Part shown: positions 1 through 64,000 of the stretch, piece after piece
Position numbering within the stretch: the first letter of the stretch is position 1
Layout: each line of letters starts with the position of its first letter
Origin: Candidatus Kuenenia stuttgartensis
Lineage (GTDB): Bacteria > Planctomycetota > Planctomycetia > Isosphaerales > Isosphaeraceae
DNA length: 64,000 nt
Assembly (NCBI GenBank): GCA_945865635.1
Contig: CAMBEP010000006.1
Location: 62,001-126,000 of the forward strand
Reading direction: 5' to 3'
Program-made: the position numbers and the translations under genes
The notes under the pieces: model-generated
What the model was told of the DNA's origin: nothing
What the model saw: the letters and a program-made list of their open reading frames with translations, nothing else
Databases searched by the model: none

Positions 1-2
1 AA

Positions 3-197
3 ATCCTGGCCGACCATAAGGGTCAGCCGATAGAGAAAATCATAGACAAACTTTTTGAGGGTGCCCTTTCCAGGTTGCCCAAGCCGGCAGAGCGTGGCAC
101 CGCCCGCGAGATCCTGACCGACAAGCCAACCCCCGACACCGTGGCCGACCTGATCTGGGTAGTGGTCATGCTGCCTGAATTCCAACTGGTTCGATGA
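3..197 (+). CDS. DUF1553 family protein, C-terminal fragment (cut by window start)
   Basis: An open frame runs in from the window edge and ends at TGA 195-197, giving 64 residues. The end reads DLIWVVVMLPEFQLVR, which matches the usual C-terminus of planctomycete DUF1549/DUF1553 proteins (a D-L-x-W-A-L-L-N-x-x-E-F pattern). Upstream lies a L-F-E-G-A-L-S-R-L-P-K-P-A-E-R segment, the typical 'Y-R-R-x-L-S-R-x-P-x-x-x-E' helix of the family. These large secreted proteins, often with a cytochrome-like domain, are nearly always encoded directly before a DUF1501 gene, as here. Their biochemical role is not established. Only the tail is in the window, so domain content cannot be judged. Confidence 0.75.
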   Translation: MLADHKGQPIEKIIDKLFEGALSRLPKPAERGTAREILTDKPTPDTVADLIWVVVMLPEFQLVR

Positions 198-289
198 ATT
201 CCTGATATAATGATATGAAACAAGCATTTCTGACGAACAAGCAGAAATGGCCTCCAAAATCGATGATATTTGAGAGAGGAGATGGATCC

Positions 290-1753
290 ATGAGCTTATT
301 TGAACAAGAGATTGAGCGACTTCTGTCGCGCCGAGGATTGCTTAAAACGGCTTCGGCGGCTTCGTTGGCAGCCATGCTGGGTACGGGTTCGCCAAGTCTG
401 ATGGCTGCGCCTGACAAAATCAAGCCGCTCAAGCCGACGGCTGATTCGGTCATTCTGCTGTGGATGGGCGGTGGCATGGCTTCGCCTGACACGTTTGACC
501 CGAAGCGTTATGAGCCGTTTTCCATTGGCTTGCCGGCCAACAAGATTTTATCGACCTTCCCGGCAATAAATACGGCGGTTGACAACATCAAAATTACAAA
601 GGGTTTGGAGAATGTGGCCTCGGTCATGGACAAAGCCAGCCTGATCCGTTCCCACGTCGTGGCCGATCTCGGCAATATTCTGCACTCGCGGCACCAGTAT
701 CACTGGCACACTGGCTACATTCCGCCACAAACCGTTGCTGCTCCCCATATTGGGAGCTGGATTTCGCGCCTTCTGGGGCCGATCAATCCCGCCATTCCAG
801 CCTTCATCAACATCGGCCAGCGGCTTGAGGGCAATGGCGAGCAGGAAGAGCTCAAAGCCTTTACCACAGCAGGCTTTCTGGGCAGTGAATATGGCCCTTT
901 CAACCTGCCGTTCCCGGCAGATGCCGTCTCGGCCGTGCAGCCGCCCAAGGGGATGTCCTCACAGCGTTATGAGTCGCGTCAGCGTGCCTTAAAGGCGATG
1001 ATTAAAGAGAGCCCCCTGGGCGACGTGGCCAGCGACTACCACCAGCAGTCGATGCTGCGATCGATCGACAATGCCCACCGGCTTCTCAGCTCCAAGGACC
1101 GCGACGCCTTTGACCTGACCAAAGAGCCAAAGGCCTCGTATGATGCCTATAATACGGGCCACTTTGGCCAGGGCTGCCTGCTGGCCCGCCGGCTGGTGGA
1201 ATCCGGGGCCCGATTTATTGAAGTGACCACGGAATACATTCCGTTTTATCACTGGGACACGCATGAAAACGGCCATGAAACCTATGCCCGGATGAAGAAC
1301 GAAATTGACCGGCCGATTGCCCAGCTTGTCAAGGACCTGGATGCCAAGGGCCTTTTGGACAGGACTTTGATCGTTTTGGCCAGCGAATTCAGCCGCGACA
1401 TGATGATTGAAGGCGTGCCGGGCAGCACGGCCAAGGATCAGTCGCGGGTCGGGACGGAGAAGATGGAAAAAATGGCCCAATATGGCCTGCACCGCCACTT
1501 CACGGGCTCAGGCTCGGTTTTGATGTTCGGCGGCGGCATGAAGCGTGGCTACCTGCACGGCGAGACGGCGCCTGAACGCCCGCTGGTCACGATCAAAGAC
1601 CCCGTTTCAATCTCGGACCTGCACGCGACCATCTTTACGGCGATGGGCATTTCGCCAGCCACGATGTTCGAAACCGAAAAACGGCCGTTTTATGTGACGG
1701 TCGATGGTAAGGGCAAGGCAGTGAAGGATTTGTTCGCCAAGTCGCCTGCATGA
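290..1753 (+). CDS. DUF1501 domain protein, Tat-exported
   Basis: 487-residue protein of the DUF1501 family (sulfatase/alkaline-phosphatase-like fold), the standard partner of DUF1553 proteins in planctomycetes. A twin-arginine signal is visible: SRRGLLK at residues 13-19 followed by an Ala-rich hydrophobic stretch, so export by Tat is expected. Conserved family segments include ILLWMGGGMASPDTFDPK near residue 60 and a late GSGSVLMFGGGMKRG region. I chose ATG 290 over an in-frame ATG at 215 because a strong GAGAGGAG ribosome site lies 8 nt before 290 and the Tat motif then sits at the normal distance. It follows the DUF1553 gene by about 90 nt, so the two are probably one transcript. The function of the pair is unknown. 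Confidence 0.88.
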   Translation: MSLFEQEIERLLSRRGLLKTASAASLAAMLGTGSPSLMAAPDKIKPLKPTADSVILLWMGGGMASPDTFDPKRYEPFSIGLPANKILSTFPAINTAVDNIKITKGLENVASVMDKASLIRSHVVADLGNILHSRHQYHWHTGYIPPQTVAAPHIGSWISRLLGPINPAIPAFINIGQRLEGNGEQEELKAFTTAGFLGSEYGPFNLPFPADAVSAVQPPKGMSSQRYESRQRALKAMIKESPLGDVASDYHQQSMLRSIDNAHRLLSSKDRDAFDLTKEPKASYDAYNTGHFGQGCLLARRLVESGARFIEVTTEYIPFYHWDTHENGHETYARMKNEIDRPIAQLVKDLDAKGLLDRTLIVLASEFSRDMMIEGVPGSTAKDQSRVGTEKMEKMAQYGLHRHFTGSGSVLMFGGGMKRGYLHGETAPERPLVTIKDPVSISDLHATIFTAMGISPATMFETEKRPFYVTVDGKGKAVKDLFAKSPA

Positions 1754-1772
1754 GACTCGATTGCAGATCCGT

Positions 1773-1805
1773 TGCCTAAGAAGCATTCCAAATGCTTCTT
1801 AGGCA
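1773..1805 (+). terminator. Hairpin after DUF1501 gene
   Basis: Perfect 15-bp inverted repeat, arms 1773-1787 and 1791-1805 with a 3-nt loop, 20 nt after the DUF1501 stop. The following TATGTTTGT is only a weak U-tract, so this is a probable rather than a textbook rho-independent terminator. Confidence 0.6.
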
Positions 1806-1933
1806 TATGTTTGTAATCGTGACTTCATGCAACAGGCTTGCTGAACTTCATAGCCCGAAACCACTGATAAGCCATCAAGCTTGATGGTTCAATTCATAGA
1901 GACTCAAAAGTTTGGAATTGGAATCATTGTTCT

Positions 1934-2545
1934 ATGGCTGAACTACAGATTGTCTATGTACTTACAAACCCTGCCATGCCAAGCCTGGTGAAGATCGGTC
2001 AGACATCGTCAATGGATGCCAAGAATAGACTTGTTCAGCTTTACACGACGGGTGTTCCATTCCCATTCAAACTTGAATTTGCGTGCAAAGTCTCAAATTC
2101 TATAGAAGTGGAAAAAGCTTTGCACCAAGCTTTTGCGCCATATCGAGTGAATCCGAGTCGCGAGTTTTTCGCGATTGAACCCAATCAGGCGATTGCGATT
2201 CTCAGGCTGCTTCATACAGAAGATGCAACAGTCGAATTTCAATCGCAAGCGGTATTGATCGATTCGCAGTCCATTGCAGCAGCAGAACAATTCATTAAAA
2301 GAAGACCAAATTTAAATTTTGACGAGATGGGCATTCCGACCGGCTCCGTGCTAAATTCCATTCATAATGACATGATGGTCATTGTTGCCGGACCACGCAC
2401 TGTAAGACTTGGGGACGACCAAATATCATTGACAGCAGCAACAAGGCAAGTGCTTGAGATTGATTATTCGGTAAACCCATGCCGGCACTGGACCTATCAA
2501 GGCAAGAACCTGAACGATATTTATAATGATACGTATCAGGTCTAG
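1934..2545 (+). CDS. GIY-YIG-like (T5orf172 / MUG113) nuclease-family protein
   Basis: 203 residues. The first roughly 95 match the T5orf172 branch of the GIY-YIG superfamily: IVYVLTNPAMPSLVKIGQTS at residues 6-25 supplies the Y-V-L-T-N and V-K-I-G elements, followed by a FACKVSN strand and an EKALHQAFAPYRV.P.REFF segment with the Glu/His/Phe pattern of the family. Residues roughly 125-200 form a second small domain (G.VL..I.N...V.V.G.R.V...D, then TAATRQVL and W.YQG..L..IYN.TY) that resembles C-terminal modules seen in other GIY-YIG genes but which I cannot name. Whether it cuts DNA is not known. Codon use is AT-richer than flanking genes and an IS630 relic follows, consistent with an acquired island. 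Confidence 0.7.
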   Translation: MAELQIVYVLTNPAMPSLVKIGQTSSMDAKNRLVQLYTTGVPFPFKLEFACKVSNSIEVEKALHQAFAPYRVNPSREFFAIEPNQAIAILRLLHTEDATVEFQSQAVLIDSQSIAAAEQFIKRRPNLNFDEMGIPTGSVLNSIHNDMMVIVAGPRTVRLGDDQISLTAATRQVLEIDYSVNPCRHWTYQGKNLNDIYNDTYQV

Positions 2546-2552
2546 TGTCCCC

Positions 2553-2726
2553 TCAAGTCACGATCATTTGGTAGATCCGCTTGAGTTTCGTTTGTGCATT
2601 CTTGATTTTGAACTGCCAGTCGACGACCCTTTGCCTGACGCTTGTCGAGGCTGACCAAATCTGGTGGTGCCTTCGCTTACGTTCCTCAACAACCGGCTTC
2701 GGCAACCGCAATCCTGAATCCGGTGG
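2553..2726 (-). pseudogene. IS630-family transposase, C-terminal remnant
   Basis: The minus strand from 2726 to the stop at 2553 encodes 57 residues ending VDWQFKIKNAQTKLKRIYQ plus six more. This closely follows the C-terminus of IS630 transposases (typically WRFTTADARIKLKRLYP near the end). No start codon, no DDE core and no matching terminal repeats are visible around it, so it is a decayed tail, not a mobile element. It lies directly after the T5orf172-like gene. Confidence 0.55.
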
Positions 2727-3165
2727 CTTCGATACTGCTAAAAATCGTGTCGAATGACCAACTCACGATAGGATTCATGGTTAAACATTCGAAGATCCAA
2801 ACCTAAAAACTCAAAATAAATCGGTGGAATTGATTTGAATCCATCGAAAACCAGACATCTCCCCAGATTCCAATGGTTATCTTGCTCTGGAAGCGGCGAG
2901 CTATTTCTCGGTAGTGTCCGTCTTAAAGGCCGTTTTGCTGAGGTTTTCAATTGTTTGTAGAGGGCAATCAAAAGCTTCGGTGATTTTGGCATCTGGCTAC
3001 GGGTCCAAGTGCCCCTCTCTCGCCAATCTCGGGAATGGTTTCCATTATTCCTGATCATTTTTGAGTGATTCCGGTTATGATATTCAGAATCAAGAACTAT
3101 GTTCAGCAAAAGGGTTGGGGTTTTAAAATCCCGGCCTCGGCTCAGGAAGTATCGGATTCACGCAG
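2727..3165. other. Gene-free stretch before der
   Basis: About 440 nt between the IS630 relic and der. A 123-codon open frame on the minus strand (2738-3109) has no recognisable motif, no ribosome site and poor codon use, so I do not call it. The octamer TAGTGTCC occurs near 2543 and again near 2913, possibly scars of insertion elements. No RNA gene is recognised. Confidence 0.4.
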
Positions 3166-4710
3166 ATGGCTTTGGCGAAAGTTGCGATCGTTGGTCGCCC
3201 GAATGTTGGTAAGTCCTCGATTTTTAACTGGTTGGCCGAACGCCGACTCTCAATCGTGGACGATCTGGCGGGTGTGACTCGCGACAGGGTTACCACCCTG
3301 ATCGATGTTCCTGACGGCACGGATATTACAAAAGACTGGTTCTTCGAACTGATCGACACCGGCGGGATCGGCATGGTCGATCGCGATGATCTTGAAACGG
3401 ACGTTTACAAACAGATCGATGTCGGCTTTGAAGAAGCGGATGTTCTGGTCTTCGTGGTCGACCTGCGGGACGGCATGCTACCGCTCGACGAACACGTCGC
3501 CATACGTCTTCGATCTAGCCGCAAGCCGGTACTGATTGTGGCGAACAAGGCCGACAGCTTTGCTGACATCCACAAGGCGGGGGAATTTCACAAGCTTGGC
3601 CTGGGCGAGCCGATTGTCATAAGCGTTCTCCATAACCGCAATCGGAGTGGCTTGCTCGACGCCATCAGGGAAGTCATTCCACCAGCCCTGCCCACGGACC
3701 ATCCCGCCGAAGCCGCCATGAAAATCGCGGTTGTCGGGCGTCCCAATTCAGGCAAGAGCACGTTTATCAATACGCTCACCGAAACCAACCGGATGATTGT
3801 CTCGGAAATTCCGGGAACCACACGGGATGCTGTGGATGTTCGCTTTGTACTTGATCAGCTTGAGTTTATGGCAATCGATACAGCCGGCATCAAGCGTAAG
3901 GCCAAAGTGCGTGACTCGGTGGAGTATTACTCCATCCACCGCGCGGAGCGGTCCATCAGGCGAGCCGACGTGGTTCTTCTTTTCATCGATTGCATGCAGG
4001 AAATCACGCGGGTCGACAAGCAGATTGCGGACACCATCCTTCAGGAGAGCAAGCCCTGTATTTTAGTGGCCAACAAGTGGGACATGATGCCGGTCGATGC
4101 TCGTGCGGAATACATGGAATACCTGCTTGGCCAGTTCAAGCCCATGGCTTTTGTGCCGTTTGCCGTGGTGACGGGCAAGTCGGGCCGCAATGTGAAAGCC
4201 CTGATCCATCTCGCCCGAAAGCTTTACAAGCAAACCCATTACCGAGTCAGCACCGGGAAGCTCAACCGCTTCATGCGTGAAATTTTTGATGAACACGCCC
4301 CGCCCATGCGATCCAACCGGAATGCCAAGCTTTTCTTCTGTTCGCAGGTTGCTGTCGCCCCGCCCACAATCGCCCTTGTGGTCAACGATCCGAAACTCTT
4401 CGATCCGAACTACATGCGATATTTGCTGAACGCCATTCGCGATCGCGGCCTGTTTTACGATGTCCCCATGAAAATTGTGCTCCGCAAGCGCAACCCGGGC
4501 GATCCGACCAAGAAGGGGCAGTTGATCGAAGGCCCCGACGAAGATACCGCATACGAACCGGCTGAGACCCGCGAACCCGAGGTCTGGGCCGAAATTGTGG
4601 TCGATAACCAAAAGGCCAGGCCACGCACTGAAGAACAGGAAGACTCCTTTGTGCAAAGATGGCTTGAGCAAAGCGAAGACGACGAAGATTCTGATTCCGA
4701 CGAATCCTGA
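3166..4710 (+). CDS. der: Ribosome biogenesis GTPase Der (EngA)
   Basis: 514-residue tandem GTPase acting in 50S ribosomal subunit assembly. Two complete G domains are seen. The first has GRPNVGKS (residues 10-17), a D-T-G-G switch and NKAD; the second has GRPNSGKS (191-198), D-T-A-G and NKWD. A C-terminal KH-like domain follows (around 370-470, with the SNRNAKLFF and NDPKLF region). Length is somewhat above the usual 440-490 because of an acidic tail ending in an Asp/Glu/Ser-rich run after the KH domain. The start at ATG 3166 gives the standard K-V-A-I-V-G-R-P-N beginning; no strong ribosome site precedes it. The gene stands alone, with about 140 nt before the next gene. Confidence 0.96.
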   Translation: MALAKVAIVGRPNVGKSSIFNWLAERRLSIVDDLAGVTRDRVTTLIDVPDGTDITKDWFFELIDTGGIGMVDRDDLETDVYKQIDVGFEEADVLVFVVDLRDGMLPLDEHVAIRLRSSRKPVLIVANKADSFADIHKAGEFHKLGLGEPIVISVLHNRNRSGLLDAIREVIPPALPTDHPAEAAMKIAVVGRPNSGKSTFINTLTETNRMIVSEIPGTTRDAVDVRFVLDQLEFMAIDTAGIKRKAKVRDSVEYYSIHRAERSIRRADVVLLFIDCMQEITRVDKQIADTILQESKPCILVANKWDMMPVDARAEYMEYLLGQFKPMAFVPFAVVTGKSGRNVKALIHLARKLYKQTHYRVSTGKLNRFMREIFDEHAPPMRSNRNAKLFFCSQVAVAPPTIALVVNDPKLFDPNYMRYLLNAIRDRGLFYDVPMKIVLRKRNPGDPTKKGQLIEGPDEDTAYEPAETREPEVWAEIVVDNQKARPRTEEQEDSFVQRWLEQSEDDEDSDSDES

Positions 4711-4795
4711 CGAATTCTCTAAGATTTGCGTTTTGCAAGTCGGCTGCGAGACGTGTATTCTGTGAGGTGTCATCGCCACCATCACTTTTTGATCT

Positions 4796-4823
4796 GTTCC
4801 TCTGAGGCAACCCTCAGAGGAAC
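4796..4823. repeat. 12-bp perfect inverted repeat upstream of the isomerase gene
   Basis: Arms 4796-4807 and 4812-4823 with a 4-nt loop, followed on the plus strand by eight A (4824-4831) and then the GGAG ribosome site of the next gene. An A-run after the stem is the wrong polarity for a plus-strand intrinsic terminator, and on the minus strand no T-run follows, so this is called a structured repeat, possibly protecting or tuning the 5' leader of the downstream message. Confidence 0.6.
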
Positions 4824-4849
4824 AAAAAAAACGGAGAATACACAGAAAA

Positions 4850-5737
4850 ATGTCTCTCAATCGACGCTCGTTCCTGGGCTCGCTGGCTCTCGGAGCCGCC
4901 TCCGCCCAATCCTCACTGGCAATCGACCCGATCGCCCGAACCCGTCCAGCCCATCTGAAGCTCTCCATTGCAGCTTATTCCTACAGGCAGTTTCTCCAGG
5001 GTCAAAAGCAGTCGATGGACCTGTTCGACTTCGCCAGTTTGGCCGCCGACATGGGCCTGGACGCTATCGAACCAACAAGTTATTACTTTCCCGCCGATGC
5101 AGGCATGGATTATTTCTATAAACTTCAGCGCCATGCCTTTCTCCTCGGACTTGACATTTCCGGCACATCCGTTGGCAACAACTTCTGCGTTGAGCCTGGT
5201 CCGCTTCGAGAAAAGAACCTGAAACTGGTTCGCGACTGGGTCGACAGGGCCGCTGCGATGCACGCCCCCGTGATCCGGATCTTCGCCGGCAATTTGCCCA
5301 AAGGTGAAGAGGAAAAAGTGGCCGTGGAGCGCACAATTGATTGCATTAAGCAAAGTGTCGAATATGCTGGCAAGAAAGGGGTCATTTTGGCAATTGAAAA
5401 CCACGGAGGCATCACTGCCACACCGGATCAGTTGCTCAAGCTGGTCAAGGCCGTCGATTCCCCATGGTTTGGGGTCAATTTGGACACCGGCAATTTTCAT
5501 ACGGACGACCCCTACGGCGATCTGGCCCGTCTGGCTCCGTATGCCGTAAACGTGCAGGTCAAGACCGAGATCGCCAGCCGAGGGCAGAAGAAAGAGCCCG
5601 CCGACCTGGCGAAGTTTATCGACATGCTTCGCAAATCGCGTTATTCAGGGTATGTGGTCCTGGAATACGAAGCGCCGGAAGACCCGATGAAAGCCATTCC
5701 GGAACACATCAAGGCATTGCGTAAGCTGATTGGCTGA
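4850..5737 (+). CDS. Sugar phosphate isomerase/epimerase family protein (xylose isomerase-like TIM barrel), Tat signal
   Basis: 295 residues. N-terminal NRRSFLGS (residues 4-11) followed by a short Ala/Leu-rich segment is a twin-arginine signal, so the enzyme is predicted to be exported. The body is an AP_endonuclease_2/xylose isomerase-like barrel: KLSIAAYSYRQF strand 1, GLDAIEPTSYY, the metal-binding style segments AIENHGGI and GVNLDTGNF, then VQVKTE and a final YVVLEYE strand. The Glu/Asp/His/Glu metal set typical of the fold is plausible at these strands. The true substrate is unknown; such exported isomerase-like proteins are numerous in planctomycetes and many act on modified sugars. 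Start ATG 4850 is supported by GGAG about 13 nt upstream and by the position of the Tat motif. Confidence 0.85.
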   Translation: MSLNRRSFLGSLALGAASAQSSLAIDPIARTRPAHLKLSIAAYSYRQFLQGQKQSMDLFDFASLAADMGLDAIEPTSYYFPADAGMDYFYKLQRHAFLLGLDISGTSVGNNFCVEPGPLREKNLKLVRDWVDRAAAMHAPVIRIFAGNLPKGEEEKVAVERTIDCIKQSVEYAGKKGVILAIENHGGITATPDQLLKLVKAVDSPWFGVNLDTGNFHTDDPYGDLARLAPYAVNVQVKTEIASRGQKKEPADLAKFIDMLRKSRYSGYVVLEYEAPEDPMKAIPEHIKALRKLIG

Positions 5738-5808
5738 ATCGTTCTAGAATCGAGTCATCGAAGCCGTTCCAATCATTGCCTGAATCGCAATGGAATTCGA
5801 ACTTTCGG

Positions 5809-5837
5809 CGGCTTGGCCATACCAAAAGGTCAAGCCG
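5809..5837 (+). terminator. Possible terminator hairpin after isomerase gene
   Basis: 10-bp stem (5809-5818 with 5828-5837, one G-U pair, 9-nt loop) about 70 nt after the isomerase stop, followed closely by a second small hairpin with four T in its loop. No clean U-tract, hence low confidence. Confidence 0.35.
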
Positions 5838-5941
5838 AACTGGCTTTTGCCAGGATTTCCTGTGATGGTTTTGGCGTTGAAATTGACCAGAAACGGCTTT
5901 CAGCAGTGATTTAAAACCCCTGTCCTGAAAGGAATAGCAGT

Positions 5942-7477
5942 ATGCCTGGTTCAGATAACGTCGTCACAGTCTTTTGCTGCGGTACATCGTTCCATCGCGA
6001 TAAAGAGAATGAAGCGATTGCGGATATGTTCAGATGGTGTGATAGTGAACGTAAATGGATTAACGATGGCCCAGGCAGTACGGGTCATGAAATTCAAAAA
6101 GTTGAGCATCTTTTTAAAGAAGGTCAAAAGCCCGGCCGATTGCAATCAGTCCGAGGAACAGGGCCCTATGCACTTGGTGGACAATGGGGCTGGATTAAAG
6201 GCGCGATCGGTGGTCGGGGAACAAACGACAATGTTCTCGTCACACTTCAATGGCTTTGGCTGGAATATTATAAGAAGCCCTTCAAAGTTTGTAACCTGAC
6301 TGGATGGAGTCGCGGAGCCGTGACCACGATTGCCATTGCAAATGCAATGCATCTGGCGGGTTTTGGTGCATTGGGCGTCCGAATCAATATTTTTGCCTAC
6401 GACCCTGTCCCTGGTGATTTTAACGACTTCAGTAAGGGTGGTAACTTTGGAAGTTCCGGGCGTGCCGGTATTGAGAATATTTCACCTATTGTGGATAATT
6501 ATCACTCGATTCTAATGGAAAATGTCGGAGATTTAAAAGGAGCTCTTTTTAAATGTATAGACCCTTCCGAAACAGGAGGGAACCGCAAGCGGACTTATCC
6601 CTTGATGGGTGGGCATAGTGATTGCGTTAAATGGAATGAAGACCGCAACCCTGCTGGCAAAATTGGATTAACCCTTGGAATCAAGTTTCTGCAGGAGCAT
6701 GGAACCGTGTTTTTGGCAGAGGGGTCTTCACAGATTCTAAATAATTTCCAGTTGCTTGAAGAATATTCCGCACTGAGACGGGATTGGCTGGAAAAATGCA
6801 ATTGGAAGCCAAAAACTCGTGGTGTCGATATTTGGAGATCTGGTACCGTGGTAAATCAATTTCGAGATGGTATTTATTTTGTCAATGGGCACCATTTTGA
6901 GCTTTTTAAGGAGCTTTTGCCTGACATTTGCCTAGCGGCTACTGGTACAAGAGTGATTGGAAGCGACAAGCTTGCTGCTCTCAAAATTCAATTTCCATTG
7001 ACAATTCCAGTACTTCGGTATTTAAAAGTGATTCGCGACCCAAGTTCACGAGCAGCAGATAAGTATGCAGATGCGATATTTGAAATTGAGGTGTTGCCCG
7101 CTCAGGCTGAGATTAATCGCGTTGGTCAACCCCTCACCACCGCTTTGGGCGGCTCAAGGCCTTACACAAAAAATCGCCCTGCATCGCGTCACAATAAGCT
7201 TTGGACCCTTGAGGAATGGAAGCAGGCCAGCAGTGTGACCATCGGCTCTCGACGAGATCAGGTTTTAGTGATTGACCGCCTCCTGCCAGTCTACCATGAA
7301 GCGGGTCCAAAGAATCGAGTCAGTCAATTTTGGCTACTTTTCCCCATTGCAAAACAAATCACTTCACACCTTAAGGAAAAGGGAATTCGCAGCGATCGAC
7401 ATCTGGCCATGGCCCAGCTTGGCCGACAGGTTAGAAATGTCTTAAGAGGCGACATTCCCCAAAGGTGGAATGGTTGA
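5942..7477 (+). CDS. Alpha/beta hydrolase, DUF2235/Tle-like, function unknown
   Basis: 511 residues. The segment CNLTGWSRGAVTTIAIANAM contains a nucleophile elbow G-W-S-R-G with Ser123, and FAYDPVPGD supplies a following acidic residue (Asp154) in the position expected for this fold; a later MGGHSDCV could hold the His. The G-[WF]-S-R-G form of the elbow is typical of DUF2235 and T6SS-type phospholipase (Tle1-like) catalytic domains, but no T6SS or immunity gene is near and there is no signal peptide. The C-terminal half (from about residue 260) shows no familiar domain. A GAAAGGAATAG ribosome site precedes ATG 5942. The gene is clearly AT-richer than its neighbours, which suggests recent acquisition. 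Substrate unknown; a lipase/esterase role is inference only. Confidence 0.6.
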   Translation: MPGSDNVVTVFCCGTSFHRDKENEAIADMFRWCDSERKWINDGPGSTGHEIQKVEHLFKEGQKPGRLQSVRGTGPYALGGQWGWIKGAIGGRGTNDNVLVTLQWLWLEYYKKPFKVCNLTGWSRGAVTTIAIANAMHLAGFGALGVRINIFAYDPVPGDFNDFSKGGNFGSSGRAGIENISPIVDNYHSILMENVGDLKGALFKCIDPSETGGNRKRTYPLMGGHSDCVKWNEDRNPAGKIGLTLGIKFLQEHGTVFLAEGSSQILNNFQLLEEYSALRRDWLEKCNWKPKTRGVDIWRSGTVVNQFRDGIYFVNGHHFELFKELLPDICLAATGTRVIGSDKLAALKIQFPLTIPVLRYLKVIRDPSSRAADKYADAIFEIEVLPAQAEINRVGQPLTTALGGSRPYTKNRPASRHNKLWTLEEWKQASSVTIGSRRDQVLVIDRLLPVYHEAGPKNRVSQFWLLFPIAKQITSHLKEKGIRSDRHLAMAQLGRQVRNVLRGDIPQRWNG

Positions 7478-7498
7478 TGGCTCTCAATCCAGTAACGT

Positions 7499-8917
7499 TT
7501 ACTTCCTGATCAGCCCTGGCGTGCTGATATACTGCTTGGCCCATTCGAAAAAGGCTGGGAAATTGGGGATGTTGGTATGGCCGCCGTCGTGCTGGCGCCA
7601 TGCCAGTTCGCCGCCGATCTGGGTACTTACAGGCGGCATTTGGTCCGTCAGGTATTTGCCGGGTGTGCCCAGATCTTTTTTGCCAAGCAGGCGGTAGGCT
7701 GGCCCTGCCAGCACCGTGGCCATGAAGCTGCCGGGCGCATCCACCCAGTTCGGGTCGCCGGGCACAATTCCATAGCTGATGAAGCAAGGTCTGGGGGCGC
7801 ACAGGGCGATGAGCTGGTGTTGATCCACAGGCAGGTCGGCAACCGTTTTTTTGCCGAATTTGGCTTCGTCCGCTCCATATTTCAGGAAATTGCCAGCCAT
7901 CCAGTGGTATTCGCCTCGCGAGGCGACATTTTCGAGACGTTCGCCGAAGTCGTGGCGAAAGAGTTTGGCTCCGCCCGCTCCCGATGAGGCGATAAATCCG
8001 GCTGCTATCCGCGTTTCAAGAGCGGTAGCGACCAAGGCGGCTTTGCCATATCGAGAGACGCCGGTGATACAAACCTTGGCGGGATCGACGCCGGAGCTGG
8101 GGTTGGCTTCGAAATAGTCGATCAGTTGGCTCACTCCCCAAGCCCAGGCCCGCAGGGCTCCCCAGTCTTCGGGGCTGCGTGGCTGGCCATTGTTGGTGAG
8201 GCCGATGACACCCTCGCGGAGCCCATTATTGTCGCCCTGAATCGAGTTGGGAACAATTGTGCCATAAGCCCAGGCTTGATTGAGAGCCTGCTGGGTCCAA
8301 GAATTGGCTCCTCCGCCGCTTCCGCCAAAGCCACCCCCGAAACCGAATTGGAGGATGATCGGCAAGCGGCCGGCGGCATTCCTGGGGATGGTGAAATTGG
8401 CCTGGATTGAGACTTTGATTTGGGGAAAATCACTGTTTTGAACGGTTCCAACCAGTGTTTTTGTGACAATCGGTATGCCGCCGCTTTCGGCTTCTACGGT
8501 TTTGGTTATGTCCCACGTCACTTTGGGGGCATTTTTGGGCACCCGGCCAAAAATCTCGCGATCAAAATTCTCAACAATTTCGGCACGTCGCCGGGGCCAC
8601 TGGTCTGGAGACTTCACTTTCGTGCTGTCCGTGAAGGTCATCAGGTCTGGTAGAGAATCCTTGAAGCGGTTGACAAAGGCTGAGTCGGTCGAGTCCTGGG
8701 CCCTGCCATCTCGCCCGGGACGCATTTTTGTAATACCAAGCTGATCCATCATATTTCGGTAATCGTCGTAGCCGGCGGGGACGAAATCAGGCCGTTTCGC
8801 CTTGCCCTGGGCCTTGAAAGCCTGAGCCTGAGCAGTGGCAGTGGCCATCAGGATCAGGGCCAATAGCCTGATAAGCGGCTTTGGGAAAAAACGCCGTATC
8901 AAGCTGCTTGGAACCAT
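7499..8917 (-). CDS. Carbohydrate esterase family 15 (glucuronoyl esterase-like), secreted
   Basis: 472-residue alpha/beta hydrolase with an N-terminal signal peptide (hydrophobic run LIRLLALILMATATAQAQA). Features of CE15 are present: GVSRYGKAAL around Ser288 corresponds to the family's G-C/V-S-R-x-G-K nucleophile motif, and HDGGHTN near the C-terminus gives the catalytic His447. A Gly-rich loop (FGFGGGFGGSGGG) lies at about residue 193. CE15 enzymes cleave the ester between glucuronic acid on xylan and lignin alcohols, so an outer-membrane or periplasmic role in plant polymer breakdown is inferred. Some annotations call such proteins acetylxylan esterases. ATG 8917 has AAGGAA about 9 nt upstream. 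It lies downstream of a Prx-like gene on the same strand, separated by 118 nt. Confidence 0.82.
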   Translation of the reverse strand: MVPSSLIRRFFPKPLIRLLALILMATATAQAQAFKAQGKAKRPDFVPAGYDDYRNMMDQLGITKMRPGRDGRAQDSTDSAFVNRFKDSLPDLMTFTDSTKVKSPDQWPRRRAEIVENFDREIFGRVPKNAPKVTWDITKTVEAESGGIPIVTKTLVGTVQNSDFPQIKVSIQANFTIPRNAAGRLPIILQFGFGGGFGGSGGGANSWTQQALNQAWAYGTIVPNSIQGDNNGLREGVIGLTNNGQPRSPEDWGALRAWAWGVSQLIDYFEANPSSGVDPAKVCITGVSRYGKAALVATALETRIAAGFIASSGAGGAKLFRHDFGERLENVASRGEYHWMAGNFLKYGADEAKFGKKTVADLPVDQHQLIALCAPRPCFISYGIVPGDPNWVDAPGSFMATVLAGPAYRLLGKKDLGTPGKYLTDQMPPVSTQIGGELAWRQHDGGHTNIPNFPAFFEWAKQYISTPGLIRK

Positions 8918-9035
8918 GGGTTTTCCTTATCAGAAAAAAAGGTATGGAAATTGGAGGGTTTGACTCGTTTGAGTTCTACACGATTCCTGAAATCCCTTGC
9001 AATCAGACAGATGAAATGCAATCTGAGGATATGAC

Positions 9036-9590
9036 TTACCAGCCCAGTTCTTTGGCTTTTCGGGTCAGGATATCGCCGGCTTTTGCAGCTTCCAGTTCTG
9101 TGACAACGGCTTTGATCAGGCCGTCGCGGCCAATAAAAAACGCCCATCGTTCGGGGATTTCCCGGCCACTGTGCACAGTGGTCCATTGGATGGAGGTGGT
9201 GCGGGCCGGGTCGGCAAGGATTGGGAAATTCAAGCCAAGCTCCTGCGAGAACGGTTGAAGATACTTCGACTTGTCGCAAGAAATGGCGACCAATTGGACC
9301 CCGGCTGGCCGAAGTTCGGTGGCGGCGGTGTCGATCGACTTGAGCATCCGTTCCACATTTCCCGTGTAAGCCTTGGGGAACCAGACCACAATCATGGGGC
9401 CTCTGCGAAGGTCAGTGGTGAGCCGATGCGACTGGCCGTCCGAGCCCGAGAGTCGAAATTCCGGTGCCCTGATACCCACCAGATTGGACGGATCGGCACC
9501 TTCAGAGCGATTTTGGCCTGAGACGATCAGGAAACAGCAGATCAGGGCGGTTGTCAAGCTTTGCCTTAAGATAGCTGGGAGATTGCTCAA
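9036..9590 (-). CDS. Peroxiredoxin/thioredoxin-fold protein lacking the peroxidatic cysteine, exported
   Basis: 184 residues with a signal peptide ending near residue 30. The fold matches AhpC/TSA-Bcp peroxiredoxins: G-I-R-A-P-E-F-R-L start, IVVWFPKAYTGNVERM, QLVAISCDKSKYLQPF, and the FPILADPARTTSIQW segment. In true family members the WFPKAYT stretch continues P-G-C (peroxidatic Cys). Here it continues G-N-V, so the key Cys is absent; the only Cys in the mature part is in AISCDKS. Peroxidase activity by the standard mechanism is therefore unlikely. It could be a redox-inactive scaffold or act through the remaining Cys. Same strand and orientation as the CE15 gene downstream. Confidence 0.75.
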   Translation of the reverse strand: MSNLPAILRQSLTTALICCFLIVSGQNRSEGADPSNLVGIRAPEFRLSGSDGQSHRLTTDLRRGPMIVVWFPKAYTGNVERMLKSIDTAATELRPAGVQLVAISCDKSKYLQPFSQELGLNFPILADPARTTSIQWTTVHSGREIPERWAFFIGRDGLIKAVVTELEAAKAGDILTRKAKELGW

Positions 9591-9707
9591 ACGGGTCTCC
9601 TGAATCAGTGATTGAAGGAAAGGTTGTTGGAAATCGGGCCATTACGTTAGAATCCAGTGTAGAGAAAAGATTTGAACAAGTGCCAGTCAGATGGATAAAA
9701 AAAGACC

Positions 9708-10142
9708 ATGCGGATCATCGGAATTGGCACGGACATTACCGAATGCCCCCGGATTGGCAGAATGATTCTGGAACATGGGGAGCAGTTTTTAATGCGGGTT
9801 TATACCGAGAGCGAGATTGGTTACTGCAATTCACGCAAGCTTTCGACAGAGCATTTTGCAGGCCGGTGGGCTGCCAAAGAGGCTGTCCTGAAGGCGATCG
9901 GGACAGGCTGGATCAGAGGCATAAAGTGGACCGATATCGAGATTCGCAATGAGACGGGCGGAGCACCCAAAGTTCAGCTCCATGGCGGGACTCGTGATAT
10001 TGCCGAATCGCTTGGGGTAGGCGAAATCCTGATCAGCATCAGCCATTGCCGAACCTATGCCACCGCTTATGCGATTGCAATGATGGCCGACTTGCAGCCA
10101 GCTCAAAAGCGTCAAGTGCGTCACGACGACGAGCCCGTCTGA
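9708..10142 (+). CDS. acpS: Holo-[acyl-carrier-protein] synthase
   Basis: 144 residues. AcpS transfers 4'-phosphopantetheine from CoA to the serine of acyl carrier protein, activating fatty acid synthesis. The two signature motifs are present: IGIGTDITE with Asp9, and FAGRWAAKEAVLKAIG with Glu58, the magnesium-binding pair. The later ISISHCRTYATAYAIA strand is also standard. About 20 residues longer than many homologs because of a charged C-terminal tail. The gene is a single plus-strand unit facing the DUF6807 gene. Confidence 0.95.
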   Translation: MRIIGIGTDITECPRIGRMILEHGEQFLMRVYTESEIGYCNSRKLSTEHFAGRWAAKEAVLKAIGTGWIRGIKWTDIEIRNETGGAPKVQLHGGTRDIAESLGVGEILISISHCRTYATAYAIAMMADLQPAQKRQVRHDDEPV

Positions 10143-10202
10143 GGCCCCCCCCTGCTCGGCTATAAAGCGGGGAGGGCTCAAGGGCTGGGCCACAGTGGAC
10201 GG

Positions 10203-11405
10203 TCAGGGCTGGCCGGCGGCATAAGCCTTGAAGGCGTCGGCGATTTGTGCCTCGGTGTGGCGGCCGTTATGGAAGATCACGCGATAGCCAAAATGGACAG
10301 ATTTGCCCGAATCCAGTTTGTGCTCACCGGTTTTGCCGAGACCAAAATCCTTATAGCCAAATGGGTTGGCTGCAAAAAGACCATAATTTCGCACGTGCCA
10401 GTGGGTCGGGTAGCGAAAGCTGGCGGGATGGTTCAAAATGGCGACTCCGACTGTCTTGCCCTCGATCAGGCCCGAATAATCCACCCATGGTGAGCTTTTG
10501 CCCCAGGCGGCATCGTCGGCAATGCCTTCGGCGTTGACAATTTGGCCGCCTTTTTTCGCCTTGGTATCAAGCACGCTAGGAACGCGCAGGCCAAACATGC
10601 CTTCTTTGGTGTCGCCAAAAACGACCGGCGAGTTGTCGGGTGCGGTAAGGATAAAATCGGCATCCAGAATATGCTGGCCGTCGACGTTGTAGATCACCAT
10701 GTTGCAAAGTTCTGTGAGCACAAGTGTGCCGTTGTGGTCTGTCCATTGCTTTGTGCTGCGGATCGAGCCAGCCACAGGCCCTTGCGAGGCTTCTGCGCTG
10801 ACGACCTTGATCTTGCCAAAGTGGCTCTTGTCGCCATTGATTGGGTCTGAGGCCCAAAAGTCATGCCCATTGACCTTGCCGAAAGTCATCCACATGGACC
10901 GCTGGTGGGGGTGGTCCCGATCCTCGCCGGCCACGTCCTTCATGGGGTAGTTGCGGGTCATCTGGACCCCGCCCGGGCCATAGACCGGATAAAGGATCGG
11001 CTTGTTGCCCGACTTTGCTTCAGCCGTAAAAAATGGCTTGCCATTGATGCTCACCTGCATGGAACTGCCTTCATCGACAATCGATACACCACCCTTGGTG
11101 CCCGACGCCGCCGGCTTTAAGGCGAGAGTCTGGCCGGTCAGTTCGGTGTTGGCTGGAACGATCATCACGGCCTGATCGGCAGAGGCAGAGCCCAAACCCA
11201 CCTGCACGATCAATTCTTTGCCGGAATCGCCCAGTTTGCCGGCATATGTGCCGGGCGAAATGCCCTTGACGGTCCACCTGAGCGGTGAATCGACTGCCAG
11301 GCTGGCCAGTTTTGGGAGCTGGATGGAATCCTCGGCATGAGCCGCAGAAGCGAGCCCAGCCATGCTCAGAAAGAGTCCAGCGAAAAGCTTAAGACGATTG
11401 GACAT
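10203..11405 (-). CDS. DUF6807 family protein ('PmoA-like'), secreted
   Basis: 400 residues with a clear signal peptide (LKLFAGLFLSMAGLASAAHA). The body matches the DUF6807 family, often labelled PmoA in databases although it is not methane monooxygenase: KPILYPVYGPGGVQMTRNYPM, DHPHQRSMWMTFGKVNGHDFW and HVRNYGLFAANPFG are diagnostic segments. These proteins are abundant in planctomycetes and occur with glycoside-hydrolase and Gfo/Idh genes; no activity is firmly assigned. GAGGAA lies about 10 nt before ATG 11405. It lies downstream of the fumarase gene with a 191-nt gap. Confidence 0.85.
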   Translation of the reverse strand: MSNRLKLFAGLFLSMAGLASAAHAEDSIQLPKLASLAVDSPLRWTVKGISPGTYAGKLGDSGKELIVQVGLGSASADQAVMIVPANTELTGQTLALKPAASGTKGGVSIVDEGSSMQVSINGKPFFTAEAKSGNKPILYPVYGPGGVQMTRNYPMKDVAGEDRDHPHQRSMWMTFGKVNGHDFWASDPINGDKSHFGKIKVVSAEASQGPVAGSIRSTKQWTDHNGTLVLTELCNMVIYNVDGQHILDADFILTAPDNSPVVFGDTKEGMFGLRVPSVLDTKAKKGGQIVNAEGIADDAAWGKSSPWVDYSGLIEGKTVGVAILNHPASFRYPTHWHVRNYGLFAANPFGYKDFGLGKTGEHKLDSGKSVHFGYRVIFHNGRHTEAQIADAFKAYAAGQP

Positions 11406-11596
11406 GACGTGTATTCCTCAAATGGATGGGTTCGATCGGTCGAAGATTCGGCAAGGCCGAAGCAGCAGGCAGGGTGTGTGGCTTGTTGGCCCACAATGGT
11501 TCTTGAGTGCCAGTTTGACGCCAATCAAACTGATCGGCAAGAGAGTGGCCATTTTTCCTACCCATGGCCACTCCATTTTCCTGCTGCTTGAAACAT

Positions 11597-13222
11597 TTAG
11601 GAGATAATCGGCAGCTCGCTGAAGAACTCGTGGCCTTTGTCGTCGACAAGAATGAACGCCGGGAAGTTTTCGACTTCGATCTTGTAGATGGCTTCCATTC
11701 CAAGCTCGGGGAATTCGAGCAGCTCCACCTTCCGGATATTCTCTTGCGCCAGAAGTGCGGCAGGGCCACCGATCGACCCTAGATAAAATCCACCGTGCTT
11801 TTTGCAGGCGTCGGTCACAGCCTTGGAGCGATTGCCTTTGGCCATCATGATTAACGAGCCGCCAGCCGCCTGAAATTCATTGACATAGCTGTCCATGCGT
11901 CCGGCCGTAGTCGGCCCAAACGACCCAGACGGCATGCCTTCCGGCGTCTTGGCCGGCCCAGCGTAATAAATCGGATGGTTTTTGAAGTATTCCGGCATCG
12001 GCTCGCCATTGTCGAGCTGCTCCTTGATTTTGGCATGCGCAATATCCCGCGCCACAATGATGGTACCGGTCAGGAGCAGTGGTGTTGAGACTTTGTATCG
12101 CGTCAGTTCGGCCAGAATCTCAGGCATAGGGCGATTCAGGTCAATCGGGACTCCGTTCTGCTCGCTAAGCCCGTCGCGAAATTCGCCGGGTATGAACTGG
12201 GCCGGGTTGCGCTCAAGTTCTTCGAGCCAAAGACCATAGCGGTTGATTTTTGCTCTGGCATTGCGGTCGGCAGAGCAGGAAACACCGATCCCGACCGGGC
12301 ACGAAGCGCCGTGCCTTGGCAGGCGGATCACGCGGGCATCGAGCGCAAAATATTTCCCACCAAATTGTGCTCCAATACCACTCTTGCGGGCTATTTCCAT
12401 GACCTTCTCTTCCATGGCAAGGTCTCGGAAGCCCTGACCCAGCTTGTTCCCGGTGGTCGGGAGCTTGTCAAGATAGCCGGCTGAGGCCAGCTTGACGGTC
12501 TTCATGGTGGCTTCCGCGGAGGTCCCACCAATCACAATGACCAAGTGATATGGCGGACAGGCCGCTGTCCCAATGGAACGAAGCTTTTCCGTGAGAAACT
12601 TCTCAAGGCTTTTTGGGTTGAGCAGGGCCTTGGTTTCTTGATACAGAAACGACTTGTTGGCCGATCCGCCGCCCTTGGCCACAAAGAGGAATTCGTAGCT
12701 ATTGCCAGTGGTCGCATAGAGGTCAATCTGGGCCGGCAGATTATTGCCTGTATTGACTTCGTCGAACATGGTCAGCGGAGCGGTCTGGGAATATCGCAGA
12801 TTCTCCTTGCTGTAGGTGGCGGCAATGCCCTTGGTGATCCATTCCGCATCGTTTGCACCTGTCCAGACGGCCTGGCCCTTCTTTGCAATCACAGTCGCCG
12901 TGCCGGTGTCCTGGCACATTGGAAGCTGAAAGCCGGAGGCAATGGCCGCATTGCGAAGCAGGGCAAGCGCGACAGAACGATCGTTGTCTGAGGCTTCCGG
13001 ATCGTCCAGAATGGCGGCCACTTTTTGGAGATGCTTTGTGCGATAAAGAAACGAAATGTCGCGAAATGCTTCCCGGGCCAAGACTTCCAGAGCTTCAGGA
13101 CGCACTTTCAATACTTCCTGGCCTTCAAATTTCACGGCACTGACAAATTCGCCTTCCAGGCGACGATATTTCGTGTCGTCGTGGGCCGTTGTAAGTATTT
13201 CCTGATAGGGAAGTTCTGCCAT
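11597..13222 (-). CDS. Fumarate hydratase class I (iron-sulfur type)
   Basis: 541 residues, a two-domain class I fumarase like FumA/FumB that converts fumarate to malate in the TCA cycle using a 4Fe-4S cluster. The three cluster cysteines are recognisable: [20 protein letters not shown] and [10 protein letters not shown]. The C-terminal beta domain has [12 protein letters not shown], and [28 protein letters not shown] is the typical end-region. I place the start at ATG 13222 (AGAGGA 9 nt upstream) rather than an in-frame codon 60 nt earlier, because the shorter start gives the standard N-terminus. Class I fumarases are oxygen-sensitive; the enzyme here is in a genome with an aerobic oxidase. 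Confidence 0.94.
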
Positions 13223-14453
13223 GAATGGATCCTCTTGTGAGCGTGCTGAAAACCATGCAGAAAGGCCCGGATGCGGCGCCACCTTGCAAGTCTCTTATCC
13301 TTAAAAGGTGATGATTTTCAGCCATTTCGTCAACAGAAAGCTTCTGAGTCGGTTCAAAAAAGAGTTCCCATCGGCACGGATCGCTTCAGGTTTTGATCGG
13401 GCAATGGCGAAGGCATGCATAGAAACAGGCTGTTTTTAAGTGGCTGTGCATTATGGACGTCGTATCAGAATGCTCAAAAGAATCTTGTCTGCATCTGGAT
13501 TAATGAAGTCGCGGGCCAAGGTTGGAAGAGGATGAATAATGATTTTTGAATCTGAAGGAAATGCAGACAAACTGAAATTCGTATTATTTGGCTTTCAAGG
13601 GAAACTTTTGCCTCTTTTCATCCTATTTGCCGAATGGGGTTGCCAAGTGGGTGATCTGCCGGGGGCCAGTGCATGCTTAGGATCAAGGCTCAGAATAACT
13701 TACTCATTTGGTGAGCCTTTGCTGTAGGCACGGTCCCCTGACCGGGCTCGCGCGATCCATAACGCTGGTTCGTCGATTTCTCAATGCAACGTATGGTTGA
13801 GCGCGCGAGCCAGGTCAGGGGACCTTGGCCTACACCAAAGACCTCTTTGCAAGCAATGAAAGGAGGATCTTTGGCCATGATCCAGAAAACCAATGGTTCA
13901 TCAAATCTGGAATTTATTCTTGGCCTGTTTCTTAGAATCCAGGCTCAGAATGAAATCCTGAAATGAGGCGGGCCGGAAGGGTTCGTCCAACGATACACTT
14001 TTAAGGAAGAATGATTTGCCCTATTTTTGAGAAGAAACGTTGAGCATGTAGGCTTTGGTGCTGTGACATCGTAATGCCACAGGTCTCTACCGAATTCCCA
14101 CCACACCCGGCCCCCCTGACCAAGAGATACGGGGGCGGTTGGGATAGTAAATGATGATTGTTAAAAATCTTACATGGACCCAGGGCCAGCGGCACTGGGC
14201 TGACATGGGTCAGTCAGTTGGCCTGCAAATCCACAATCTGTCCCAATGACATGGAATTATGGATTTCGCGAGGTGTGGTACATTGAGGCCCCGCGACCGG
14301 TCGCACTCGATCAATCAAAGGGGGTTCTTTAGTTTTCTCGAAGACTTAGTCTCGGTTTGACAGGCGAGCCAGTTCAGGTGGATTTTGCCTGGCCCAATGG
14401 CTAGTAAACGAAAGAATGACCACAAATGCAGGACGTTATTCCTGGTCTCTTCC
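13223..14453. other. 1.2-kb gene-free region
   Basis: No convincing coding frame: small open frames here lack ribosome sites and recognisable motifs. It contains the long imperfect inverted repeat at 13724-13833 and a repeated GGCTCAGAAT (near 13689 and 13942). I looked for RNase P RNA, tmRNA and SRP signatures on both strands and saw none. The content looks like decayed or mobile sequence. Confidence 0.5.
13724..13833. repeat. Long imperfect inverted repeat
   Basis: Arms 13724-13754 and 13802-13833 (31-32 nt) are inverted copies differing at only a few positions, with a 47-nt centre. The shared core is GGTCCCCTGACC plus GGCTCGCGCG. Such GC-rich arms in an otherwise gene-free stretch suggest the ends of a small MITE-like element or a large hairpin. 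No target-site duplication is obvious. Confidence 0.6.
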
Positions 14454-15176
14454 TTATTGACCTGCGGAAGGCTTCGGGCCGGCGGCTTGCTGGGCTTTCT
14501 TTTCATCGTTCGTCATGCCGTCCAGCCAGCGGTGGCGAACCATGGGGAGTTCGCCGGTGGTGGTTTCAATTTCAGCAAACTGGCCTTCTGTCACGTCGTA
14601 TCCATAAACCTTGGCAGAATGAATTTCAAAGTACCAGCCGTATAGCTTCAAATCGCCACGCAGCATGCGCGACGAGACAGCCGGGTGCATCATGACATGC
14701 TCAAGCTGCACCAAGATATTTTCCTGAATGGCAATTTCCAGAAGCTGCTCGGGATCCAGGTGGGAATAGTTGTCCTGAATCACCCGTCTGGTTCGTTCCA
14801 TGTGTGCCAGCCAGGCGGAAACCGATGGCAGATCCTTGAGCTTCTCTGGGTGCAGCATGGCCGAGACGGCGCCACAGTCGCTGTGGCCGCAGACGACGAT
14901 GTTCTTGACCTTCAGCACGCTGACGGCGTATTCAATGGTCGCCAGCTCGCCAGAGCCCGCCGCCGTACCATACGGAGGCACCAGATTACCGGCATTACGA
15001 ATCAGGAAAAGCTCGCCTGGGTAGGAGCTTGTGATCCGAGTCGGGTCGATTCGGCTGTCGGAACAGGTAATGATCAGGGTTTCAGGCGATTGGCCACCTG
15101 AAAGCATGATATAGAGCTGGCGTTCCTTGGGATAAACCTCGGACCGAAACTTATGGATCCCTTGAATCAACTTCAT
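14454..15176 (-). CDS. Beta-class carbonic anhydrase
   Basis: 240 residues with the start set at ATG 15176 (M-K-L-I-Q-G-I-H, the usual N-terminus of the family); an in-frame GTG at 15230 would add 18 residues without a better ribosome site. The enzyme interconverts CO2 and bicarbonate. Zinc-site residues are seen: TCSDSRID (Cys38, Asp40, Arg42) and VVCGHSDCGAV (His98, Cys101). The ARNAGN-type loop appears as LIRNAGNLV. A polar C-terminal tail follows. It stands alone between the gene-free region and the DUF262 gene. Confidence 0.94.
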   Translation of the reverse strand: MKLIQGIHKFRSEVYPKERQLYIMLSGGQSPETLIITCSDSRIDPTRITSSYPGELFLIRNAGNLVPPYGTAAGSGELATIEYAVSVLKVKNIVVCGHSDCGAVSAMLHPEKLKDLPSVSAWLAHMERTRRVIQDNYSHLDPEQLLEIAIQENILVQLEHVMMHPAVSSRMLRGDLKLYGWYFEIHSAKVYGYDVTEGQFAEIETTTGELPMVRHRWLDGMTNDEKKAQQAAGPKPSAGQ

Positions 15177-15424
15177 TTTGGAATGCTCAACTACGGGGTG
15201 TTCGATTGTTTTGACCAGCCATTGGATCACTTTTAAAAGTTTGTAGACACCACGCCTGCGGTGTCAAGATCAGGCCGGATTTTTACTCGCCTGTAAGGCG
15301 GTTGTGCTTGATCCCGAAGTCGTTTATGGGTTGTTTCGGCTTGAGGGGTTCATGCGGCGTCGAAAAGTGGTTGCAATACGTGAGCAGACTTCATTTCAGC
15401 CGTTGGAATTGTTTGTCTCTCTGG

Positions 15425-17305
15425 TCAGGTCGATTCATCGTCAGATTCAAGGTCTAATCCCTCTTCTTTGAAGTCTCCGGTATAGGCCACCTTTCCGGTC
15501 GCTCGTTCGATCAGGCTCAAGAGTCGATTCTGTCGATCTACCATGAACGCGTCAAAATTATCAGATCGCAAAAGAGATGGATCAATCAAGTGCGACTCAA
15601 GAAACTCATCGAGCTTTTCTCGGGCAATCGGTGGAGTTGTCTTATTACCGGCTTCCAACTTGCTTAGATATAGCGAAGGGGCAATTCCTCCAATAATTCG
15701 ATTCGTCCGATAGGAAAGCGGTGTCTTGTTGATAATCGAGTCGAACAGATTCGAGTTGATTCCACGAGCTTTGCACCAGTCCTTTGGGAAGATGTGGTGA
15801 ATATCGATATTCTCGCCAAAAAAGATTGTGTGATCGAACTTTTGTCCCGACCGAAAATCCTGAGCGCCTTCTTTCATGAGCAATGCGTTCATGCCTTTAT
15901 AGGCCGCAGAAAGACGCATGCGCATGGTTTTTAATCGGTCGGCTCGGAACATGGTCTCACTGACGGTCGACGGTTCTGGGCCGCCTTTGAGCCACACGGG
16001 TACCTCCATGAAGTCCCGAGCGATCCGCGTTTCAACCGCTGAGCCATAAAGCTCGCCGAAAACGCCATTCCAATACCATCGCACAAGTTTATCTCGATTG
16101 GCTTCGTGTTCCCAGTGGTGTCCAATATCAGCAAGAATGGCCGCCAGTGGGACGATCTGAGACTGATAAGGCAGGTCAAAGATGCGGTAGATATGGAGCA
16201 TGTGCAAGAACTTCGCTGCTTGCTCAAAACCATGCTCCACTTGCGTTTCAAATCGCTTGTACTCTTCGAGTGGCAGATTGAGCAAAGCTTGCCGGGTGCA
16301 TGAAACGGCTGGCAACTCTTTGCCCTGTTTTCCGGCGTTCTCTGCGGCCCGGCGTCGGTCGCGGGTATAAAAAAGGGAGATCGCCTGAAGAAAATCTGTA
16401 TTGGAGACTTCGGCTATGATACCGGTTTCCGCACCATCCGGCCTGAGTTTCTCAGCCAGACGCCGATGGCGGCCTTTTGTCCGTTCGTCGCCATACCAGT
16501 CTTTACGTAATTCATGGCCAGAAGCGGCATACATTGCGGTCACAAGTTCGAAGGCGTCCAGAGGTTTTCCCCCAGTGTTCACCTTTTCAAACACAACGCA
16601 CACGGCCTCTTTGGAGGTTGAACGATCCAGGGTAATGACCGGGACGCGGTAATACTTGAAATTTTCAAGAACTTGTCGCTTGAAAGCTCGGAATTCGTCA
16701 CGAATGCCTTCATTAAGATCCCCATGCCAGTGCTTGTCGAACCCATCTTGCCATTTGTCCCAATCAAAGACCTTGGAAACCGGGTACATCAGGGTGGCAT
16801 ATTCGTTTTCGGCGGAGGAAAGATCCAAGACCAATTCCCGTCCGAAATCGGTTCGAATGATACGATCCTCTGGCACTCCGACAATGGCTTCCTCGCGATC
16901 GGCAGTCGCCTCCAGCGCTTTTCGGATATCAATATAAAACCATCGCTTGACCTTTTTGTTCTTCGGTGTAACAGTCTCGACAACGTCTCCTCTTAATGTC
17001 ACTTGATATAACGAAGTCATCCTCTGTTGACCATCAAGAAGCAAGGACTGAGGGGTAGCTTGTCTCGCTTCGGCGGGTGCACCTTCAACGGGGCGGGGTT
17101 TGAAATTTACGGGGCCACCAGAATTAAGCGACATCAAGGCACCAACTGGAAAAGCTCTGGAAACGGAAGCAATCAAACTCTTGATCCGATCCTCATCCCA
17201 AACCCAACTGCGCTGAAAATCAGGCAATTGAAGAACACCGCGATGGCAATCTTCAAGGAGTTCATGAAGATCAAAAGGATTCGTCTGGAACGTAGATGCC
17301 GCCAT
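15425..17305 (-). CDS. DUF262 (GmrSD-like) protein with C-terminal HNH motif; probable DNA-modification-dependent restriction or defence protein
   Basis: 626 residues. The N-terminal ParB-like DUF262 domain is clear: LPDFQRSWVWDEDRIKSL at 27-44 and LLLDGQQRMTSLY with DGQQR at 91-95 (the nucleotide-binding/hydrolysis signature of GmrS). The C-terminal part holds NIDIHHIFPKDWCKARG (about residues 497-515), an HNH/DUF1524-like nuclease motif, with FDSIINKTPLSYRTN following. This resembles single-chain GmrSD type IV restriction enzymes that cut glucosylated or otherwise modified phage DNA. Here the DUF262 and HNH parts are joined in one polypeptide and no methyltransferase, BREX or other defence gene is adjacent. 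Role in defence is inference from family. Confidence 0.8.
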   Translation of the reverse strand: MAASTFQTNPFDLHELLEDCHRGVLQLPDFQRSWVWDEDRIKSLIASVSRAFPVGALMSLNSGGPVNFKPRPVEGAPAEARQATPQSLLLDGQQRMTSLYQVTLRGDVVETVTPKNKKVKRWFYIDIRKALEATADREEAIVGVPEDRIIRTDFGRELVLDLSSAENEYATLMYPVSKVFDWDKWQDGFDKHWHGDLNEGIRDEFRAFKRQVLENFKYYRVPVITLDRSTSKEAVCVVFEKVNTGGKPLDAFELVTAMYAASGHELRKDWYGDERTKGRHRRLAEKLRPDGAETGIIAEVSNTDFLQAISLFYTRDRRRAAENAGKQGKELPAVSCTRQALLNLPLEEYKRFETQVEHGFEQAAKFLHMLHIYRIFDLPYQSQIVPLAAILADIGHHWEHEANRDKLVRWYWNGVFGELYGSAVETRIARDFMEVPVWLKGGPEPSTVSETMFRADRLKTMRMRLSAAYKGMNALLMKEGAQDFRSGQKFDHTIFFGENIDIHHIFPKDWCKARGINSNLFDSIINKTPLSYRTNRIIGGIAPSLYLSKLEAGNKTTPPIAREKLDEFLESHLIDPSLLRSDNFDAFMVDRQNRLLSLIERATGKVAYTGDFKEEGLDLESDDEST

Positions 17306-17449
17306 GATGCAGACCTTTCACGGTTTCGTTTAAATATCATCAATTCATGCGTAAAATCTTGTTAAGCTTGAACTGATAGGGTCGCAATTCTACCACGGGA
17401 TAACTTTCAAGCCCCAGTTGTAATTTAGAAATGTCGAGAATGACGGGAT

Positions 17450-18526
17450 CTAGGAATCCTGATTGGTAGAAAATCCGCCCTCGATCATGGCTTTTACATT
17501 CATGGAATTGACCGGAGAAATGACCCCTTTTTCGGTGATCAGGCCTGAGATCAGTTCTGCGGGGGTCACATCAAAGGCTGGATTATAAACCGAAACGCCT
17601 GCCGGAACAGTCATTCGGCCGAATCCGTGCGTGATTTCATCGGCGCTGCGTTCCTCAATTGGAATGCCTGAGCCATCCTCAAGAGTCATGTCAAAGGTGC
17701 TCGACGGAGCCGCCACATAAAATGGAATTCCGTGCGCTTTGGCTAATAAGGCCACCCCATAAGTGCCAATCTTGTTGGCGGTATCGCCATTGGATGCGAT
17801 TCGGTCGGCCCCAACCACTACGGCCTGAACCTTGCCCTCTCGCATGACTACTGCGGCCATGTTGTCGCATATGACTGTAACGGGAACGCCCCTGCGCGAT
17901 AGCTCCCAGGCCGTCAGCCGGGCCCCTTGAAGCAAAGGCCGGGTTTCGTCGGCGAAAACCTTGATCTGCTTGCCAGATTCATGGGCAGCATAAATCACGG
18001 CCAGGGCTGTGCCGTAATCGGACGTGGCCAGACCGCCAGCGTTGCAGTGCGTCAGAACACCTGTGCGGTCGCCAAGCAGAGCTGCGCCGTGGAGGCCAAT
18101 GGCGTGGCACATGGCGTCGTCTTCATTGCGAATGGAGTGGGCCTCAGCCAGCAGGCAGGCCAGAAAGTCAGTGGGATCTGAACCAATGTAACCATTTGCA
18201 CATCGGGTCATCCGGTCCAAAGCCCAAAACAAGTTTACGGCCGTCGGGCGACTGGTGGCCAGATAGGCCGCCGTTTGCAAAAGGCTTTCACGAATCGCCG
18301 AGACACTGGAAACTTCACCCGACCGAGCCCCGACTACCGCACCATAAGCGGCTGCACAGCCAATGGCAGGTGCACCGCGCACTTTCAGAGCCTTGATGGC
18401 AACCCAGACATCGTCCACGTTCGTCAAGTCGATCATCCGCTCCTGCTCGGGCAGGAGCGTTTGATCGAGGATCTGAAATTGACCCGTCAGGGCATCTCCC
18501 TGCCAGTGCAGTGTGGTCCAGTGCAT
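17450..18526 (-). CDS. mtnA: S-methyl-5-thioribose-1-phosphate isomerase
   Basis: 358 residues. MtnA isomerises 5-methylthioribose-1-phosphate to methylthioribulose-1-phosphate in the methionine salvage pathway. The eIF2B-like fold signatures are all seen: VRGAPAIGCAAAYG, LTHCNAGGLATSDYGTAL with the catalytic Cys, FADETRPLLQGARLTAWEL, and VVVGADRIASNGDTANKIGTYG with the catalytic Asp. Length matches the family (about 345-365). Other methionine-salvage genes are not in the window; the neighbours upstream (small Gly-rich protein, ald) share the strand with short gaps (about 60 nt), so a shared transcript is possible. Confidence 0.95.
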   Translation of the reverse strand: MHWTTLHWQGDALTGQFQILDQTLLPEQERMIDLTNVDDVWVAIKALKVRGAPAIGCAAAYGAVVGARSGEVSSVSAIRESLLQTAAYLATSRPTAVNLFWALDRMTRCANGYIGSDPTDFLACLLAEAHSIRNEDDAMCHAIGLHGAALLGDRTGVLTHCNAGGLATSDYGTALAVIYAAHESGKQIKVFADETRPLLQGARLTAWELSRRGVPVTVICDNMAAVVMREGKVQAVVVGADRIASNGDTANKIGTYGVALLAKAHGIPFYVAAPSSTFDMTLEDGSGIPIEERSADEITHGFGRMTVPAGVSVYNPAFDVTPAELISGLITEKGVISPVNSMNVKAMIEGGFSTNQDS

Positions 18527-18585
18527 GTGCGTTGACCTGTCAATCAGCTTGTGGATGGTGGGGGCGGCGTCTCAGCGAATTGGGT

Positions 18586-18987
18586 TTACTGGTCTTCGTC
18601 GTCGCCGGCATCGTCAGGGTCGACCCAGTCGGACAAGGTCATGTAAATCTCTTCGAGTCGGCGCATGTTGGCTTCGGTTTCGACGTCGTTCAAAAGCGCT
18701 TTGGGTTCGGCACAGCCGGCGATTTTGGCGGATAGGCCAAGCAGTTCGATATTCTGGGCCCGAATGGTCAGATAGGTCGCAATTTCGGTCTCGTTGGCCG
18801 GCTCGTTTGCATCCTCTTCAAAAAACTCTTGTGGAGAAGGCTCAATCGGTCGGCGGGCTTCACGCGGGCGTGGGTTCTGGCGCTGATCACGAGGGCTGAA
18901 TTCGCGGCGACCACCTCCTCCACCACCCCCACCACCACTGCCACCGCCGCCTTGTCCCTGAGTGTGTCCGTGATTATGACGTGCCAT
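18586..18987 (-). CDS. Small glycine-rich hypothetical protein
   Basis: 133 residues. The N-terminus is His/Gln/Gly-rich with a run of Gly around residues 13-26, then an Arg/Pro-rich basic linker, then an acidic helical half (about 55-133) containing TEIATYLTIRAQNIELLGLSAKI and LEEIYMTLSDWV, ending in an acidic tail. No domain is recognised. The position between mtnA and ald with 59- and 64-nt gaps on the same strand, and clean codon use, support a real gene. The Gly/Arg-rich head could bind nucleic acid, but this is a guess. Confidence 0.6.
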   Translation of the reverse strand: MARHNHGHTQGQGGGGSGGGGGGGGGRREFSPRDQRQNPRPREARRPIEPSPQEFFEEDANEPANETEIATYLTIRAQNIELLGLSAKIAGCAEPKALLNDVETEANMRRLEEIYMTLSDWVDPDDAGDDEDQ

Positions 18988-19051
18988 ATTGGATGAAGTC
19001 TTTCTGAGCTTTTGAGATTCGAGTCTGCAAAACGGGTATCACTACGACGAT

Positions 19052-20164
19052 TCAAGAGAGGCTTGCCCATGATGTCAAAGGCAGGCCAAAGGTTTTTGCA
19101 ACGGCTTCATGGGTAATATGGCCCTGAACAATGTTCAGGCCCAAGGCAAATCCGGGATCGGCCTGGGCCACCATTTTCCAGCCCTTGGCCGCGATGCGCC
19201 GGACATAGGGAAGGGTCACATTGCAGAGCGCAAAAGTGCTTGTCCGGCCCACGGCTCCAGGCATGTTGGTCACACAGTAATGCACGACTCCATCCAGAAT
19301 GAAGGTCGGATGGGCATGAGTGGTTGGCCGGCTGGTTTCGACACAGCCGCCCTGATCGATGGCGACATCGACAATGACCGAGCCGTTTTTCATGCGTTTC
19401 AGGTCGTCGGAACGGACCAGATGGGGGGCACGGGCGCCGGGGATGAGTACAGAACCGATGACAAGATCGGCATGGATCAGGCGGTCCCTGACCATATGGC
19501 GGTCGCTGAAAAGGGTGGTCACATTGGGGGGCATGATGTCGTCAAGATATCGGAGCCGATCCACATTCACATCAAGAATGCAGACATTCGCACCCATGCC
19601 GGCGGCAACCCGGGCCGCATTTGCACCCACAATGCCCCCGCCCAGCACGACAACCTCGGCGGGAGCCACTCCGGGCACACCCGAGAGCAAAATTCCGCGA
19701 CCTTCTTCAGGGCGTTCAAGAAAGTTTGCCCCTTTTTGGATCGACATCCGCCCGGCCACTTCGCTCATCGGGGTCAGCAGAGGCAGACTCCCCTTGGCAT
19801 CGCGAATGGTTTCATAGGCAATCGCCGTAGTGCCTGAATCGATGACGGCATCTGTCAGGCTTCTGCTGGCTGCAAAGTGAAAGTAAGTAAAAAGAATTTG
19901 CCCGGCATGAAGCCGGGCGTATTCGGAGATCTGAGGTTCCTTGACTTTCACAATCAGGTCAGAGCCTGCCCAGACCTCTTCGGCCGAGGCCGCAATGGTT
20001 GCGCCTGAGGCCTTGTATTCTTCGTCTGTGAGGCCGGAGCCCAAGCCGGCACCGGCTTCAACGACGACCTGGTGGCCGTCGTTGACGAGTTCCTCAACAC
20101 CTACAGGAAGCATGCCCACTCGATACTCATCGGTCTTTACTTCGCGAGGCACACCGATTCGCAT
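19052..20164 (-). CDS. ald: Alanine dehydrogenase
   Basis: 370 residues, the standard length. Ald interconverts L-alanine and pyruvate plus ammonia with NAD. The N-terminus MRIGVPREVKTDEYRVG is diagnostic; substrate-binding KVKEP is present; the Rossmann nucleotide site appears as VVVLGGGIVGANAARVAAGMGANV around residues 170-193, followed by DVNVDRLRYLDD with the acidic residue for NAD ribose. The VDVAIDQGGCVETSRPTTH and CVTNMPGAVGRTST segments are also family-specific. Same strand as mtnA and the small proteins on either side. Confidence 0.95.
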   Translation of the reverse strand: MRIGVPREVKTDEYRVGMLPVGVEELVNDGHQVVVEAGAGLGSGLTDEEYKASGATIAASAEEVWAGSDLIVKVKEPQISEYARLHAGQILFTYFHFAASRSLTDAVIDSGTTAIAYETIRDAKGSLPLLTPMSEVAGRMSIQKGANFLERPEEGRGILLSGVPGVAPAEVVVLGGGIVGANAARVAAGMGANVCILDVNVDRLRYLDDIMPPNVTTLFSDRHMVRDRLIHADLVIGSVLIPGARAPHLVRSDDLKRMKNGSVIVDVAIDQGGCVETSRPTTHAHPTFILDGVVHYCVTNMPGAVGRTSTFALCNVTLPYVRRIAAKGWKMVAQADPGFALGLNIVQGHITHEAVAKTFGLPLTSWASLS

Positions 20165-20254
20165 GGCATTTATCCCATTTCAAAGGTAAAACCATCCGTT
20201 GAACCGGCCCTGTTTTGTAATGGGTTGGAGGCCCTCAAGTGCCCTTCCAGCGAA

Positions 20255-20488
20255 TCAGACCTTTGCCTTGGCCGGACGGGTCTTGGATTCTCGAGCGGTC
20301 CGCCAGTCGACTTTCAGAGCCTTGAGCTCTTCAAGTGTCACGCCTGTGTGCTCGGCATCGGCAAACCACTTGGCACGAATGACCTTCCAGCGGTCGCGCA
20401 GAACACCCTTGGGAAGGAAACGGTCTTCAAAACGCTTGATAAGCTTCAGGCGGGGGTCGGCTACGGTGTAGGCAGGTTCTGTGGACAT
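20255..20488 (-). CDS. Conserved small hypothetical protein
   Basis: 77 residues from ATG 20488, beginning MSTEPAYTVADPRLKLIKRF. It is basic, rich in Lys/Arg/Trp (FLPKGVLRDRWKVIRAKWF), with a Lys/Ala tail. No domain is recognised. A longer in-frame extension to 20764 exists but overlaps the Gfo/Idh gene on the same strand, so the short form is preferred; GAAGGG lies about 12 nt before this ATG. It sits between the Gfo/Idh gene and ald in a run of co-directional genes. Confidence 0.55.
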   Translation of the reverse strand: MSTEPAYTVADPRLKLIKRFEDRFLPKGVLRDRWKVIRAKWFADAEHTGVTLEELKALKVDWRTARESKTRPAKAKV

Positions 20489-20607
20489 GATTCGGTTCAA
20501 CCCTTCGAAGTGACAAGCACGCCTAGCACCTTTGGCGATAGACGTGCTCTTGCATTTGTGTTTGTTAGTAACAAGATACCCAAGCCATTGCCAAATTGCA
20601 AGTCGGC

Positions 20608-21741
20608 TTATCGATTCCCGTTCGAATCCAGCGACGAAATGCCCGATCGGCGGCGACGCCACATAATCGGACCCGCCAGACCTGCGATTGGAACCCGCTC
20701 GGGTGATGCATGCAGTGGCAGCGATCTTTTCCAGTCTTCCATTGTCATGACCGATAGAATCCATTCGGCCAGCTCAAGCGCTCGGTAGGCATCCTCGCCG
20801 GTCACCTTTGGTCGTTGGCTGTGAATGATGGAGTTCACGAAGTCGTCAAGCTCCGCACCCAGCATTTCGGATTCCTCGCCCTGAAACTCTTCGACTTGAA
20901 GCAAGTTCCCAAAGACGTGATCCCGAACCGCATTGGTCGATGTCATGTCGAGCGATTCCGGCTGCAGCTCGCCGCCTTCGATGATCGCCGCGCTGGGCCG
21001 GAGGAAGGTGGCTTTGCGTGTCGCAAAATCCATGTCCACATAGCCTTCCATGCCCCACATCTTCAATCGGCGGCTGGCCGCCAGGCTGGCTCGGCAGGCA
21101 GAGAGGGTGGCCACTGTGCCATCGGCAAAGTCAACTCGGGCATCAACCATATCTTCCTGACCACCAAAAACCGTCAGCCCATAGGCCGATACATGCCGCA
21201 CCGGAGCACTGACACACGACAGGATCAAGTCCAGGTCGTGGATCATCACATCATGGACCACTCCAATATCGGTCGACCGGAAACTGTAGGAACTGTGACG
21301 TTCCGAGGCGAGCAGGCGCGGCGTGATCGGGAATTTGTCGAGCACACCCAGAACCGGGTTGAAACGCTCAATGTGGCCCACCTGAAGAATGGCTCGGCTT
21401 CGCTTGGCAAGGCCCAGAAGATCTGACGCCTCATCCAGATCCGCCGTCAGAGGCTTCTCCACCAGAACATGAATGCCACGCTCCAGAAATGGCTTGGCCA
21501 GCCTGTGGTGCAGAACGGTCGGGGCCGCGATGCTCACGGCATCAACCTTGTTGATGATCGCCGAAATGTCGTTATAGGCTTCGCAGCCAAGGGTTGCAGC
21601 AACCTTTTCGGCTTGCTCCTGACGACTGTCCACCACAGCCACCAGATTCACATCCGGATGGTGCCCCAGGATTCGGGCATGATGACGACCCAGGTGGCCG
21701 ACTCCGACGACTGCGACTCGTGGAATGGATGAAAAAATCAC
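20608..21741 (-). CDS. Gfo/Idh/MocA family oxidoreductase linked to lpxA
   Basis: 377 residues. The N-terminal Rossmann domain has VAVVGVGHLGRHHARIL (G-x-G-x-x-G), VAVVDSRQEQA, and the signature HVLVEKPLTADL with the catalytic-type Lys in E-K-P; the C-terminal domain has VVHDVMIHDLDLIL with the D-x-x-x-H pattern. I start it at GTG 21741: GGAGGGTG lies just upstream and the GTG overlaps the lpxA stop as GTGA, which implies translational coupling; an ATG at 21753 is weaker. Coupling to lpxA suggests a substrate related to UDP-GlcNAc. GnnA, a Gfo/Idh enzyme that oxidises UDP-GlcNAc C3 for lipid A in some bacteria, is one candidate, but no GnnB-type aminotransferase is in view. Confidence 0.88.
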   Translation of the reverse strand: MIFSSIPRVAVVGVGHLGRHHARILGHHPDVNLVAVVDSRQEQAEKVAATLGCEAYNDISAIINKVDAVSIAAPTVLHHRLAKPFLERGIHVLVEKPLTADLDEASDLLGLAKRSRAILQVGHIERFNPVLGVLDKFPITPRLLASERHSSYSFRSTDIGVVHDVMIHDLDLILSCVSAPVRHVSAYGLTVFGGQEDMVDARVDFADGTVATLSACRASLAASRRLKMWGMEGYVDMDFATRKATFLRPSAAIIEGGELQPESLDMTSTNAVRDHVFGNLLQVEEFQGEESEMLGAELDDFVNSIIHSQRPKVTGEDAYRALELAEWILSVMTMEDWKRSLPLHASPERVPIAGLAGPIMWRRRRSGISSLDSNGNR

Positions 21742-22541
21742 GCCACCCTCCATTGCTCAGGATAGCTTCCGAGGCGGTTTCCGGCGGAGGCTTCAAGATG
21801 TTGGAAAAATTCACGTACTTCCGGTGTCCCGCCAGAGTCACTGCAAAGCAACTGCTCTGCACGCTCCAGGGGCAACCCGGTTCTGTAGACCTGACGATAG
21901 GCCTGTATCACGGCATTGATCCCGAAAGGATCCACACCAAGTCGCTGCAAACCAGCCACATTCACGCCCCTGACTGTCGCCGGGCGACCGTCTGCAAGCA
22001 TGTGTGGAGGAATGTCGATGCCAACCTGACTGAGTGTGCCCACCGCACAGTTCCGGCCCAAACGGACTCCCGCCTGAACCACAGTCCCATGCCCCACTGA
22101 GGCATTCTCTGCCAATTCAGCCTGCGACCCGATCACGACACCCGAACCAAGATGCACATCATGGCCCAGTCTCGCGCCCGATTCCAGCTTGGCTAGCGAT
22201 GAGACCACACAGCGGGCGCCCAGAATTGTCGGCACTGCCGATGTCCCGGATTCGATCACCACTGCCCGGCCCAGCCTGGTGAGCAAACCAATGCGAATCC
22301 CGACCGATTTGGCCGTACCACGGCGAAGGTCGATCTCACGACCGCCAATCACGCAAAATTCGGCAATATCGCACTCAGCGCCGATCTCTGTGCAGCAACC
22401 AACGTAAGTGTGATCACCAAGCCGGCAAGAATATTCCACGCTGACATGCGGACCAATCACGCAATACTGCCCAATACGGGTGCCGTCTGCCAATTGGGCA
22501 GCGGTATCCACACAGGCTGTGTCGGCGATCCATCGCACCAT
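21738..22541 (-). CDS. lpxA: Acyl-[ACP]-UDP-N-acetylglucosamine O-acyltransferase (LpxA)
   Basis: 267 residues, the usual size. LpxA adds the first acyl chain to UDP-GlcNAc in lipid A synthesis. The body is a left-handed beta helix of hexapeptide repeats (for example IGQYCVIG, VGCCTEIGAECDIAEFCVIG, LGSGVVIGSQAEL). GHDVHLG aligns with the A-H-D segment that carries the catalytic His in characterised LpxA. The C-terminal helical part (GVNVAGLQRLG, INAVIQAYRQVYRTGLPLERA) is typical and separates LpxA from LpxD. Substitutions in the central repeats compared with proteobacterial LpxA are noticeable, so acyl-chain or sugar preference may differ. GGAGG lies 8 nt before ATG 22541. Confidence 0.88.
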   Translation of the reverse strand: MVRWIADTACVDTAAQLADGTRIGQYCVIGPHVSVEYSCRLGDHTYVGCCTEIGAECDIAEFCVIGGREIDLRRGTAKSVGIRIGLLTRLGRAVVIESGTSAVPTILGARCVVSSLAKLESGARLGHDVHLGSGVVIGSQAELAENASVGHGTVVQAGVRLGRNCAVGTLSQVGIDIPPHMLADGRPATVRGVNVAGLQRLGVDPFGINAVIQAYRQVYRTGLPLERAEQLLCSDSGGTPEVREFFQHLEASAGNRLGSYPEQWRVA

Positions 22542-22672
22542 CGTGAAAATCCTCCTATCCAGAAAATCGGTCAGAATCGATCAAAACTTGGCCTTTTTTC
22601 TCGGCCAGCCACCCATTCTCAAGCTTTCTGGCAATCATCCGCACCAGTTCAGCCCGTATCCGGACAAGCCTC

Positions 22673-23545
22673 TCAGCCGGCCTTTCCAGAGGCGGCCAAT
22701 ATCGCCCTTACCAGTTCTGCGTTTAGGCTGTGACCCGACTTATGGGCCACAACCCGTCCGTGTATCCGGCAACCCAGCAGCCTGAGATCGCCAATCACAT
22801 CAAGCATCTTGTGACGCACCGGTTCATTGGGATATCGCAGACTGTTTTCGATTGGGCCATCAGGACCGAATATCAGAAGATCCTGAGCCGTACAATGGCG
22901 GCCTATTCCTGCGGCGCGTAGCTGTTCCACCTCGCTCTCCAGGACAAATGTGCGGGCCGAGGAAAGTTCGCGTTCGAACTCGCCTTCGAAGAGCTCAAAG
23001 TCATGGACCTGCTGACCAATAATCGGGTGATTCGCATAATCCAGCGTATAATTCAATTCAAATGCGGTTCCACTGCCGGGCATGGCTGTCAAACTCATGC
23101 CACCTTCGTTGACCGTGATTTGTTGATCAATCGACCAGATCCTGGCAGGCACGTGCTGATCACGGATTCCGGCACGTCTGAGAGCCTCAACAAAGGCCTG
23201 GCTTGAGCCATCGCATCCGGGTGTTTCCGCGGCATTCATTTCTACCCGGCAATTGTCGATTCCCAAGCCCGTCAAGGCTGCCATGACATGCTCGATCATT
23301 TCGATCACAGCATTGTCCTGACCGATGGAAGTACGGCGCTGGCGTGGGATTACATAATCAATGGTGGCAGGAATTTCAGGTTTGCCTGGCAGGTCGGTGC
23401 GAATAAATACAATGCCAGTGTCGGGCTCGGCCGGATAAAAATTCAGCTCGACGGCCGTGCCTGTCAAATAACCTCGTCCCTCAAGCCCTGAAGGCTTTTG
23501 GATGGTGCGCTGGCCGGGTGCGATGCTCCGAAATGGGTCGCTCAT
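22673..23545 (-). CDS. lpxC: UDP-3-O-acyl-N-acetylglucosamine deacetylase (LpxC)
   Basis: 290 residues from ATG 23545. LpxC is the zinc-dependent committed step of lipid A synthesis. Visible motifs: MIEHVMAALTGLGIDNCRVEMNAAETPGCDGSS (His86 as the first zinc ligand and the D-G-S-S element), SSARTFVLESEVE, RYPNEPVRHKMLDVIGDL (zinc His and Asp) and AHKSGHSLNAEL (catalytic His). The N-terminal GRGYLTGT replaces the proteobacterial GVGLHTG. There is no C-terminal FabZ fusion, which some related bacteria have. An in-frame start 126 nt further upstream is possible but the extension has no conserved features. Gap to lpxA is 131 nt on the same strand. Confidence 0.93.
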   Translation of the reverse strand: MSDPFRSIAPGQRTIQKPSGLEGRGYLTGTAVELNFYPAEPDTGIVFIRTDLPGKPEIPATIDYVIPRQRRTSIGQDNAVIEMIEHVMAALTGLGIDNCRVEMNAAETPGCDGSSQAFVEALRRAGIRDQHVPARIWSIDQQITVNEGGMSLTAMPGSGTAFELNYTLDYANHPIIGQQVHDFELFEGEFERELSSARTFVLESEVEQLRAAGIGRHCTAQDLLIFGPDGPIENSLRYPNEPVRHKMLDVIGDLRLLGCRIHGRVVAHKSGHSLNAELVRAILAASGKAG

Positions 23546-23647
23546 GGTGCCTGCAGGATCCTTCCTGGCATTCTTCTCAATCCGATTTCGGCGGGTTCTG
23601 ATCTGCAAGCACGAAGGGGGCTTTGCAGATGGATTCTGTTTTTGACA

Positions 23648-23706
23648 CACGCCGCCACAACCCGAAGACATCCTTGTCGTCGGGCTGGGGTGGCGTGCTT
23701 TTTTTT
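23648..23706 (+). terminator. Strong plus-strand intrinsic terminator between two minus-strand genes
   Basis: A roughly 22-bp stem (left arm from 23648, right arm ending 23697; a few mismatches) is followed directly by C and eight T (23699-23706). The polarity is right only for plus-strand transcription, yet the flanking genes lpxC and ompH-like are both on the minus strand. It may end an unannotated plus-strand RNA antisense to the lpxC 5' region. Confidence 0.6.
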
Positions 23707-23779
23707 CTCAACCAGCTTCTAAAGCCGCTCTTACGAGCCGATCTAGAACGATTTTATCGATTGCTTGAGCCTGGCCTGA

Positions 23780-24520
23780 TCAGTTCCCGCGAGCTGGGGC
23801 TGCGGCTGGGGCCGCTGCGCCGGCACCTGTGGCCGCAGCAGGCCGGGCCTGTGCGCCAGCGGTCTTGCGGAACTCCTGGTTCAGGAAGTGCACAACCTGT
23901 GGAGTGATGTCATTGCGTGGGTCTGAGAAAACCACAGTGCGCGACATGGCCGCCATCACCGCGTTTGGCTCAGAGGCCGTCAAAGGCTCATTGGAGACTT
24001 TCACCACGTAATTCATCCCTCGCCAGACGGCCACCCGGGAGCTCATGGCCTGAATCTCGCGATAAAGGCCAGCCAGGGCAATCGCTTCAGCCTCGGCCAG
24101 ATCCTTGCGGGCCGACTCCTGGGTCGCCTCGGCCTGAATCTTCATCTGTGTCAGTTGTTGATCAAATTTCTTGAATTCCGGGCTCGATGGGGCAAGGCTC
24201 TGCTGCTTCTCGGCAGCGGCCTTCATGTCGGCCACCATCTTCTGAAGCTCGTTTTGCTTGGCCAATGCCTTGGCCTGCATCTCTTCGCTCATCAGCTTTA
24301 CTTTTTCATAGTTCTTGAAAACGGCATCCATGTCAATCGAACCAATCACCGCAGGCAAGCCAGGTGTTGGTGTATTGGATGCGGCCGCTGTCGCTGCGGT
24401 GGCGCCTGTGGTTGATGCAGCGGTTCGCTGGACACCACGATCCTGGGCTTGTTGCTGACCAGAAACCACGCCTGTTGCACATACACAAACCGAAGCAACC
24501 AGAATTTCACGAATCCGCAT
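23780..24520 (-). CDS. OmpH/Skp family periplasmic chaperone
   Basis: 246 residues from ATG 24520 (AAAGGATG about 9 nt upstream). A signal peptide (MRIREILVASVCVCATGVVSG) is followed by a low-complexity Ala/Thr linker and then the OmpH/Skp core: VIGSIDMDAVFKNYEKV, a long coiled-coil region (about residues 85-165, KQNELQKMVADMKAAAEKQ and QAEATQESARKDLAEAEAIAL), and the VVKVSNEPL and NDITPQVVHFLNQEF end. A Gly/Ala/Pro tail closes the protein. Skp-type chaperones hold outer-membrane proteins in the periplasm; its place next to lpxC/lpxA fits outer-membrane biogenesis. Confidence 0.85.
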   Translation of the reverse strand: MRIREILVASVCVCATGVVSGQQQAQDRGVQRTAASTTGATAATAAASNTPTPGLPAVIGSIDMDAVFKNYEKVKLMSEEMQAKALAKQNELQKMVADMKAAAEKQQSLAPSSPEFKKFDQQLTQMKIQAEATQESARKDLAEAEAIALAGLYREIQAMSSRVAVWRGMNYVVKVSNEPLTASEPNAVMAAMSRTVVFSDPRNDITPQVVHFLNQEFRKTAGAQARPAAATGAGAAAPAAAPARGN

Positions 24521-24718
24521 GATAATACATCCTTTAAAGGCAGAAAAGGCTATTCCTCGAATGGAGAGGATCGGATCAGCCTGATCCAGAATGACTTCGA
24601 ATTGGCGATGCCGGAGCTTGCGAAATTCCATCCCGCAAGCGTGTTCCGGTGAGTCACGCAATTTCTCTTAATCCGCGCCGGGGGTCAACCCCAAAACAAT
24701 CGGAAAATTCTCAAGTTT

Positions 24719-25633
24719 TCACGAAACTTTTCCGAAGAGCCCATATTTATCCAGACTCCTGACCAGCTTCTCACGACCCGCCTGATCCAATGGCACCAGT
24801 GGCAATCGCAATACTCCATTGCCCCGGCCCAGCACCTGCATCGCCGTTTTCACCGGCACGGGATTCGGCGCCAGACTCAGCAGATCCTTGCACAGGCCAA
24901 AAAGCTTCAGGTGCCAGGCCAGCGAACCTGACAGATCGCTTGCCCCATAGGCCGCCAGCATGGCCATCACATCGCGCGGAACAATATTTCCCACCACCGA
25001 CACCACGCCCTCTCCACCCACTGAAAGATAAGGTATGGTCAGACTGTCGTCGCCTGAAAGCACTGTCAGGTTTGTGCGCAAGACCAGTTCGCTGGTCTGA
25101 TCAAGCGAACCAGCGGCCTCCTTGATCGCCACAATCGTCTCCAGGTGCGACAGCTTCTCGACGGTATCAGGCTCAATGTTCCTGCCCGTCCGGGCCGGGA
25201 TATTGTAAAGCACCAGCGGAATTTCGCATGCCTCGGCAATTGCCGCAAAGTGGGCGTAAAGCCCTTCCTGACTCGGCCGATTGTAATACGGCGAAACTTG
25301 CAGGGATGCGTCTGCACCCATGCGCTGGGCAAACTTCGTCAGCCGAATGGCTTCGCTCGTCGCGTTTGAGCCCGTTCCAGCCATGACCTTGCAGCGACCC
25401 GCCGAGGCCTCAACCACCGTGGCAATCACACGCTCGTGCTCATCGTGCGACAGAGTCGGTGATTCACCCGTCGTGCCCACTGGGGCAAGTGTCGGTGTGC
25501 CCTCGGCCACGTGCCACTCCACAAGCTGTTTCAAAGCTGCATAATCGACCTCGCCCGAGGCATGGAAAGGCGTGACCAAAGCCACGGTCAGTCCGGCGAA
25601 GTTGTGTCCTTTGGTTGGCATGTGCTTGATCAT
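24719..25633 (-). CDS. dapA: 4-hydroxy-tetrahydrodipicolinate synthase
   Basis: 304 residues. DapA condenses pyruvate and aspartate semialdehyde in lysine/diaminopimelate synthesis. Seen: GTTGESPTLSHDEH around residues 53-66, the YNIPARTG loop with Tyr143, and VAIKEAAGSL with Lys171 as the Schiff-base lysine. SPYYNRPSQEGLYAHF is also typical. An in-frame ATG at 25621 gives a start four residues shorter; neither has a strong ribosome site. It is followed by the ompH-like gene and preceded by pdxJ (67-nt gap), all on the minus strand. Confidence 0.96.
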   Translation of the reverse strand: MIKHMPTKGHNFAGLTVALVTPFHASGEVDYAALKQLVEWHVAEGTPTLAPVGTTGESPTLSHDEHERVIATVVEASAGRCKVMAGTGSNATSEAIRLTKFAQRMGADASLQVSPYYNRPSQEGLYAHFAAIAEACEIPLVLYNIPARTGRNIEPDTVEKLSHLETIVAIKEAAGSLDQTSELVLRTNLTVLSGDDSLTIPYLSVGGEGVVSVVGNIVPRDVMAMLAAYGASDLSGSLAWHLKLFGLCKDLLSLAPNPVPVKTAMQVLGRGNGVLRLPLVPLDQAGREKLVRSLDKYGLFGKVS

Positions 25634-25699
25634 TTGTTGAGCTTTGAGAATCTTTGTTCAGGATGAAGGGTCAGATTGCTGACAAAATTATGGCTTGAA

Positions 25700-26443
25700 T
25701 CACGGCAGATGTCGAGCGGCATGCGCTGCAACAATCAACGATTTCATCTCGGAAACCGCTTGACGCATGCCAATGAGCAAGGCCCGCGACACAATGGAAT
25801 GACCAATATTGAGCTCTTCCATGTGGGCAATCGCGGCCACCGAAGTCACATTCAGATAGTTCAGGCCATGCCCGCAATGCAGATGCAGGCCACGGGCCAC
25901 GGACTCAGCGCTGGCACGCTTCAAAACGCCCAGTTCATGCTCCATCCTGGCCTTGGTCGGCGCATCTGCATAAGTGCCTGTGTGCAGTTCCACGGCATCG
26001 GCTCCAAGCTCGGCACAGGCGTCCACCTGGGCCAGATCAGGGTCGATAAACAGGCTTACCGGTATCCCCAGTTCATGGCAGAAATCAATCGCTGCCTTTA
26101 CGCTATCTCGATGCCTGAGAATATCCAGACCGCCCTCGGTCGTCAGTTCCTCGCGCTTCTCCGGTACAAATGTCACATAATTCGGCCGGTGCGTGCGCAC
26201 CATCTCAAGTATCTCGCCCGTGATGGCCGCTTCCAGATTCAGAGAGCTTTGCACCGTCTCGCGCAGAACACGCAAGTCTCGCTCCTGGATATGCCTGCGA
26301 TCTTCCCGCAGGTGAATGGTGATGACATCGGCCCCGCCCAGTTCGGCCAGCACCACAGCCGCCACCGGGTCTGGCTCCATCCCCCTACGCGCCTGACGTA
26401 TCGTCGCAATATGATCGACATTCACACCGAGTCGAGGAACCAT
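25700..26443 (-). CDS. pdxJ: Pyridoxine 5'-phosphate synthase
   Basis: 247 residues, typical length. PdxJ condenses 3-amino-1-hydroxyacetone phosphate with 1-deoxyxylulose 5-phosphate in the DXP-dependent vitamin B6 pathway. Diagnostic segments: [17 protein letters not shown] at the N-terminus, [66 protein letters not shown] and [17 protein letters not shown] lies about 11 nt before ATG 26443. It is between dapA and pcrA on the minus strand. Confidence 0.97.
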
Positions 26444-26699
26444 GCTGTTTCAAAGCCTCCAAAAATCGCATCCGCTCAGCCAAAGCCACTAACCTGGGGC
26501 GAGCGGGCCATGAGCTTGGCATCCACTCTCATCAAACCAGTTTCAAACCGGAAAATCAAGGAGAAATCAGATCCGCCAAGCCCTTCCAGCAGTCGTCAGA
26601 TTTAGAAAGAACCCGCCAGCACTTGCCGCTACCGATAGAATCAGGTTTCAAGCCCGGAATGATCGGCTGGCACGGAAAGCAAGCTTCGAGCCTGACCTT

Positions 26700-29063
26700 T
26701 CAGGATTCGTTCGGCTTACGACCCTGGAGCACTTTCAGGGGCGACATGGCAATGACAAACGCAACTTCGCCTCGGGTTGCAAATTTGACCTTGGCTTTGG
26801 TCTTGGGGCCACTGCCTTCCAGCGCGACCACTCGGCCCACTCCATAAGCCGGGTGCGCAACCGATGCCCCGATCTGGAAGTCGGCTGGATCCGGCCTCGG
26901 GCCTGGCGTCGGTGCCACCCCCGATGAGCTTGCCATATGGGCGCGGGCCAGGTCGCCGGCGGTCATGATTCGGGCCCTGGTCTCAGGCAAGGCGGGTTTG
27001 GAGACCGGGGAATAAGGGTCTCGATTCACGCGAGAGGATCCACCCTGGTTTGAGAATCCGCCTGTGTTGGCGGGGCGATGGTTGTCGTCCTCCCAGTACC
27101 TCCCGGGCCGTCCGCCACCGCCTGAGGCGTTGATCCGTTCAATACAGTCCCGGGGCAGTTCCTTGAGGAATGGTGAATCGATGGTGGCGGCTCGCTGGCC
27201 TCGAAATTCCCTGATCCGACAATGACTCAGGTAGAGTTCTTTCTGGGCCCGTGTGATGCCGACAAAAAGCAGCCTTCGCTCCTCTTCCATCTCGTCGGGC
27301 TTCTCTTTGGCCCTGTGGTGCGGCAAAATACCTTCCTCAAGACCCACGATGAAGACCACAGGAAACTCCAGCCCCTTGGCCGCATGCATGGTCATCAGCG
27401 TAATGCTGCCCTGGTCGTCGTCCCAGCGGTCGACGGCTGAAGAGAGGGTGGCTTCCTCAAGAAATTTACGCATGTTGGAGTCGCCCGGGTGGTCGTCCTC
27501 AAAGATATGGGCGGCCGAAATCAGCTCCAGGACGTTTTCGGTACGGTCCTTGGCCTCGGCGGTCGGGAGGCTGTCGAGCATCTCCTGATAACCGGTCTCG
27601 CGCACGATTCGCTTGATGAAATCGCCCGGTTTTTCAGTTTCGGCATGGGCCCTGAGATCGTCGATGAGCATGGTGAAATCGCGGAGCGTACTCAGGGTCC
27701 GATCCTTGACGCCAGGAATCGACGCGGCTTCCCGGCAGGTATCAAGCAGGCTGAGGCCCCGGCGGGAGGCATAGTCGCCAATGCGTTCAAGGGCGACCTT
27801 GCCGAGCCCGCGGGTGGGCACATTGATGATCCGCGCAAGTGCGATGTCGTTTCTGGGGTTGAGCGCAACGTGTGCAAAGGCAAGCACATCCTTGATTTCA
27901 GCGCGTTCATAGAAAGAGACCCCGCCGACGATCTGGCAGGGCAGTTTGGCCTTCTGCTTGATGCCCATTTCGAGGCCCCGGGAGAGCGCCGAAACACGAT
28001 AGAAGACAGCAATATCAGCAGCTTTGTATTTGCCGGACTTGATCAACTGGACGATCTGGTCGGCGACTCCGTCCGCCTCATCGCGCTCGCTGCCGTAGGT
28101 CGTCAGTTGGATCGGGAGCCCGGCGGGGTTGCCGGTCAGGAGCTGCTTGGCCTTACGCCGTTTGTTGAACTTGATCAGGTGGTCGGCCACAGCCAAAATG
28201 TTCTTTGTACTGCGGTAGTTCTGTTCGAGCTTGACGACTTTGCAACCAGGGTAATCGCGTTCAAACTCGAGGATGTTGTTGAGGTTGGCCCCGCGCCATC
28301 CATAAATCGACTGGTCTGGGTCGCCAGTGGCACAAAGATTTTTGACGTCCATGTTAAGGGCGCGTAAAATGGCATACTGGGCGAGGTTTGTGTCCTGGTA
28401 TTCGTCGACCATGATATATCGGTATCGCTGGTCAAGCTGCTGGCGAGTGACAGGATTTTCTTTCAGGAGCTGGACCGTCAGGGTCAGGAGATCGTCGAAG
28501 TCGGCGGCATTCTGCTTGCGAAGAAACTCTTGGTAGCTGACATAGGCGAGTCGCAAAAGTTTCTCCTCAGCGGCCGGATCCACCGAATTGAAGCTGGCCC
28601 GCGGGGCTGCGAGGTCATTTTTGGCCCTGCTGATGATGTTGTCGATCTTGTCGGCAGAGAGATTGAGCTGTTCGAGAACTTCTTCGTGGGGCTCGAGAAT
28701 CTGCTTGAGTGCCTTGAGGCGGTCCTGCGTATCGAAAATCGTGAATCCGGAGTCGAGCCCAACGGCCTCACCATATTGCCTGAGTAGCCTGACACAAAGG
28801 CTGTGAAACGTGCTGACCCAAACCCCGGAGCCGGGCTTGAGGGCTTCAACACGTTCGCGCATCTCGCCTGCGGCCTTGTTGGTGAATGTCAGGGCCAGAA
28901 TGGATCCGCCCGAGATGCCCTGATTGAGCATGTGGGCCGCGCGCCGTGTGATCACCCGGGTTTTGCCAGAGCCTGCGGCCGCAACGATCAGAAGCGGGCC
29001 ATCGATGGTCGTGACGGCTTCCTGTTGGGCGGGGGTCAGGTCATTCAGCAGGTGTTGGCTCAA
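26700..29063 (-). CDS. pcrA: UvrD/PcrA-type DNA helicase (superfamily 1)
   Basis: 787 residues. A 3'-5' helicase for repair and replication-fork processing. Motifs in order: Q-motif LTPAQQEAV, Walker A AAAGSGKTR (GSGKT 31-35), TFTNKAAGEMRER, VDEYQDTN (Walker B), GDPDQSIYGWRGA, EQNYRSTKNIL, TMHAAKGLEFPVVFIVGLEEGILPH and LLFVGITRAQKELYL. A C-terminal linker and a Tudor-like end (VAHPAYGVGRVVALEGSG) characterise PcrA rather than Rep. The N-terminus at ATG 29063 gives the standard length. It diverges from the plus-strand membrane gene beginning at 29251. Confidence 0.94.
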   Translation of the reverse strand: MSQHLLNDLTPAQQEAVTTIDGPLLIVAAAGSGKTRVITRRAAHMLNQGISGGSILALTFTNKAAGEMRERVEALKPGSGVWVSTFHSLCVRLLRQYGEAVGLDSGFTIFDTQDRLKALKQILEPHEEVLEQLNLSADKIDNIISRAKNDLAAPRASFNSVDPAAEEKLLRLAYVSYQEFLRKQNAADFDDLLTLTVQLLKENPVTRQQLDQRYRYIMVDEYQDTNLAQYAILRALNMDVKNLCATGDPDQSIYGWRGANLNNILEFERDYPGCKVVKLEQNYRSTKNILAVADHLIKFNKRRKAKQLLTGNPAGLPIQLTTYGSERDEADGVADQIVQLIKSGKYKAADIAVFYRVSALSRGLEMGIKQKAKLPCQIVGGVSFYERAEIKDVLAFAHVALNPRNDIALARIINVPTRGLGKVALERIGDYASRRGLSLLDTCREAASIPGVKDRTLSTLRDFTMLIDDLRAHAETEKPGDFIKRIVRETGYQEMLDSLPTAEAKDRTENVLELISAAHIFEDDHPGDSNMRKFLEEATLSSAVDRWDDDQGSITLMTMHAAKGLEFPVVFIVGLEEGILPHHRAKEKPDEMEEERRLLFVGITRAQKELYLSHCRIREFRGQRAATIDSPFLKELPRDCIERINASGGGGRPGRYWEDDNHRPANTGGFSNQGGSSRVNRDPYSPVSKPALPETRARIMTAGDLARAHMASSSGVAPTPGPRPDPADFQIGASVAHPAYGVGRVVALEGSGPKTKAKVKFATRGEVAFVIAMSPLKVLQGRKPNES

Positions 29064-29250
29064 CTTCGTATCATCCTGAATTCATGTTGTGTTCATCTGC
29101 GGATCGGTTCCACCATGAACATGAGGCAAGCCCCCGGCACCCAATTCCGCAAGAATTCACGGCGAATCTGGCTTTAGGCAACCGACCGCCCTATGATACG
29201 ATACTCGTCAAGCGATCGGTATCAATTCACTCAAATCAGTTCATGGATTC

Positions 29251-32244
29251 ATGGCCCGAACCAACGCCGACACCAATCTTAAGACCGTTTCCGACAATCC
29301 CCAGGGCGAGTCTGGCCAGCCTTCAGGTGCCAGGACTCGTGCAGTGCGAGGCTGGGGACTCATGCTTCATCCACTGGAGCTGGTGTTGCTTGTCGCGTTT
29401 TTGGCACTTGTCTTCCTGTTGGGAGTTTTCCCGCTCAAGGACACAGACTTCTGGTGGCACCTGCGCACCGGCGACTGGATCCTGGCCAATGGCAAAGTCC
29501 CACGCGTTGACCTCTACACCTATACCGTTCCCGAAGCTCGCTGGGTCGACCTGCACTGGGGCTTTCAAGTGCTGCTCTCCATCGGCTATGGGCTGGGCGG
29601 AGTGCCGCTCCTGAACATCGCCAAGTGCTTGATCACCTCCGCCGCAATGGCGGTGCTGGTTCTGGGCTGCCGCCGGCCTGGCTGGCCCTTCTGGGTCAGC
29701 CTCCTGAGCTGGTGCCCTGCCCTTCTGGTGCTCGCAGGCCGCATGTATGTCAGGCCCGAGACGATTTCGCTCTGGTGGATGTCGTTGGTCATGCTTGTCG
29801 TCTTCCATTGGCGCAAATATCCTCGGATCATGTGGCTCCTGCCGCCAGTGTTTCTTGGCTGGGTCAATACCCAAGGCCTTTTTGTGCTTGGATTTGTGAT
29901 TCTGGCAATGGGCTTGGCCGAAGTGGCTGCGGATCCAGCCTCCTGGCAGCGCAGCCAGCGCCCGTGGTGGAGCCGCACAGTGGCCTGCATCGGCTTGTCG
30001 GTCATTGCAACCCTCTTCAACCCCTATGGCTTTAGGGGGCTAATCTTCCCTTTGGAACTGGCGGGAACCATGGGCAACCCGGTCTTTCGCTCCATCGGCG
30101 AACTGACTCCCATTCCGCAGTTTATACAAAGCCTTGGTTTCAAGCAGTTTCCGCTCCATTTTTCGATCAAGTCCATACCCGTCGCACTTGAAGTCATCGC
30201 AACCGGGTTCACCTCATTCCCGCTGCCCCTGAAGCTTCATCTGGGTTCCATGTTGCTCTGCTTCCTAAGCTTCGTGGTGCCTCTGACGATTGGATTCATA
30301 CAGATTTTCATGGGAGTTGGCAGCTATCGGGTGGCCGATGAGACAATCGAGCCAATTGCACCGGAAAAGTCAAAGTCTGGCCGTTCCAGAAGCAAAGCCA
30401 GACAGGCCGGTGATTTTCACACGGTGCGGCCCCCAGTTTCCGCCTTCCTTCGATTCTCACTGTTCCGGTTCCTGATGTTCGTTTTCTTTAGTCTCCTGAG
30501 CTTTCAGGCGACCCGAAACAGCCACCAGTTTGCGGCTGTCATCGGCACAGTCACCGCTGCAAATTTCGCCGAATGGGCCAGCCTTTATGGCGTGGGCCAA
30601 AAGCCCTCCAAAAAACGCCGCACTGCCAGCCTTGTCAATCGCCTTTCGCCCGGTAATTCGGTCGCTCTGGCCGTGGTCTTGCTCCTGCTTGTCTGGGTCG
30701 GTTCAAGCCAGTTTTACAACGATGCCGGCGAGGGCCGAACCATCGGCTGGGGCGAAGAGCCCCTGTGGTTCCCTCATGCTGCAGTCAAGGCCTCTGCCGG
30801 AGAGGGACTGCCCGACAAGTTCGCCTCATTCCACAATGGCCATGCCGCACTTTATGACTATTACTGGGGCCCTGACCGTAAGGTCTATACTGATGCCAGG
30901 CTGGAAGTCATCGGTCCGGTTCTCTATCAGGATCAGATCCGCCTCGGGACGGCTCTGAACATGACTGAGCCCGCCTGGAAAGGACTCGTCGCCAAAGCGG
31001 GCCGCCCTGTGATTCTGGCCGACCATCTGGCCAATTCCGGAGTGAGTGTCACACTGATGTCGGCCAGCGACTATGCCTGTATCCATTTCGATCCCGTTGC
31101 GGCCGTCTTTGCACCTCTCGAATCGCTGCCCGGTTCAAATCGGAAACGGTTCGACTTTCTGAAGGCCCATTACGATCCCCAGGAATTTCATGCCCTATCA
31201 CGCCCGGAGCGGCTGGCACTCGCCCGCGCCTTGCGCAATCTGGGCGGTGGGCTGGCCGCAAGCCAGAGAGACGACCTGGTCAGGCCGCTAGTCCTGAGCG
31301 GCATCGGTCTCTGTTCGGATTTGACGGCCGAGGATCCGACCCTTTCGGCCGCCTGGAAATTGCTTGGACAGATGCTCAATATTAGCCTCCAGGCAGCCCC
31401 CAGAGAGCAGCCGCCAACCCGTTTTCAGCCACTTGATGACCTCGACGCAGTGCGCGGGATTTATGCCCTCAAACGCGCCATTGAACTCAACCCGGAAGAC
31501 TTCTCAGGCCTCTACACCCTGGCCATGATCCAGCGCAACCTGGTCCAGTTCGACCAAGAACTGGAAAGCCTGGCAAAGCTCATCACACTGACACCCACCA
31601 ACACCATGCAATCGGCGGAAATTGAGAATGCTGTTGGCCGAATCGCAACTCTCAGGCAGCTTATGGGGATCAACATGGACTCCACAAGCCGAACATCAAA
31701 AACTCAGCCGTCGCTCTCTTCATCGGTCATGATCGAGCTGGCCAAGCCGCTGCCAAGCCCAGGCTCAAGCCGCGCAGAAATCGAACGCAATGTCAATTCG
31801 CTTCTTAAAAACGGACTGGTTCGCCGGGCTGCCGAGACTCTCAATGCATCGCTGCCCCTGGACGATGCCCCCACCGAATTGCTTGACGAACTTGGATCGC
31901 TCTGGCTTTGGCTCGGCCGACCCGAAGACGCCAGACAGGCCTTCGGGCGAATAAAAATCGAACCTCTCAGGCAAAGCCGGCTGGCCGCCTGCTGGATTGC
32001 CACCAACCATCGTCAGGAAGCTCTCAAACTGCTCGACGAAGCCGCCGCCTTCAAGCCTACCTCTGGCGCCGAGAATTCAGGGACTTTCCTGGAAGTCATC
32101 GTCTTGAAAACCCGGCTCGCTATGGAATCCGGCAACCTCGACTCTGCCAAATCAGGAATCCGATTGCTGGACGAAATCCCAAAAACCGGGCCCAATGCCG
32201 ATCTGGTCGAACGTCTCAAAAAGTCTTTTCCCCGCGACAACTGA
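29251..32244 (+). CDS. Large membrane protein with C-terminal TPR-like region, function unknown
   Basis: 997 residues. About 35 cytoplasmic residues precede a first membrane helix (ELVLLVAFLALVFLLGVF), then a conserved loop DTDFWWHLRTGDWILANG and about nine or ten more helices up to roughly residue 500. The rest is soluble, with helical repeats (for example ALKRAIELNPEDFSGLYTL around 740) resembling TPRs. The F-W-W-H-L-R-T-G motif recurs in bacterial polytopic proteins thought to be related to membrane glycosyltransferases, but no catalytic residues can be assigned with confidence. It faces the membrane-glycosyltransferase-like gene ending at 32347, so a cell-surface role is a reasonable inference. 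Confidence 0.7.
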   Translation: MARTNADTNLKTVSDNPQGESGQPSGARTRAVRGWGLMLHPLELVLLVAFLALVFLLGVFPLKDTDFWWHLRTGDWILANGKVPRVDLYTYTVPEARWVDLHWGFQVLLSIGYGLGGVPLLNIAKCLITSAAMAVLVLGCRRPGWPFWVSLLSWCPALLVLAGRMYVRPETISLWWMSLVMLVVFHWRKYPRIMWLLPPVFLGWVNTQGLFVLGFVILAMGLAEVAADPASWQRSQRPWWSRTVACIGLSVIATLFNPYGFRGLIFPLELAGTMGNPVFRSIGELTPIPQFIQSLGFKQFPLHFSIKSIPVALEVIATGFTSFPLPLKLHLGSMLLCFLSFVVPLTIGFIQIFMGVGSYRVADETIEPIAPEKSKSGRSRSKARQAGDFHTVRPPVSAFLRFSLFRFLMFVFFSLLSFQATRNSHQFAAVIGTVTAANFAEWASLYGVGQKPSKKRRTASLVNRLSPGNSVALAVVLLLLVWVGSSQFYNDAGEGRTIGWGEEPLWFPHAAVKASAGEGLPDKFASFHNGHAALYDYYWGPDRKVYTDARLEVIGPVLYQDQIRLGTALNMTEPAWKGLVAKAGRPVILADHLANSGVSVTLMSASDYACIHFDPVAAVFAPLESLPGSNRKRFDFLKAHYDPQEFHALSRPERLALARALRNLGGGLAASQRDDLVRPLVLSGIGLCSDLTAEDPTLSAAWKLLGQMLNISLQAAPREQPPTRFQPLDDLDAVRGIYALKRAIELNPEDFSGLYTLAMIQRNLVQFDQELESLAKLITLTPTNTMQSAEIENAVGRIATLRQLMGINMDSTSRTSKTQPSLSSSVMIELAKPLPSPGSSRAEIERNVNSLLKNGLVRRAAETLNASLPLDDAPTELLDELGSLWLWLGRPEDARQAFGRIKIEPLRQSRLAACWIATNHRQEALKLLDEAAAFKPTSGAENSGTFLEVIVLKTRLAMESGNLDSAKSGIRLLDEIPKTGPNADLVERLKKSFPRDN

Positions 32245-32346
32245 ATCCTCTACAATTCGACGGACCCTGCTCGGCAAAAGATCTCAAAACCGTATCCTTG
32301 CTCGAATGCGATCGTCCAACAAGTCTTCATTTTGATCCGGCGCAAT

Positions 32347-33972
32347 TCACCTGACAAGCACATAAATCCCGGCACGGTCGAGCATGTCAAGAATCCACGG
32401 ATGTGTCCATGGCGATCGGATCCCGTATCCTACAGAGAGAAACGAAACGCCCAAAGCCACATAACCCAAGCTGCGATGAAGTCGGTTTTCAGAGCCGCTC
32501 CGGAAGCCGTCCGGCAGGAAAAGGATCCAGAGTGGTATTAGCCAGAACAGCCAACGCAGCCCCTGAGTGGATCCCCCGTAATTATTGGTCTTATACCCAT
32601 AAAAGCCAATGACCAAAAGGCTTAGGAAAGCTGTCGCCCAAGCCATTTGGCAAAGCCCTTTGTTGGTCTGAGGGGCAATCTCGGTGGGGATCAGCCAAAG
32701 CCAGAGCGGCACAAGCCAGATCATCCAACTGATTTGCGAAAGCATAATGCCCCCGTGCTTGTAAAGCGGCCAGGCAAGGCCAGCCCCGACCACAGCCAGA
32801 GTGGCCAGAATCAGGCCGATCGCCCGATCTGATCGTCGGCCCATGCGCGCCCCGATACCGGCGAAGGCGAAGAGGAAGATGGGCGAGAGCGAGAAAATTC
32901 CATGGTGTCCCACCAGCATATGCGTCAGGTAAACAGCTCGTGGCTCGGGATGCTTATCGAAATAGTCGAGATCCAGAGGGGTTGTCCAATAACTTCCTGT
33001 ATATTCGTAAGCCTCTCCGCCAAACTCGGCATAAGCGGGTATCAGCGAGCCAAGGGCGGCATATTGGCAGGCGAAGAATATGGCCAGAGGGATCAAAACC
33101 GCTGGCAGAAAAGCTGTGGCTGTGATTCGAACCGATTTCAAGCCAAGCACCAGGCCAAGTGCTGCAACCAGAGAGGCAGCAGGCAGCTCATTGCACGCGC
33201 AGAAAGAGGCAAAAAAACCAGCCTTGAGAAATTCCGCTCGTGCCGGCGCTGGGCTATTGATCGCCTTCACCGTGGCCATGACGGCAAAAAATGCGGACCA
33301 GGCGGCCACCAGATGATTGTTCAGGGTGCTGGTAAAAACCGTCAGGTATGTGCCAAACGCGAAAGCCGCGAGGCTTGCCAGCCAGGCCCAGTCGGTGGCC
33401 GAATGGTCGTCCAGAAATCGCCTGTAACAGATCAGCATAAGGGCCAGAGGCAGCACATTCAAAACGATCAAAACCGGCTTCAGATAGACCACATGCATTG
33501 ACCATTTATAAGGTTCTGGCTTTTGCATCTCGATACGCGAGCCACCCGGAGCGGCTTTATCCTCAACCCTGACATTGCGTGTGATCCGATCCGTGAGGCT
33601 TTCATGGTCGAGCGGCAGGCCGACAAGCTGGCGGGCCGGATAAAGCCCTGCCGCGATCAGAGTCGGCAGCATGGGGGGCTTGCTCGAATAGAAGTGCTTG
33701 GTTTTTGGTTCGGTTGTGGCACTTTCCCAAGGGCTGGGCCGATAGACTTTGTCCATGGTGCGCGGCTCCCACGGGCAGTTGTCGATGTTGTAAGTGCCGC
33801 GTTCCAGAAGCGACCAGACCGTGCACCAGCGGCTGATATCGTTGGCCTCCAGCAGAGTCGGCATGCGCAGAGTGAGCCCGCCTGCAAGGCAGACCGCCAT
33901 CAGGATGATCACCTTACCGACAGGCCCACGCCACGAATTTGATTGCCCGGCCGCAGGGTCTGAAACGTTCAT
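32347..33972 (-). CDS. Polytopic membrane protein, possible glycosyltransferase of the PMT/ArnT type
   Basis: 541 residues from ATG 33972. The first helix (VIILMAVCLAGGLTLRMPTLL) is followed by an extracytoplasmic ANDISRWCTVWSLLERGTYNID loop with an acidic residue early in it, as in GT-C enzymes, then about ten hydrophobic helices (for example LMLICYRRFL, FAFAGIGARMG, LSLLVIGFYG). The order of an early acidic loop then many helices fits GT-C/ArnT-like enzymes that use lipid-linked sugars, but sequence identity is too low for certainty. Last gene of a five-gene minus-strand operon: it starts 44 nt after the GT2 stop. Confidence 0.55.
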   Translation of the reverse strand: MNVSDPAAGQSNSWRGPVGKVIILMAVCLAGGLTLRMPTLLEANDISRWCTVWSLLERGTYNIDNCPWEPRTMDKVYRPSPWESATTEPKTKHFYSSKPPMLPTLIAAGLYPARQLVGLPLDHESLTDRITRNVRVEDKAAPGGSRIEMQKPEPYKWSMHVVYLKPVLIVLNVLPLALMLICYRRFLDDHSATDWAWLASLAAFAFGTYLTVFTSTLNNHLVAAWSAFFAVMATVKAINSPAPARAEFLKAGFFASFCACNELPAASLVAALGLVLGLKSVRITATAFLPAVLIPLAIFFACQYAALGSLIPAYAEFGGEAYEYTGSYWTTPLDLDYFDKHPEPRAVYLTHMLVGHHGIFSLSPIFLFAFAGIGARMGRRSDRAIGLILATLAVVGAGLAWPLYKHGGIMLSQISWMIWLVPLWLWLIPTEIAPQTNKGLCQMAWATAFLSLLVIGFYGYKTNNYGGSTQGLRWLFWLIPLWILFLPDGFRSGSENRLHRSLGYVALGVSFLSVGYGIRSPWTHPWILDMLDRAGIYVLVR

Positions 33973-34016
33973 CACGAGAGTTGGCCTTTTATTTTGAGTT
34001 TTTTTTGAGTGGCAGA

Positions 34017-34958
34017 TCAGCCAGCCGGCGGTTCGCCAATCGTCTCCGAGATATTGGGCTTGGCCCATGGGCCGCCATTCTGCTCGGCAAGAGACCATTC
34101 CATGGCCAGCCCGATGGCCACCAGAATGCTGCCCGTCATTCCACTCATCCAGGCCAAATGGGCCAGCGTCCAACCGGCCGAACTGCCGGATAGTCCGATT
34201 AGTAGCCCAGCCAATAGCCCGATCATGCCCAAAGCGATCATGATGAGCCCTGCTCCGCCGACCAGGTGCATGGGCCGGCCGCCGAACCGGGTCCGTGCCG
34301 TCACGGCCAGCAGGTCAAGAAAACCCTTGAACATGCGATTCCAGCCATATTTGGAATGGCCAAAGCTGCGCGGGCGGTGGTGGACTTCGATCTCGCCCAC
34401 CTTGAAGCCCCTTGCTGCAGCCAGAACAGGCACAAACCGGTGGAGCTCGCCATAAAGCAGGACGTCCTTGACCACCTGGCCCCGATAGAGCTTGAAGCCG
34501 CAGTTGTGATCATGCAAATGGCAGCCTGTCAGGCGGCTGACCATGGCATTGAAGACACGTGAAGGCAAGACTTTATGCCATGGGTCGTAGCGCTTGCGCT
34601 TCCAGCCGCTGACGACATCAAGATGGTCGCCTTCGAGCTTGTCAAGAAATCGGGGAATCTCGGCGGGGTCGTCCTGAAGATCGGCGTCCATGGTGATTAC
34701 CAGCTCGCCCACTGCCGCTTCGAATCCGACATTCAAGGCGCACGCCTTGCCAAAGTTGCAGCGAAACCGAATGGCCTTGATGTGCGGGTCGGCCGCAGCC
34801 AGCTCCCGAACTACGCCCCAGGAGCCATCCCGGCTGCCATCGTCGATAAAAAGGATCTCATAAGGCACTTTCAAGCCAGCCATGACAGCGCCTATCTGGC
34901 CATGCAGTTGACCAAGGCTTTCCTGTTCATTGTAGAGTGGGATGACGAGGCTGATCAT
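34017..34958 (-). CDS. Family 2 glycosyltransferase, polyprenyl-phosphate sugar transferase-like
   Basis: 313 residues from ATG 34958. The N-terminal GT-A domain has ISLVIPLYNEQESL, ILFIDDGSRDGS, RCNFGKACALNVGFEAA and the D-x-D site TMDADLQDDP; SRLTGCHLHDHNCGFKLYRG and GEIEVHHRPRSFGHSKYG are acceptor-region motifs of DPM1/GtrB/ArnC-type enzymes. Two C-terminal membrane helices (about 225-250 and 265-290) anchor it. Such enzymes charge undecaprenyl or similar phosphates with a sugar for transfer outside the cell, which suits the adjacent GT-C-like gene. The start overlaps the preceding stop as ATGA, so translation is coupled. Confidence 0.9.
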   Translation of the reverse strand: MISLVIPLYNEQESLGQLHGQIGAVMAGLKVPYEILFIDDGSRDGSWGVVRELAAADPHIKAIRFRCNFGKACALNVGFEAAVGELVITMDADLQDDPAEIPRFLDKLEGDHLDVVSGWKRKRYDPWHKVLPSRVFNAMVSRLTGCHLHDHNCGFKLYRGQVVKDVLLYGELHRFVPVLAAARGFKVGEIEVHHRPRSFGHSKYGWNRMFKGFLDLLAVTARTRFGGRPMHLVGGAGLIMIALGMIGLLAGLLIGLSGSSAGWTLAHLAWMSGMTGSILVAIGLAMEWSLAEQNGGPWAKPNISETIGEPPAG

Positions 34959-36016
34959 ACCTTGGACGGCTCTTCCGGTTTTGGACCAGTTTTCAAAGGG
35001 ATTTGCATCAATGCGACAACTGCCGCCGCGACCAGTTCGGCCACGACCCACACAAACCTTAACCCAAGTGCCGATGCAATGGCCAGATCAGGCCCAATAA
35101 CTCCGGCCGTCAATTCGTCGATAATCCACTCCCGAAGACCTATTCCACCGGGCAGCACTGGCAGGGCGAACCCGCCCACCGTGCCCAGCATCATGGCTCC
35201 CATGATCCGCGGCCAGTGCGCAAGCGAGACCGAATTCTCCGGTGCAAGCGCCGCAACAACCAGCACTTGGGACATGCCCCAAAATAGCCAGCCGGTCATG
35301 CCCCAGAAGAGAAGCCCCATTAGGCCCGATCGTGTCGGCTTCGGAAGGTCGCCTGGCTCAATGGCGTGAAGGCCTTTTTTCAGGACCCGCGCTGCCCTGC
35401 CAAAGGTCAATGGCAAAACCGTGCAGAGAAACGCTGCCCCCAAGGCCCAAGAAAGCAATGCACCAATCCAGTGGCTGGGTGGCATGAAGAGCATTACTCC
35501 AGCAAGCAGGCCCCCAATGGACATCATCGAGAGAGTCTCATAAAGGGCCGTCAGCATCGCGGCTGTCGGCCTGACCCCTGACCTGGCCAAAAGGCCCACT
35601 CGAATCACAACAACCATCCCCTTGCCGGGAACATACTTCGCAGGATGGCTCAGGATATACGCTTTCAGGCAAGAAACGGTGGCCGTTTCAGGAGCCACCA
35701 TCTGCACCACCCTTGCATAATAAATCCCAAATGCGATCAGCCCGCAAGCATAAGCGATACCCGAAGAGATCAGGATGGTCAGGTTCAGGTCGAAATCCGT
35801 GGCACTGGATTGCCAGCGATCCCAAGTGATTGCCAACTGACGCCCGACCGCCCAAAGCACAATCCCGCCGATGACCAGCTTGATGGCTGGCTTGATCCAA
35901 CCGGGCCATGCCTTGGCGACCTTCGCGGGTATGGCTTGATCTGACGATGACAGGGAGCCTGGCACGGATGCCGGGTCTGTAGCAGTCAGGATCGTAGGAA
36001 TGGCATCTTCAGGCAT
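34955..36016 (-). CDS. Lysylphosphatidylglycerol synthase-like TM protein (UPF0104/AglD type)
   Basis: 353 residues from ATG 36016 (an in-frame TTG at 36046 would add ten). About eight membrane helices; diagnostic segments include YILSHPAKYVPGKGMVVVIRVGLL (the K-Y-[LV]-P-G-K element), ALYETLSMMSIGGLLAGVML and LPVLPGGIGLREWIIDEL (the P-G-G-I-G-x-x-E motif). These are the flippase-like transmembrane domain of MprF and free-standing AglD-type proteins; no aminoacyl-transfer domain is present, so a lipid-flipping or glycan-export role is inferred. It is translationally coupled to the following GT2 gene and directly follows the JAMM gene. Confidence 0.85.
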   Translation of the reverse strand: MPEDAIPTILTATDPASVPGSLSSSDQAIPAKVAKAWPGWIKPAIKLVIGGIVLWAVGRQLAITWDRWQSSATDFDLNLTILISSGIAYACGLIAFGIYYARVVQMVAPETATVSCLKAYILSHPAKYVPGKGMVVVIRVGLLARSGVRPTAAMLTALYETLSMMSIGGLLAGVMLFMPPSHWIGALLSWALGAAFLCTVLPLTFGRAARVLKKGLHAIEPGDLPKPTRSGLMGLLFWGMTGWLFWGMSQVLVVAALAPENSVSLAHWPRIMGAMMLGTVGGFALPVLPGGIGLREWIIDELTAGVIGPDLAIASALGLRFVWVVAELVAAAVVALMQIPLKTGPKPEEPSKV

Positions 36017-36047
36017 GGTTTGATTGTGGTCAACAGGTCGAACCAAT

Positions 36048-36548
36048 TCAGACGGGTGCGGAATTCAGGGCTAAGGCGGACGCAGAGGGCAGATCTTCAA
36101 GAGCCCAGGTCAGCTCTTCATAACGCAGCGGGTTGTCCAAAAATCTCCAGACCCGGCACTCAGGCGGGCTCTTGAGCAGGCCCACAATGATGCGAGGCAC
36201 TTCTCCATAATGGTTTTCCTTGAGATCCGTCTGGCTTGGAATTGGCTGCCATCGTGGATGCGAATGATAAATGGCCATGATCTCCGTGCCGGTCCGGCGC
36301 ATCTCCTGAACCGCCTTGATCAAAGCCGTTGGATCCGCATTGTAGCGGGTCTCGCTCTGATCCGCATTCGGGAGACGGTAAATCTGCCAGGCCCGGCCGC
36401 TTTTACCAGCCAGAATTCCACAGCATTCCAGCGGATTACCGACCAGGCAATGGTCGACCATCGATTCGTAAATCTCTGACCCGATCACCAGATCGACTTG
36501 GTTTGAGCCATTCAGGTTCGATGGTTCATGGTGGGTTGAGTGGCTCAT
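36048..36548 (-). CDS. JAMM/Mov34 (MPN) metalloprotease, Mec-like
   Basis: 166 residues from ATG 36548. A complete JAMM zinc site is seen: Glu41 in [12 protein letters not shown], then H-S-H-P at 95-98, Ser105 and Asp108 in [16 protein letters not shown], matching E-x(n)-H-x-H-x7-S-x2-D. The start overlaps the cysK stop as ATGA. In Mycobacterium the JAMM enzyme Mec releases cysteine from the sulfur carrier CysO after CysM action. A JAMM gene fused translationally to a cysteine synthase therefore points to carrier-protein-dependent cysteine biosynthesis, although no CysO/ThiS-like gene is in the window. Deubiquitinase-like activity on a small carrier remains the alternative. Confidence 0.9.
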
Positions 36549-37513
36549 TCCGGATAAAGCGAAGTCGAAAGATATCGCTCGCCAAGGTCGGGCAGAATCA
36601 CCACAATGCGCTTGCCCGCCGCTTCCGGGCGTTTGGCAATCTGAAGTGCTGCGGCTGCGGCGGCCCCGCACGAGATACCAACCAGCATTCCCTCTTGCTT
36701 GGCCAGCAATCGGGCTGTTTCGAAGGAAACTTCGTCCGAAACGGTGATCACTTCGTCAATGATCGTCGTATTTAGTACATCGGGAATAAAACCTGCCCCG
36801 ATGCCCTGAATCCCGTGACGCCCAGGTTTCACAGGCTGGCCCGAAAGCATCTGCGTCAGTACCGGGGAGTTCACAGGCTCGACCGCAACCACCTTCAGGT
36901 TTGGCAAGCGGCTCTTGAGCACTTCGCCGCAGCCGGTAATTGTGCCGCCTGTGCCCACACCGCAAACGAGATAATCCAGATTTCCGCCCGTGTCGTTCCA
37001 GATCTCCTCGGCCGTCGTCTTGCGGTGGATGTCCGGATTGGCTGGATTCTTAAACTGCTGCGGCATATAGGCATTGTGTGTGCAGGCCACAATCTCCTCA
37101 GCCCGCCGCACTGCGCCCGGCATGCCCTCAGCCGCGGGTGTCAATACAATCTCCGCTCCAAACGCCTTCAAAAGCCGCCGCCGCTCTAGACTCATGCTCT
37201 CAGGCATCGTGACCATCAACCGGTATCCACGAGCCGCACAGGTAAAGGCCAGGCCAATGCCCGTGTTGCCACTCGTCGGTTCGATAATCAAGGTGTCTGG
37301 CTTGATCAGACCCGCTGCTTCTGCCTCGTTGATCATGTTCACCCCAATTCGGTCCTTCACAGACCAAAGTGGGTTGAAATTCTCCAACTTGGCCAGCACC
37401 TCACCCACACAGCCTGTTGCTGTCCGGCGCAGGCGAATCAGCGGGGTATTACCGATGCACTGGGTGATGTCGTCGTAGATTCTTCCGCGCAAGGGCTTTA
37501 CTGTATTGGGCAT
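36545..37513 (-). CDS. cysK: Cysteine synthase (O-acetylserine sulfhydrylase family)
   Basis: 322 residues. PLP enzyme forming cysteine from O-acetylserine and sulfide. [11 protein letters not shown] carries the PLP-binding Lys (usually N-P-G-G/L/S-S-V-K-D-R; the Trp is unusual), [12 protein letters not shown] is the substrate loop, [10 protein letters not shown] binds the PLP phosphate, and [12 protein letters not shown] and [12 protein letters not shown] are CysK-type signatures. The [10 protein letters not shown] segment favours CysK over CysM. First gene of the minus-strand cluster; its stop overlaps the JAMM start by four bases (ATGA). Confidence 0.94.
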
Positions 37514-37805
37514 AGATCTGTTTCCACTGAGGCTGACATCTGATTTTTATCCTGACTTGCTGACCACGGTTTCATGATTTGGCCCGGATAAGAATTACGA
37601 CTGGTTTTCGCACAATATCGCAGCGCCAGATTTGGGTCAAGATGATATCCTATTGATTCTACTGGTTCCCTCCACTTCTAGCACGATTTATCAGTCTTTG
37701 TTATTCTAGATTCCATAACCCGCCCTGATCGGTGCATTCGCTAATCCCTTGCGGAATTACTCAACCCCACCCTTCTTCTGAAAAATTGCCAAGGTCTCTT
37801 CCGCC

Positions 37806-38996
37806 ATGATCCAGAACTCCAGACGGCTTTATCGTTTCGCGGCACTTGGCCTCTGCGGCCTGATCCCCACAATCGTTGCTGTGGTAGACGTCCCCACAAA
37901 ACCTGCCCAAATCATCAGCGGACACACCGACCCAGTCTATGGACTGGCCTTCACCGCCGATGGCAAGCAGCTCGTCAGCGGCGCTTTTGACAAGACGATT
38001 CGTGTCTGGGATGTCGCGACCGGAAAGGAGTCGGCCAAGCTCGAAGGCCACACAGATCTCGTCCTTTCCGTCGCCATCAGCCCCGACGGAAAAAAGATTC
38101 TTTCAGGTTCGCTCGATAAGTCCATCAGGCTCTGGGATTTCCCAGGCTCCGTCGCAATCCTTACACCTGCTCCGCCAGCAAAACCCGCTGAGCCCCCAAA
38201 AAAAACCGAAACCAAGCCGGCAGATGCCAAAAAAGAGGCCGCCAAACCTGCTGATCCAGCCAAAAAAGACGCAGTGAAAAAAGAAGCCGCCAAGAAAGAA
38301 GAACCCAAAAAGGCCGAGCCCGCAGCCAAGCCGGCCGCCCCGCCCGCCCCACCGGCCGCACCGGCTGGCCCGGTCGTCCTGGCTGGCTCCGGCGGCCAGG
38401 TCTATTGCGTTGCGTTTTTTCCTGACGGCCAAAGAGCCGTCAGCGGAGCTGCCGACAAGGCTCTCAGAATCTGGGATCTCGCCAAAAAGACCCCCATCAA
38501 GGCCGTCGAAAAAGCCGCTGAAAACACCATCTATAGCGTTGCCGTCAGCCCCAAGGGCGACCTGATCGCCACCGCGGGCGACGACAAACTTGTAAAATTC
38601 TTCCAGCCCGCCGATGGAAAGGAACTGCGAAAGGCCGCTGGTCATACCGCAGCCGTCTACACCGTAGCATTCAGCCCCGATGGGGCCAAGCTTGCCTCGG
38701 GCTCTGTGGATAAAACGGTCAGGATCTGGAACGTGGCCGACGCAAAGGAACTCGCCAAGCTCAGCGGCCATCCGGACGACGTCTATTCCCTCAATTTCAG
38801 TAAGGACGGAACCCGCCTGGCGTCTGCCGGATATGCTGGCAATGTTCTGGTCTGGGATCTTGCCTCATCCAAAGAGAAATTCCGGATCAAGCTTCCGCCC
38901 AGCACCCAGGCCTATACCGTTGCGTTTGCCCCTGATGGCAAGCGAGTCGCAGTAGGGGCGTCCGATGCTAAAATCTATCTTTTCGATATCCCCTGA
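37806..38996 (+). CDS. WD40-repeat protein with Lys/Ala/Pro-rich linker, exported
   Basis: 396 residues. A hydrophobic N-terminus (residues 7-27) suggests a signal peptide or anchor. WD40 blades are clear: GHTDPVYGLAFTADGKQLVSGAFDKTIRVWD, GHTDLVLSVAISPDGKKILSGSLDKSIRLWD, then after a linker further units ending IRIWD-type (LRIWDL, VRIWNV, VLVWDL) and a last AYTVAFAPDGKRVAVG blade, for about seven in total, a full propeller. Between blades 2 and 3 lies a linker of roughly 75 residues built of Lys/Ala/Glu/Pro repeats (about 120-195), unusual inside a propeller. Such proteins occur widely in planctomycetes, often encoded with cytochrome-domain proteins; partner unknown here. Confidence 0.88.
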   Translation: MIQNSRRLYRFAALGLCGLIPTIVAVVDVPTKPAQIISGHTDPVYGLAFTADGKQLVSGAFDKTIRVWDVATGKESAKLEGHTDLVLSVAISPDGKKILSGSLDKSIRLWDFPGSVAILTPAPPAKPAEPPKKTETKPADAKKEAAKPADPAKKDAVKKEAAKKEEPKKAEPAAKPAAPPAPPAAPAGPVVLAGSGGQVYCVAFFPDGQRAVSGAADKALRIWDLAKKTPIKAVEKAAENTIYSVAVSPKGDLIATAGDDKLVKFFQPADGKELRKAAGHTAAVYTVAFSPDGAKLASGSVDKTVRIWNVADAKELAKLSGHPDDVYSLNFSKDGTRLASAGYAGNVLVWDLASSKEKFRIKLPPSTQAYTVAFAPDGKRVAVGASDAKIYLFDIP

Positions 38997-39046
38997 TCAG
39001 CGATCGCCCCCACCCAAAACAACTCATAACCCAACATAAGACCGAT

Positions 39047-39093
39047 AAAACCGTTTCTCAACGAGACTCTCTCGCTTTGTGAGGAACGGTTTT
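39047..39093 (+). terminator. Terminator hairpin after WD40 gene
   Basis: 14-bp stem (39047-39060 with 39080-39093, one G-U pair) enclosing a further 5-bp stem, followed by CAGGTGTTTTG. About 50 nt after the WD40 stop. Confidence 0.6.
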
Positions 39094-39589
39094 CAGGTGT
39101 TTTGAATCTGGTCTCTCCCAAATGATGGCAATGAGAGATGGTGAATTTCTGTTTGCAGGCAATGATTTAGAGCCTGTCATTGACCTATGTTTATAGTTTG
39201 AGCAGCCATGAACGACACTTTTTCCACCGATGCCCGAGGTATCTCAAGCATGTCGCCGGTGGTTGAGCGAGGAAACACACAAAGTGCCATTTTTCCATGA
39301 TTTCAACGCACCCTGAAACGGTTCCACCCTTGGCAATGTGCTCATTGACATCGCGTAAATTTTACCTGGGGCGATCTGTATGCAAATAGGCAGACCGTTG
39401 ATCCCGCCAGAAACTATAGAGATCATTGTCTGTTATTGCAACGGCTCGCCTGGCAAATAACGACATAAGCTCCGTTTAAATCCTTGATTCGTGATCGAAA
39501 GCCACTAGAATAATGGATGGTAATACAAGAAAGGTCGAAAATATGTCGGCCCTTGGCTCTGTAACGGTACAAATTCTGGACCCTTTAAA
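39094..39589. other. Leader region before kinase gene
   Basis: Roughly 500 nt with no plausible gene and no recognised RNA. It probably holds the promoter of the kinase gene, but no clear sigma-70 boxes stand out. Confidence 0.4.
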
Positions 39590-42500
39590 ATGTCTCAGAC
39601 CCGATTCTCTGATGATCCCGACGAAGAATCGGAATCTCCCGAGTCTGATAAAACGCTTGCCATTCCTGTTGATGCAACAATGCATGTCAGTCTAGGGCCG
39701 GGCTCTGGGCTGATGGACGACACATTGATCTCTGCGGATGGGACATTGGGTTTTAATCGTCCGGGTGATCGAATTCAGGCTGGGGATGATTCCCTGAGTC
39801 AGGCCCTTGGTTCGTCGTCTGTGATTCGTTACCAGATCGGTGCCGAGATCGGTCGTGGTGGCATGGGTGTGGTCTATGAAGCTTGGGACGCCCAGCTCCA
39901 GCGCCCCGTGGCCATCAAGGTGCTTCCGCTTGAATCAAAAAACAAGCCAAGCGTGGTTCAGCGATTTCTTGGGGAAGCGAAAATCACCGGCCGATTGCAG
40001 CATTCCGGGATTGTCTGCATTCACGAGCTGGGCCACCTCTCTGATGCACGCCCATTTTTTGTCATGAATCTGGTTCGCGGCGAGACCCTCCAGCAACTTC
40101 TGGCGGATCTCCATAATCCGAAAAATAACTTCGGCCGCCAGCTCTTCATTTTTGAAAAAATTTGTGAAGCGGTCGCCTATGCCCATGCCAGGAATGTAAT
40201 CCATCGCGACCTGAAACCTTCAAACATCATGGTGGGCGACTTCGGCGAAGTGATTGTCATGGATTGGGGCCTGGCCAAAATTCTTGGCGAGCCCGAGCTT
40301 CCGTCACATTCTGACGAAGTTCAACCGCTCAACGCTTTCAACGCCGAGACCATCGGGCTAAAACTCACCGATTCTGAACACAGCCGACTGGAAACATTAA
40401 TCGGAACCGTCTTTGGAACACCGTCCTATCTCTCCCCGGAGCAGGCACGCGGCGAGACCGACCAGATTGGCCAGCAGTCCGACGTCTTTGGCCTGGGAAG
40501 CATGCTTTGTGAGATTCTCACCGGTAAGGCACCTTATACCGGCTCTAGTGTGATTTCCATCTTCAAGAAGGCTGTCAGTGGCGAGATTCAGGACGCCATG
40601 AGGCGTCTGGACGAATCCCCTGTCCCGCTTGAGCTCATCAACATCGCCAAAAGCTGCCTCGCGGTCAACAAGGCTGATCGTCCCGCCCATGCCGGTGTCG
40701 TGGCCCAGTCGATTTCTGCTTATCTGCAATCCGAACAAAGGCGTGCAGAGCGCGATCTGGTCCGATTCTTCGACCTATCGCTCGACCTTTTCTGTATCGC
40801 CGGCAGAGAAGGTTTCTTTGAGCGAATCAACGACAACTTCTCCCGATTGCTGGGCCATACCAACGAAGAACTGACAAGCACACCGTTTATGGATTTCGTT
40901 CATCCGGACGATGTCCAGAAGACAGTTCAGGAGGTGACCAAGCTCTTGGGGGGTGCTCCAAGCATCCAGTTCATCAACCGTTATCGTCATAAAAACGGCA
41001 CTTATCTCTGGCTCGAATGGGTTGCGCTGGCAGCACCAGAAGAACAGGCCATTTATGCCGTCGCCCGCGATGTTACGAAGCGTATTGAATTTGAGGAAGA
41101 ACAGAAGCGGTCTGAACAAAGCCGCCTGCTACTGGCAGAAGTCGTCAATTCCGCCGAACTGGCCATCATCAGTACCGATCGTCAAGGCCGAATTCAGAGC
41201 TGGAACCCCGGCGCACAAAAGCTTTTGCAGTATTCTGCCGCCGAAATGGCCGGCAAGCCTCTGGAGTTCCTCACACCGAGTGGCTTGCACGATGCGGATC
41301 TCTATCACCCAGGCGATTCCAGAGCTCACAAAGAAACTCAGTGGCTGCAAAAGGGCGGTGGCCTGGTCTCAGTCTCTCTGACGATCTCGCCTGTAAAAGA
41401 CGACTCCGGACAGGTCATCGGCACTTCAAACATTGCTCGTGATATCACCGAACAGAAGCTCCAGGAAGCCCAGATTGCAAAGGCCCATGAAACTTCCAAC
41501 CTTTTGGCTTCGATCGTACAGTCGTCAGACGATGCCATCATCAGCGAAAATTTTGAAGGCATCATAAAAAGCTGGAACGCCGGTGCAGAGCGAATCTTTG
41601 GCTACCATGAAAGTGAGATTCTGGGGCAATCCATTTTACGAATCTTTCCTCCGGATCGCTTGAATGAGGCCAAACGGATCTTCGATCAATTGCGAACCGG
41701 CAAGGCGATCGACCATTTTGAAACCGTGCGGATCCACAAAGATGGCCGTCGAATTGATGTCTCTGTGACGATCTCGCCGATTTACAACTCCAGAAGTCAA
41801 TTGATCGGCATTTCCAAGGTTGCCAGGGACATCACGGAAACCAAAATCGCTCAAGCGAAACTTGAAGCCAGTCGCCGCGAACTTCTGGATCTTGCGGAAA
41901 ATGCCAATGTGGCGCTGCACTGGGTTGACCAAAATGGCCTGATCATCTGGGCAAATCAGGCCGAACTCGACCTGCTGGGATATTTAAAAGAGGAGTATAT
42001 CGGCCAACCGATTACAAAATTTCATGCCGAAGCTGATGTCATTTCCGATATCCTCAATCGACTTGGCCAGCGTCAGACCCTGGCAGGCTATGAAGCTCGT
42101 CTGATCGCCAAAGATGGCTCTATCAAATGCGTCTCGATCCATTCGAGCGTTTTTGTGGAAAATCACGAATTCAAGCACACACGATGCTTCACGACCGATA
42201 TTACGGCCCGAAAACAGAGCGAAGAGGCCTTGCGCATCAGCGAATCACGCAAGCAGGCCATGCTCAATGCCGGCTTGGACAGCATCATTACAATCGATCA
42301 TGAAGGCCGGATCGTAGATTTCAATAAGGCTGCGGAAATGAAATTTGGCTGGTCGTGTGATCAAGTCATGGGAAAGATCATGAGCAGCGTGATAATTCCG
42401 CCGGCCTATCGAGACGCTCACGAGCGTGGCCTCAGGCATTACCTGCGCACCGGAGAAGGCCCAGTTCTGGGCAAGCGCATCCAGGTCGAGGCCATGCGAT

Positions 42501-42610
42501 CTGACGGTTCCATCTTCCCCATCGAAATAAATATTTGCCTTATTGAAATCCCAAACCATCCACCGCAATTCACCGCCTTCCTTCGCGACCTCTCAGAATC
42601 AAAAAGTTGA
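39590..42610 (+). CDS. Serine/threonine protein kinase with five C-terminal PAS domains
   Basis: 1006 residues. An acidic N-terminus precedes a Hanks-type kinase domain (about 80-375): G-loop IGRGGMGVV, VAIKVLPL lysine, HRDLKPSN catalytic loop (Asp207), MDWGLAK in place of DFG (Asp225, Trp226; D-W-G is common in planctomycete kinases), GTPSYLSPEQARG activation segment. After it come five PAS units (starting near 395, 515, 640, 760 and 885) recognisable by repeated A-R-D-I-T-E/x-K-type ends (VARDVTKRIE, IARDITEQKL, VARDITETKI, TTDITARKQS). No histidine kinase, GGDEF or other output domain follows the last PAS, so the kinase at the N-terminus is the only visible output. No membrane helix is seen, so it is a cytoplasmic sensor. 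Confidence 0.92.
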   Translation: MSQTRFSDDPDEESESPESDKTLAIPVDATMHVSLGPGSGLMDDTLISADGTLGFNRPGDRIQAGDDSLSQALGSSSVIRYQIGAEIGRGGMGVVYEAWDAQLQRPVAIKVLPLESKNKPSVVQRFLGEAKITGRLQHSGIVCIHELGHLSDARPFFVMNLVRGETLQQLLADLHNPKNNFGRQLFIFEKICEAVAYAHARNVIHRDLKPSNIMVGDFGEVIVMDWGLAKILGEPELPSHSDEVQPLNAFNAETIGLKLTDSEHSRLETLIGTVFGTPSYLSPEQARGETDQIGQQSDVFGLGSMLCEILTGKAPYTGSSVISIFKKAVSGEIQDAMRRLDESPVPLELINIAKSCLAVNKADRPAHAGVVAQSISAYLQSEQRRAERDLVRFFDLSLDLFCIAGREGFFERINDNFSRLLGHTNEELTSTPFMDFVHPDDVQKTVQEVTKLLGGAPSIQFINRYRHKNGTYLWLEWVALAAPEEQAIYAVARDVTKRIEFEEEQKRSEQSRLLLAEVVNSAELAIISTDRQGRIQSWNPGAQKLLQYSAAEMAGKPLEFLTPSGLHDADLYHPGDSRAHKETQWLQKGGGLVSVSLTISPVKDDSGQVIGTSNIARDITEQKLQEAQIAKAHETSNLLASIVQSSDDAIISENFEGIIKSWNAGAERIFGYHESEILGQSILRIFPPDRLNEAKRIFDQLRTGKAIDHFETVRIHKDGRRIDVSVTISPIYNSRSQLIGISKVARDITETKIAQAKLEASRRELLDLAENANVALHWVDQNGLIIWANQAELDLLGYLKEEYIGQPITKFHAEADVISDILNRLGQRQTLAGYEARLIAKDGSIKCVSIHSSVFVENHEFKHTRCFTTDITARKQSEEALRISESRKQAMLNAGLDSIITIDHEGRIVDFNKAAEMKFGWSCDQVMGKIMSSVIIPPAYRDAHERGLRHYLRTGEGPVLGKRIQVEAMRSDGSIFPIEINICLIEIPNHPPQFTAFLRDLSESKS

Positions 42611-42870
42611 TACATGAAGAGCAGTTCTTGAACTGTCTTGGAACAAGAATCGAAATGTTTTTCTAAAAAGCACTTTGTTCTGATAATTTTGAATTCCGGA
42701 CTGGCCCGATACAAAGATGTTTGCCTGAGAGGCACTAAATTGGTTTTTCGTCGTATAAATCACACCTGAACTTACGTTTTGCCCCAACTCTGGTGGCTCA
42801 TGTTTTCCGGTGGTTTCGCAGGAAATCATCTGCCCGTAATCCGTCGATCAAATTCGTTTCGTAATTTATA
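42611..42870. other. Intergenic region between convergent genes
   Basis: About 260 nt after the kinase stop, AT-rich, no gene or RNA recognised. Ends at the terminator at 42871-42909. Confidence 0.4.
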
Positions 42871-42909
42871 AAAAAGTCGGATGGGGGGATCAAAGAATCA
42901 CCCCATCCG
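42871..42909 (-). terminator. Intrinsic terminator between convergent kinase and PpiD-like genes
   Basis: 9-bp GC-rich stem (42878-42886 with 42901-42909). On the minus strand it is followed by ACTTTTT, serving the PpiD-like gene; on the plus strand a weaker T-rich stretch (GGCTTTTAT) follows, so it may work in both directions. Confidence 0.7.
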
Positions 42910-42954
42910 TCGATTTGGCTTTTATATTTCAGGCCGTTTGATGAATCCTGGAAA

Positions 42955-45042
42955 TCAGGACTTTTTATTGGCCTTGGTGTCGCGTTCTGAGGGCGGCACC
43001 CAGTCGCTGGTCAGGCCAGCTTTTTTACGAAGTTCTTTCATCCAGATATCGCGGCCTTCCATCTCGGAATCGGCCATTGCCGACCGGACCAATCGGAGGA
43101 ATGGGCCGGTGGGGCCATAAAGCTCTTCCGGATTGACCGATTTGCGAGCCCCAAGGCTCATGACATAATAGATGCTGGTGGTCGAATTGGGCTCGACAGC
43201 CACCTGTTTGTCGCTGAGTTTGAAGGCGGCGTCCATGAGTGCCTTGCCGGGCTCGGAAAGCTCGGCAAACTGATTCTCACGTGCGGGCATTCCCGAGATT
43301 CCGGTTGCAACCTTTGCAGTCGGTGCCGTGACAATCAAGGCCCGTTTCGCGGTCGACGATTCCACTTTCAGGTCGCCGTTCTTTTTGGTCACACTTTCGG
43401 CAAAGTCCTTCGCGGCTTTTTCTGCCAGACCACGCGCTTTTTCGAGCTTCCAGTAGGCCACCACAGCAGGCTTGACCTCATCAAAGGTCGGGACCCGGGC
43501 GGGTTCGTCGGCAATCTTCCAGATCATGTAGCGGCGACCGATGATCGTCGTAAATGCGGTGGCGTCAAAATTCTTGAACGTGGTGCTGAAAATTTCTGTC
43601 GAGAAATTGTCGCCCAGATCACCAATTTCCGTGCCCAGACGGGCATCGGCAATGGCGCCCAGGGCAAGCACGGCGTCAGGGGCTGTGGCTTCCTCTTGGG
43701 AGAGCAGGCTGGTCTTTTCGTAAGTCAGCTCAAACTTCTTGGCGGAATCCACCAGCAGCTTGGAATCGTAGGTCGGGATTGGCTTGTTGCCTGCCTGACC
43801 TTCATCGCGAGCGGCTTCGTTGTCTTCTTCCACGGCCAGAATTCGGTCGGCGAACGGGTTCATGACCTCTTCGCGAACCTGACTGAATTTGAGGTCAATC
43901 TCTTCGCGGGCCTGGTCGCGGGCCAGTTCTTCGATCAAAGAAACCTTCACTTCATCCAGCGGACGAAAGCGTGGTCCGTCTGATGGAGCGGGCGGAACCT
44001 GGGAATCGGCAGTGCCTTTGGGGGTCATCTTGGCTGCTGCGTCGCCCGCGAAAAGGTCTTGCGGCAAGGGGCTCAGCTTGAGACTCTCCTCGGGTGCAAG
44101 CGGAGGCAGGCTGAAGTCGGCCTCCTTACGGCTTTCATAGGCTTCCTTGATCTTCTCGTCGCTCATCCTGGCCGTGAGTTTTGCAACAATGGTCGTCGTG
44201 TCCGCCGAGATCGCTTCAATTTGCACGCGACGTGGAATTTTGAACGCCGGTGCTGCCACTGTGCGCTTTGGCTCGGTCTGGCTGCCTTTTTCGAAGAGGG
44301 CTTTCAAATCGGCTTCAGCAGGTTCGCCGACTTGGGTCAAATAGGCATCAACCGGAAAGGCGACTGCATTGACGGAAACCGTTTCGGCCTCGGCCTTGAA
44401 ATCCTCATAGACATCAAGCGGGCTGACTTCGGTACCACCGCCAAGGGTGCGTACCTGAAGCAGGCGAAGCTGATTGCCAATGGAATTGATCAGTAGCTGG
44501 TCAGGGATTCGGGTCGTGAAAAAGGTCTGGTAAGTGGCATCCAGATCTTCATTTTTGATGGTGCCAATCCGGTCGCGGAAGGTGCGCATGGTCACCTCCG
44601 AGCCGGCCAGGCCAAGGGTTTGAAGCAGAATCTGGATCGGAGCTTCGCGGAGCCAGATCTTCGTGGCTTCATGGTTGATTGGAATGCCAAGCCTGTCGGC
44701 CTCTTTTTCGAGGATCAGGGCGTCCACAATCGAACGGTCGTCGGTGGTTCCGAAGATGGTCTGAGGGACGGGAAGTCCAATTTGAGCCGTGGCAAGTTTC
44801 AGGCTCAGGAGTTTGGTGACAAAATCATTGGCGAAGGCTCTCTGGTTGGCCATTTCGCCAATCTGGCTGGCTTTGATGTCTTTTCCGTGTAAATTTGCGA
44901 TGACTTCATCATTGTTCACGCCGCTTGGACGTGAACCAAGATAATTCATCAGACTGTCTGACACGACGAAGGCAAACATCGCCATCAGGGCGAATACGGC
45001 CAGCATTGGGCGCTGATTGCGGCGAAAAGTCTCGAACGGCAT
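42955..45042 (-). CDS. PpiD/SurA-like membrane-anchored chaperone
   Basis: 695 residues. One membrane helix near the N-terminus (MLAVFALMAMFAFVVSDSLM, about 13-32) is preceded by a short basic stretch. The next part resembles the SurA/PpiD N-terminal chaperone domain (NNDEVIANLHGKDIKASQIGEMANQ, VDALILEKEADRLGIPINHE), which binds unfolded outer-membrane proteins. The middle is charged; the late segment GRRYMIWKIADEPARVPTFDEVKPAVVAYW resembles the end of a parvulin domain, but the G-G-x-L-G core of an active parvulin is not seen, so isomerase activity is doubtful. It would act at the periplasmic face of the inner membrane. Convergent with the kinase gene and divergent from topA. Confidence 0.75.
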   Translation of the reverse strand: MPFETFRRNQRPMLAVFALMAMFAFVVSDSLMNYLGSRPSGVNNDEVIANLHGKDIKASQIGEMANQRAFANDFVTKLLSLKLATAQIGLPVPQTIFGTTDDRSIVDALILEKEADRLGIPINHEATKIWLREAPIQILLQTLGLAGSEVTMRTFRDRIGTIKNEDLDATYQTFFTTRIPDQLLINSIGNQLRLLQVRTLGGGTEVSPLDVYEDFKAEAETVSVNAVAFPVDAYLTQVGEPAEADLKALFEKGSQTEPKRTVAAPAFKIPRRVQIEAISADTTTIVAKLTARMSDEKIKEAYESRKEADFSLPPLAPEESLKLSPLPQDLFAGDAAAKMTPKGTADSQVPPAPSDGPRFRPLDEVKVSLIEELARDQAREEIDLKFSQVREEVMNPFADRILAVEEDNEAARDEGQAGNKPIPTYDSKLLVDSAKKFELTYEKTSLLSQEEATAPDAVLALGAIADARLGTEIGDLGDNFSTEIFSTTFKNFDATAFTTIIGRRYMIWKIADEPARVPTFDEVKPAVVAYWKLEKARGLAEKAAKDFAESVTKKNGDLKVESSTAKRALIVTAPTAKVATGISGMPARENQFAELSEPGKALMDAAFKLSDKQVAVEPNSTTSIYYVMSLGARKSVNPEELYGPTGPFLRLVRSAMADSEMEGRDIWMKELRKKAGLTSDWVPPSERDTKANKKS

Positions 45043-45372
45043 ACTGCGACCTCATGTGGCGGACGCTTGTTTTGGAAAATTCCGAGCAAGTTCGGTGTAT
45101 CCTTGAATAGGACAAAGTAGCCAATTCTCTCGGAAAAGGCAAGTCTAAGCATCAACATGTTTCAAAACAGTCCCTCTTGACATCGTCCGTTTTAATGGAT
45201 AATCCATCAAAGGGAACGTCTCATGCGAATGGACGCCAGAGCGTCGATGTTTTCTCAAATCCACCGATTCAATCGATGGCGTTCTGCTGGAAAAGATCTT
45301 GAAATGCATACCCGCCTGGGGGTTGCAACCTGTTGAGATCAAGGCCCCTTCAGATAGAGAAGGTAAGTCACC
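45043..45372. promoter_or_regulatory. Divergent intergenic region with probable topA promoter
   Basis: Between PpiD-like (minus) and topA (plus). A TTGACA at 45177-45182 is followed 15 nt later by GATAAT (45198-45203), alternatively 17 nt later by TAATCC, a good sigma-70 pair oriented to topA. It would leave a leader of about 160 nt. No RNA element is recognised in the leader. Confidence 0.5.
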
Positions 45373-48237
45373 GTGGCTCGAAAGAAAGCCGAATCTGATT
45401 CGGCAACTCCGAAACGTGTCGCCAAGTCGCCAAAGCGTGCGACCAAAACCGGTGCTGCGAAAACGGCTTCAACCAAATCCCGGACGGCAGAAGTCGCTGC
45501 CAAGGCAGACACCGACGAAGCCCCTGTCAAGGGTGGCCGAGTACGCGATCTGGTGATCGTCGAGAGCCCCAAAAAGGCAAAATCCATCAATAAATTTCTC
45601 GGCAGTGGCTATGTGGTCAAAGCCAGCATGGGGCACGTCCGCGACCTCCCCAAACGTAAAATCGGAGTTGACGTAGCCAATGGCTTCGAAGCAACTTATG
45701 AAATTATGCCGGGTAAAAAGGATACCGTCGACGACCTTCGTAAAGAAGCCAGCCGGGCCCGCATGGTTTACATGGCGACTGACCCCGACCGTGAAGGCGA
45801 AGCCATTGCATGGCACCTGCAGGAAGCCCTCGGTGTGCCTGATGAACGTGTTCGCCGCGTAAAGTTTTATGAGATCACCGAAAAGGCTGTCAAAGAAGCC
45901 TTTAACCATGCCAGCGACATCGATATCGACAAGGTCAACGCCCAGCAGGCCCGACGCTTTCTTGATCGCTTTGTGGGCTATGAACTCTCTCCGCTTTTGT
46001 GGAAAAAAGTCACCCGGAATCTCTCCGCCGGCCGCGTTCAATCCGTCGCCGTCCGACTCATCGCTGAACGTGAAAAAGAAATCGCCGCATTCGTCTCCGA
46101 CGAATATTGGAAGGTCACGGCCACACTCGCCCTGACAGCCGAAGTCGCCAGGCAAGTCGCACAGGCACTGGCTAAACAGAAAGCCCAGGCCGAAGACGTC
46201 GAAACCTCGACCGATGACGATGAAATCATCGAGGCAAGACCAAAATACGAATTGCCGGAATCCGCCTTTGACTCACTGCTCACCGAATGGCAGGGCAAGG
46301 CCGCAAAAATCGCCAACGAGACCGAAGCCAGAGCCATTCTGGAAACGCTCAAGGCCGCCTCATGGTCCGTCGCCTCTGCGGAACAGGAAGATCGTCTGGA
46401 CAGGCCCGATGCGCCCTTCAAAACATCGACCCTACAGCAACAAGCCGCCATCAGACTAAGGTGGCCCGGCAAAAAGACCATGAAAATTGCCCAGGAATTG
46501 TATGAAGGTATCGACCTGGGCGGCGACGGGTCTGTCGGTCTGATCACTTACATGCGTACCGACAGCCTTCGTGTCAGCGACGATTCCGTTAAAAGCGTCC
46601 GTGAACATATCCTGAACAAATTGGGCCCTCGATACGTTCCCGAAAAAGCCAACCGGTTCGCAGCCGGTAAAATGGCTCAGGAAGCACACGAAGCCATCCG
46701 GCCAACCGAGCTTCAGTATGATCCGGATAAGATCAAAAGCAGCTTGTCGATCGATCAATATAAGCTCTATTCCTTGATCTTCAAGCGATTTGTGGCGAGC
46801 CAGATGACCCCGGCCATCTTTGCCGTCACCAATATCAAAATTCAGTCGGGCCCCGGTATTTTCAGTACCCAAGGCAAAATTCTCAAATTTGACGGCTATC
46901 GAAAGATCCTCGGGCCCGCCGCGCGGCAGGAAGATTCCATGCTGCCCGACCTTCAAGTCGGCCAGAAACTGCATGCCGCACGTGTTCACCCCACGGAACA
47001 TCACACCCAGCCGCCGCCTCGATTCAGTGAAGCCACTCTGATCAAGGCTCTGGAAAAAGAAAGTATTGGTCGGCCAAGTACTTACGCGCCAATCATCCAG
47101 ACCATCCAGCAGCGCGGATATGTCGAGCAAAAGGAACGGCGATTCCACGGAACGCCTCTTGGAATGGTGGTCACCGACCTGCTGGTTGAGCATTTCCCGA
47201 AGATCATGGACGTTCAGTTCACCGCCAAAATGGAAGGCGATCTTGACGAGATCGCTGAACACAAGGCCGAGATGATCACCGTTCTTCAGGAATTCTATAC
47301 GCCGTTTCATGAGGCCCTCGTCATCGCTGAAAAGCAGATGCAGAGAGCCGCACTGCCTTCGGACGTAAAGTGCCCCGACTGCGGATCGCCCATGCAGGTC
47401 AAGTTCAGCAGCAAAGGGCAATTCCTCGGCTGTTCGAAATATCCGGACTGCAAGGCAACCCAGCCCCTCTCGGGCGAACGCCCAAAGGCCGAAGTTACCG
47501 ACTTCGAATGTGCCAAATGCCAGAAACCTCTGCTCAAACGCGAAAATAAACGAGGCGAATATCTCGCCTGTTCCGGCTATCCAGCCTGTAAAGAAATTTA
47601 CAACATCGGACCCGATGGTCAGCCCGTCCCGGCTTACACAGAAACTGAGCACAAGTGCAACAAGTGCAATAAGCCAATGATCTTGCGCACCAGTGCACGT
47701 GGTCCGTTTTTTGGATGCTCGGGCTACCCGAAATGTCGCAACCTCCTGCCCGCTGACGAGCAAGGTAACCCCATTCGCCCAATCACTGCCGATGTCCCCT
47801 GCCCCAAGTGCAGTGGTGCCATGAATGTCAAGCAGGGCAAACGGGGCTCGTTTCTGGGCTGTTCCAATTATCCGAAATGCCGCGGCACCGCCCAGATTTC
47901 AGAAGAGATGCTGGCCAATAACCCAAGCCTGGCGGCCCCGGCACCCGTCGCCAAGAAAGGCCCTGACCTCAAAACCGTCGTGGTCGAAGAAGCCTGCCCG
48001 GAATGCAGCGGAACCATGACCGTCCGAGCTGGCCGAAGGGGCTTCTTTCTCGGTTGCTCAAAGTATCCGAAATGCAAGGGCACCAAGGAGCCCGGCACTA
48101 TCACCCTTTCACGCATTCAAGCCGTGATTGATGAAGCCCAGGGGAATGACTCTCAAGCTGCCTCAAGTGCTGGCATGCCTGCAACTTCCGGCGGATCATC
48201 GTTCCCTGCCCATGATTCGGACGATGCCCCATTCTGA
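45373..48237 (+). CDS. topA: DNA topoisomerase I
   Basis: 954 residues, type IA topoisomerase relaxing negative supercoils. GTG start with GAAGG 9 nt upstream. A Lys/Ala/Thr-rich basic extension (1-57) precedes the Toprim domain (DLVIVESPKKAKSINKF with Glu64; ATDPDREGEAIAWHL). The catalytic Tyr393 is in GLITYMRTDSLRV. HEAIRPT and GRPSTYAPIIQTIQ-type segments are standard. The C-terminus carries five C4 zinc ribbons, starting near residues 667, 713, 762, 810 and 875, each of the form C-x2-C...G-x-F-L/F-G-C-S-x-Y-P-x-C. The fifth is separated by a longer linker and the protein ends in a Ser/Ala/acidic tail. Five ribbons is more than the three of E. coli. Confidence 0.97.
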   Translation: MARKKAESDSATPKRVAKSPKRATKTGAAKTASTKSRTAEVAAKADTDEAPVKGGRVRDLVIVESPKKAKSINKFLGSGYVVKASMGHVRDLPKRKIGVDVANGFEATYEIMPGKKDTVDDLRKEASRARMVYMATDPDREGEAIAWHLQEALGVPDERVRRVKFYEITEKAVKEAFNHASDIDIDKVNAQQARRFLDRFVGYELSPLLWKKVTRNLSAGRVQSVAVRLIAEREKEIAAFVSDEYWKVTATLALTAEVARQVAQALAKQKAQAEDVETSTDDDEIIEARPKYELPESAFDSLLTEWQGKAAKIANETEARAILETLKAASWSVASAEQEDRLDRPDAPFKTSTLQQQAAIRLRWPGKKTMKIAQELYEGIDLGGDGSVGLITYMRTDSLRVSDDSVKSVREHILNKLGPRYVPEKANRFAAGKMAQEAHEAIRPTELQYDPDKIKSSLSIDQYKLYSLIFKRFVASQMTPAIFAVTNIKIQSGPGIFSTQGKILKFDGYRKILGPAARQEDSMLPDLQVGQKLHAARVHPTEHHTQPPPRFSEATLIKALEKESIGRPSTYAPIIQTIQQRGYVEQKERRFHGTPLGMVVTDLLVEHFPKIMDVQFTAKMEGDLDEIAEHKAEMITVLQEFYTPFHEALVIAEKQMQRAALPSDVKCPDCGSPMQVKFSSKGQFLGCSKYPDCKATQPLSGERPKAEVTDFECAKCQKPLLKRENKRGEYLACSGYPACKEIYNIGPDGQPVPAYTETEHKCNKCNKPMILRTSARGPFFGCSGYPKCRNLLPADEQGNPIRPITADVPCPKCSGAMNVKQGKRGSFLGCSNYPKCRGTAQISEEMLANNPSLAAPAPVAKKGPDLKTVVVEEACPECSGTMTVRAGRRGFFLGCSKYPKCKGTKEPGTITLSRIQAVIDEAQGNDSQAASSAGMPATSGGSSFPAHDSDDAPF

Positions 48238-48285
48238 CTTGGTCAGAGCATCCCCGCCTCGAAAACTATGGATGGATCTCTTATT

Positions 48286-48323
48286 CAGGACCAATGGCAA
48301 TTGTCATTGGTCCTGATCTTTTT
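48286..48323 (+). terminator. Intrinsic terminator of topA
   Basis: Perfect 11-bp stem (48286-48296 with 48305-48315), 8-nt loop, then ATCTTTTTT. Textbook rho-independent form. The right arm overlaps the last codons of the convergent cyclo-ligase gene. Confidence 0.85.
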
Positions 48324-48930
48324 TAAAAATATCGATTCCTGTGGGTAGAATCAGGCCATCAAGCCTTTGATCCCAGCATTCCATTGGCACCTTTGGAATC
48401 ACCTGTGACTCCAGCCCTACCCCCAATCGCGGAATCTCCTTGCCGATCAAGGCCAGCGTTCTGTCATAAAAACCAGCGCCTCGGCCCAGCCTGCCGCCCC
48501 GTCGGTCGAAGGCAAGCCCTGGAACCAGAATCGCTACGGCCTGATCAGGCAGTACCAGTTCAAGAGCCTTCCGGGGTTGTGCAAGGCCGCTGGGCGCAAT
48601 TTCGAGGTCAGCCCCAGGCTCGCGCACCCTATGGAACGAAAGACTTCTGGTGGCCCATTCCAGGCGAGGCAATGCGAACGAGACTCCAACAGATTCGAGT
48701 GTTTGCAACCATGGGCGGAAGTCGGGCTCTTCAATCAGAGTCGGCCAGAAGGCAAGGATCAGGCTGTCCTTCGCCGTAGCCATAGTTACCAGCCACTGGT
48801 TCAACTGGTCGATGATCGCCTCTTCCTGAGCCACCCGTTCCAGCTTGGAGAGGGCCCGGATTTTCTGGCGGATTTCTTCCCGGATCGATTTCTTTGCTGC
48901 AGATAAACAAAAATCATCAGGCTGAATCAT
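48304..48930 (-). CDS. 5-formyltetrahydrofolate cyclo-ligase (YgfA/MTHFS family)
   Basis: 208 residues. The enzyme uses ATP to turn 5-formyl-THF into 5,10-methenyl-THF. Family motifs: AAKKSIREEIRQKIRAL at the N-terminus, ILAFWPTLIEEPDFRPWL, VAILVPGLAFDRRGGRLGRGAGFYDRTL (the G-R-x-G-x-G-x-x-Y-D signature) and the LGVGLESQVIPKVP end. A candidate 6S RNA lies about 40 nt upstream on the same strand, the same pairing as ssrS-ygfA in proteobacteria. Confidence 0.92.
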   Translation of the reverse strand: MIQPDDFCLSAAKKSIREEIRQKIRALSKLERVAQEEAIIDQLNQWLVTMATAKDSLILAFWPTLIEEPDFRPWLQTLESVGVSFALPRLEWATRSLSFHRVREPGADLEIAPSGLAQPRKALELVLPDQAVAILVPGLAFDRRGGRLGRGAGFYDRTLALIGKEIPRLGVGLESQVIPKVPMECWDQRLDGLILPTGIDIFKKDQDQ

Positions 48931-48969
48931 CTTCAGCTATGGTCCTGATCCAGGTAGGAATGGAAGAAC

Positions 48970-49136
48970 GGAAAGAATCCTCCGCCGATGCCGTTGCGAA
49001 CGGTTTTGAGAACCCGCAGTGAATAGGTGGGAGCCTAGAGTCACATCTTCCCAAGGGAAAGAACCCGATCGGCCCCCTACGGGTGTACATTGGTTCGCCA
49101 AAATTGACGTTCCTGACGCGCACAGCAGAGGATTCA
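48970..49136 (-). ncRNA. ssrS: Candidate 6S RNA
   Basis: Read on the minus strand, an 11-bp closing stem joins 49125-49135 (5' end) to 48975-48985 (3' end) with one U-G pair; GGAA/UUCC can extend it outside. Inside are a second stem (5' UUUUGGCGAACC with 3' GGUUCUCAAAA), unpaired segments of about 12 and 9 nt opposite each other (a central-bubble candidate), another stem (5' UAGGGGGCC with 3' GGCUCCCACCUA) and a terminal hairpin around CUUUCCC/GGGAAG. A small hairpin CCGUU-CGC-AACGG lies on the 3' side. The overall shape, length of about 165 nt and place upstream of the YgfA-family gene match 6S RNA, which binds sigma-70 RNA polymerase. TAGACT/TTGATT boxes (16-nt spacer) lie just upstream, placing the start at the closing-stem G. 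Identification rests on structure and context, not on sequence homology. Confidence 0.55.
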
Positions 49137-49141
49137 CTTCC

Positions 49142-49169
49142 AGTCTATGTCCTTGAACCTCAAAATCAA
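49142..49169 (-). promoter_or_regulatory. Possible promoter of the candidate 6S RNA
   Basis: On the minus strand, TTGATT (49164-49169) and TAGACT (49142-49147) are separated by 16 nt. Expected start about 7 nt further, at 49135, coincides with the first base of the closing stem. It lies between the RNA and the terminator of the DUF4912 gene. Confidence 0.4.
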
Positions 49170-49190
49170 GGAAAACACACGGAATGTCAG

Positions 49191-49220
49191 AAAAAAAAGC
49201 CGCCCCGAACGGGGGCGGCT
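49191..49220 (-). terminator. Intrinsic terminator of the DUF4912 gene
   Basis: On the minus strand a 9-bp GC-rich stem (49212-49220 with 49198-49206) is followed by a run of eight T (49198-49191). Textbook form, 50 nt after the DUF4912 stop; it separates that gene from the candidate 6S RNA. Confidence 0.85.
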
Positions 49221-49270
49221 GAGAATTTCAAGTGCTGCAATCGAGCACACAAAACCAGAAAGCGGCTTGA

Positions 49271-50347
49271 TCAGAAATCGCAGTTGTCGTGCGTTTGCTG
49301 TTCCATGACCTTGGTGTTGCGCTCGACCGCCAGAATGATCGTCCGCTCTTCGCTCCCATCGGCTGAACAGGCCACGGCAGGAATGATCTGGCGAGAGTCG
49401 GGCATGTGAAACCGTACACTGAATGAGCCGTCCGACTGAATCGGCACCGGCTCGCCCTGAAGCGTAACCTTGGCCGACGGATTGGTTGTCCCGAAAATCA
49501 CCAGCTCTGCGCCAATCTCGAACTTCAGAGGGATGTCCATATTGGTCAGATAATTTGACGGCAGTTGGGTCAGCGATGTCTTATGGATCGGCTGATGAAA
49601 CCGATCCTCAAACAGCTCAATCAACTCGTTGGAAAGGTGACGAGATTCCGGGTCATTATAACGAACCTGAATCCGATGGATTTCCTCCTGGGCAATGTGC
49701 CAGTCTTCCTCGATCGATGTCGACATGGAGACCGGTGGCATCATCACCACATTCGATTTTCCAACAATGAAAAAGCTTCCCCGACGCGTGATGAAACCTA
49801 GATCAATACGATACTTGCGGCTCGGATGAGTCACATTGATGTACCAGTTGTTCACATCGCTCTGAATGAATTCGTCACGCTCATGACGCTCACTCATCGC
49901 ACTGGTCTCTTCGCTCGTCACATCCATCACACGCAAGACGGCCTTGGAACCATGCCAAAGCTGACCCATCGCCGCACGGGCACGCTCGATCGTAGAGTTG
50001 CAAAGCTCCCAGTAAATATGGATCCAGTAAGGGTCCCTGGCAACCGCCAGAACCCGGTCCCTCGTTCCGTGGTTCTGAATCCGGCCATGCCATGGACGAA
50101 GCCCGAGCCGATCATTCAGAGGATTGGAATGATCACCCGGCTTGCCGTGGCCATGGTACAAACCCGCCGATTTTTTAAGATTCTTCAGAGGGTTATTCTC
50201 CAAAGTATCCGTTTCGTCGGTCGATGGACTGCTCAGTGCACGGATCAATTGATCCTTACGCATGGCGTGCCAGCCTGGAATGCCCCGGTCGCGAGCCATT
50301 CGGGCAAGAATTTTTTTAGTCTGCTCTTGGATCAAATCATTTGACAT
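49271..50347 (-). CDS. DUF4912 domain protein
   Basis: 358 residues from ATG 50347 (GGAGAG in the leader). N-terminal residues about 5-35 (QTKKILARMARDRGIPGWHAMRKDQLIRAL) look like a SAP/Rho-N helix-extended-helix that binds nucleic acid. The DUF4912 core follows: RDRVLAVARDPYWIHIYWEL at about 100, then ERARAAMG and RVMDVTSEE, a strand-rich part with NNWYINVTHPSRKYRIDLGFI, and a C-terminal beta-rich end with LVIFGTTNPSAKVTLQGEPV and GSFSVRFHMPD resembling an Ig-like fold. Function of DUF4912 proteins is unknown; the D-P-Y-W-x-x-x-Y-W-E motif is the hallmark. Single gene with its own terminator. Confidence 0.85.
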   Translation of the reverse strand: MSNDLIQEQTKKILARMARDRGIPGWHAMRKDQLIRALSSPSTDETDTLENNPLKNLKKSAGLYHGHGKPGDHSNPLNDRLGLRPWHGRIQNHGTRDRVLAVARDPYWIHIYWELCNSTIERARAAMGQLWHGSKAVLRVMDVTSEETSAMSERHERDEFIQSDVNNWYINVTHPSRKYRIDLGFITRRGSFFIVGKSNVVMMPPVSMSTSIEEDWHIAQEEIHRIQVRYNDPESRHLSNELIELFEDRFHQPIHKTSLTQLPSNYLTNMDIPLKFEIGAELVIFGTTNPSAKVTLQGEPVPIQSDGSFSVRFHMPDSRQIIPAVACSADGSEERTIILAVERNTKVMEQQTHDNCDF

Positions 50348-50806
50348 GGGGAAGACTCTCCGTTTAAGTCGGAATGAGCCAAACTGCCGGATCGGCCGCC
50401 ATCCATGACCCGGTGAAACATCCATGTTGATCAAAACCCCTAAAGTTTATGAGGAATCAGACTATGCCCAATTAAGGGCGCAGACGAATCTGCCAAGTCC
50501 AATCCGCCAATCGAAATTGGGATTTAAGTTAGGTGTGTCGGGAGTAATGTGCGTAGGTAGGTATGTTGATTCATAACAGGTCGGTGACAAGCGTGTCAAG
50601 TGGCTAGATTGAACAATTTTCCTTAAGAGATTCCTAAAGCGTGTTCAGGCTATCAGGCAAAGTGGTTTCAGGGAGTCAACCTAACCTTTGATATCAAAAT
50701 GAATTTAACAGGTGCAAAGAGAACCGTAATCAGGACGGTTTTAACGAAAAAGAATTTGCCTGAAAAACGACTTTGTGAAAAATTTCGCTTTTTCGGGACC
50801 TCAGTG
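50348..50806. other. Intergenic region upstream of the ATP synthase promoter
   Basis: About 460 nt, AT-rich, no gene, tRNA or known RNA seen on either strand. Divergent between the DUF4912 gene and the atp operon. Confidence 0.4.
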
Positions 50807-50834
50807 TTGACAGCGGATAGATGTATCCGATACT
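50807..50834 (+). promoter_or_regulatory. Probable sigma-70 promoter of the atp operon
   Basis: TTGACA (50807-50812), 16-nt spacer, GATACT (50829-50834), 36 nt before the first ATG. The spacer holds a 6-bp palindrome, CGGATA-GATG-TATCCG (50814-50829), which could be an operator or simply chance. Confidence 0.55.
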
Positions 50835-50870
50835 TTAAGGCAGTCATGAGAGAGAATAGATAACAATTCC

Positions 50871-51113
50871 ATGTCTCCACTGAATGCCAAAACGGTTTCG
50901 GATGCTTACGGTCTTGCCTCACGAGTCCTATCTCTGGCTTTAGGCTGTGTTGTTCCGACGGTATTGGGGTATTTTCTGGATGAATGGCAGTCGATCAGGC
51001 CCATAGGGGTTTTGATCGGCAGTCTTGTGGGATTTCTATCGCTCTTTGTACAATTGCGACAGCTCGTGCGGGAGATGACGAGCAAACTACCCGAACACAA
51101 GAAGCCCAGGTAA
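50871..51113 (+). CDS. AtpZ/AtpI family protein
   Basis: 80 residues with two membrane helices (about 17-35 and 43-62): VLSLALGCVVPTVLGYFLDE and IGVLIGSLVGFLSLFVQL, with the conserved G-Y-x-x-D and G-x-x-x-G-F elements of the AtpZ/AtpI group. These small proteins are encoded at the head of F-type ATP synthase operons and are linked to c-ring assembly or Mg/Ca transport. First gene of the operon; stop 5 nt before atpB start. Confidence 0.85.
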   Translation: MSPLNAKTVSDAYGLASRVLSLALGCVVPTVLGYFLDEWQSIRPIGVLIGSLVGFLSLFVQLRQLVREMTSKLPEHKKPR

Positions 51114-51118
51114 TTGCG

Positions 51119-51958
51119 ATGGCCGGCCACAGCCCGTTAGATCACGTTGTCGATCACAACACGATCGAGTTGCCCTGGGGGCAAGTCATTGAGTTGCCAA
51201 TGATTGGTCCATTTCAATTGACCAGATATATGGTGATGGAGGTGATCGCATCCGTGATCGTGATCCTTATCGCCACGTTCTATTCCCGTCAGATGCGGAA
51301 AAACCATGTGACCAAAGGTATTCTGCCTAATATCATTGAGTCTCTGGTTTATTTTGTGAAGGATATAATCGCGGTCCCGGCGATTGGGGATCATGATGCC
51401 TACAAGCATTTGCCATTCCTCCTGACCACGTTTTTCTTTGTGCTGGTCTCGAACCTTATGGGAATGGTTCCGGGCGGAGCATCATCGACCGGTAGTATCG
51501 TGGTCACAGGCACTCTGGCCTTCATTACTTTCCTGACCGTCTATGCGGCAGGTTCCAGTCAATTTGGCTATATCGGTTTCTTCAAGAATCTGGTTCCTCA
51601 CCTGGAAGTGCCAGGCGAGATGAGCCTGGAAAAATTTGGATTCAAAGGCTCGATCAACATTCCCGGCATGATGATGTGGGGGCTGATGTTTGTGATTGAG
51701 CTGCTGGGTCTGCTTATCAAACACTTTGTGTTGGCCGTGCGTTTGTTCATCAACATGACCGCCGGTCACCTGGTGCTGGCAGTGATCCTGGGCTTCATAA
51801 TTGAGGCTTCCGGGAACCTGTTCTACCTCGTTACGCCTGCCAGTATCTTTGGGGCAGTCTTAATCAGTTGCCTTGAGTTGCTGGTTGCGTTTCTTCAAGC
51901 GTATATCTTCACTTTCCTGTCGGCCCTGTTCATAGGATCCGTGTCTCACGCCCACTAA
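51119..51958 (+). CDS. atpB: F0F1 ATP synthase subunit a
   Basis: 279 residues from ATG 51119. The a subunit forms the proton half-channels. Five to six membrane helices are seen; the essential Arg208 lies in HFVLAVRLFINMTAGHLVL, with the usual N and H nearby. SNLMGMVPGG matches the L-x-x-x-I/M-P loop. The N-terminal HSPLDHVVDHNTIEL is typical of the longer a subunits of this group. An in-frame ATG at 50984 would overlap the AtpZ gene for most of its length and is rejected. Confidence 0.96.
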   Translation: MAGHSPLDHVVDHNTIELPWGQVIELPMIGPFQLTRYMVMEVIASVIVILIATFYSRQMRKNHVTKGILPNIIESLVYFVKDIIAVPAIGDHDAYKHLPFLLTTFFFVLVSNLMGMVPGGASSTGSIVVTGTLAFITFLTVYAAGSSQFGYIGFFKNLVPHLEVPGEMSLEKFGFKGSINIPGMMMWGLMFVIELLGLLIKHFVLAVRLFINMTAGHLVLAVILGFIIEASGNLFYLVTPASIFGAVLISCLELLVAFLQAYIFTFLSALFIGSVSHAH

Positions 51959-52042
51959 CAGATAGTGGATTGGTCACGAATCTGTGTTTGGGTCTTTGGC
52001 CTTGCCTTTCCTGCCCTAACCGGCTCTGAGGAGTTCCCTTCG

Positions 52043-52333
52043 ATGAAGTTGATGAAGGTTCTGTTCATGGCGTTTGCCGTTGTCACCTTGGCCCCTGTTA
52101 TGGCATTTGCCCAAACCGGTGGCGGTTCTTTCTCTGATCTGAAGCCAATTGGCATGGGCATGATCGTGATTGGTGCCGCCATGGGCATCGGCCGACTTGC
52201 AAGCTCTTCGGTTGAGAGCATGGCTCGTCAACCAGAAGTCGCTGGCAATATCTCCAGCTCGATGATCACCGCAGCCGCACTAATTGAAGGTTTCACCTTC
52301 TTCGCCCTGCTGCTCTTCCTGATCGCTTTCTGA
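52043..52333 (+). CDS. atpE: F0F1 ATP synthase subunit c
   Basis: 96 residues from ATG 52043 (GAGGAG about 10 nt upstream). The mature part is the two-helix hairpin: GMIVIGAAMGIGRLASSSVESMARQPE and ITAAALIEGFTFFALLLFLIAF with the proton-binding Glu82. The preceding 24 residues (MKLMKVLFMAFAVVTLAPVMAFA) look like a cleavable signal peptide, making the protein longer than the usual 70-80 residues. The residue after the Glu (Gly) and the lack of a sodium-type Q/S/T set suggest proton coupling. Confidence 0.95.
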   Translation: MKLMKVLFMAFAVVTLAPVMAFAQTGGGSFSDLKPIGMGMIVIGAAMGIGRLASSSVESMARQPEVAGNISSSMITAAALIEGFTFFALLLFLIAF

Positions 52334-52423
52334 TCTCGGTAATCGTACTACCATCGCGGGTGGACCGGCGTTCGGCCACCCGTTGAAACCTTTTTGATGG
52401 CTGTTCGCCCCGGAATCATCATC

Positions 52424-53185
52424 ATGACTCGTCAAATCATTACCAATCTGGCGGTTCTTGTGTTCTCCGCAGTCACCCAGGTGATCGCCGCGGATACTCC
52501 CGTTGCCAAACCCTCTGCCAGCCAGGCGGCTTCCGAAGCGGCTGGTCATGTACCCGCTGCAGCAAGTGTGCCACATGCTCCGGCAGCCGCTCATGCTCCT
52601 GCGGCACACGGTGCGGACGCCGGTCACGCCAGTCCCTACCTGATTCCAATGAAGTCGGAAGAGATTGCAGAACAGGCCCCATTGGCCATCTGGTCGTTTG
52701 TGGTCTTCATGGTCTTGCTCGGGATTGTCGGCAAGTTTGGCTGGGGGCCAGTTGTTCAGGCCATGTACAATCGCGAGCATCATCTGGAAGCGTGCCTGCA
52801 CGACACGGAAAAAGCCCGCAACGAAGCGGAAGGAATGCTCAGGCAGTACAAGGCTGAAATGGCCCTGGCATCCGATAAAATCAAAGCATTGCTGGACGAA
52901 GCACGACGGGATGCCCAGCACACAGGCGATGAAATCGTTCGTAAGGCGCATGCGGAAACAGATCTGCTTCAGCAGCGTGCCCAGCGAGAAATCGAACAGG
53001 CCCGTGATGAAGCCCTGGTAGAAATCTGGTCCAAGGCTGCGGCCATGTCCGTTCAGGTCGCTGGCAAGGTCCTTCAGAAGAATTTGAGTGTCGATGAGCA
53101 GAACCGGCTCGTGGAACTCTCCGCGGCTGAGCTTCCTGATCGGTCTTCATTTGGATTCAGCACTTCGACGGGGAGTGCCAGTTGA
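52424..53185 (+). CDS. atpF: F0F1 ATP synthase subunit b
   Basis: 253 residues from ATG 52424. A signal-peptide-like start (IITNLAVLVFSAVTQVIAA) is followed by an Ala/Pro/His-rich segment (about 27-75), then the single true membrane helix (PLAIWSFVVFMVLLGIVGKF, about 90-110) and a long coiled-coil (about 120-215) of charged residues that dimerises and reaches F1. The His-rich extension between signal and membrane helix would face the periplasm and is not found in E. coli AtpF. The stop overlaps the start of atpH (TGATG). Confidence 0.93.
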   Translation: MTRQIITNLAVLVFSAVTQVIAADTPVAKPSASQAASEAAGHVPAAASVPHAPAAAHAPAAHGADAGHASPYLIPMKSEEIAEQAPLAIWSFVVFMVLLGIVGKFGWGPVVQAMYNREHHLEACLHDTEKARNEAEGMLRQYKAEMALASDKIKALLDEARRDAQHTGDEIVRKAHAETDLLQQRAQREIEQARDEALVEIWSKAAAMSVQVAGKVLQKNLSVDEQNRLVELSAAELPDRSSFGFSTSTGSAS

Positions 53186-53817
53186 TGTCAAGCAGCGAAG
53201 CACCTGCCCAGGTGGCAACCGTATTTGACGAAAGTCAGATTCAGCTCTCACGGGTCTACAGCGAAGCCATTCTGGCTGCCGCCAAGAAAATTGACGTTGT
53301 GGCCCAGGTGGTATCGGAACTGGAAGGCGTTTCCTTGATGTTTCGGTTAAACCGGCATTTGCTGGAAGGCCTGACAAGTGGAACCCGAAATCCGGACGAA
53401 ACCGATGCGCTTATCGAGAAAGCTTTTCGTGGGAAGACTCATGATCTGGTTTTGAACCTGATGCGGGTTCTCAACGTCAAAGGTCGCCTGAGTCTGATTC
53501 ACGCAGTAGTGGATCGTGTCATGCGTGATTCCGACCGCCTTCTTGGCCGATGTCGAGTCAAGGTGCAGGCCGCCCAGCACCTGACAGAAGCTCAGACACA
53601 AACAATTTCCCGGCAGCTTCAGGATCGTGTTGGGCTCGTGCCGGTCATAGACTTTTCCGTTGATCCCAGCTTGATCGGTGGTTTGGTGATCCGGGTCGGG
53701 GATCTCCAGTTTGATTCCTCCATCCGAAGCCGACTCGAACAGCTCCGCAAAAACCTGTTGGAAGGAAAGATTCATGAAATTCAGAGCCGACGAGATCAGC
53801 TCCATACTTCAGCGTGA
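53185..53817 (+). CDS. atpH: F0F1 ATP synthase subunit delta
   Basis: 210 residues from ATG 53185, overlapping the atpF stop. Delta links F1 to the b subunits. [16 protein letters not shown] near the N-terminus and the C-terminal [27 protein letters not shown] are the family signature (G-G-x-x-I-x-x-G-D-x-x-x-D-x-S). Length is a little above E. coli (177) because of N- and C-terminal tails. Its end overlaps the start of atpA by 44 nt. Confidence 0.94.
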
Positions 53818-55483
53818 GATCGAGCAATTTCAAGCCCAGACGACCCGGTCGGAAGTGGGCCAGGTTGTTGAAGTTGGTGACGGTATCGCCCGTGTACACG
53901 GACTCTCCGGTGTCATGACGGGCGAAATGGTCACTTTCGAAAATGGTGTGAAGGGCTTGGCCTTCAACCTTGAAGAGACATCCGTGGGTGTGATCATTCT
54001 TGGTGATTACAAGAAGATTCACGAAGGCGAAACCGTTACGGCCACATCTGCCCTGCTTCGCGTACCGGTCGGTGAAGCGATGATCGGCCGAGTGGTGAAC
54101 CCGCTCGGCGAACCGATCGACAATCGTGGTCCGATTGTCACTCCGCACTCCCGGTTGGTGGAATCCACGGCGCCCGGCATTTCCGGACGTCAGCCGGTTG
54201 ACGAACCTCTGCAAACCGGTATCAAGGCCATTGATGCCATGACACCGATTGGCCGAGGTCAGCGGGAACTGATCATCGGCGACCGCAAGACCGGCAAGAC
54301 TGCCATTGCCATTGACGCCATCCTGAACCAAAAGGGTCAGGGCGTGATTTGCGTCTATGTGGCCATTGCCCAGAAGGAATCGACCACAGCAAGCCTGGTG
54401 GAAGTTCTGAAGCGTTACGGCGCGATGGACTATACCATCGTTGTGGCTGCCGGTGCCTCTGACCCGGCTCCGATTCAGTACATTGCCCCCTACTCGGGTT
54501 GTGCCATGGCTGAGTATTTCATGTACGAAAAAGGCATGCCGACACTGTGCGTCTATGATGACTTGTCGAAGCAGGCTGTGGCCTACCGCGAACTCTCACT
54601 GCTGCTCCGCCGGCCTCCAGGTCGTGAAGCGTTCCCTGGCGACGTTTTCTACGCCCACAGCCGCTTGCTCGAACGATCTGCCAAACTTGCCAACAAGTAT
54701 GTCATCGTCAAGAAGAACAGCGTTGCCAAGACCGAAATCAACGAGACCTCGGGTGTCAACGGCAAGGTTTACCTTGGCGTTCCAGGCCTTGAGGAAGCGA
54801 CACACGAACTCAAGCATTCGTATGCAGATGGCCACGAGGTCCTAAAAACGGCGGCTTCGGGTGGCTCCTTGACGGCTCTGCCCGTGATTGAAACGCTTGA
54901 AGGCGAAGTCTCGGCCTACATTCCAACCAACGTGATTTCGATCACCGATGGCCAGATTTATCTTCAGCCGAACCTCTTCTTTGCGGGCGTTCGACCGGCG
55001 ATTGATGTTGGTATTTCGGTCAGCCGCGTGGGTGGCAAGGCTCAGATTTCTGCCATGAAGAAGGTGGCCGGTGGGCTGCGGCTCGACCTTGCCGCGTTCC
55101 GCGAGCTGGAAGCATTCGCCCAGCTCGGGACCGAACTCGACAAGGCAACCCAGCTTCAGCTTGACCGTGGCTACCGCATGGTGGAACTGCTCAAGCAGCC
55201 CATGTATCAGCCGATGAGTGCCATTGATCAGGTCATGGTCATCTACGCCGGTACAGAAGGATACCTGGACAATGTTCCCTTGAACAAGGTTCGTCAATGG
55301 GAAACGGGTTTCCTGCAGTTCATGCGGGAGCAGCGTTCCGAAGTTCGAAATCTTCTTGATAAAGAGCAAAAGCTCAGCGCCGATGTGATCACTGGCCTGA
55401 AGACGGCTCTGGAAGATTTCAATACCGAGTTCGTTGCATCGTTGAAAAAGGAATCCGCTGCACTTGTAGGTGCGGCTGGTTGA
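53774..55483 (+). CDS. atpA: F0F1 ATP synthase subunit alpha
   Basis: 569 residues from ATG 53774 (GGAAGGAAAG upstream). Walker A GDRKTGKT is at 169-176; [39 protein letters not shown] and LVYDDLSKQ-type segments ([33 protein letters not shown]) are standard. Between [11 protein letters not shown] and [12 protein letters not shown] an extra loop of roughly 35-50 residues (about 306-361, with [13 protein letters not shown] and [15 protein letters not shown]) makes the protein longer than the usual 500-515. This loop lies on the surface-facing side after the nucleotide domain in known structures; its role is unknown. Confidence 0.97.
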
Positions 55484-55565
55484 TTAGGATGACGACGGCA
55501 GGCACCTCCTGAGGAAGTGCCTGCTGTTGATCGATGATTGAACCTTCATTGAGTAACGAACGACC

Positions 55566-56486
55566 ATGGCAAAAGCCCGTGCGATCATAGAACGCCGAAA
55601 GGCAGTTCAAAATATCCAGAAAATCACGCGGACGATGGAGTTGATCGCCACCGCCCGTTTCAAGAAGGCATTGGACCGAGCCACGGAAGCCGAAGCCTAC
55701 ACCCGTAAGATTGCCGAACTTGTTCAGGATTTGGGCGGTTCGCAGACGGATTTTCAGCACCCTTTGCTGGAAGAGCGAATTGAGCCAAAGAACGCGGTCC
55801 TGCTTTCATTGACCAGTAATCGCGGGTTGGCCGGTGGATACAATTCGAACGTTTTGAAACAAACGGTTCGTACACGACAGGCCAACGATCTGGGTGGAAT
55901 CGGAACGCATCTGGAAGTGGCTGGCAAGCGGGGGATCAACTTTCTTCGATTTCAGGGCATCCGCTCGGAAAAGACCTTCACGAATTTTGAAGATCGCCCG
56001 CAGTATCATGAAGTTGAAGAGATTGCCGATCGCTACATGAAGCTTTTTCTGGAACGCAAGATAGACCGGGTCGATGTGGTCTATACGAAATTTATTTCGG
56101 TCGCTCGCCAGGAAGCCGTTGTGAGCACACTTTTGCCGATGTCCACCAAGGATGTTGGTCAACTGGAGACACTTGGCCGCTCCAAAACGAAAACCACCGA
56201 AACAGCGATAAAATCCTCTTCGGCCAACGTTCCCTACGATTATCTTCCGGATGCAAAAAGCATTCTTGAAGAGATCGTACCTGTATCCTTCAAGGTGCGT
56301 CTCTTCAAGTGTTTTCTGGACGCCGCCGTGAGTGAGCAAATTTCCCGGATGGTGGCCATGAAGGGCGCGACAGAGAATGCCAACGACATGATCAAAACCT
56401 TGTCACGGCTTTATAATCGTGCCCGTCAGGCGCAGATCACACGCGAGTTGTCAGAAATCATCGGTGCCGTGGCCGCTCTTGAATGA
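55566..56486 (+). CDS. atpG: F0F1 ATP synthase subunit gamma
   Basis: 306 residues. The rotor shaft of F1. Signature parts: AKARAIIERRKAVQNIQKITRTMELIATARFKKA at the N-terminus, SNRGLAGGYNSNVLK, and the C-terminal EQISRMVAMKGATENANDMIKTLSRLYNRARQAQITRELSEIIGAVAAL, which is highly conserved. 82 nt after atpA, 88 nt before atpD. Confidence 0.97.
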   Translation: MAKARAIIERRKAVQNIQKITRTMELIATARFKKALDRATEAEAYTRKIAELVQDLGGSQTDFQHPLLEERIEPKNAVLLSLTSNRGLAGGYNSNVLKQTVRTRQANDLGGIGTHLEVAGKRGINFLRFQGIRSEKTFTNFEDRPQYHEVEEIADRYMKLFLERKIDRVDVVYTKFISVARQEAVVSTLLPMSTKDVGQLETLGRSKTKTTETAIKSSSANVPYDYLPDAKSILEEIVPVSFKVRLFKCFLDAAVSEQISRMVAMKGATENANDMIKTLSRLYNRARQAQITRELSEIIGAVAALE

Positions 56487-56571
56487 GTCGCTTCCGAAAC
56501 CTGTCAGATTCCATTTTCCTATTGAAACATCAGCCAGTCACTCGTCTTTCATTTGCACAAGGATCATCTAG

Positions 56572-58005
<1,434 letters not shown>

Positions 58006-58050
58006 TCAGGGCCAGAACGTTCATCTCTTTGACAGGAGTGCAATAAAGAC

Positions 58051-58497
58051 ATGGCCTCTGCCTCAACGGAAAATCGGCCAAATCAGTCGCCTTCATCCGA
58101 ATATTCAATCCGGGTTCAGGTGGTAACACCTGAGCGGATTGTGATTGACGAGTGGGTCAAGCAAGTGGTAGTCCCACTTCCGGACGGTGAATTCGGGATC
58201 GCCAAGAATCACGATCCGATCATCGCCAAGCTCGGTTTTGGAACCCTGAAGCTGATTGGTTCCTCTGGTTCCCGAAAGTTTTTCCTCAATGGGGGATTCG
58301 TTCAGCTCCGCGACAATCAGGTCGTGATCCTCACGGACAAGGCCGTAGAAGCGGGAAGTCTGAATGTCTCCCAGATCGAGCAGGACTTGCAGACGGCCAG
58401 AAGCCAATCGGCCAGTTCTGACGCTGAAATTGATCTTCGTCTTTTGAACCTTGAAAAACTGAGATCAAGGCTTCGTTTGGCGAAGCAATCGAAGTAA
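58051..58497 (+). CDS. atpC: F0F1 ATP synthase subunit epsilon
   Basis: 148 residues. The beta-sandwich domain is clear (IRVQVVTPERIVIDEWVKQVVVPLPDGEFGIAKNHDPIIAKLG, KFFLNGGFVQLRDNQVVILTDKAVEAGSL), followed by a helical C-terminal tail of about 45 residues. A Ser/Asn-rich extension of about 17 residues precedes it. Last gene of the operon, with the terminator after it. Confidence 0.94.
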   Translation: MASASTENRPNQSPSSEYSIRVQVVTPERIVIDEWVKQVVVPLPDGEFGIAKNHDPIIAKLGFGTLKLIGSSGSRKFFLNGGFVQLRDNQVVILTDKAVEAGSLNVSQIEQDLQTARSQSASSDAEIDLRLLNLEKLRSRLRLAKQSK

Positions 58498-58506
58498 TTC
58501 CAATAC

Positions 58507-58541
58507 ACGCCCGCAATCCACATTTGAGTGATTGCGGGCGT
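58507..58541 (+). terminator. Terminator of the atp operon
   Basis: Perfect 12-bp stem (58507-58518 with 58530-58541), 11-nt loop, then TCTGGTTTTCAGTCTTTT. About 10 nt after the atpC stop. Confidence 0.75.
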
Positions 58542-58764
58542 TCTGGTTTTCAGTCTTTTCAGAGATTTCAGTGATTTCAGAAATAAAGATATTTTTGAAG
58601 ACGGACTCTCCACTTGAGCCTTATTCGTGCAGGAACTATGATATCTGTATGTAAACGGATGAACGTTTTCTGCCCTGATCGAACCATTTATCCTGTAAGC
58701 ATCGAAAAACAGCGTTGGATGCCTTGATTCAGAGAGTATCCGCGATGTCAGACAGGGGAGGTTG

Positions 58765-60723
58765 ATGACGGTGAGATCCTACCTGAGAGTGCCCTTTGTG
58801 GCTTTGACAGCAATGATTGTGACAGGCTGTGCCGGGGAATTCGAAGCCTATCCGCTTTCGTATTCCAAGTCCAAGCTGGTCACTGAGATCAAAGATCCAG
58901 AAAAGCAGTCCGCTGTTGTTCGTGCACTAGCCGAGCTTTATGGTCCAACACCGCGCGAAATCAAAGTACCGGAAGGGCTTGGGCTTCGCAATGGCGGGAT
59001 ATATCTGGCGAATTATCTGATCAATGGCGAAGGGGATCGCAAGCCGATTGTCTTTGAGGGTCAGAGAGACGTTCCGATTGGTGGTGGCTATGGTCTATAC
59101 CGCAAGCATTGCCTTCACTGCCATGGGCTGAGTGGTGATGGAGCCGGACCGACGGCCGATTACCTCTATCCACGACCCCGCGACTATCGCAAGGGAACCT
59201 TCAAGTTTACATCCACCACAGCCGGAGCCAAGCCGAGCCACAATGATCTCTGGCGGACCATAAATTATGGTTTGCATGGAACATCGATGCCCGGGTTCGA
59301 GGCCTTGATGACCCCTTCCGAAATTGAGCAGGTGATTGACTATGTGGTCTTCCTGTCGATTCGTGGAGAGACAGAAATCCTGATCTCACAGGATGTCTCT
59401 GATGGTGCCTGGGACGAAGAAATCAAGGCAGATGGTACGAAATCTGCGGAATCTGCAGCCATAGGCTGGCAAAAACCCGCCTCCAGTTCGAAGATTTATC
59501 CGAAAGCTCTGGAAACGGCAAAGATGGTTGCGGAGAAATGGACTCTGGCTGAAACCCAGGTCATGAACACTCCCAAGAGTCGTGCCACGGCTTCCAACGA
59601 ATCCATCTTACGTGGCCGTGAGCTTTTTCTGGGCAACACGGTTGAGCGGCTGGAGTGCTGGGGCTGTCATGGTCTACAGGCAATTGGAAACGGCAAAAGT
59701 TTTGTCGACAAACGGATCTTCGAAAAGGTCGTGTTCAGCCGCCACGTCTTCCAGGCGGTCAATAGCGATGAAGATCGTGCCAAAGCCATTCTCGAATCTG
59801 CTGCCGAACGTTTTGGTGAAATTGAGGACGAGCGGGAATCACGTCTTGCCACGGCCGGACTTGGACATGGTCACGGTGGCGGTCATGCCCGTGATCACTC
59901 GCCTGTGGCAGGCTGGGTGGCGACCCTGACAACCAATTGGGCGGGTGGAAGCCAGGAAGCCTTGCAGGAAAAGCTTGAGCATAGTTATCCGGGAATGCGT
60001 CTAGAATTGAAGTTGGACGCCAAGGCGGAAAAGCCAATCCTGACAATCAAGCCGGCTAGCCATGCCAAGCCCCAGTTGGTCGAAGATGTGACTCCTGGAG
60101 TTCGCCACACACTTCTCGCAGCAGCATCAGGCTTGACCGATACCAAGGGCTGGGTCATCACATTCAGGGCCGTGACAGAAATCGCCAAAGATGCCACACC
60201 AGAGCAACAGATACTTGGAGAATTGCGATCGCAAGTGCTTGCGGATACAGTTCGCGAACATCTTCTTGAGGTATTCCCTGGCTCACAGGTGAATATCATG
60301 GTTTCGGCTGAGTCGGATAAGCCTGAGATTGAAGTTGTTTCGATGAATGAAGCGAACTCTGGTCTGACAGCAGGAATGACGACGCTTGTCGCGGAATCTG
60401 TGAATCAGGTCAAAGGTTTTCTGAACAAGGTCCAGACGGACTGGGCGGCATCGGTGGACGACTGGCAATGGCCACTTCGGCCAGCCAATTTGAACACGGG
60501 AACATACAAGGGCGGACGACGTCCGATTGATATCTACTGGCGTATTGCCAAAGGTATCAATGGGGCCAAGATGCCGGCCCACGAAACCACACTCAAACCA
60601 GACCAGATCTGGGATCTTGTGAATTTCGTACTGGCCCTTCCGAATCGTCCAGAACTGCTTCGCGACGCTACCGAGCCTGTCAGAAATGACGCACCCAAGC
60701 CGGCCCAAGTCGCCCATCGTTGA
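58765..60723 (+). CDS. Di-heme cytochrome c with a split second heme domain, lipoprotein signal
   Basis: 652 residues. VTGCAGE about residue 20 is a lipobox, so it is a membrane-anchored periplasmic lipoprotein. First heme domain: C-L-H-C-H at 116-120 and MPGF Met175. Second: C-W-G-C-H at 298-302, but its distal part (GTYKGGRRPIDIYWRIAKGINGAKMPAHETTLKPDQIWDLVNFVLAL, with Met603) comes some 300 residues later. The intervening stretch contains a His/Gly-rich part (GLGHGHGGGHARDHS) and two similar beta-alpha units (near 395-430 and 490-530). It directly precedes coxB and coxA, so it most likely delivers electrons to the oxidase. GGGGAGG is 4 nt before ATG 58765; a GTG at 58771 has better spacing. 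Confidence 0.85.
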   Translation: MTVRSYLRVPFVALTAMIVTGCAGEFEAYPLSYSKSKLVTEIKDPEKQSAVVRALAELYGPTPREIKVPEGLGLRNGGIYLANYLINGEGDRKPIVFEGQRDVPIGGGYGLYRKHCLHCHGLSGDGAGPTADYLYPRPRDYRKGTFKFTSTTAGAKPSHNDLWRTINYGLHGTSMPGFEALMTPSEIEQVIDYVVFLSIRGETEILISQDVSDGAWDEEIKADGTKSAESAAIGWQKPASSSKIYPKALETAKMVAEKWTLAETQVMNTPKSRATASNESILRGRELFLGNTVERLECWGCHGLQAIGNGKSFVDKRIFEKVVFSRHVFQAVNSDEDRAKAILESAAERFGEIEDERESRLATAGLGHGHGGGHARDHSPVAGWVATLTTNWAGGSQEALQEKLEHSYPGMRLELKLDAKAEKPILTIKPASHAKPQLVEDVTPGVRHTLLAAASGLTDTKGWVITFRAVTEIAKDATPEQQILGELRSQVLADTVREHLLEVFPGSQVNIMVSAESDKPEIEVVSMNEANSGLTAGMTTLVAESVNQVKGFLNKVQTDWAASVDDWQWPLRPANLNTGTYKGGRRPIDIYWRIAKGINGAKMPAHETTLKPDQIWDLVNFVLALPNRPELLRDATEPVRNDAPKPAQVAHR

Positions 60724-60799
60724 ACCACGTAACCAGACACTGTCCGACACGTCTTGATTTTAAGGCTGCCACTGGCTGGCGGCTGATTTGGGAGTGACA

Positions 60800-61594
60800 A
60801 TGAAGACCGATCGCCTTTGGGCGCTGTTGTTTGCCTTCAGCGCCATCTTCGCGACAGGAAGTTTTATCTACTCGCGAAACAATGCTGACTGGTGGCTTTT
60901 ACCGAATGTCTCCTCAATGGGTCGAGAAATCGACCATCTGTTTATCATCATTCTGGTGATAACAGGCGTTGTGTTTATCGCGACGCAGATTGTTCTCTGC
61001 TATGCCATTTGGACCTTTGCGGACGCACCCGGCCGCAAGGCTCATTACGTGCATGGCCAGATGAAGCTTGAAGTCATCTGGACTATCATTCCTGCCTCGA
61101 TTTTGGTCTTTCTGGCACTTTATCAGATGGGTACGTGGTCCAAGATCAAATTCCGCAGTTCCCTTCCCAAGGTTCAGCCTGTTGCGGAAGTCACAGGCCG
61201 TCAGTTTCAGTGGATGTTCCGATATGCCGGCGACGATCGTCGCCTGCATACTGATGACGATATCCTTACGATCAACGACTTTCACTTTGTCATGGGTGAG
61301 CCGACGATCATTCATCTGAAGAGTCAGGATGTTCTCCACTCATTCTTCCTGCCACAGTTTCGAATCAAGCAGGACGCCGTGCCAGGCCTGACCATACCGG
61401 TCTGGTTTGATTCGGACACCGCCGGCAAATTTGAACTGGTCTGTGCAGAGCTTTGTGGCTGGGGCCATTACAAGATGCGTGGCAATGTGACAGTCCACGC
61501 AAACCAGGTAGATTTTGAAGCCTGGCTGAAGAAAACCAAGACAGAACAAGACCGCGATCAACTGGCACTTGTCAACGCTGTAAACGGAGGCTGA
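60800..61594 (+). CDS. coxB: Cytochrome c oxidase subunit II
   Basis: 264 residues from ATG 60800 (GGGAG 5 nt upstream). Two N-terminal membrane helices are followed by the periplasmic CuA domain: DVLHSFFLPQFRIKQDAVPG with His180, and CAELCGWGHYKM with Cys215, Cys219, His223 and Met226, the complete dinuclear copper site. There is no fused heme domain, in keeping with a separate cytochrome c upstream. Second gene of the cluster. Confidence 0.96.
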   Translation: MKTDRLWALLFAFSAIFATGSFIYSRNNADWWLLPNVSSMGREIDHLFIIILVITGVVFIATQIVLCYAIWTFADAPGRKAHYVHGQMKLEVIWTIIPASILVFLALYQMGTWSKIKFRSSLPKVQPVAEVTGRQFQWMFRYAGDDRRLHTDDDILTINDFHFVMGEPTIIHLKSQDVLHSFFLPQFRIKQDAVPGLTIPVWFDSDTAGKFELVCAELCGWGHYKMRGNVTVHANQVDFEAWLKKTKTEQDRDQLALVNAVNGG

Positions 61595-61601
61595 AATACC
61601 A

Positions 61602-63410
61602 ATGAGCGACCATGCACATTTGGCCGATCACGGCCATGACGATCATATTCACCCAGAACCGACAAACTTTCTGGCGAAGTATGTTTTCTCGATGGATCAC
61701 AAGATCATCGGGATCCAGTTCCTCTTTTCAGGCCTGATCATGTACGCGGTTGGTGGCGCTCTGGCAATGTCAGTCCGCTGGCAATTGGCCTGGCCCTGGA
61801 AACCCGTTCCCATTCTGAGCGGCCTCTGGGCCGACTATGGATATCGCATGCCTCCGGAATATTACAACAAGCTCTTTACGATGCATGCCACCGTGATGAT
61901 CTTTTTTGTGATCATTCCTCTACTGACCGGTGCCTTCGGAAACTTCCTGATTCCGCTTATGATTGGCGCCCGGGACATGGCTTTCCCCAAGCTTAACATG
62001 TACAGCTATTGGGCGATGTGGCCAGCGATTGTCCTGATGTCACTCTCGTTCTTCACTCCGGGCGGATCCGCCGAGGCGGGCTGGACAAGTTATCCGACAC
62101 TTTCGACCTTCCGTTGGTCGACCCCGGGCTCGCTTGACGGTCAGACCCTCTGGCTCATGGCGCTTCTGTTTGCTGGTGTTTCAAGTTTGATGGGTTCCAT
62201 CAACTACATCACCACAATCATTATGTTGCGTGCCCCTGGCATGAAGATGTTCCGCATGCCGATGACGGTTTGGGCCATGTTCATTACGGCCCTCCTTCAG
62301 GCATTTGCCCTACCAGTCCTGACAGCCGCTTTGATCATGCAATTGCTTGACCGGACAATAGGCACGAACTTTTTTGCACCGGCCAATTGGATGGTTGCCA
62401 ATGCAGGCAATGTGGTGGGAGGTGGCCAGACCTTGCTGTTCCAGCACTTGTTCTGGTTTTACAGTCACCCAGCGGTTTACATCATGATTTTACCCGGAAT
62501 GGGTATGGTCAGCGACATTCTTTCGACATTCAGCCGGAAGCCACTTTTCGGCTACAAGCCGATGGTCTTTTCGATCAGTGCGATCGCAGGGCTTGGCTTT
62601 ATCGTCTGGGGCCACCACATGTTCCAGTCGGGCATGAATCCAGCTCTGGGAGCGACATTCATGCTCTCCACAATGATGATCGCCCTTCCTTCGGCCATCA
62701 AGACGTTCAACTGGCTCGGCACGATGTGGGGCGGTCGAATTCAGTTCACCACTGCGATGCTCAATGCCATTGGTTTCGTAGCGATGTTCGTGATTGGCGG
62801 GCTCTCAGGGATCTTCATGGCCGCCACTCCAGTGGACATGCACATTCACGACACCTATTTCATCGTGGGTCACATTCATTATGTGCTCTTCGGTGGTTCA
62901 GTTTTTGCGATTTTTGCAGGAATCTCTTACTGGTTTCCGAAGATTTTCGGGCGCATGATGAACGATCGTCTTGGCAAAATCCACTTTGCCCTGAGCTTCA
63001 TATTCTTCAACGGAACATTTTTCCTGATGCACATCATCGGGATGCATGGACACCCGCGCCGGATTGCTGACCCGACCGTCTACGAATTCCTTCGTGGTTC
63101 GGGTGTTGTCGGCATGAATCAGTTCATGACCATCAATGCCATGCTGCTGGGTCTGACTCAGTTGTTCTTTATCTACAACTTCTTCCACAGCCTGTTCTTT
63201 GGTCCCAAGGCACCGGCCAATCCGTGGCACGCCAACACGCTTGAGTGGGCTTGCCCGTCGCCACCGCCTTATTACAACTTCCTGAAAATTCCGACCGTCT
63301 ATCGGATGGCCTACGAATATTCAGCCGATGAAGTGGCTCCACTGGATTACTGGCCTCAGGATCAGCCTGGTAAGTCCGACACAGCGGAAGTTCATTCCGG
63401 GGCACACTGA
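61602..63410 (+). CDS. coxA: Cytochrome c oxidase subunit I (A2-type heme-copper oxidase)
   Basis: 602 residues with about twelve helices. Metal ligands are visible: MHATVMIFFVIIPLL with a heme a His; YSHPAVYIMILPGMGMVSDILSTF with CuB His and the cross-linked Tyr context; WGHHMFQSGMNP with two CuB His; HDTYFIVGHIHYVLFGG with the heme a3/a ligands. In the H-P-x-V-Y element the residue before His is Ser (Y-S-H-P-A-V-Y) rather than the Glu-bearing form, which marks the A2 subfamily. Starts 7 nt after coxB. Proton pumping is expected. Confidence 0.97.
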   Translation: MSDHAHLADHGHDDHIHPEPTNFLAKYVFSMDHKIIGIQFLFSGLIMYAVGGALAMSVRWQLAWPWKPVPILSGLWADYGYRMPPEYYNKLFTMHATVMIFFVIIPLLTGAFGNFLIPLMIGARDMAFPKLNMYSYWAMWPAIVLMSLSFFTPGGSAEAGWTSYPTLSTFRWSTPGSLDGQTLWLMALLFAGVSSLMGSINYITTIIMLRAPGMKMFRMPMTVWAMFITALLQAFALPVLTAALIMQLLDRTIGTNFFAPANWMVANAGNVVGGGQTLLFQHLFWFYSHPAVYIMILPGMGMVSDILSTFSRKPLFGYKPMVFSISAIAGLGFIVWGHHMFQSGMNPALGATFMLSTMMIALPSAIKTFNWLGTMWGGRIQFTTAMLNAIGFVAMFVIGGLSGIFMAATPVDMHIHDTYFIVGHIHYVLFGGSVFAIFAGISYWFPKIFGRMMNDRLGKIHFALSFIFFNGTFFLMHIIGMHGHPRRIADPTVYEFLRGSGVVGMNQFMTINAMLLGLTQLFFIYNFFHSLFFGPKAPANPWHANTLEWACPSPPPYYNFLKIPTVYRMAYEYSADEVAPLDYWPQDQPGKSDTAEVHSGAH

Positions 63411-63437
63411 TCCAGGCCCAGTCGAAAGCCGATTCCG

Positions 63438-63468
63438 GGGAACCCACGTCACTAATTCGTGGGTTCCC
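63438..63468. repeat. 11-bp hairpin between coxA and ctaA
   Basis: Perfect inverted repeat (63438-63448 with 63458-63468), 9-nt loop, just after coxA. No T-run follows directly, so termination is doubtful; it may stabilise the coxA message end. Confidence 0.5.
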
Positions 63469-63518
63469 GCGAATACACTTCCAATTTTCAAAACCCGTTG
63501 GGTTTTAAAAAGACGACG

Positions 63519-64000
63519 ATGACATCCGCCTCAACCTGCAATCCAATTCCGAAACTGGCTCACAGGTTACTCCTGTTTGCCTGCGTTTTTACCTGGCCCC
63601 TGCTCTTTGTGGGCGGCTTGGTCACAACCTATAGAGTCGGCATGTCCGTTCCCGATTGGCCGACCACTTTTGGGATCAACATGTTCGTCTACAACTTCCT
63701 GAATGCAGCCTGGGGCGTCTTTATCGAACACGGCCACAGGCTCTATGGTTCGGCGGTAGGGCTTTGCCTACTGATTCTGGCTCCATGGATCCAGTCCATG
63801 AAGCAGGTCCCTCACCGATTCAAGTTGGCCGTTTGGGCGGCTCTTCTGGGCGTGATTGTCCAAGGAGTCATGGGTGGCCTTCGTGTGACACAGATATCGA
63901 CCACTCTGGCCATGGTTCACGGCTGTTTTGCTCAGCTTTTCTTTCTCTATCTGGCCCTTCTTGCCGCTTGGTCAGGTCCGTCGAGGGTCGAACTTTCGTC
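63519..64000 (+). CDS. ctaA: Heme A synthase (CtaA/COX15 family), cut by window end
   Basis: 160 codons are present and open at the edge. The first helix (LLLFACVFTWPLLFVGGLVTTYRVG) leads into GMSVPDWPTTFG, the usual D-W-P element; EHGHRLYGS carries the E-x-x-H-R heme-ligand motif; GGLRVTQISTTLAMVHGCFAQLFF follows with the second His. CtaA oxidises heme O to heme A for the a-type oxidase encoded just upstream, which fits the A2 oxidase call. ATG 63519 lies about 110 nt after coxA. Confidence 0.9.
   Translation, partial: MTSASTCNPIPKLAHRLLLFACVFTWPLLFVGGLVTTYRVGMSVPDWPTTFGINMFVYNFLNAAWGVFIEHGHRLYGSAVGLCLLILAPWIQSMKQVPHRFKLAVWAALLGVIVQGVMGGLRVTQISTTLAMVHGCFAQLFFLYLALLAAWSGPSRVELS

Follow-up and report, generated by a model that had tools for sequence, protein, structure and literature searches.

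A GnnA-family oxidoreductase gene overlapping a degenerate lpxA-like gene in a planctomycete, and its predicted part in lipid A synthesis

The gfo gene, its start and its family

The window, that is, the whole stretch of 64,000 nucleotides that was analysed, carries on its minus strand a gene for a Gfo/Idh oxidoreductase of 377 amino acids (20608..21741, gfo in what follows). It is preceded on the same strand by a gene for an LpxA-family protein of 267 amino acids (21738..22541) and, further upstream, by lpxC (22673..23671; TIGR00325, 219 bits against a cut-off of 187; PF03331). Homology to LpxC begins at residue 54 of the latter open reading frame, whose true start probably lies downstream of its first ATG. 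Downstream of gfo lies a minus-strand ORF of 78 amino acids (20258-20491), for which no Pfam match was found. More distantly, the minus strand at 15425-17305 encodes a protein of 626 amino acids with a GmrSD_N restriction-endonuclease domain (PF03235, 100 bits), possibly a defence gene among housekeeping genes.

The gfo gene starts with a GTG (21741-21739) that overlaps the TGA of the lpxA-like gene (21740-21738) by 4 nt, forming the tetranucleotide GTGA at 21738..21741 on the minus strand. A GGAGG resembling a ribosome-binding site is present at 21747..21751, 5 nt before the GTG. The first in-frame ATG (21751..21753, minus strand) lies 12 nt 5′ of the GTG. In all three congeners, designated G001, G003 and G002, this ATG is missing, and it was rejected as the start; the GTG at -4 is conserved and is the first in-frame start. 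GGAGG is present in G001 and G003, and GGAGC in G002. Since none of the three has an in-frame start further upstream, the GTG is supported, and the preliminary description, which had moved the start 12 nt from the first ATG to a GTG overlapping the lpxA stop, was right on both points. In the class, a start codon at -4 with respect to the stop of LpxA is available in 24 of 48 genomes in which an LpxA ORF immediately precedes gfo (the 49 such genomes less G009). In a separate set of 80 GnnA loci from named genomes, a start is found at -4 in 44 of the 48 loci with lpxA directly upstream. Overlaps of four bases are common in operons generally, and the GTGA arrangement is conserved yet not unusual. 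Translational coupling of the lpxA-like gene and gfo is what is usually inferred from such an overlap.

The Gfo protein has the GFO_IDH_MocA domains of Pfam, and both the EKP lysine and the HD motif are present. Its best solved relative in the PDB is 7bvj, with 164 bits, the next structure scoring 67 bits. When the 7bvj stretch was used as a query, it retrieved Acidithiobacillus loci, with up to 98% identity, in which the order is lpxD-fabZ-lpxA-Gfo-DegT-lpxB. This locus is taken here as the gnnA-gnnB cluster, whose gene order in Acidithiobacillus is presumably the one observed. The PDB names 7bvj only as an NAD-binding oxidoreductase; the query stretch shares 98% identity with the Gfo encoded in the cluster of Acidithiobacillus ferruginosus, and 7bvj is probably the GnnA of A. 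ferrooxidans. The functions of GnnA and GnnB are understood as described in the parts consulted of two publications (PMC8036547; PMC5644692).

In a tree of 144 Gfo sequences (FastTree, midpoint-rooted, local support values), the window protein and its orthologs group with the proteobacterial Gfo proteins of lpxA-gnnA-gnnB clusters. Fourteen Gfo paralogs were found in the same genome (G000), and the seven of these put in the tree all fall outside the GnnA clade. Support is 0.862 for the clade that excludes them and 0.999 for the inner node that holds the window and proteobacterial proteins. At all 35 alignment columns in which 95% or more of 137 clade members agree, the window Gfo has the conserved residue; these 137 include the window protein and its orthologs, and some genomes twice. 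The NCBIfam model for UDP-GlcNAc 3-dehydrogenase, which represents the archaeal enzyme, gives a score below its cut-off (NF040723, 169 of 450 bits). The Acidithiobacillus GnnA-type protein likewise falls below its cut-off, with 162 bits, and the model therefore does not define the bacterial GnnA family. Identity as a general sugar dehydrogenase was rejected on the tree and on the scores of 164 and 67 bits obtained with 7bvj and the next structure. Membership of the window protein in the GnnA family is supported, and UDP-GlcNAc 3-dehydrogenase activity is predicted. The GnnA-like character proposed in the preliminary description is supported by the 7bvj match and the tree position, and the residue comparison with GnnA that it suggested gave agreement at every family-conserved column.

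Genomic context and a candidate aminotransferase

Orthologs of gfo were found in all 59 genomes of the class that were searched, the present one counted, and in 102 of 129 genomes of the phylum, with match scores splitting at 163 versus 74 bits. By position, an LpxA-type gene is directly upstream in 49 of the 59 class genomes. In the lpxA-gfo class loci read with wide flanks, lpxC is always found further upstream (17/17). Ten class genomes have no lpxA directly upstream, and in the nine loci read among them gfo adjoins lpxC and no lpxA intervenes. Of the 101 phylum genomes carrying both genes, 80 have gfo no more than 6 kb from lpxC; lpxC occurs without gfo in 24 genomes, and gfo without lpxC in one. 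The association of gfo with lpxC is no weaker than that with lpxA, and by position it belongs to lipid A synthesis, though it is not universal for it. A different arrangement was seen in four loci (L155, L182, L187, L212), where a GnnA-like gene is some 900 bp behind lpxA with lpxB directly downstream and no GnnB in the stretch; the gap of about 900 bp possibly holds LpxI.

The preliminary description had noted that an aminotransferase partner was not to be seen, and had proposed a genome search for a GnnB-like protein. The observation holds for the window, but not for the genome. Fourteen Pfam matches to DegT include seven strong DegT proteins, of which the one encoded on contig C11 (G000:C11:46972-48168) is closest to Acidithiobacillus GnnB, with 45% identity and 314 bits; the next scores 285 bits. 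This gene is on another contig than the window and stands alone between a CbiX-domain gene and an ORF that by eye resembles a sigma factor. Orthologs scoring at least 380 bits are present in 54 of the 59 class genomes, again counting the present one. The ortholog is a fragment in G003 and is absent from G008, G009, G020 and G024; four of these five genomes are at most 77% complete. In an IQ-TREE analysis of 49 sequences, with one gene entered twice (L262 = L303, both from G167), the C11 protein is in a clade with GnnB (UFBoot 94), and WbpE, QdtB, DesV and five other DegT proteins of the same genome are outside.

The label GnnB is not firm because the clade also holds Wlb-type members. The planctomycete DegT clade (UFBoot 100) includes proteins from G086, G167 and G178, genomes outside the class, whose genes lie beside WbpD-, WbpA- or WlbA-like genes; with G179 and G112, added from wider loci, this is the case in 5 of the 14 non-class genomes examined. 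Within the class, none of 35 loci, a few of them shortened by contig ends, shows Wlb-type genes at a distance of up to about 1.5 kb from DegT, and none of seven wider loci shows them either. Neither gfo nor lpx genes were found near DegT in 17 wider loci, and in none of 62 gfo-positive phylum genomes did the best DegT match of at least 340 bits lie within 20 kb of gfo. DegT matches at this threshold are present in 62 of 102 gfo-positive versus 7 of 27 gfo-negative phylum genomes (Fisher p 0.002, not corrected for relatedness), leaving 40 of the 102 without one, and the pairing of the two genes is loose over the phylum. The C11 protein is thus only a candidate GnnB, found by the proposed search and placed in a clade with GnnB, but unlinked and in the company of Wlb-type proteins; it may instead act on a 3-keto uronic acid.

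Contig C10 (G000:C10; L092, 6801-10594) carries another pair of Gfo/Idh and DegT genes, with an ORF resembling a membrane protein between the two genes and one resembling a glycosyltransferase nearby, both judged by eye. It looks like a Wlb-type 3-amino sugar cassette. The C10 DegT (L001) is less likely to be GnnB, being encoded together with its own Gfo in a cluster of glycan type and falling with QdtB and DesV in the tree.

The overlapping LpxA-like protein

The product of the gene at 21738..22541 shares with canonical LpxA the hexapeptide repeats and a C-terminal PF13720 domain (60.9 bits, cut-off 24.5). Unlike canonical LpxA, it scores below the equivalog cut-offs (143.9 of 231 bits for TIGR01852 and 154.7 of 226 for PRK05289), and its active site is degenerate. 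The catalytic residue of LpxA is His125; residue numbers are those of the E. coli enzyme. In an alignment to a profile of 38 LpxA copies from the class, which is gap-free against the window protein from residue 104 on, Lys118, Ser121, Gln140 and Gln156 stand at His122, His125, His144 and His160. Further comparisons gave the same residues. Codons 118-121, with the first two of these replacements, are at 22179..22190 on the minus strand, and their numbering was checked. An AlphaFold model had a mean pLDDT of 79.6. A PDB search with it returned LpxA chains at the top, yet with a TM score of about 0.3 and an rmsd of about 14, and the model was therefore not used for placing residues.

The gene is still under purifying selection. 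By a simple counting method, and with dS partly saturated, dN/dS for the lpxA-like gene is 0.13 between G001 and G003 and about 0.22 to G000. The corresponding values are 0.02-0.03 for gfo among G000, G001 and G003, rising to 0.04-0.07 in comparisons with G002, and 0.08-0.11 for lpxC. Values well below 1 indicate that the LpxA-like protein is still constrained. Its identity with the G002 protein is 38-39%, versus 80% for Gfo.

Another LpxA is encoded on contig C61 (G000:C61), beside an ORF that by eye resembles leuD. It scores 298.8 bits against the cut-off of 226, and His122, His125 and His144 are kept, with Gln at His160 and Tyr at Asp74. On these residues it is the better LpxA, though not a perfect one. 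The protein encoded next to gfo is probably not the working LpxA, which qualifies the earlier claim of a Gfo coupled to LpxA: an LpxA-family ORF does overlap gfo, but four active-site histidines have been lost from it and the other LpxA is elsewhere.

Loss of His125 was found in 8 of the 49 operonic LpxA proteins of the class (G000, G001, G002, G003, G010, G014, G027 and G035), and in G013 His144 alone is lost. All 59 class genomes have at least one LpxA copy with His125, and each of the eight genomes with the loss has a further copy that retains it. This co-occurrence in 8 of 8 is consistent rather than significant, because a second copy is present in 30 of the 37 family genomes and the eight come from few lineages; the seven single-copy family genomes keep all four histidines. 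In a Gfo tree that lacked G010 and G035 and was read for branching order rather than support, the window genus and the pair G014 and G027 are apart, with intact genomes nearer to each. At least two losses of the LpxA active site are therefore likely. Copy number can be higher: LpxA-family copies number four in G011 (L273, L274 and L275 among them) and three in G028 (L284), and in L274, L275 and L284 His160 is replaced by Val or Ile and Gly173 by Ser or Met.

A predicted route to diamino-sugar lipid A

The reading that is favoured, with moderate confidence, is that GnnA, the unlinked DegT and the C61 LpxA form a route to lipid A containing 2,3-diamino-2,3-dideoxyglucose, and that the degenerate LpxA is kept in a non-catalytic role. 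The lpxC, lpxA-like and gnnA genes would form an operon in which gnnA is expressed from the GTG overlapping the upstream stop. GnnA would oxidize UDP-GlcNAc at C3 to a 3-keto sugar, which the C11 DegT would aminate to UDP-GlcNAc3N. The C61 LpxA would acylate this product, and LpxC from the window, LpxD (C20), LpxB (C16) and LpxK (C11) would follow, matches to the last three being present in the genome. The modified lipid A sugar is a prediction. The LpxA-like protein, devoid of the catalytic histidines, may persist as a partner, either to the active LpxA or to GnnA. A more specific version, offered tentatively and with rather low confidence, is a conserved pseudo-acyltransferase that probably lost its activity at least twice, in lineages having a second LpxA, and that may now serve as a non-catalytic partner, for example by forming mixed trimers together with active LpxA, or as a docking protein in the transfer of UDP-GlcNAc3N from GnnA to LpxA.

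The LpxA-like ORF might instead be kept only as a coupling carrier that delivers ribosomes to GnnA, or be slowly decaying, a possibility given about the same modest weight and one that is compatible with the favoured route. The loss of active-site residues, the faster evolution of LpxA than of Gfo in the comparison with G002, and the GTGA overlap itself would all fit. However, the dN/dS of 0.13 between G001 and G003, where that of lpxC is 0.11, and of about 0.22 to G000 indicates that the protein sequence itself is constrained. Moreover, G010, G014, G027 and G035 retain a full-length LpxA ORF without His125 where gfo homology starts 69 to 328 nt past the LpxA stop and there is no start at -4. 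A reading that is far less probable still has the LpxA-like protein active as an acyltransferase, the catalytic histidine having shifted to His127 of a GHD motif. A phmmer alignment to E. coli LpxA alone does keep a histidine at 125 by placing His127 there, though this opens a gap of 6 residues further along, and His127 is kept in G001 and G003. The class profile puts Ser121 at that position with no gap from there on, the region aligned around 125 is without any histidine in the congener G002, and both alignments agree on the loss of His122, His144 and His160.

Two other alternatives concern the sugar. In the WlbA/WlbC (WbpB/WbpE) pathway, a Gfo/Idh enzyme oxidizes C3 and a DegT enzyme aminates the product to give a 3-amino sugar. 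By the same chemistry the window Gfo and the C11 DegT could make a 3-amino sugar nucleotide, GlcNAc3N or its uronic acid form, for a surface polysaccharide, leaving lipid A with ordinary glucosamine. This is considered unlikely. It would explain why DegT relatives are found beside Wlb-type genes in 5 of 14 non-class genomes, and why the DegT gene lies apart from lpx genes. Against it, the window Gfo adjoins lpxC or lpxA across the class and is near lpxC in most phylum genomes with both, Wlb-type genes are lacking from the 35 class loci and the seven wider ones, and the genome has its own Wlb-like Gfo and DegT pair at C10, from which the window Gfo and the C11 DegT are separate in the trees, Gfo grouping with lpx-linked GnnA. 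A still less likely alternative is that Gfo acts alone on a lipid A precursor, by oxidation at C3 or by oxidation and re-reduction, with no aminotransferase in the pathway. Twelve of the 80 GnnA-type loci are without GnnB in the fetched stretch, some having lpxB directly downstream, though in at least two of the twelve (L153, L208) the stretch stops with GnnA or shortly after it. In 67 of the 80, GnnB follows at a distance below 600 bp, and the GnnB-like gene in 54 of 59 class genomes likewise speaks against Gfo acting alone.

The route to diamino-sugar lipid A has its closest parallel in the Acidithiobacillus cluster (L135), where the Gfo/Idh gene is also directly behind lpxA with a 4-nt overlap, the GnnA family residues are shared, and a GnnB-like aminotransferase is likewise encoded in the genome. 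That cluster reads lpxD-fabZ-lpxA-gnnA-gnnB-lpxB, whereas the order in the window is lpxC, lpxA-like, gnnA, the aminotransferase gene is unlinked, and the coupled LpxA has no active-site histidines. Separation of gnnA from gnnB, as in the present genome, is described for Mesorhizobium loti in the part of the source consulted (PMC5644692). In the literature searched, no pairing of planctomycetes with GlcN3N was found, nor anything on the sugar selectivity of LpxA in Leptospira. The sole pairing of planctomycetes with gnnA there, in a source consulted in part, concerns virus-borne genes in lake sediment, and planctomycete papers mentioning lipid A or its genes do not give the backbone sugar in the portions of text examined. 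Nearly every gene of the lipid A pathway is essential in Planctopirus limnophila, according to the portion of that study consulted (PMC10632474).

If the favoured reading is true, lipid A with a diamino sugar would characterize this bacterial class in general. A degenerate LpxA that selection maintains next to GnnA would be a pseudoenzyme, and one not expected in a pathway whose genes are mostly essential. For annotation, caution is advised: the operon gene at 21738-22541 should not be called lpxA. The overlap of a GnnA-like gene with a degenerate LpxA leads to a testable prediction on the membrane chemistry of these organisms.

Follow-up and report, generated by a model that had tools for sequence, protein, structure and literature searches.

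The stretch of DNA analysed here (64 kb, hereafter the window) is taken as part of a genome of the Isosphaeraceae (Isosphaerales, Planctomycetota). On its minus strand, the spacer between a DUF4912 gene and the 5-formyltetrahydrofolate cyclo-ligase gene ygfA carries a match to 6S RNA, preceded by promoter-like boxes (Table 1). 6S RNA is a small RNA that restrains the bacterial transcription enzyme. A first-pass annotation of the sequence had proposed such a gene between the DUF4912 terminator and the cyclo-ligase gene, and the coordinates, strand, shape and genomic context that it gave all proved right. The search that it suggested, with the Rfam model RF00013, returned 61.7 bits for the minus strand (gathering threshold 46.4; E 8.5e-10 for the 64-kb window), and the alignment spans model positions 1-187, that is, the whole model without truncation. 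At the curated Rfam thresholds, no family other than RF00013 matched anywhere in the 64-kb window, and a search of the 5.4-Mb genome for 6S RNA gave no second match. A family-specific covariance model (R1, see below) scored the same segment at 120.7 bits, the window sequence itself being in the training set.

Table 1. Features of the 6S RNA locus in the window and examples of the 5' hairpin in relatives
Feature	Position	Strand	Basis or remark
6S RNA gene (ssrS)	48975..49134	-	RF00013 match, covariation in relatives, family covariance model
6S transcript, predicted (likely)	49135 to about 48972	-	
-35 box TTGATT, 16-bp spacer	49164..49169	-	sequence; TTG kept across 34 family loci
-10 box TAGACT	49142..49147	-	sequence; TAnnnT at near-fixed spacing across 34 family loci
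pRNA template stretch, predicted; pRNA 5'-AUUGGUUCGCCAAAAUUG	49089..49106	+	alignment with the Rfam model; first base opposite 49089
ygfA/fau, 5-formyltetrahydrofolate cyclo-ligase	48304..48930	-	PF01812, E 1.2e-29
DUF4912 gene, upstream neighbour	49271..50434	-	PF16258, E 3.5e-29
Intrinsic terminator of the DUF4912 gene, strong	49198..49220	-	sets that gene apart from the 6S promoter
Extra 5' hairpin, examples in relatives	L022:1661-1684, L140:2314-2337, L030:1663-1684	-	hairpin detector

Fold, predicted promoter and predicted pRNA start of the 6S RNA

The minus strand of 48970-49136 is predicted to fold into a single long interrupted hairpin with a minimum free energy of -69.3 kcal/mol, compared with -51.9 ± 4.2 kcal/mol for dinucleotide shuffles (z -4.18; 0/200 as stable). 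Besides the closing stem, the fold contains a second stem and a GAACC/GGUUC stem, together with an open centre and a terminal hairpin. The second stem, open centre and terminal hairpin drawn in the first-pass annotation are thus all present; its 11-bp closing stem is also there, though longer than 11 bp if one-base bulges are allowed. We then aligned 28 Isosphaeraceae 6S sequences, which form a rod of six helices with 94.9% of cells paired. Two-sided compensatory changes were found at 14 base pairs, and the covariation score (0.212) exceeded that of shuffled alignments (0.111 ± 0.007; 0/500 as high). The signal was lost when the 3' partners were slid by 1-3 columns, the true structure scoring far above the slid versions, and it backs the closing stem, the open central bubble and the terminal stem-loop. 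With a cmsearch hit and conserved pairing in relatives both found, the 6S proposal survived the test that had been named as able to refute it.

These results also bear on two simpler accounts of the segment. Genomes of this kind have many GC-rich hairpins, and one could arise without function in a GC-rich spacer; the gathering-level family match, the compensatory changes with covariation above both shuffled and slid controls, and the fixed synteny make this a vanishingly small prospect. The same extremely low probability attaches to the idea that the region is part of a small protein gene, for which the two open frames that cross it (48917-49123 and 48937-49137; 66-68 codons) might speak. Neither gave a Pfam match, in-frame stops interrupt the two overlapping frames in 23/28 and 21/28 of the aligned sequences, and indels break the frame in relatives, the lengths being free modulo 3. 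The protein-coding reading was rejected on the Pfam negative and the broken frames.

The promoter-like boxes, TTGATT and TAGACT, put the predicted +1 at 49135, at the foot of the closing stem, as had been noticed from the sequence at first pass. They match only 8/12 consensus bases, which is why a strict promoter scan did not list them; the pattern TTGnnn/TAnnnT, with a near-fixed spacing of 16-17, nevertheless recurs throughout the 34 family 6S loci. As the predicted pRNA start we take position 49089, located by aligning the sequence with E. coli 6S RNA, whose pRNA start is known. With the 6S RNA as its template, the pRNA carries plus-strand sequence, and the predicted product (AUUGGUUCGCC...) has a purine as its first base and GG at positions 4/5. 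Both properties hold in 33/33 family members in which the predicted start could be located, in keeping with the rule of a purine start with GG at 4/5 or 5/6 described for lactic acid bacteria and beyond (PMC8414754).

On the basis of the family match, the covariation, the gene order, the promoter pattern and the pRNA start, we hold with very high confidence that the region is the ssrS gene of this member of the Isosphaeraceae, a gene that would be transcribed by the housekeeping polymerase and act through promoter mimicry and pRNA release, with possible read-through into ygfA. RNA polymerase with the main sigma factor would start at 49135 and produce an RNA of about 160 nt, which would fold into a closed rod interrupted by a bubble and mimic a melted promoter. 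If it behaves as in E. coli and B. subtilis, the 6S RNA would occupy the housekeeping polymerase during slow growth and would be released once the polymerase has transcribed a short pRNA, using the 5' side of the bubble as template. We infer this standard mechanism, sequestration of the housekeeping polymerase through promoter mimicry and release via pRNA synthesis, from what is known in those model systems. Invariant CCC..GGG..CCC..GGG runs around the bubble had suggested pRNA-driven refolding; this idea was dropped because holding the template stretch unpaired did not favour the switch hairpins in 32 of the 33 sequences folded.

Compared with E. coli ssrS, the window's gene shares the full-length RF00013 match, the closing stem, the central bubble, the terminal stem, the predicted purine pRNA start with GG at 4/5 and a ygfA gene immediately downstream. 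It differs in length (about 160 nt versus 184), mainly through a shortened terminal arm, and in its upstream neighbour, which is zapA in E. coli and the DUF4912 gene here. The Ms1 RNA of Actinomycetota has a 6S-like shape; however, its binding partner is core polymerase and its genomic neighbours are different (PMC9130861), and the window matches RF00013 only. The segment is therefore a genuine, ordinary 6S RNA, a type of RNA already known, in a lineage where it has been little noticed.

Linkage to ygfA within the Isosphaeraceae

The ygfA gene begins 44 nt downstream of the 6S match on the same strand, and no terminator (hairpin plus T-run) was found between the two in the window. Some transcripts would therefore probably run into ygfA, and the 6S RNA would then be expressed together with the folate enzyme. 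In E. coli, a 6S-ygfA transcript is processed to mature 6S RNA (cited in PMC7641849); given that no intervening terminator was found, similar processing is plausible in this genome. The same arrangement is what one would expect if the structure were a cis-regulatory leader of ygfA, a riboswitch or attenuator and no free-standing RNA. This alternative is very improbable: the match covers the whole 6S model and is to no riboswitch, a terminator-like hairpin with a T-rich tail parts the 6S gene from ygfA in about 26 of the 34 family loci, and in other planctomycete families 6S precedes rarA or follows pheT, in many cases at a distance from ygfA. A riboswitch of any kind, the THF riboswitch for example, was rejected, as RF00013 was the sole gathering-level match in the window and an Rfam search of 48900-49260 found no riboswitch at E<=1.

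The assignment as 6S RNA extends to the family at large. Of the 59 genomes in the relatives set, 44 gave an RF00013 match, and in 27 the match exceeded the cut-off. The family-specific covariance model, built from the 28-sequence alignment, recovered 6S RNA in six well-assembled family genomes missed by the Rfam search (82.6-154.3 bits); none of the six had been used for the model, and all six loci lie just upstream of ygfA. In a laxer Rfam search (E<=1) of these six genomes, two gave no match, one matched elsewhere only, and none reached the cut-off. The earlier remark that this RNA is easy to miss in the phylum is well borne out by these six complete genomes, whose 6S copies the family model finds and the Rfam search does not. 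The only two family genomes that still gave no 6S match are 68% and 77% complete, and they gave no ygfA match either.

The ssrS-ygfA context anticipated at first pass recurred at every family locus compared, ygfA lying downstream of 6S on the same strand in 34/34, with gaps of 21-241 nt (median about 60 nt) and one exception of 1,149 nt. In G006, another genome of the family, the 6S and ygfA matches are on different contigs. The DUF4912 gene lies upstream on the same strand in 24/24 family loci where it is within reach. A 6S-ygfA link, a typical though not obligatory trait of 6S genes, is known in Proteobacteria (PMC7641849), and these loci extend it beyond that group. They also firmly establish 6S RNA in a family of planctomycetes whose genomes are large; the published work consulted on the phylum had reported it as absent from other members (see below). 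Locus L031 (CAMBZY010000502.1), titled 'Candidatus Kuenenia stuttgartiensis', is apparently the same contig as G001, a same-genus relative of the window that is Isosphaeraceae by the evidence here; its public label looks wrong.

An extra hairpin at the 5' end

In 31/31 family genomes outside the window's genus, a hairpin detector found an additional hairpin (5-9 bp) that lies between promoter and closing stem and has its 5' end <=3 nt from the predicted +1. The same detector found hairpins in 4.9/31 shuffled sequences (maximum 12) and in 6-7/31 segments taken further upstream; among other planctomycetes it reported 4/30, of which two (L007 and L008) look real. Across 28 genomes the arms of this hairpin covary (95.2% of cells paired; 0.555 versus 0.327; 0/500), and G-U pairs are frequent in them. 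Covarying arms with frequent G-U pairs point, at the sequence level, to an element that acts as RNA rather than as a DNA operator. The cap-like hairpin may shield 6S RNA from 5'-end-dependent decay or guide its processing. It appears to be undescribed, a narrow literature search having found no mention of such a 6S 5' hairpin.

In the window and in L002 and L005, which belong to one genus, neither the extra 5' hairpin nor the 3' terminator was found. The detector's 5' 'hairpins' in L002 and L005 were discounted as they overlap the -10 boxes, and its one 3' hairpin, in L002, was discounted as a terminator as its tail has 2 T only.

6S RNA neighbourhoods across the Planctomycetota

In a sample of 246 genomes drawn evenly from the phylum, 107 had 6S RNA, and we compared its position by eye with those of ygfA (PF01812), rarA (PF12002) and pheT (PF03484). 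Outside the Isosphaeraceae, at least 19 genomes have pheT as the immediate same-strand neighbour upstream of 6S, at least 13 have rarA directly downstream, and the order 6S-rarA-ygfA occurs in at least four (L112, L113, L114 and L115), one of which (G147, contig 290; L114) has the complete series pheT-6S-rarA-ygfA. In Firmicutes, 6S is known to be linked to rarA (PMC8414754), so that this series merges the rarA context of Firmicutes with the ygfA context of Proteobacteria. Because a single planctomycete locus holds both links, the data suggest, though they do not prove, an old shared neighbourhood from which rarA was later lost in the Isosphaeraceae. The rarA-linked 6S-1 RNA of Bacillota (PMC8414754) belongs to the same RNA family and resembles some other planctomycete families in this linkage; in the Isosphaeraceae, by contrast, rarA does not adjoin 6S. 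The order also differs: in lactic acid bacteria rarA precedes 6S, whereas in planctomycetes it follows 6S on the same strand.

We regard as evenly balanced the broader proposal that the Isosphaeraceae 6S RNA is a structural variant with a covarying hairpin at +1, which the window's genus lacks along with the 3' terminator, and that pheT-6S-rarA-ygfA may preserve an ancestral order behind the Firmicute and proteobacterial contexts. The 5' hairpin and this gene order offer testable leads on how 6S RNA is produced and how old its gene order is.

Many planctomycete 6S matches fall below the Rfam cut-off, the window's being above it. In G058, a sub-threshold match of 26.9 bits (L171:1660-1853, plus strand) lies just upstream of rarA. 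The Rfam cut-off thus probably misses real planctomycete 6S genes, and absence calls made from Rfam alone are unsafe on account of this locus. Four genomes of another family (f5) gave no 6S match by Rfam at E<=1 or by the Isosphaeraceae model, and in two of them no 6S was found beside rarA, pheT or ygfA. A divergent 6S RNA in f5 was rejected, as neither model matched in these four genomes; the negative is consistent with loss, although the family model is tuned to Isosphaeraceae. Published work on the phylum did not find 6S RNA in Thermogutta, and a published screen, as cited in a later paper (PMC5673643), reported none in Pirellula and Rhodopirellula. The latter result agrees with that for f5 and not with absence from the whole phylum.

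At two loci (G156:C457:13409-13590, L162, and G102:C25:7160-7333), 6S was called on the strand opposite a nearby pheT, whereas the two share a strand in other genomes; the wrong strand of a near-palindromic rod may have been called, or the segment is possibly inverted. The Isosphaeraceae model gave no match in G102. In G040, where no 6S RNA was found, two Acido-Lenti-1 RNAs (RF01687) lie upstream of rarA in opposite orientation, at L168:2136-2180 (minus strand, 41.6 bits) and 2265-2309 (plus strand, 46.2 bits).
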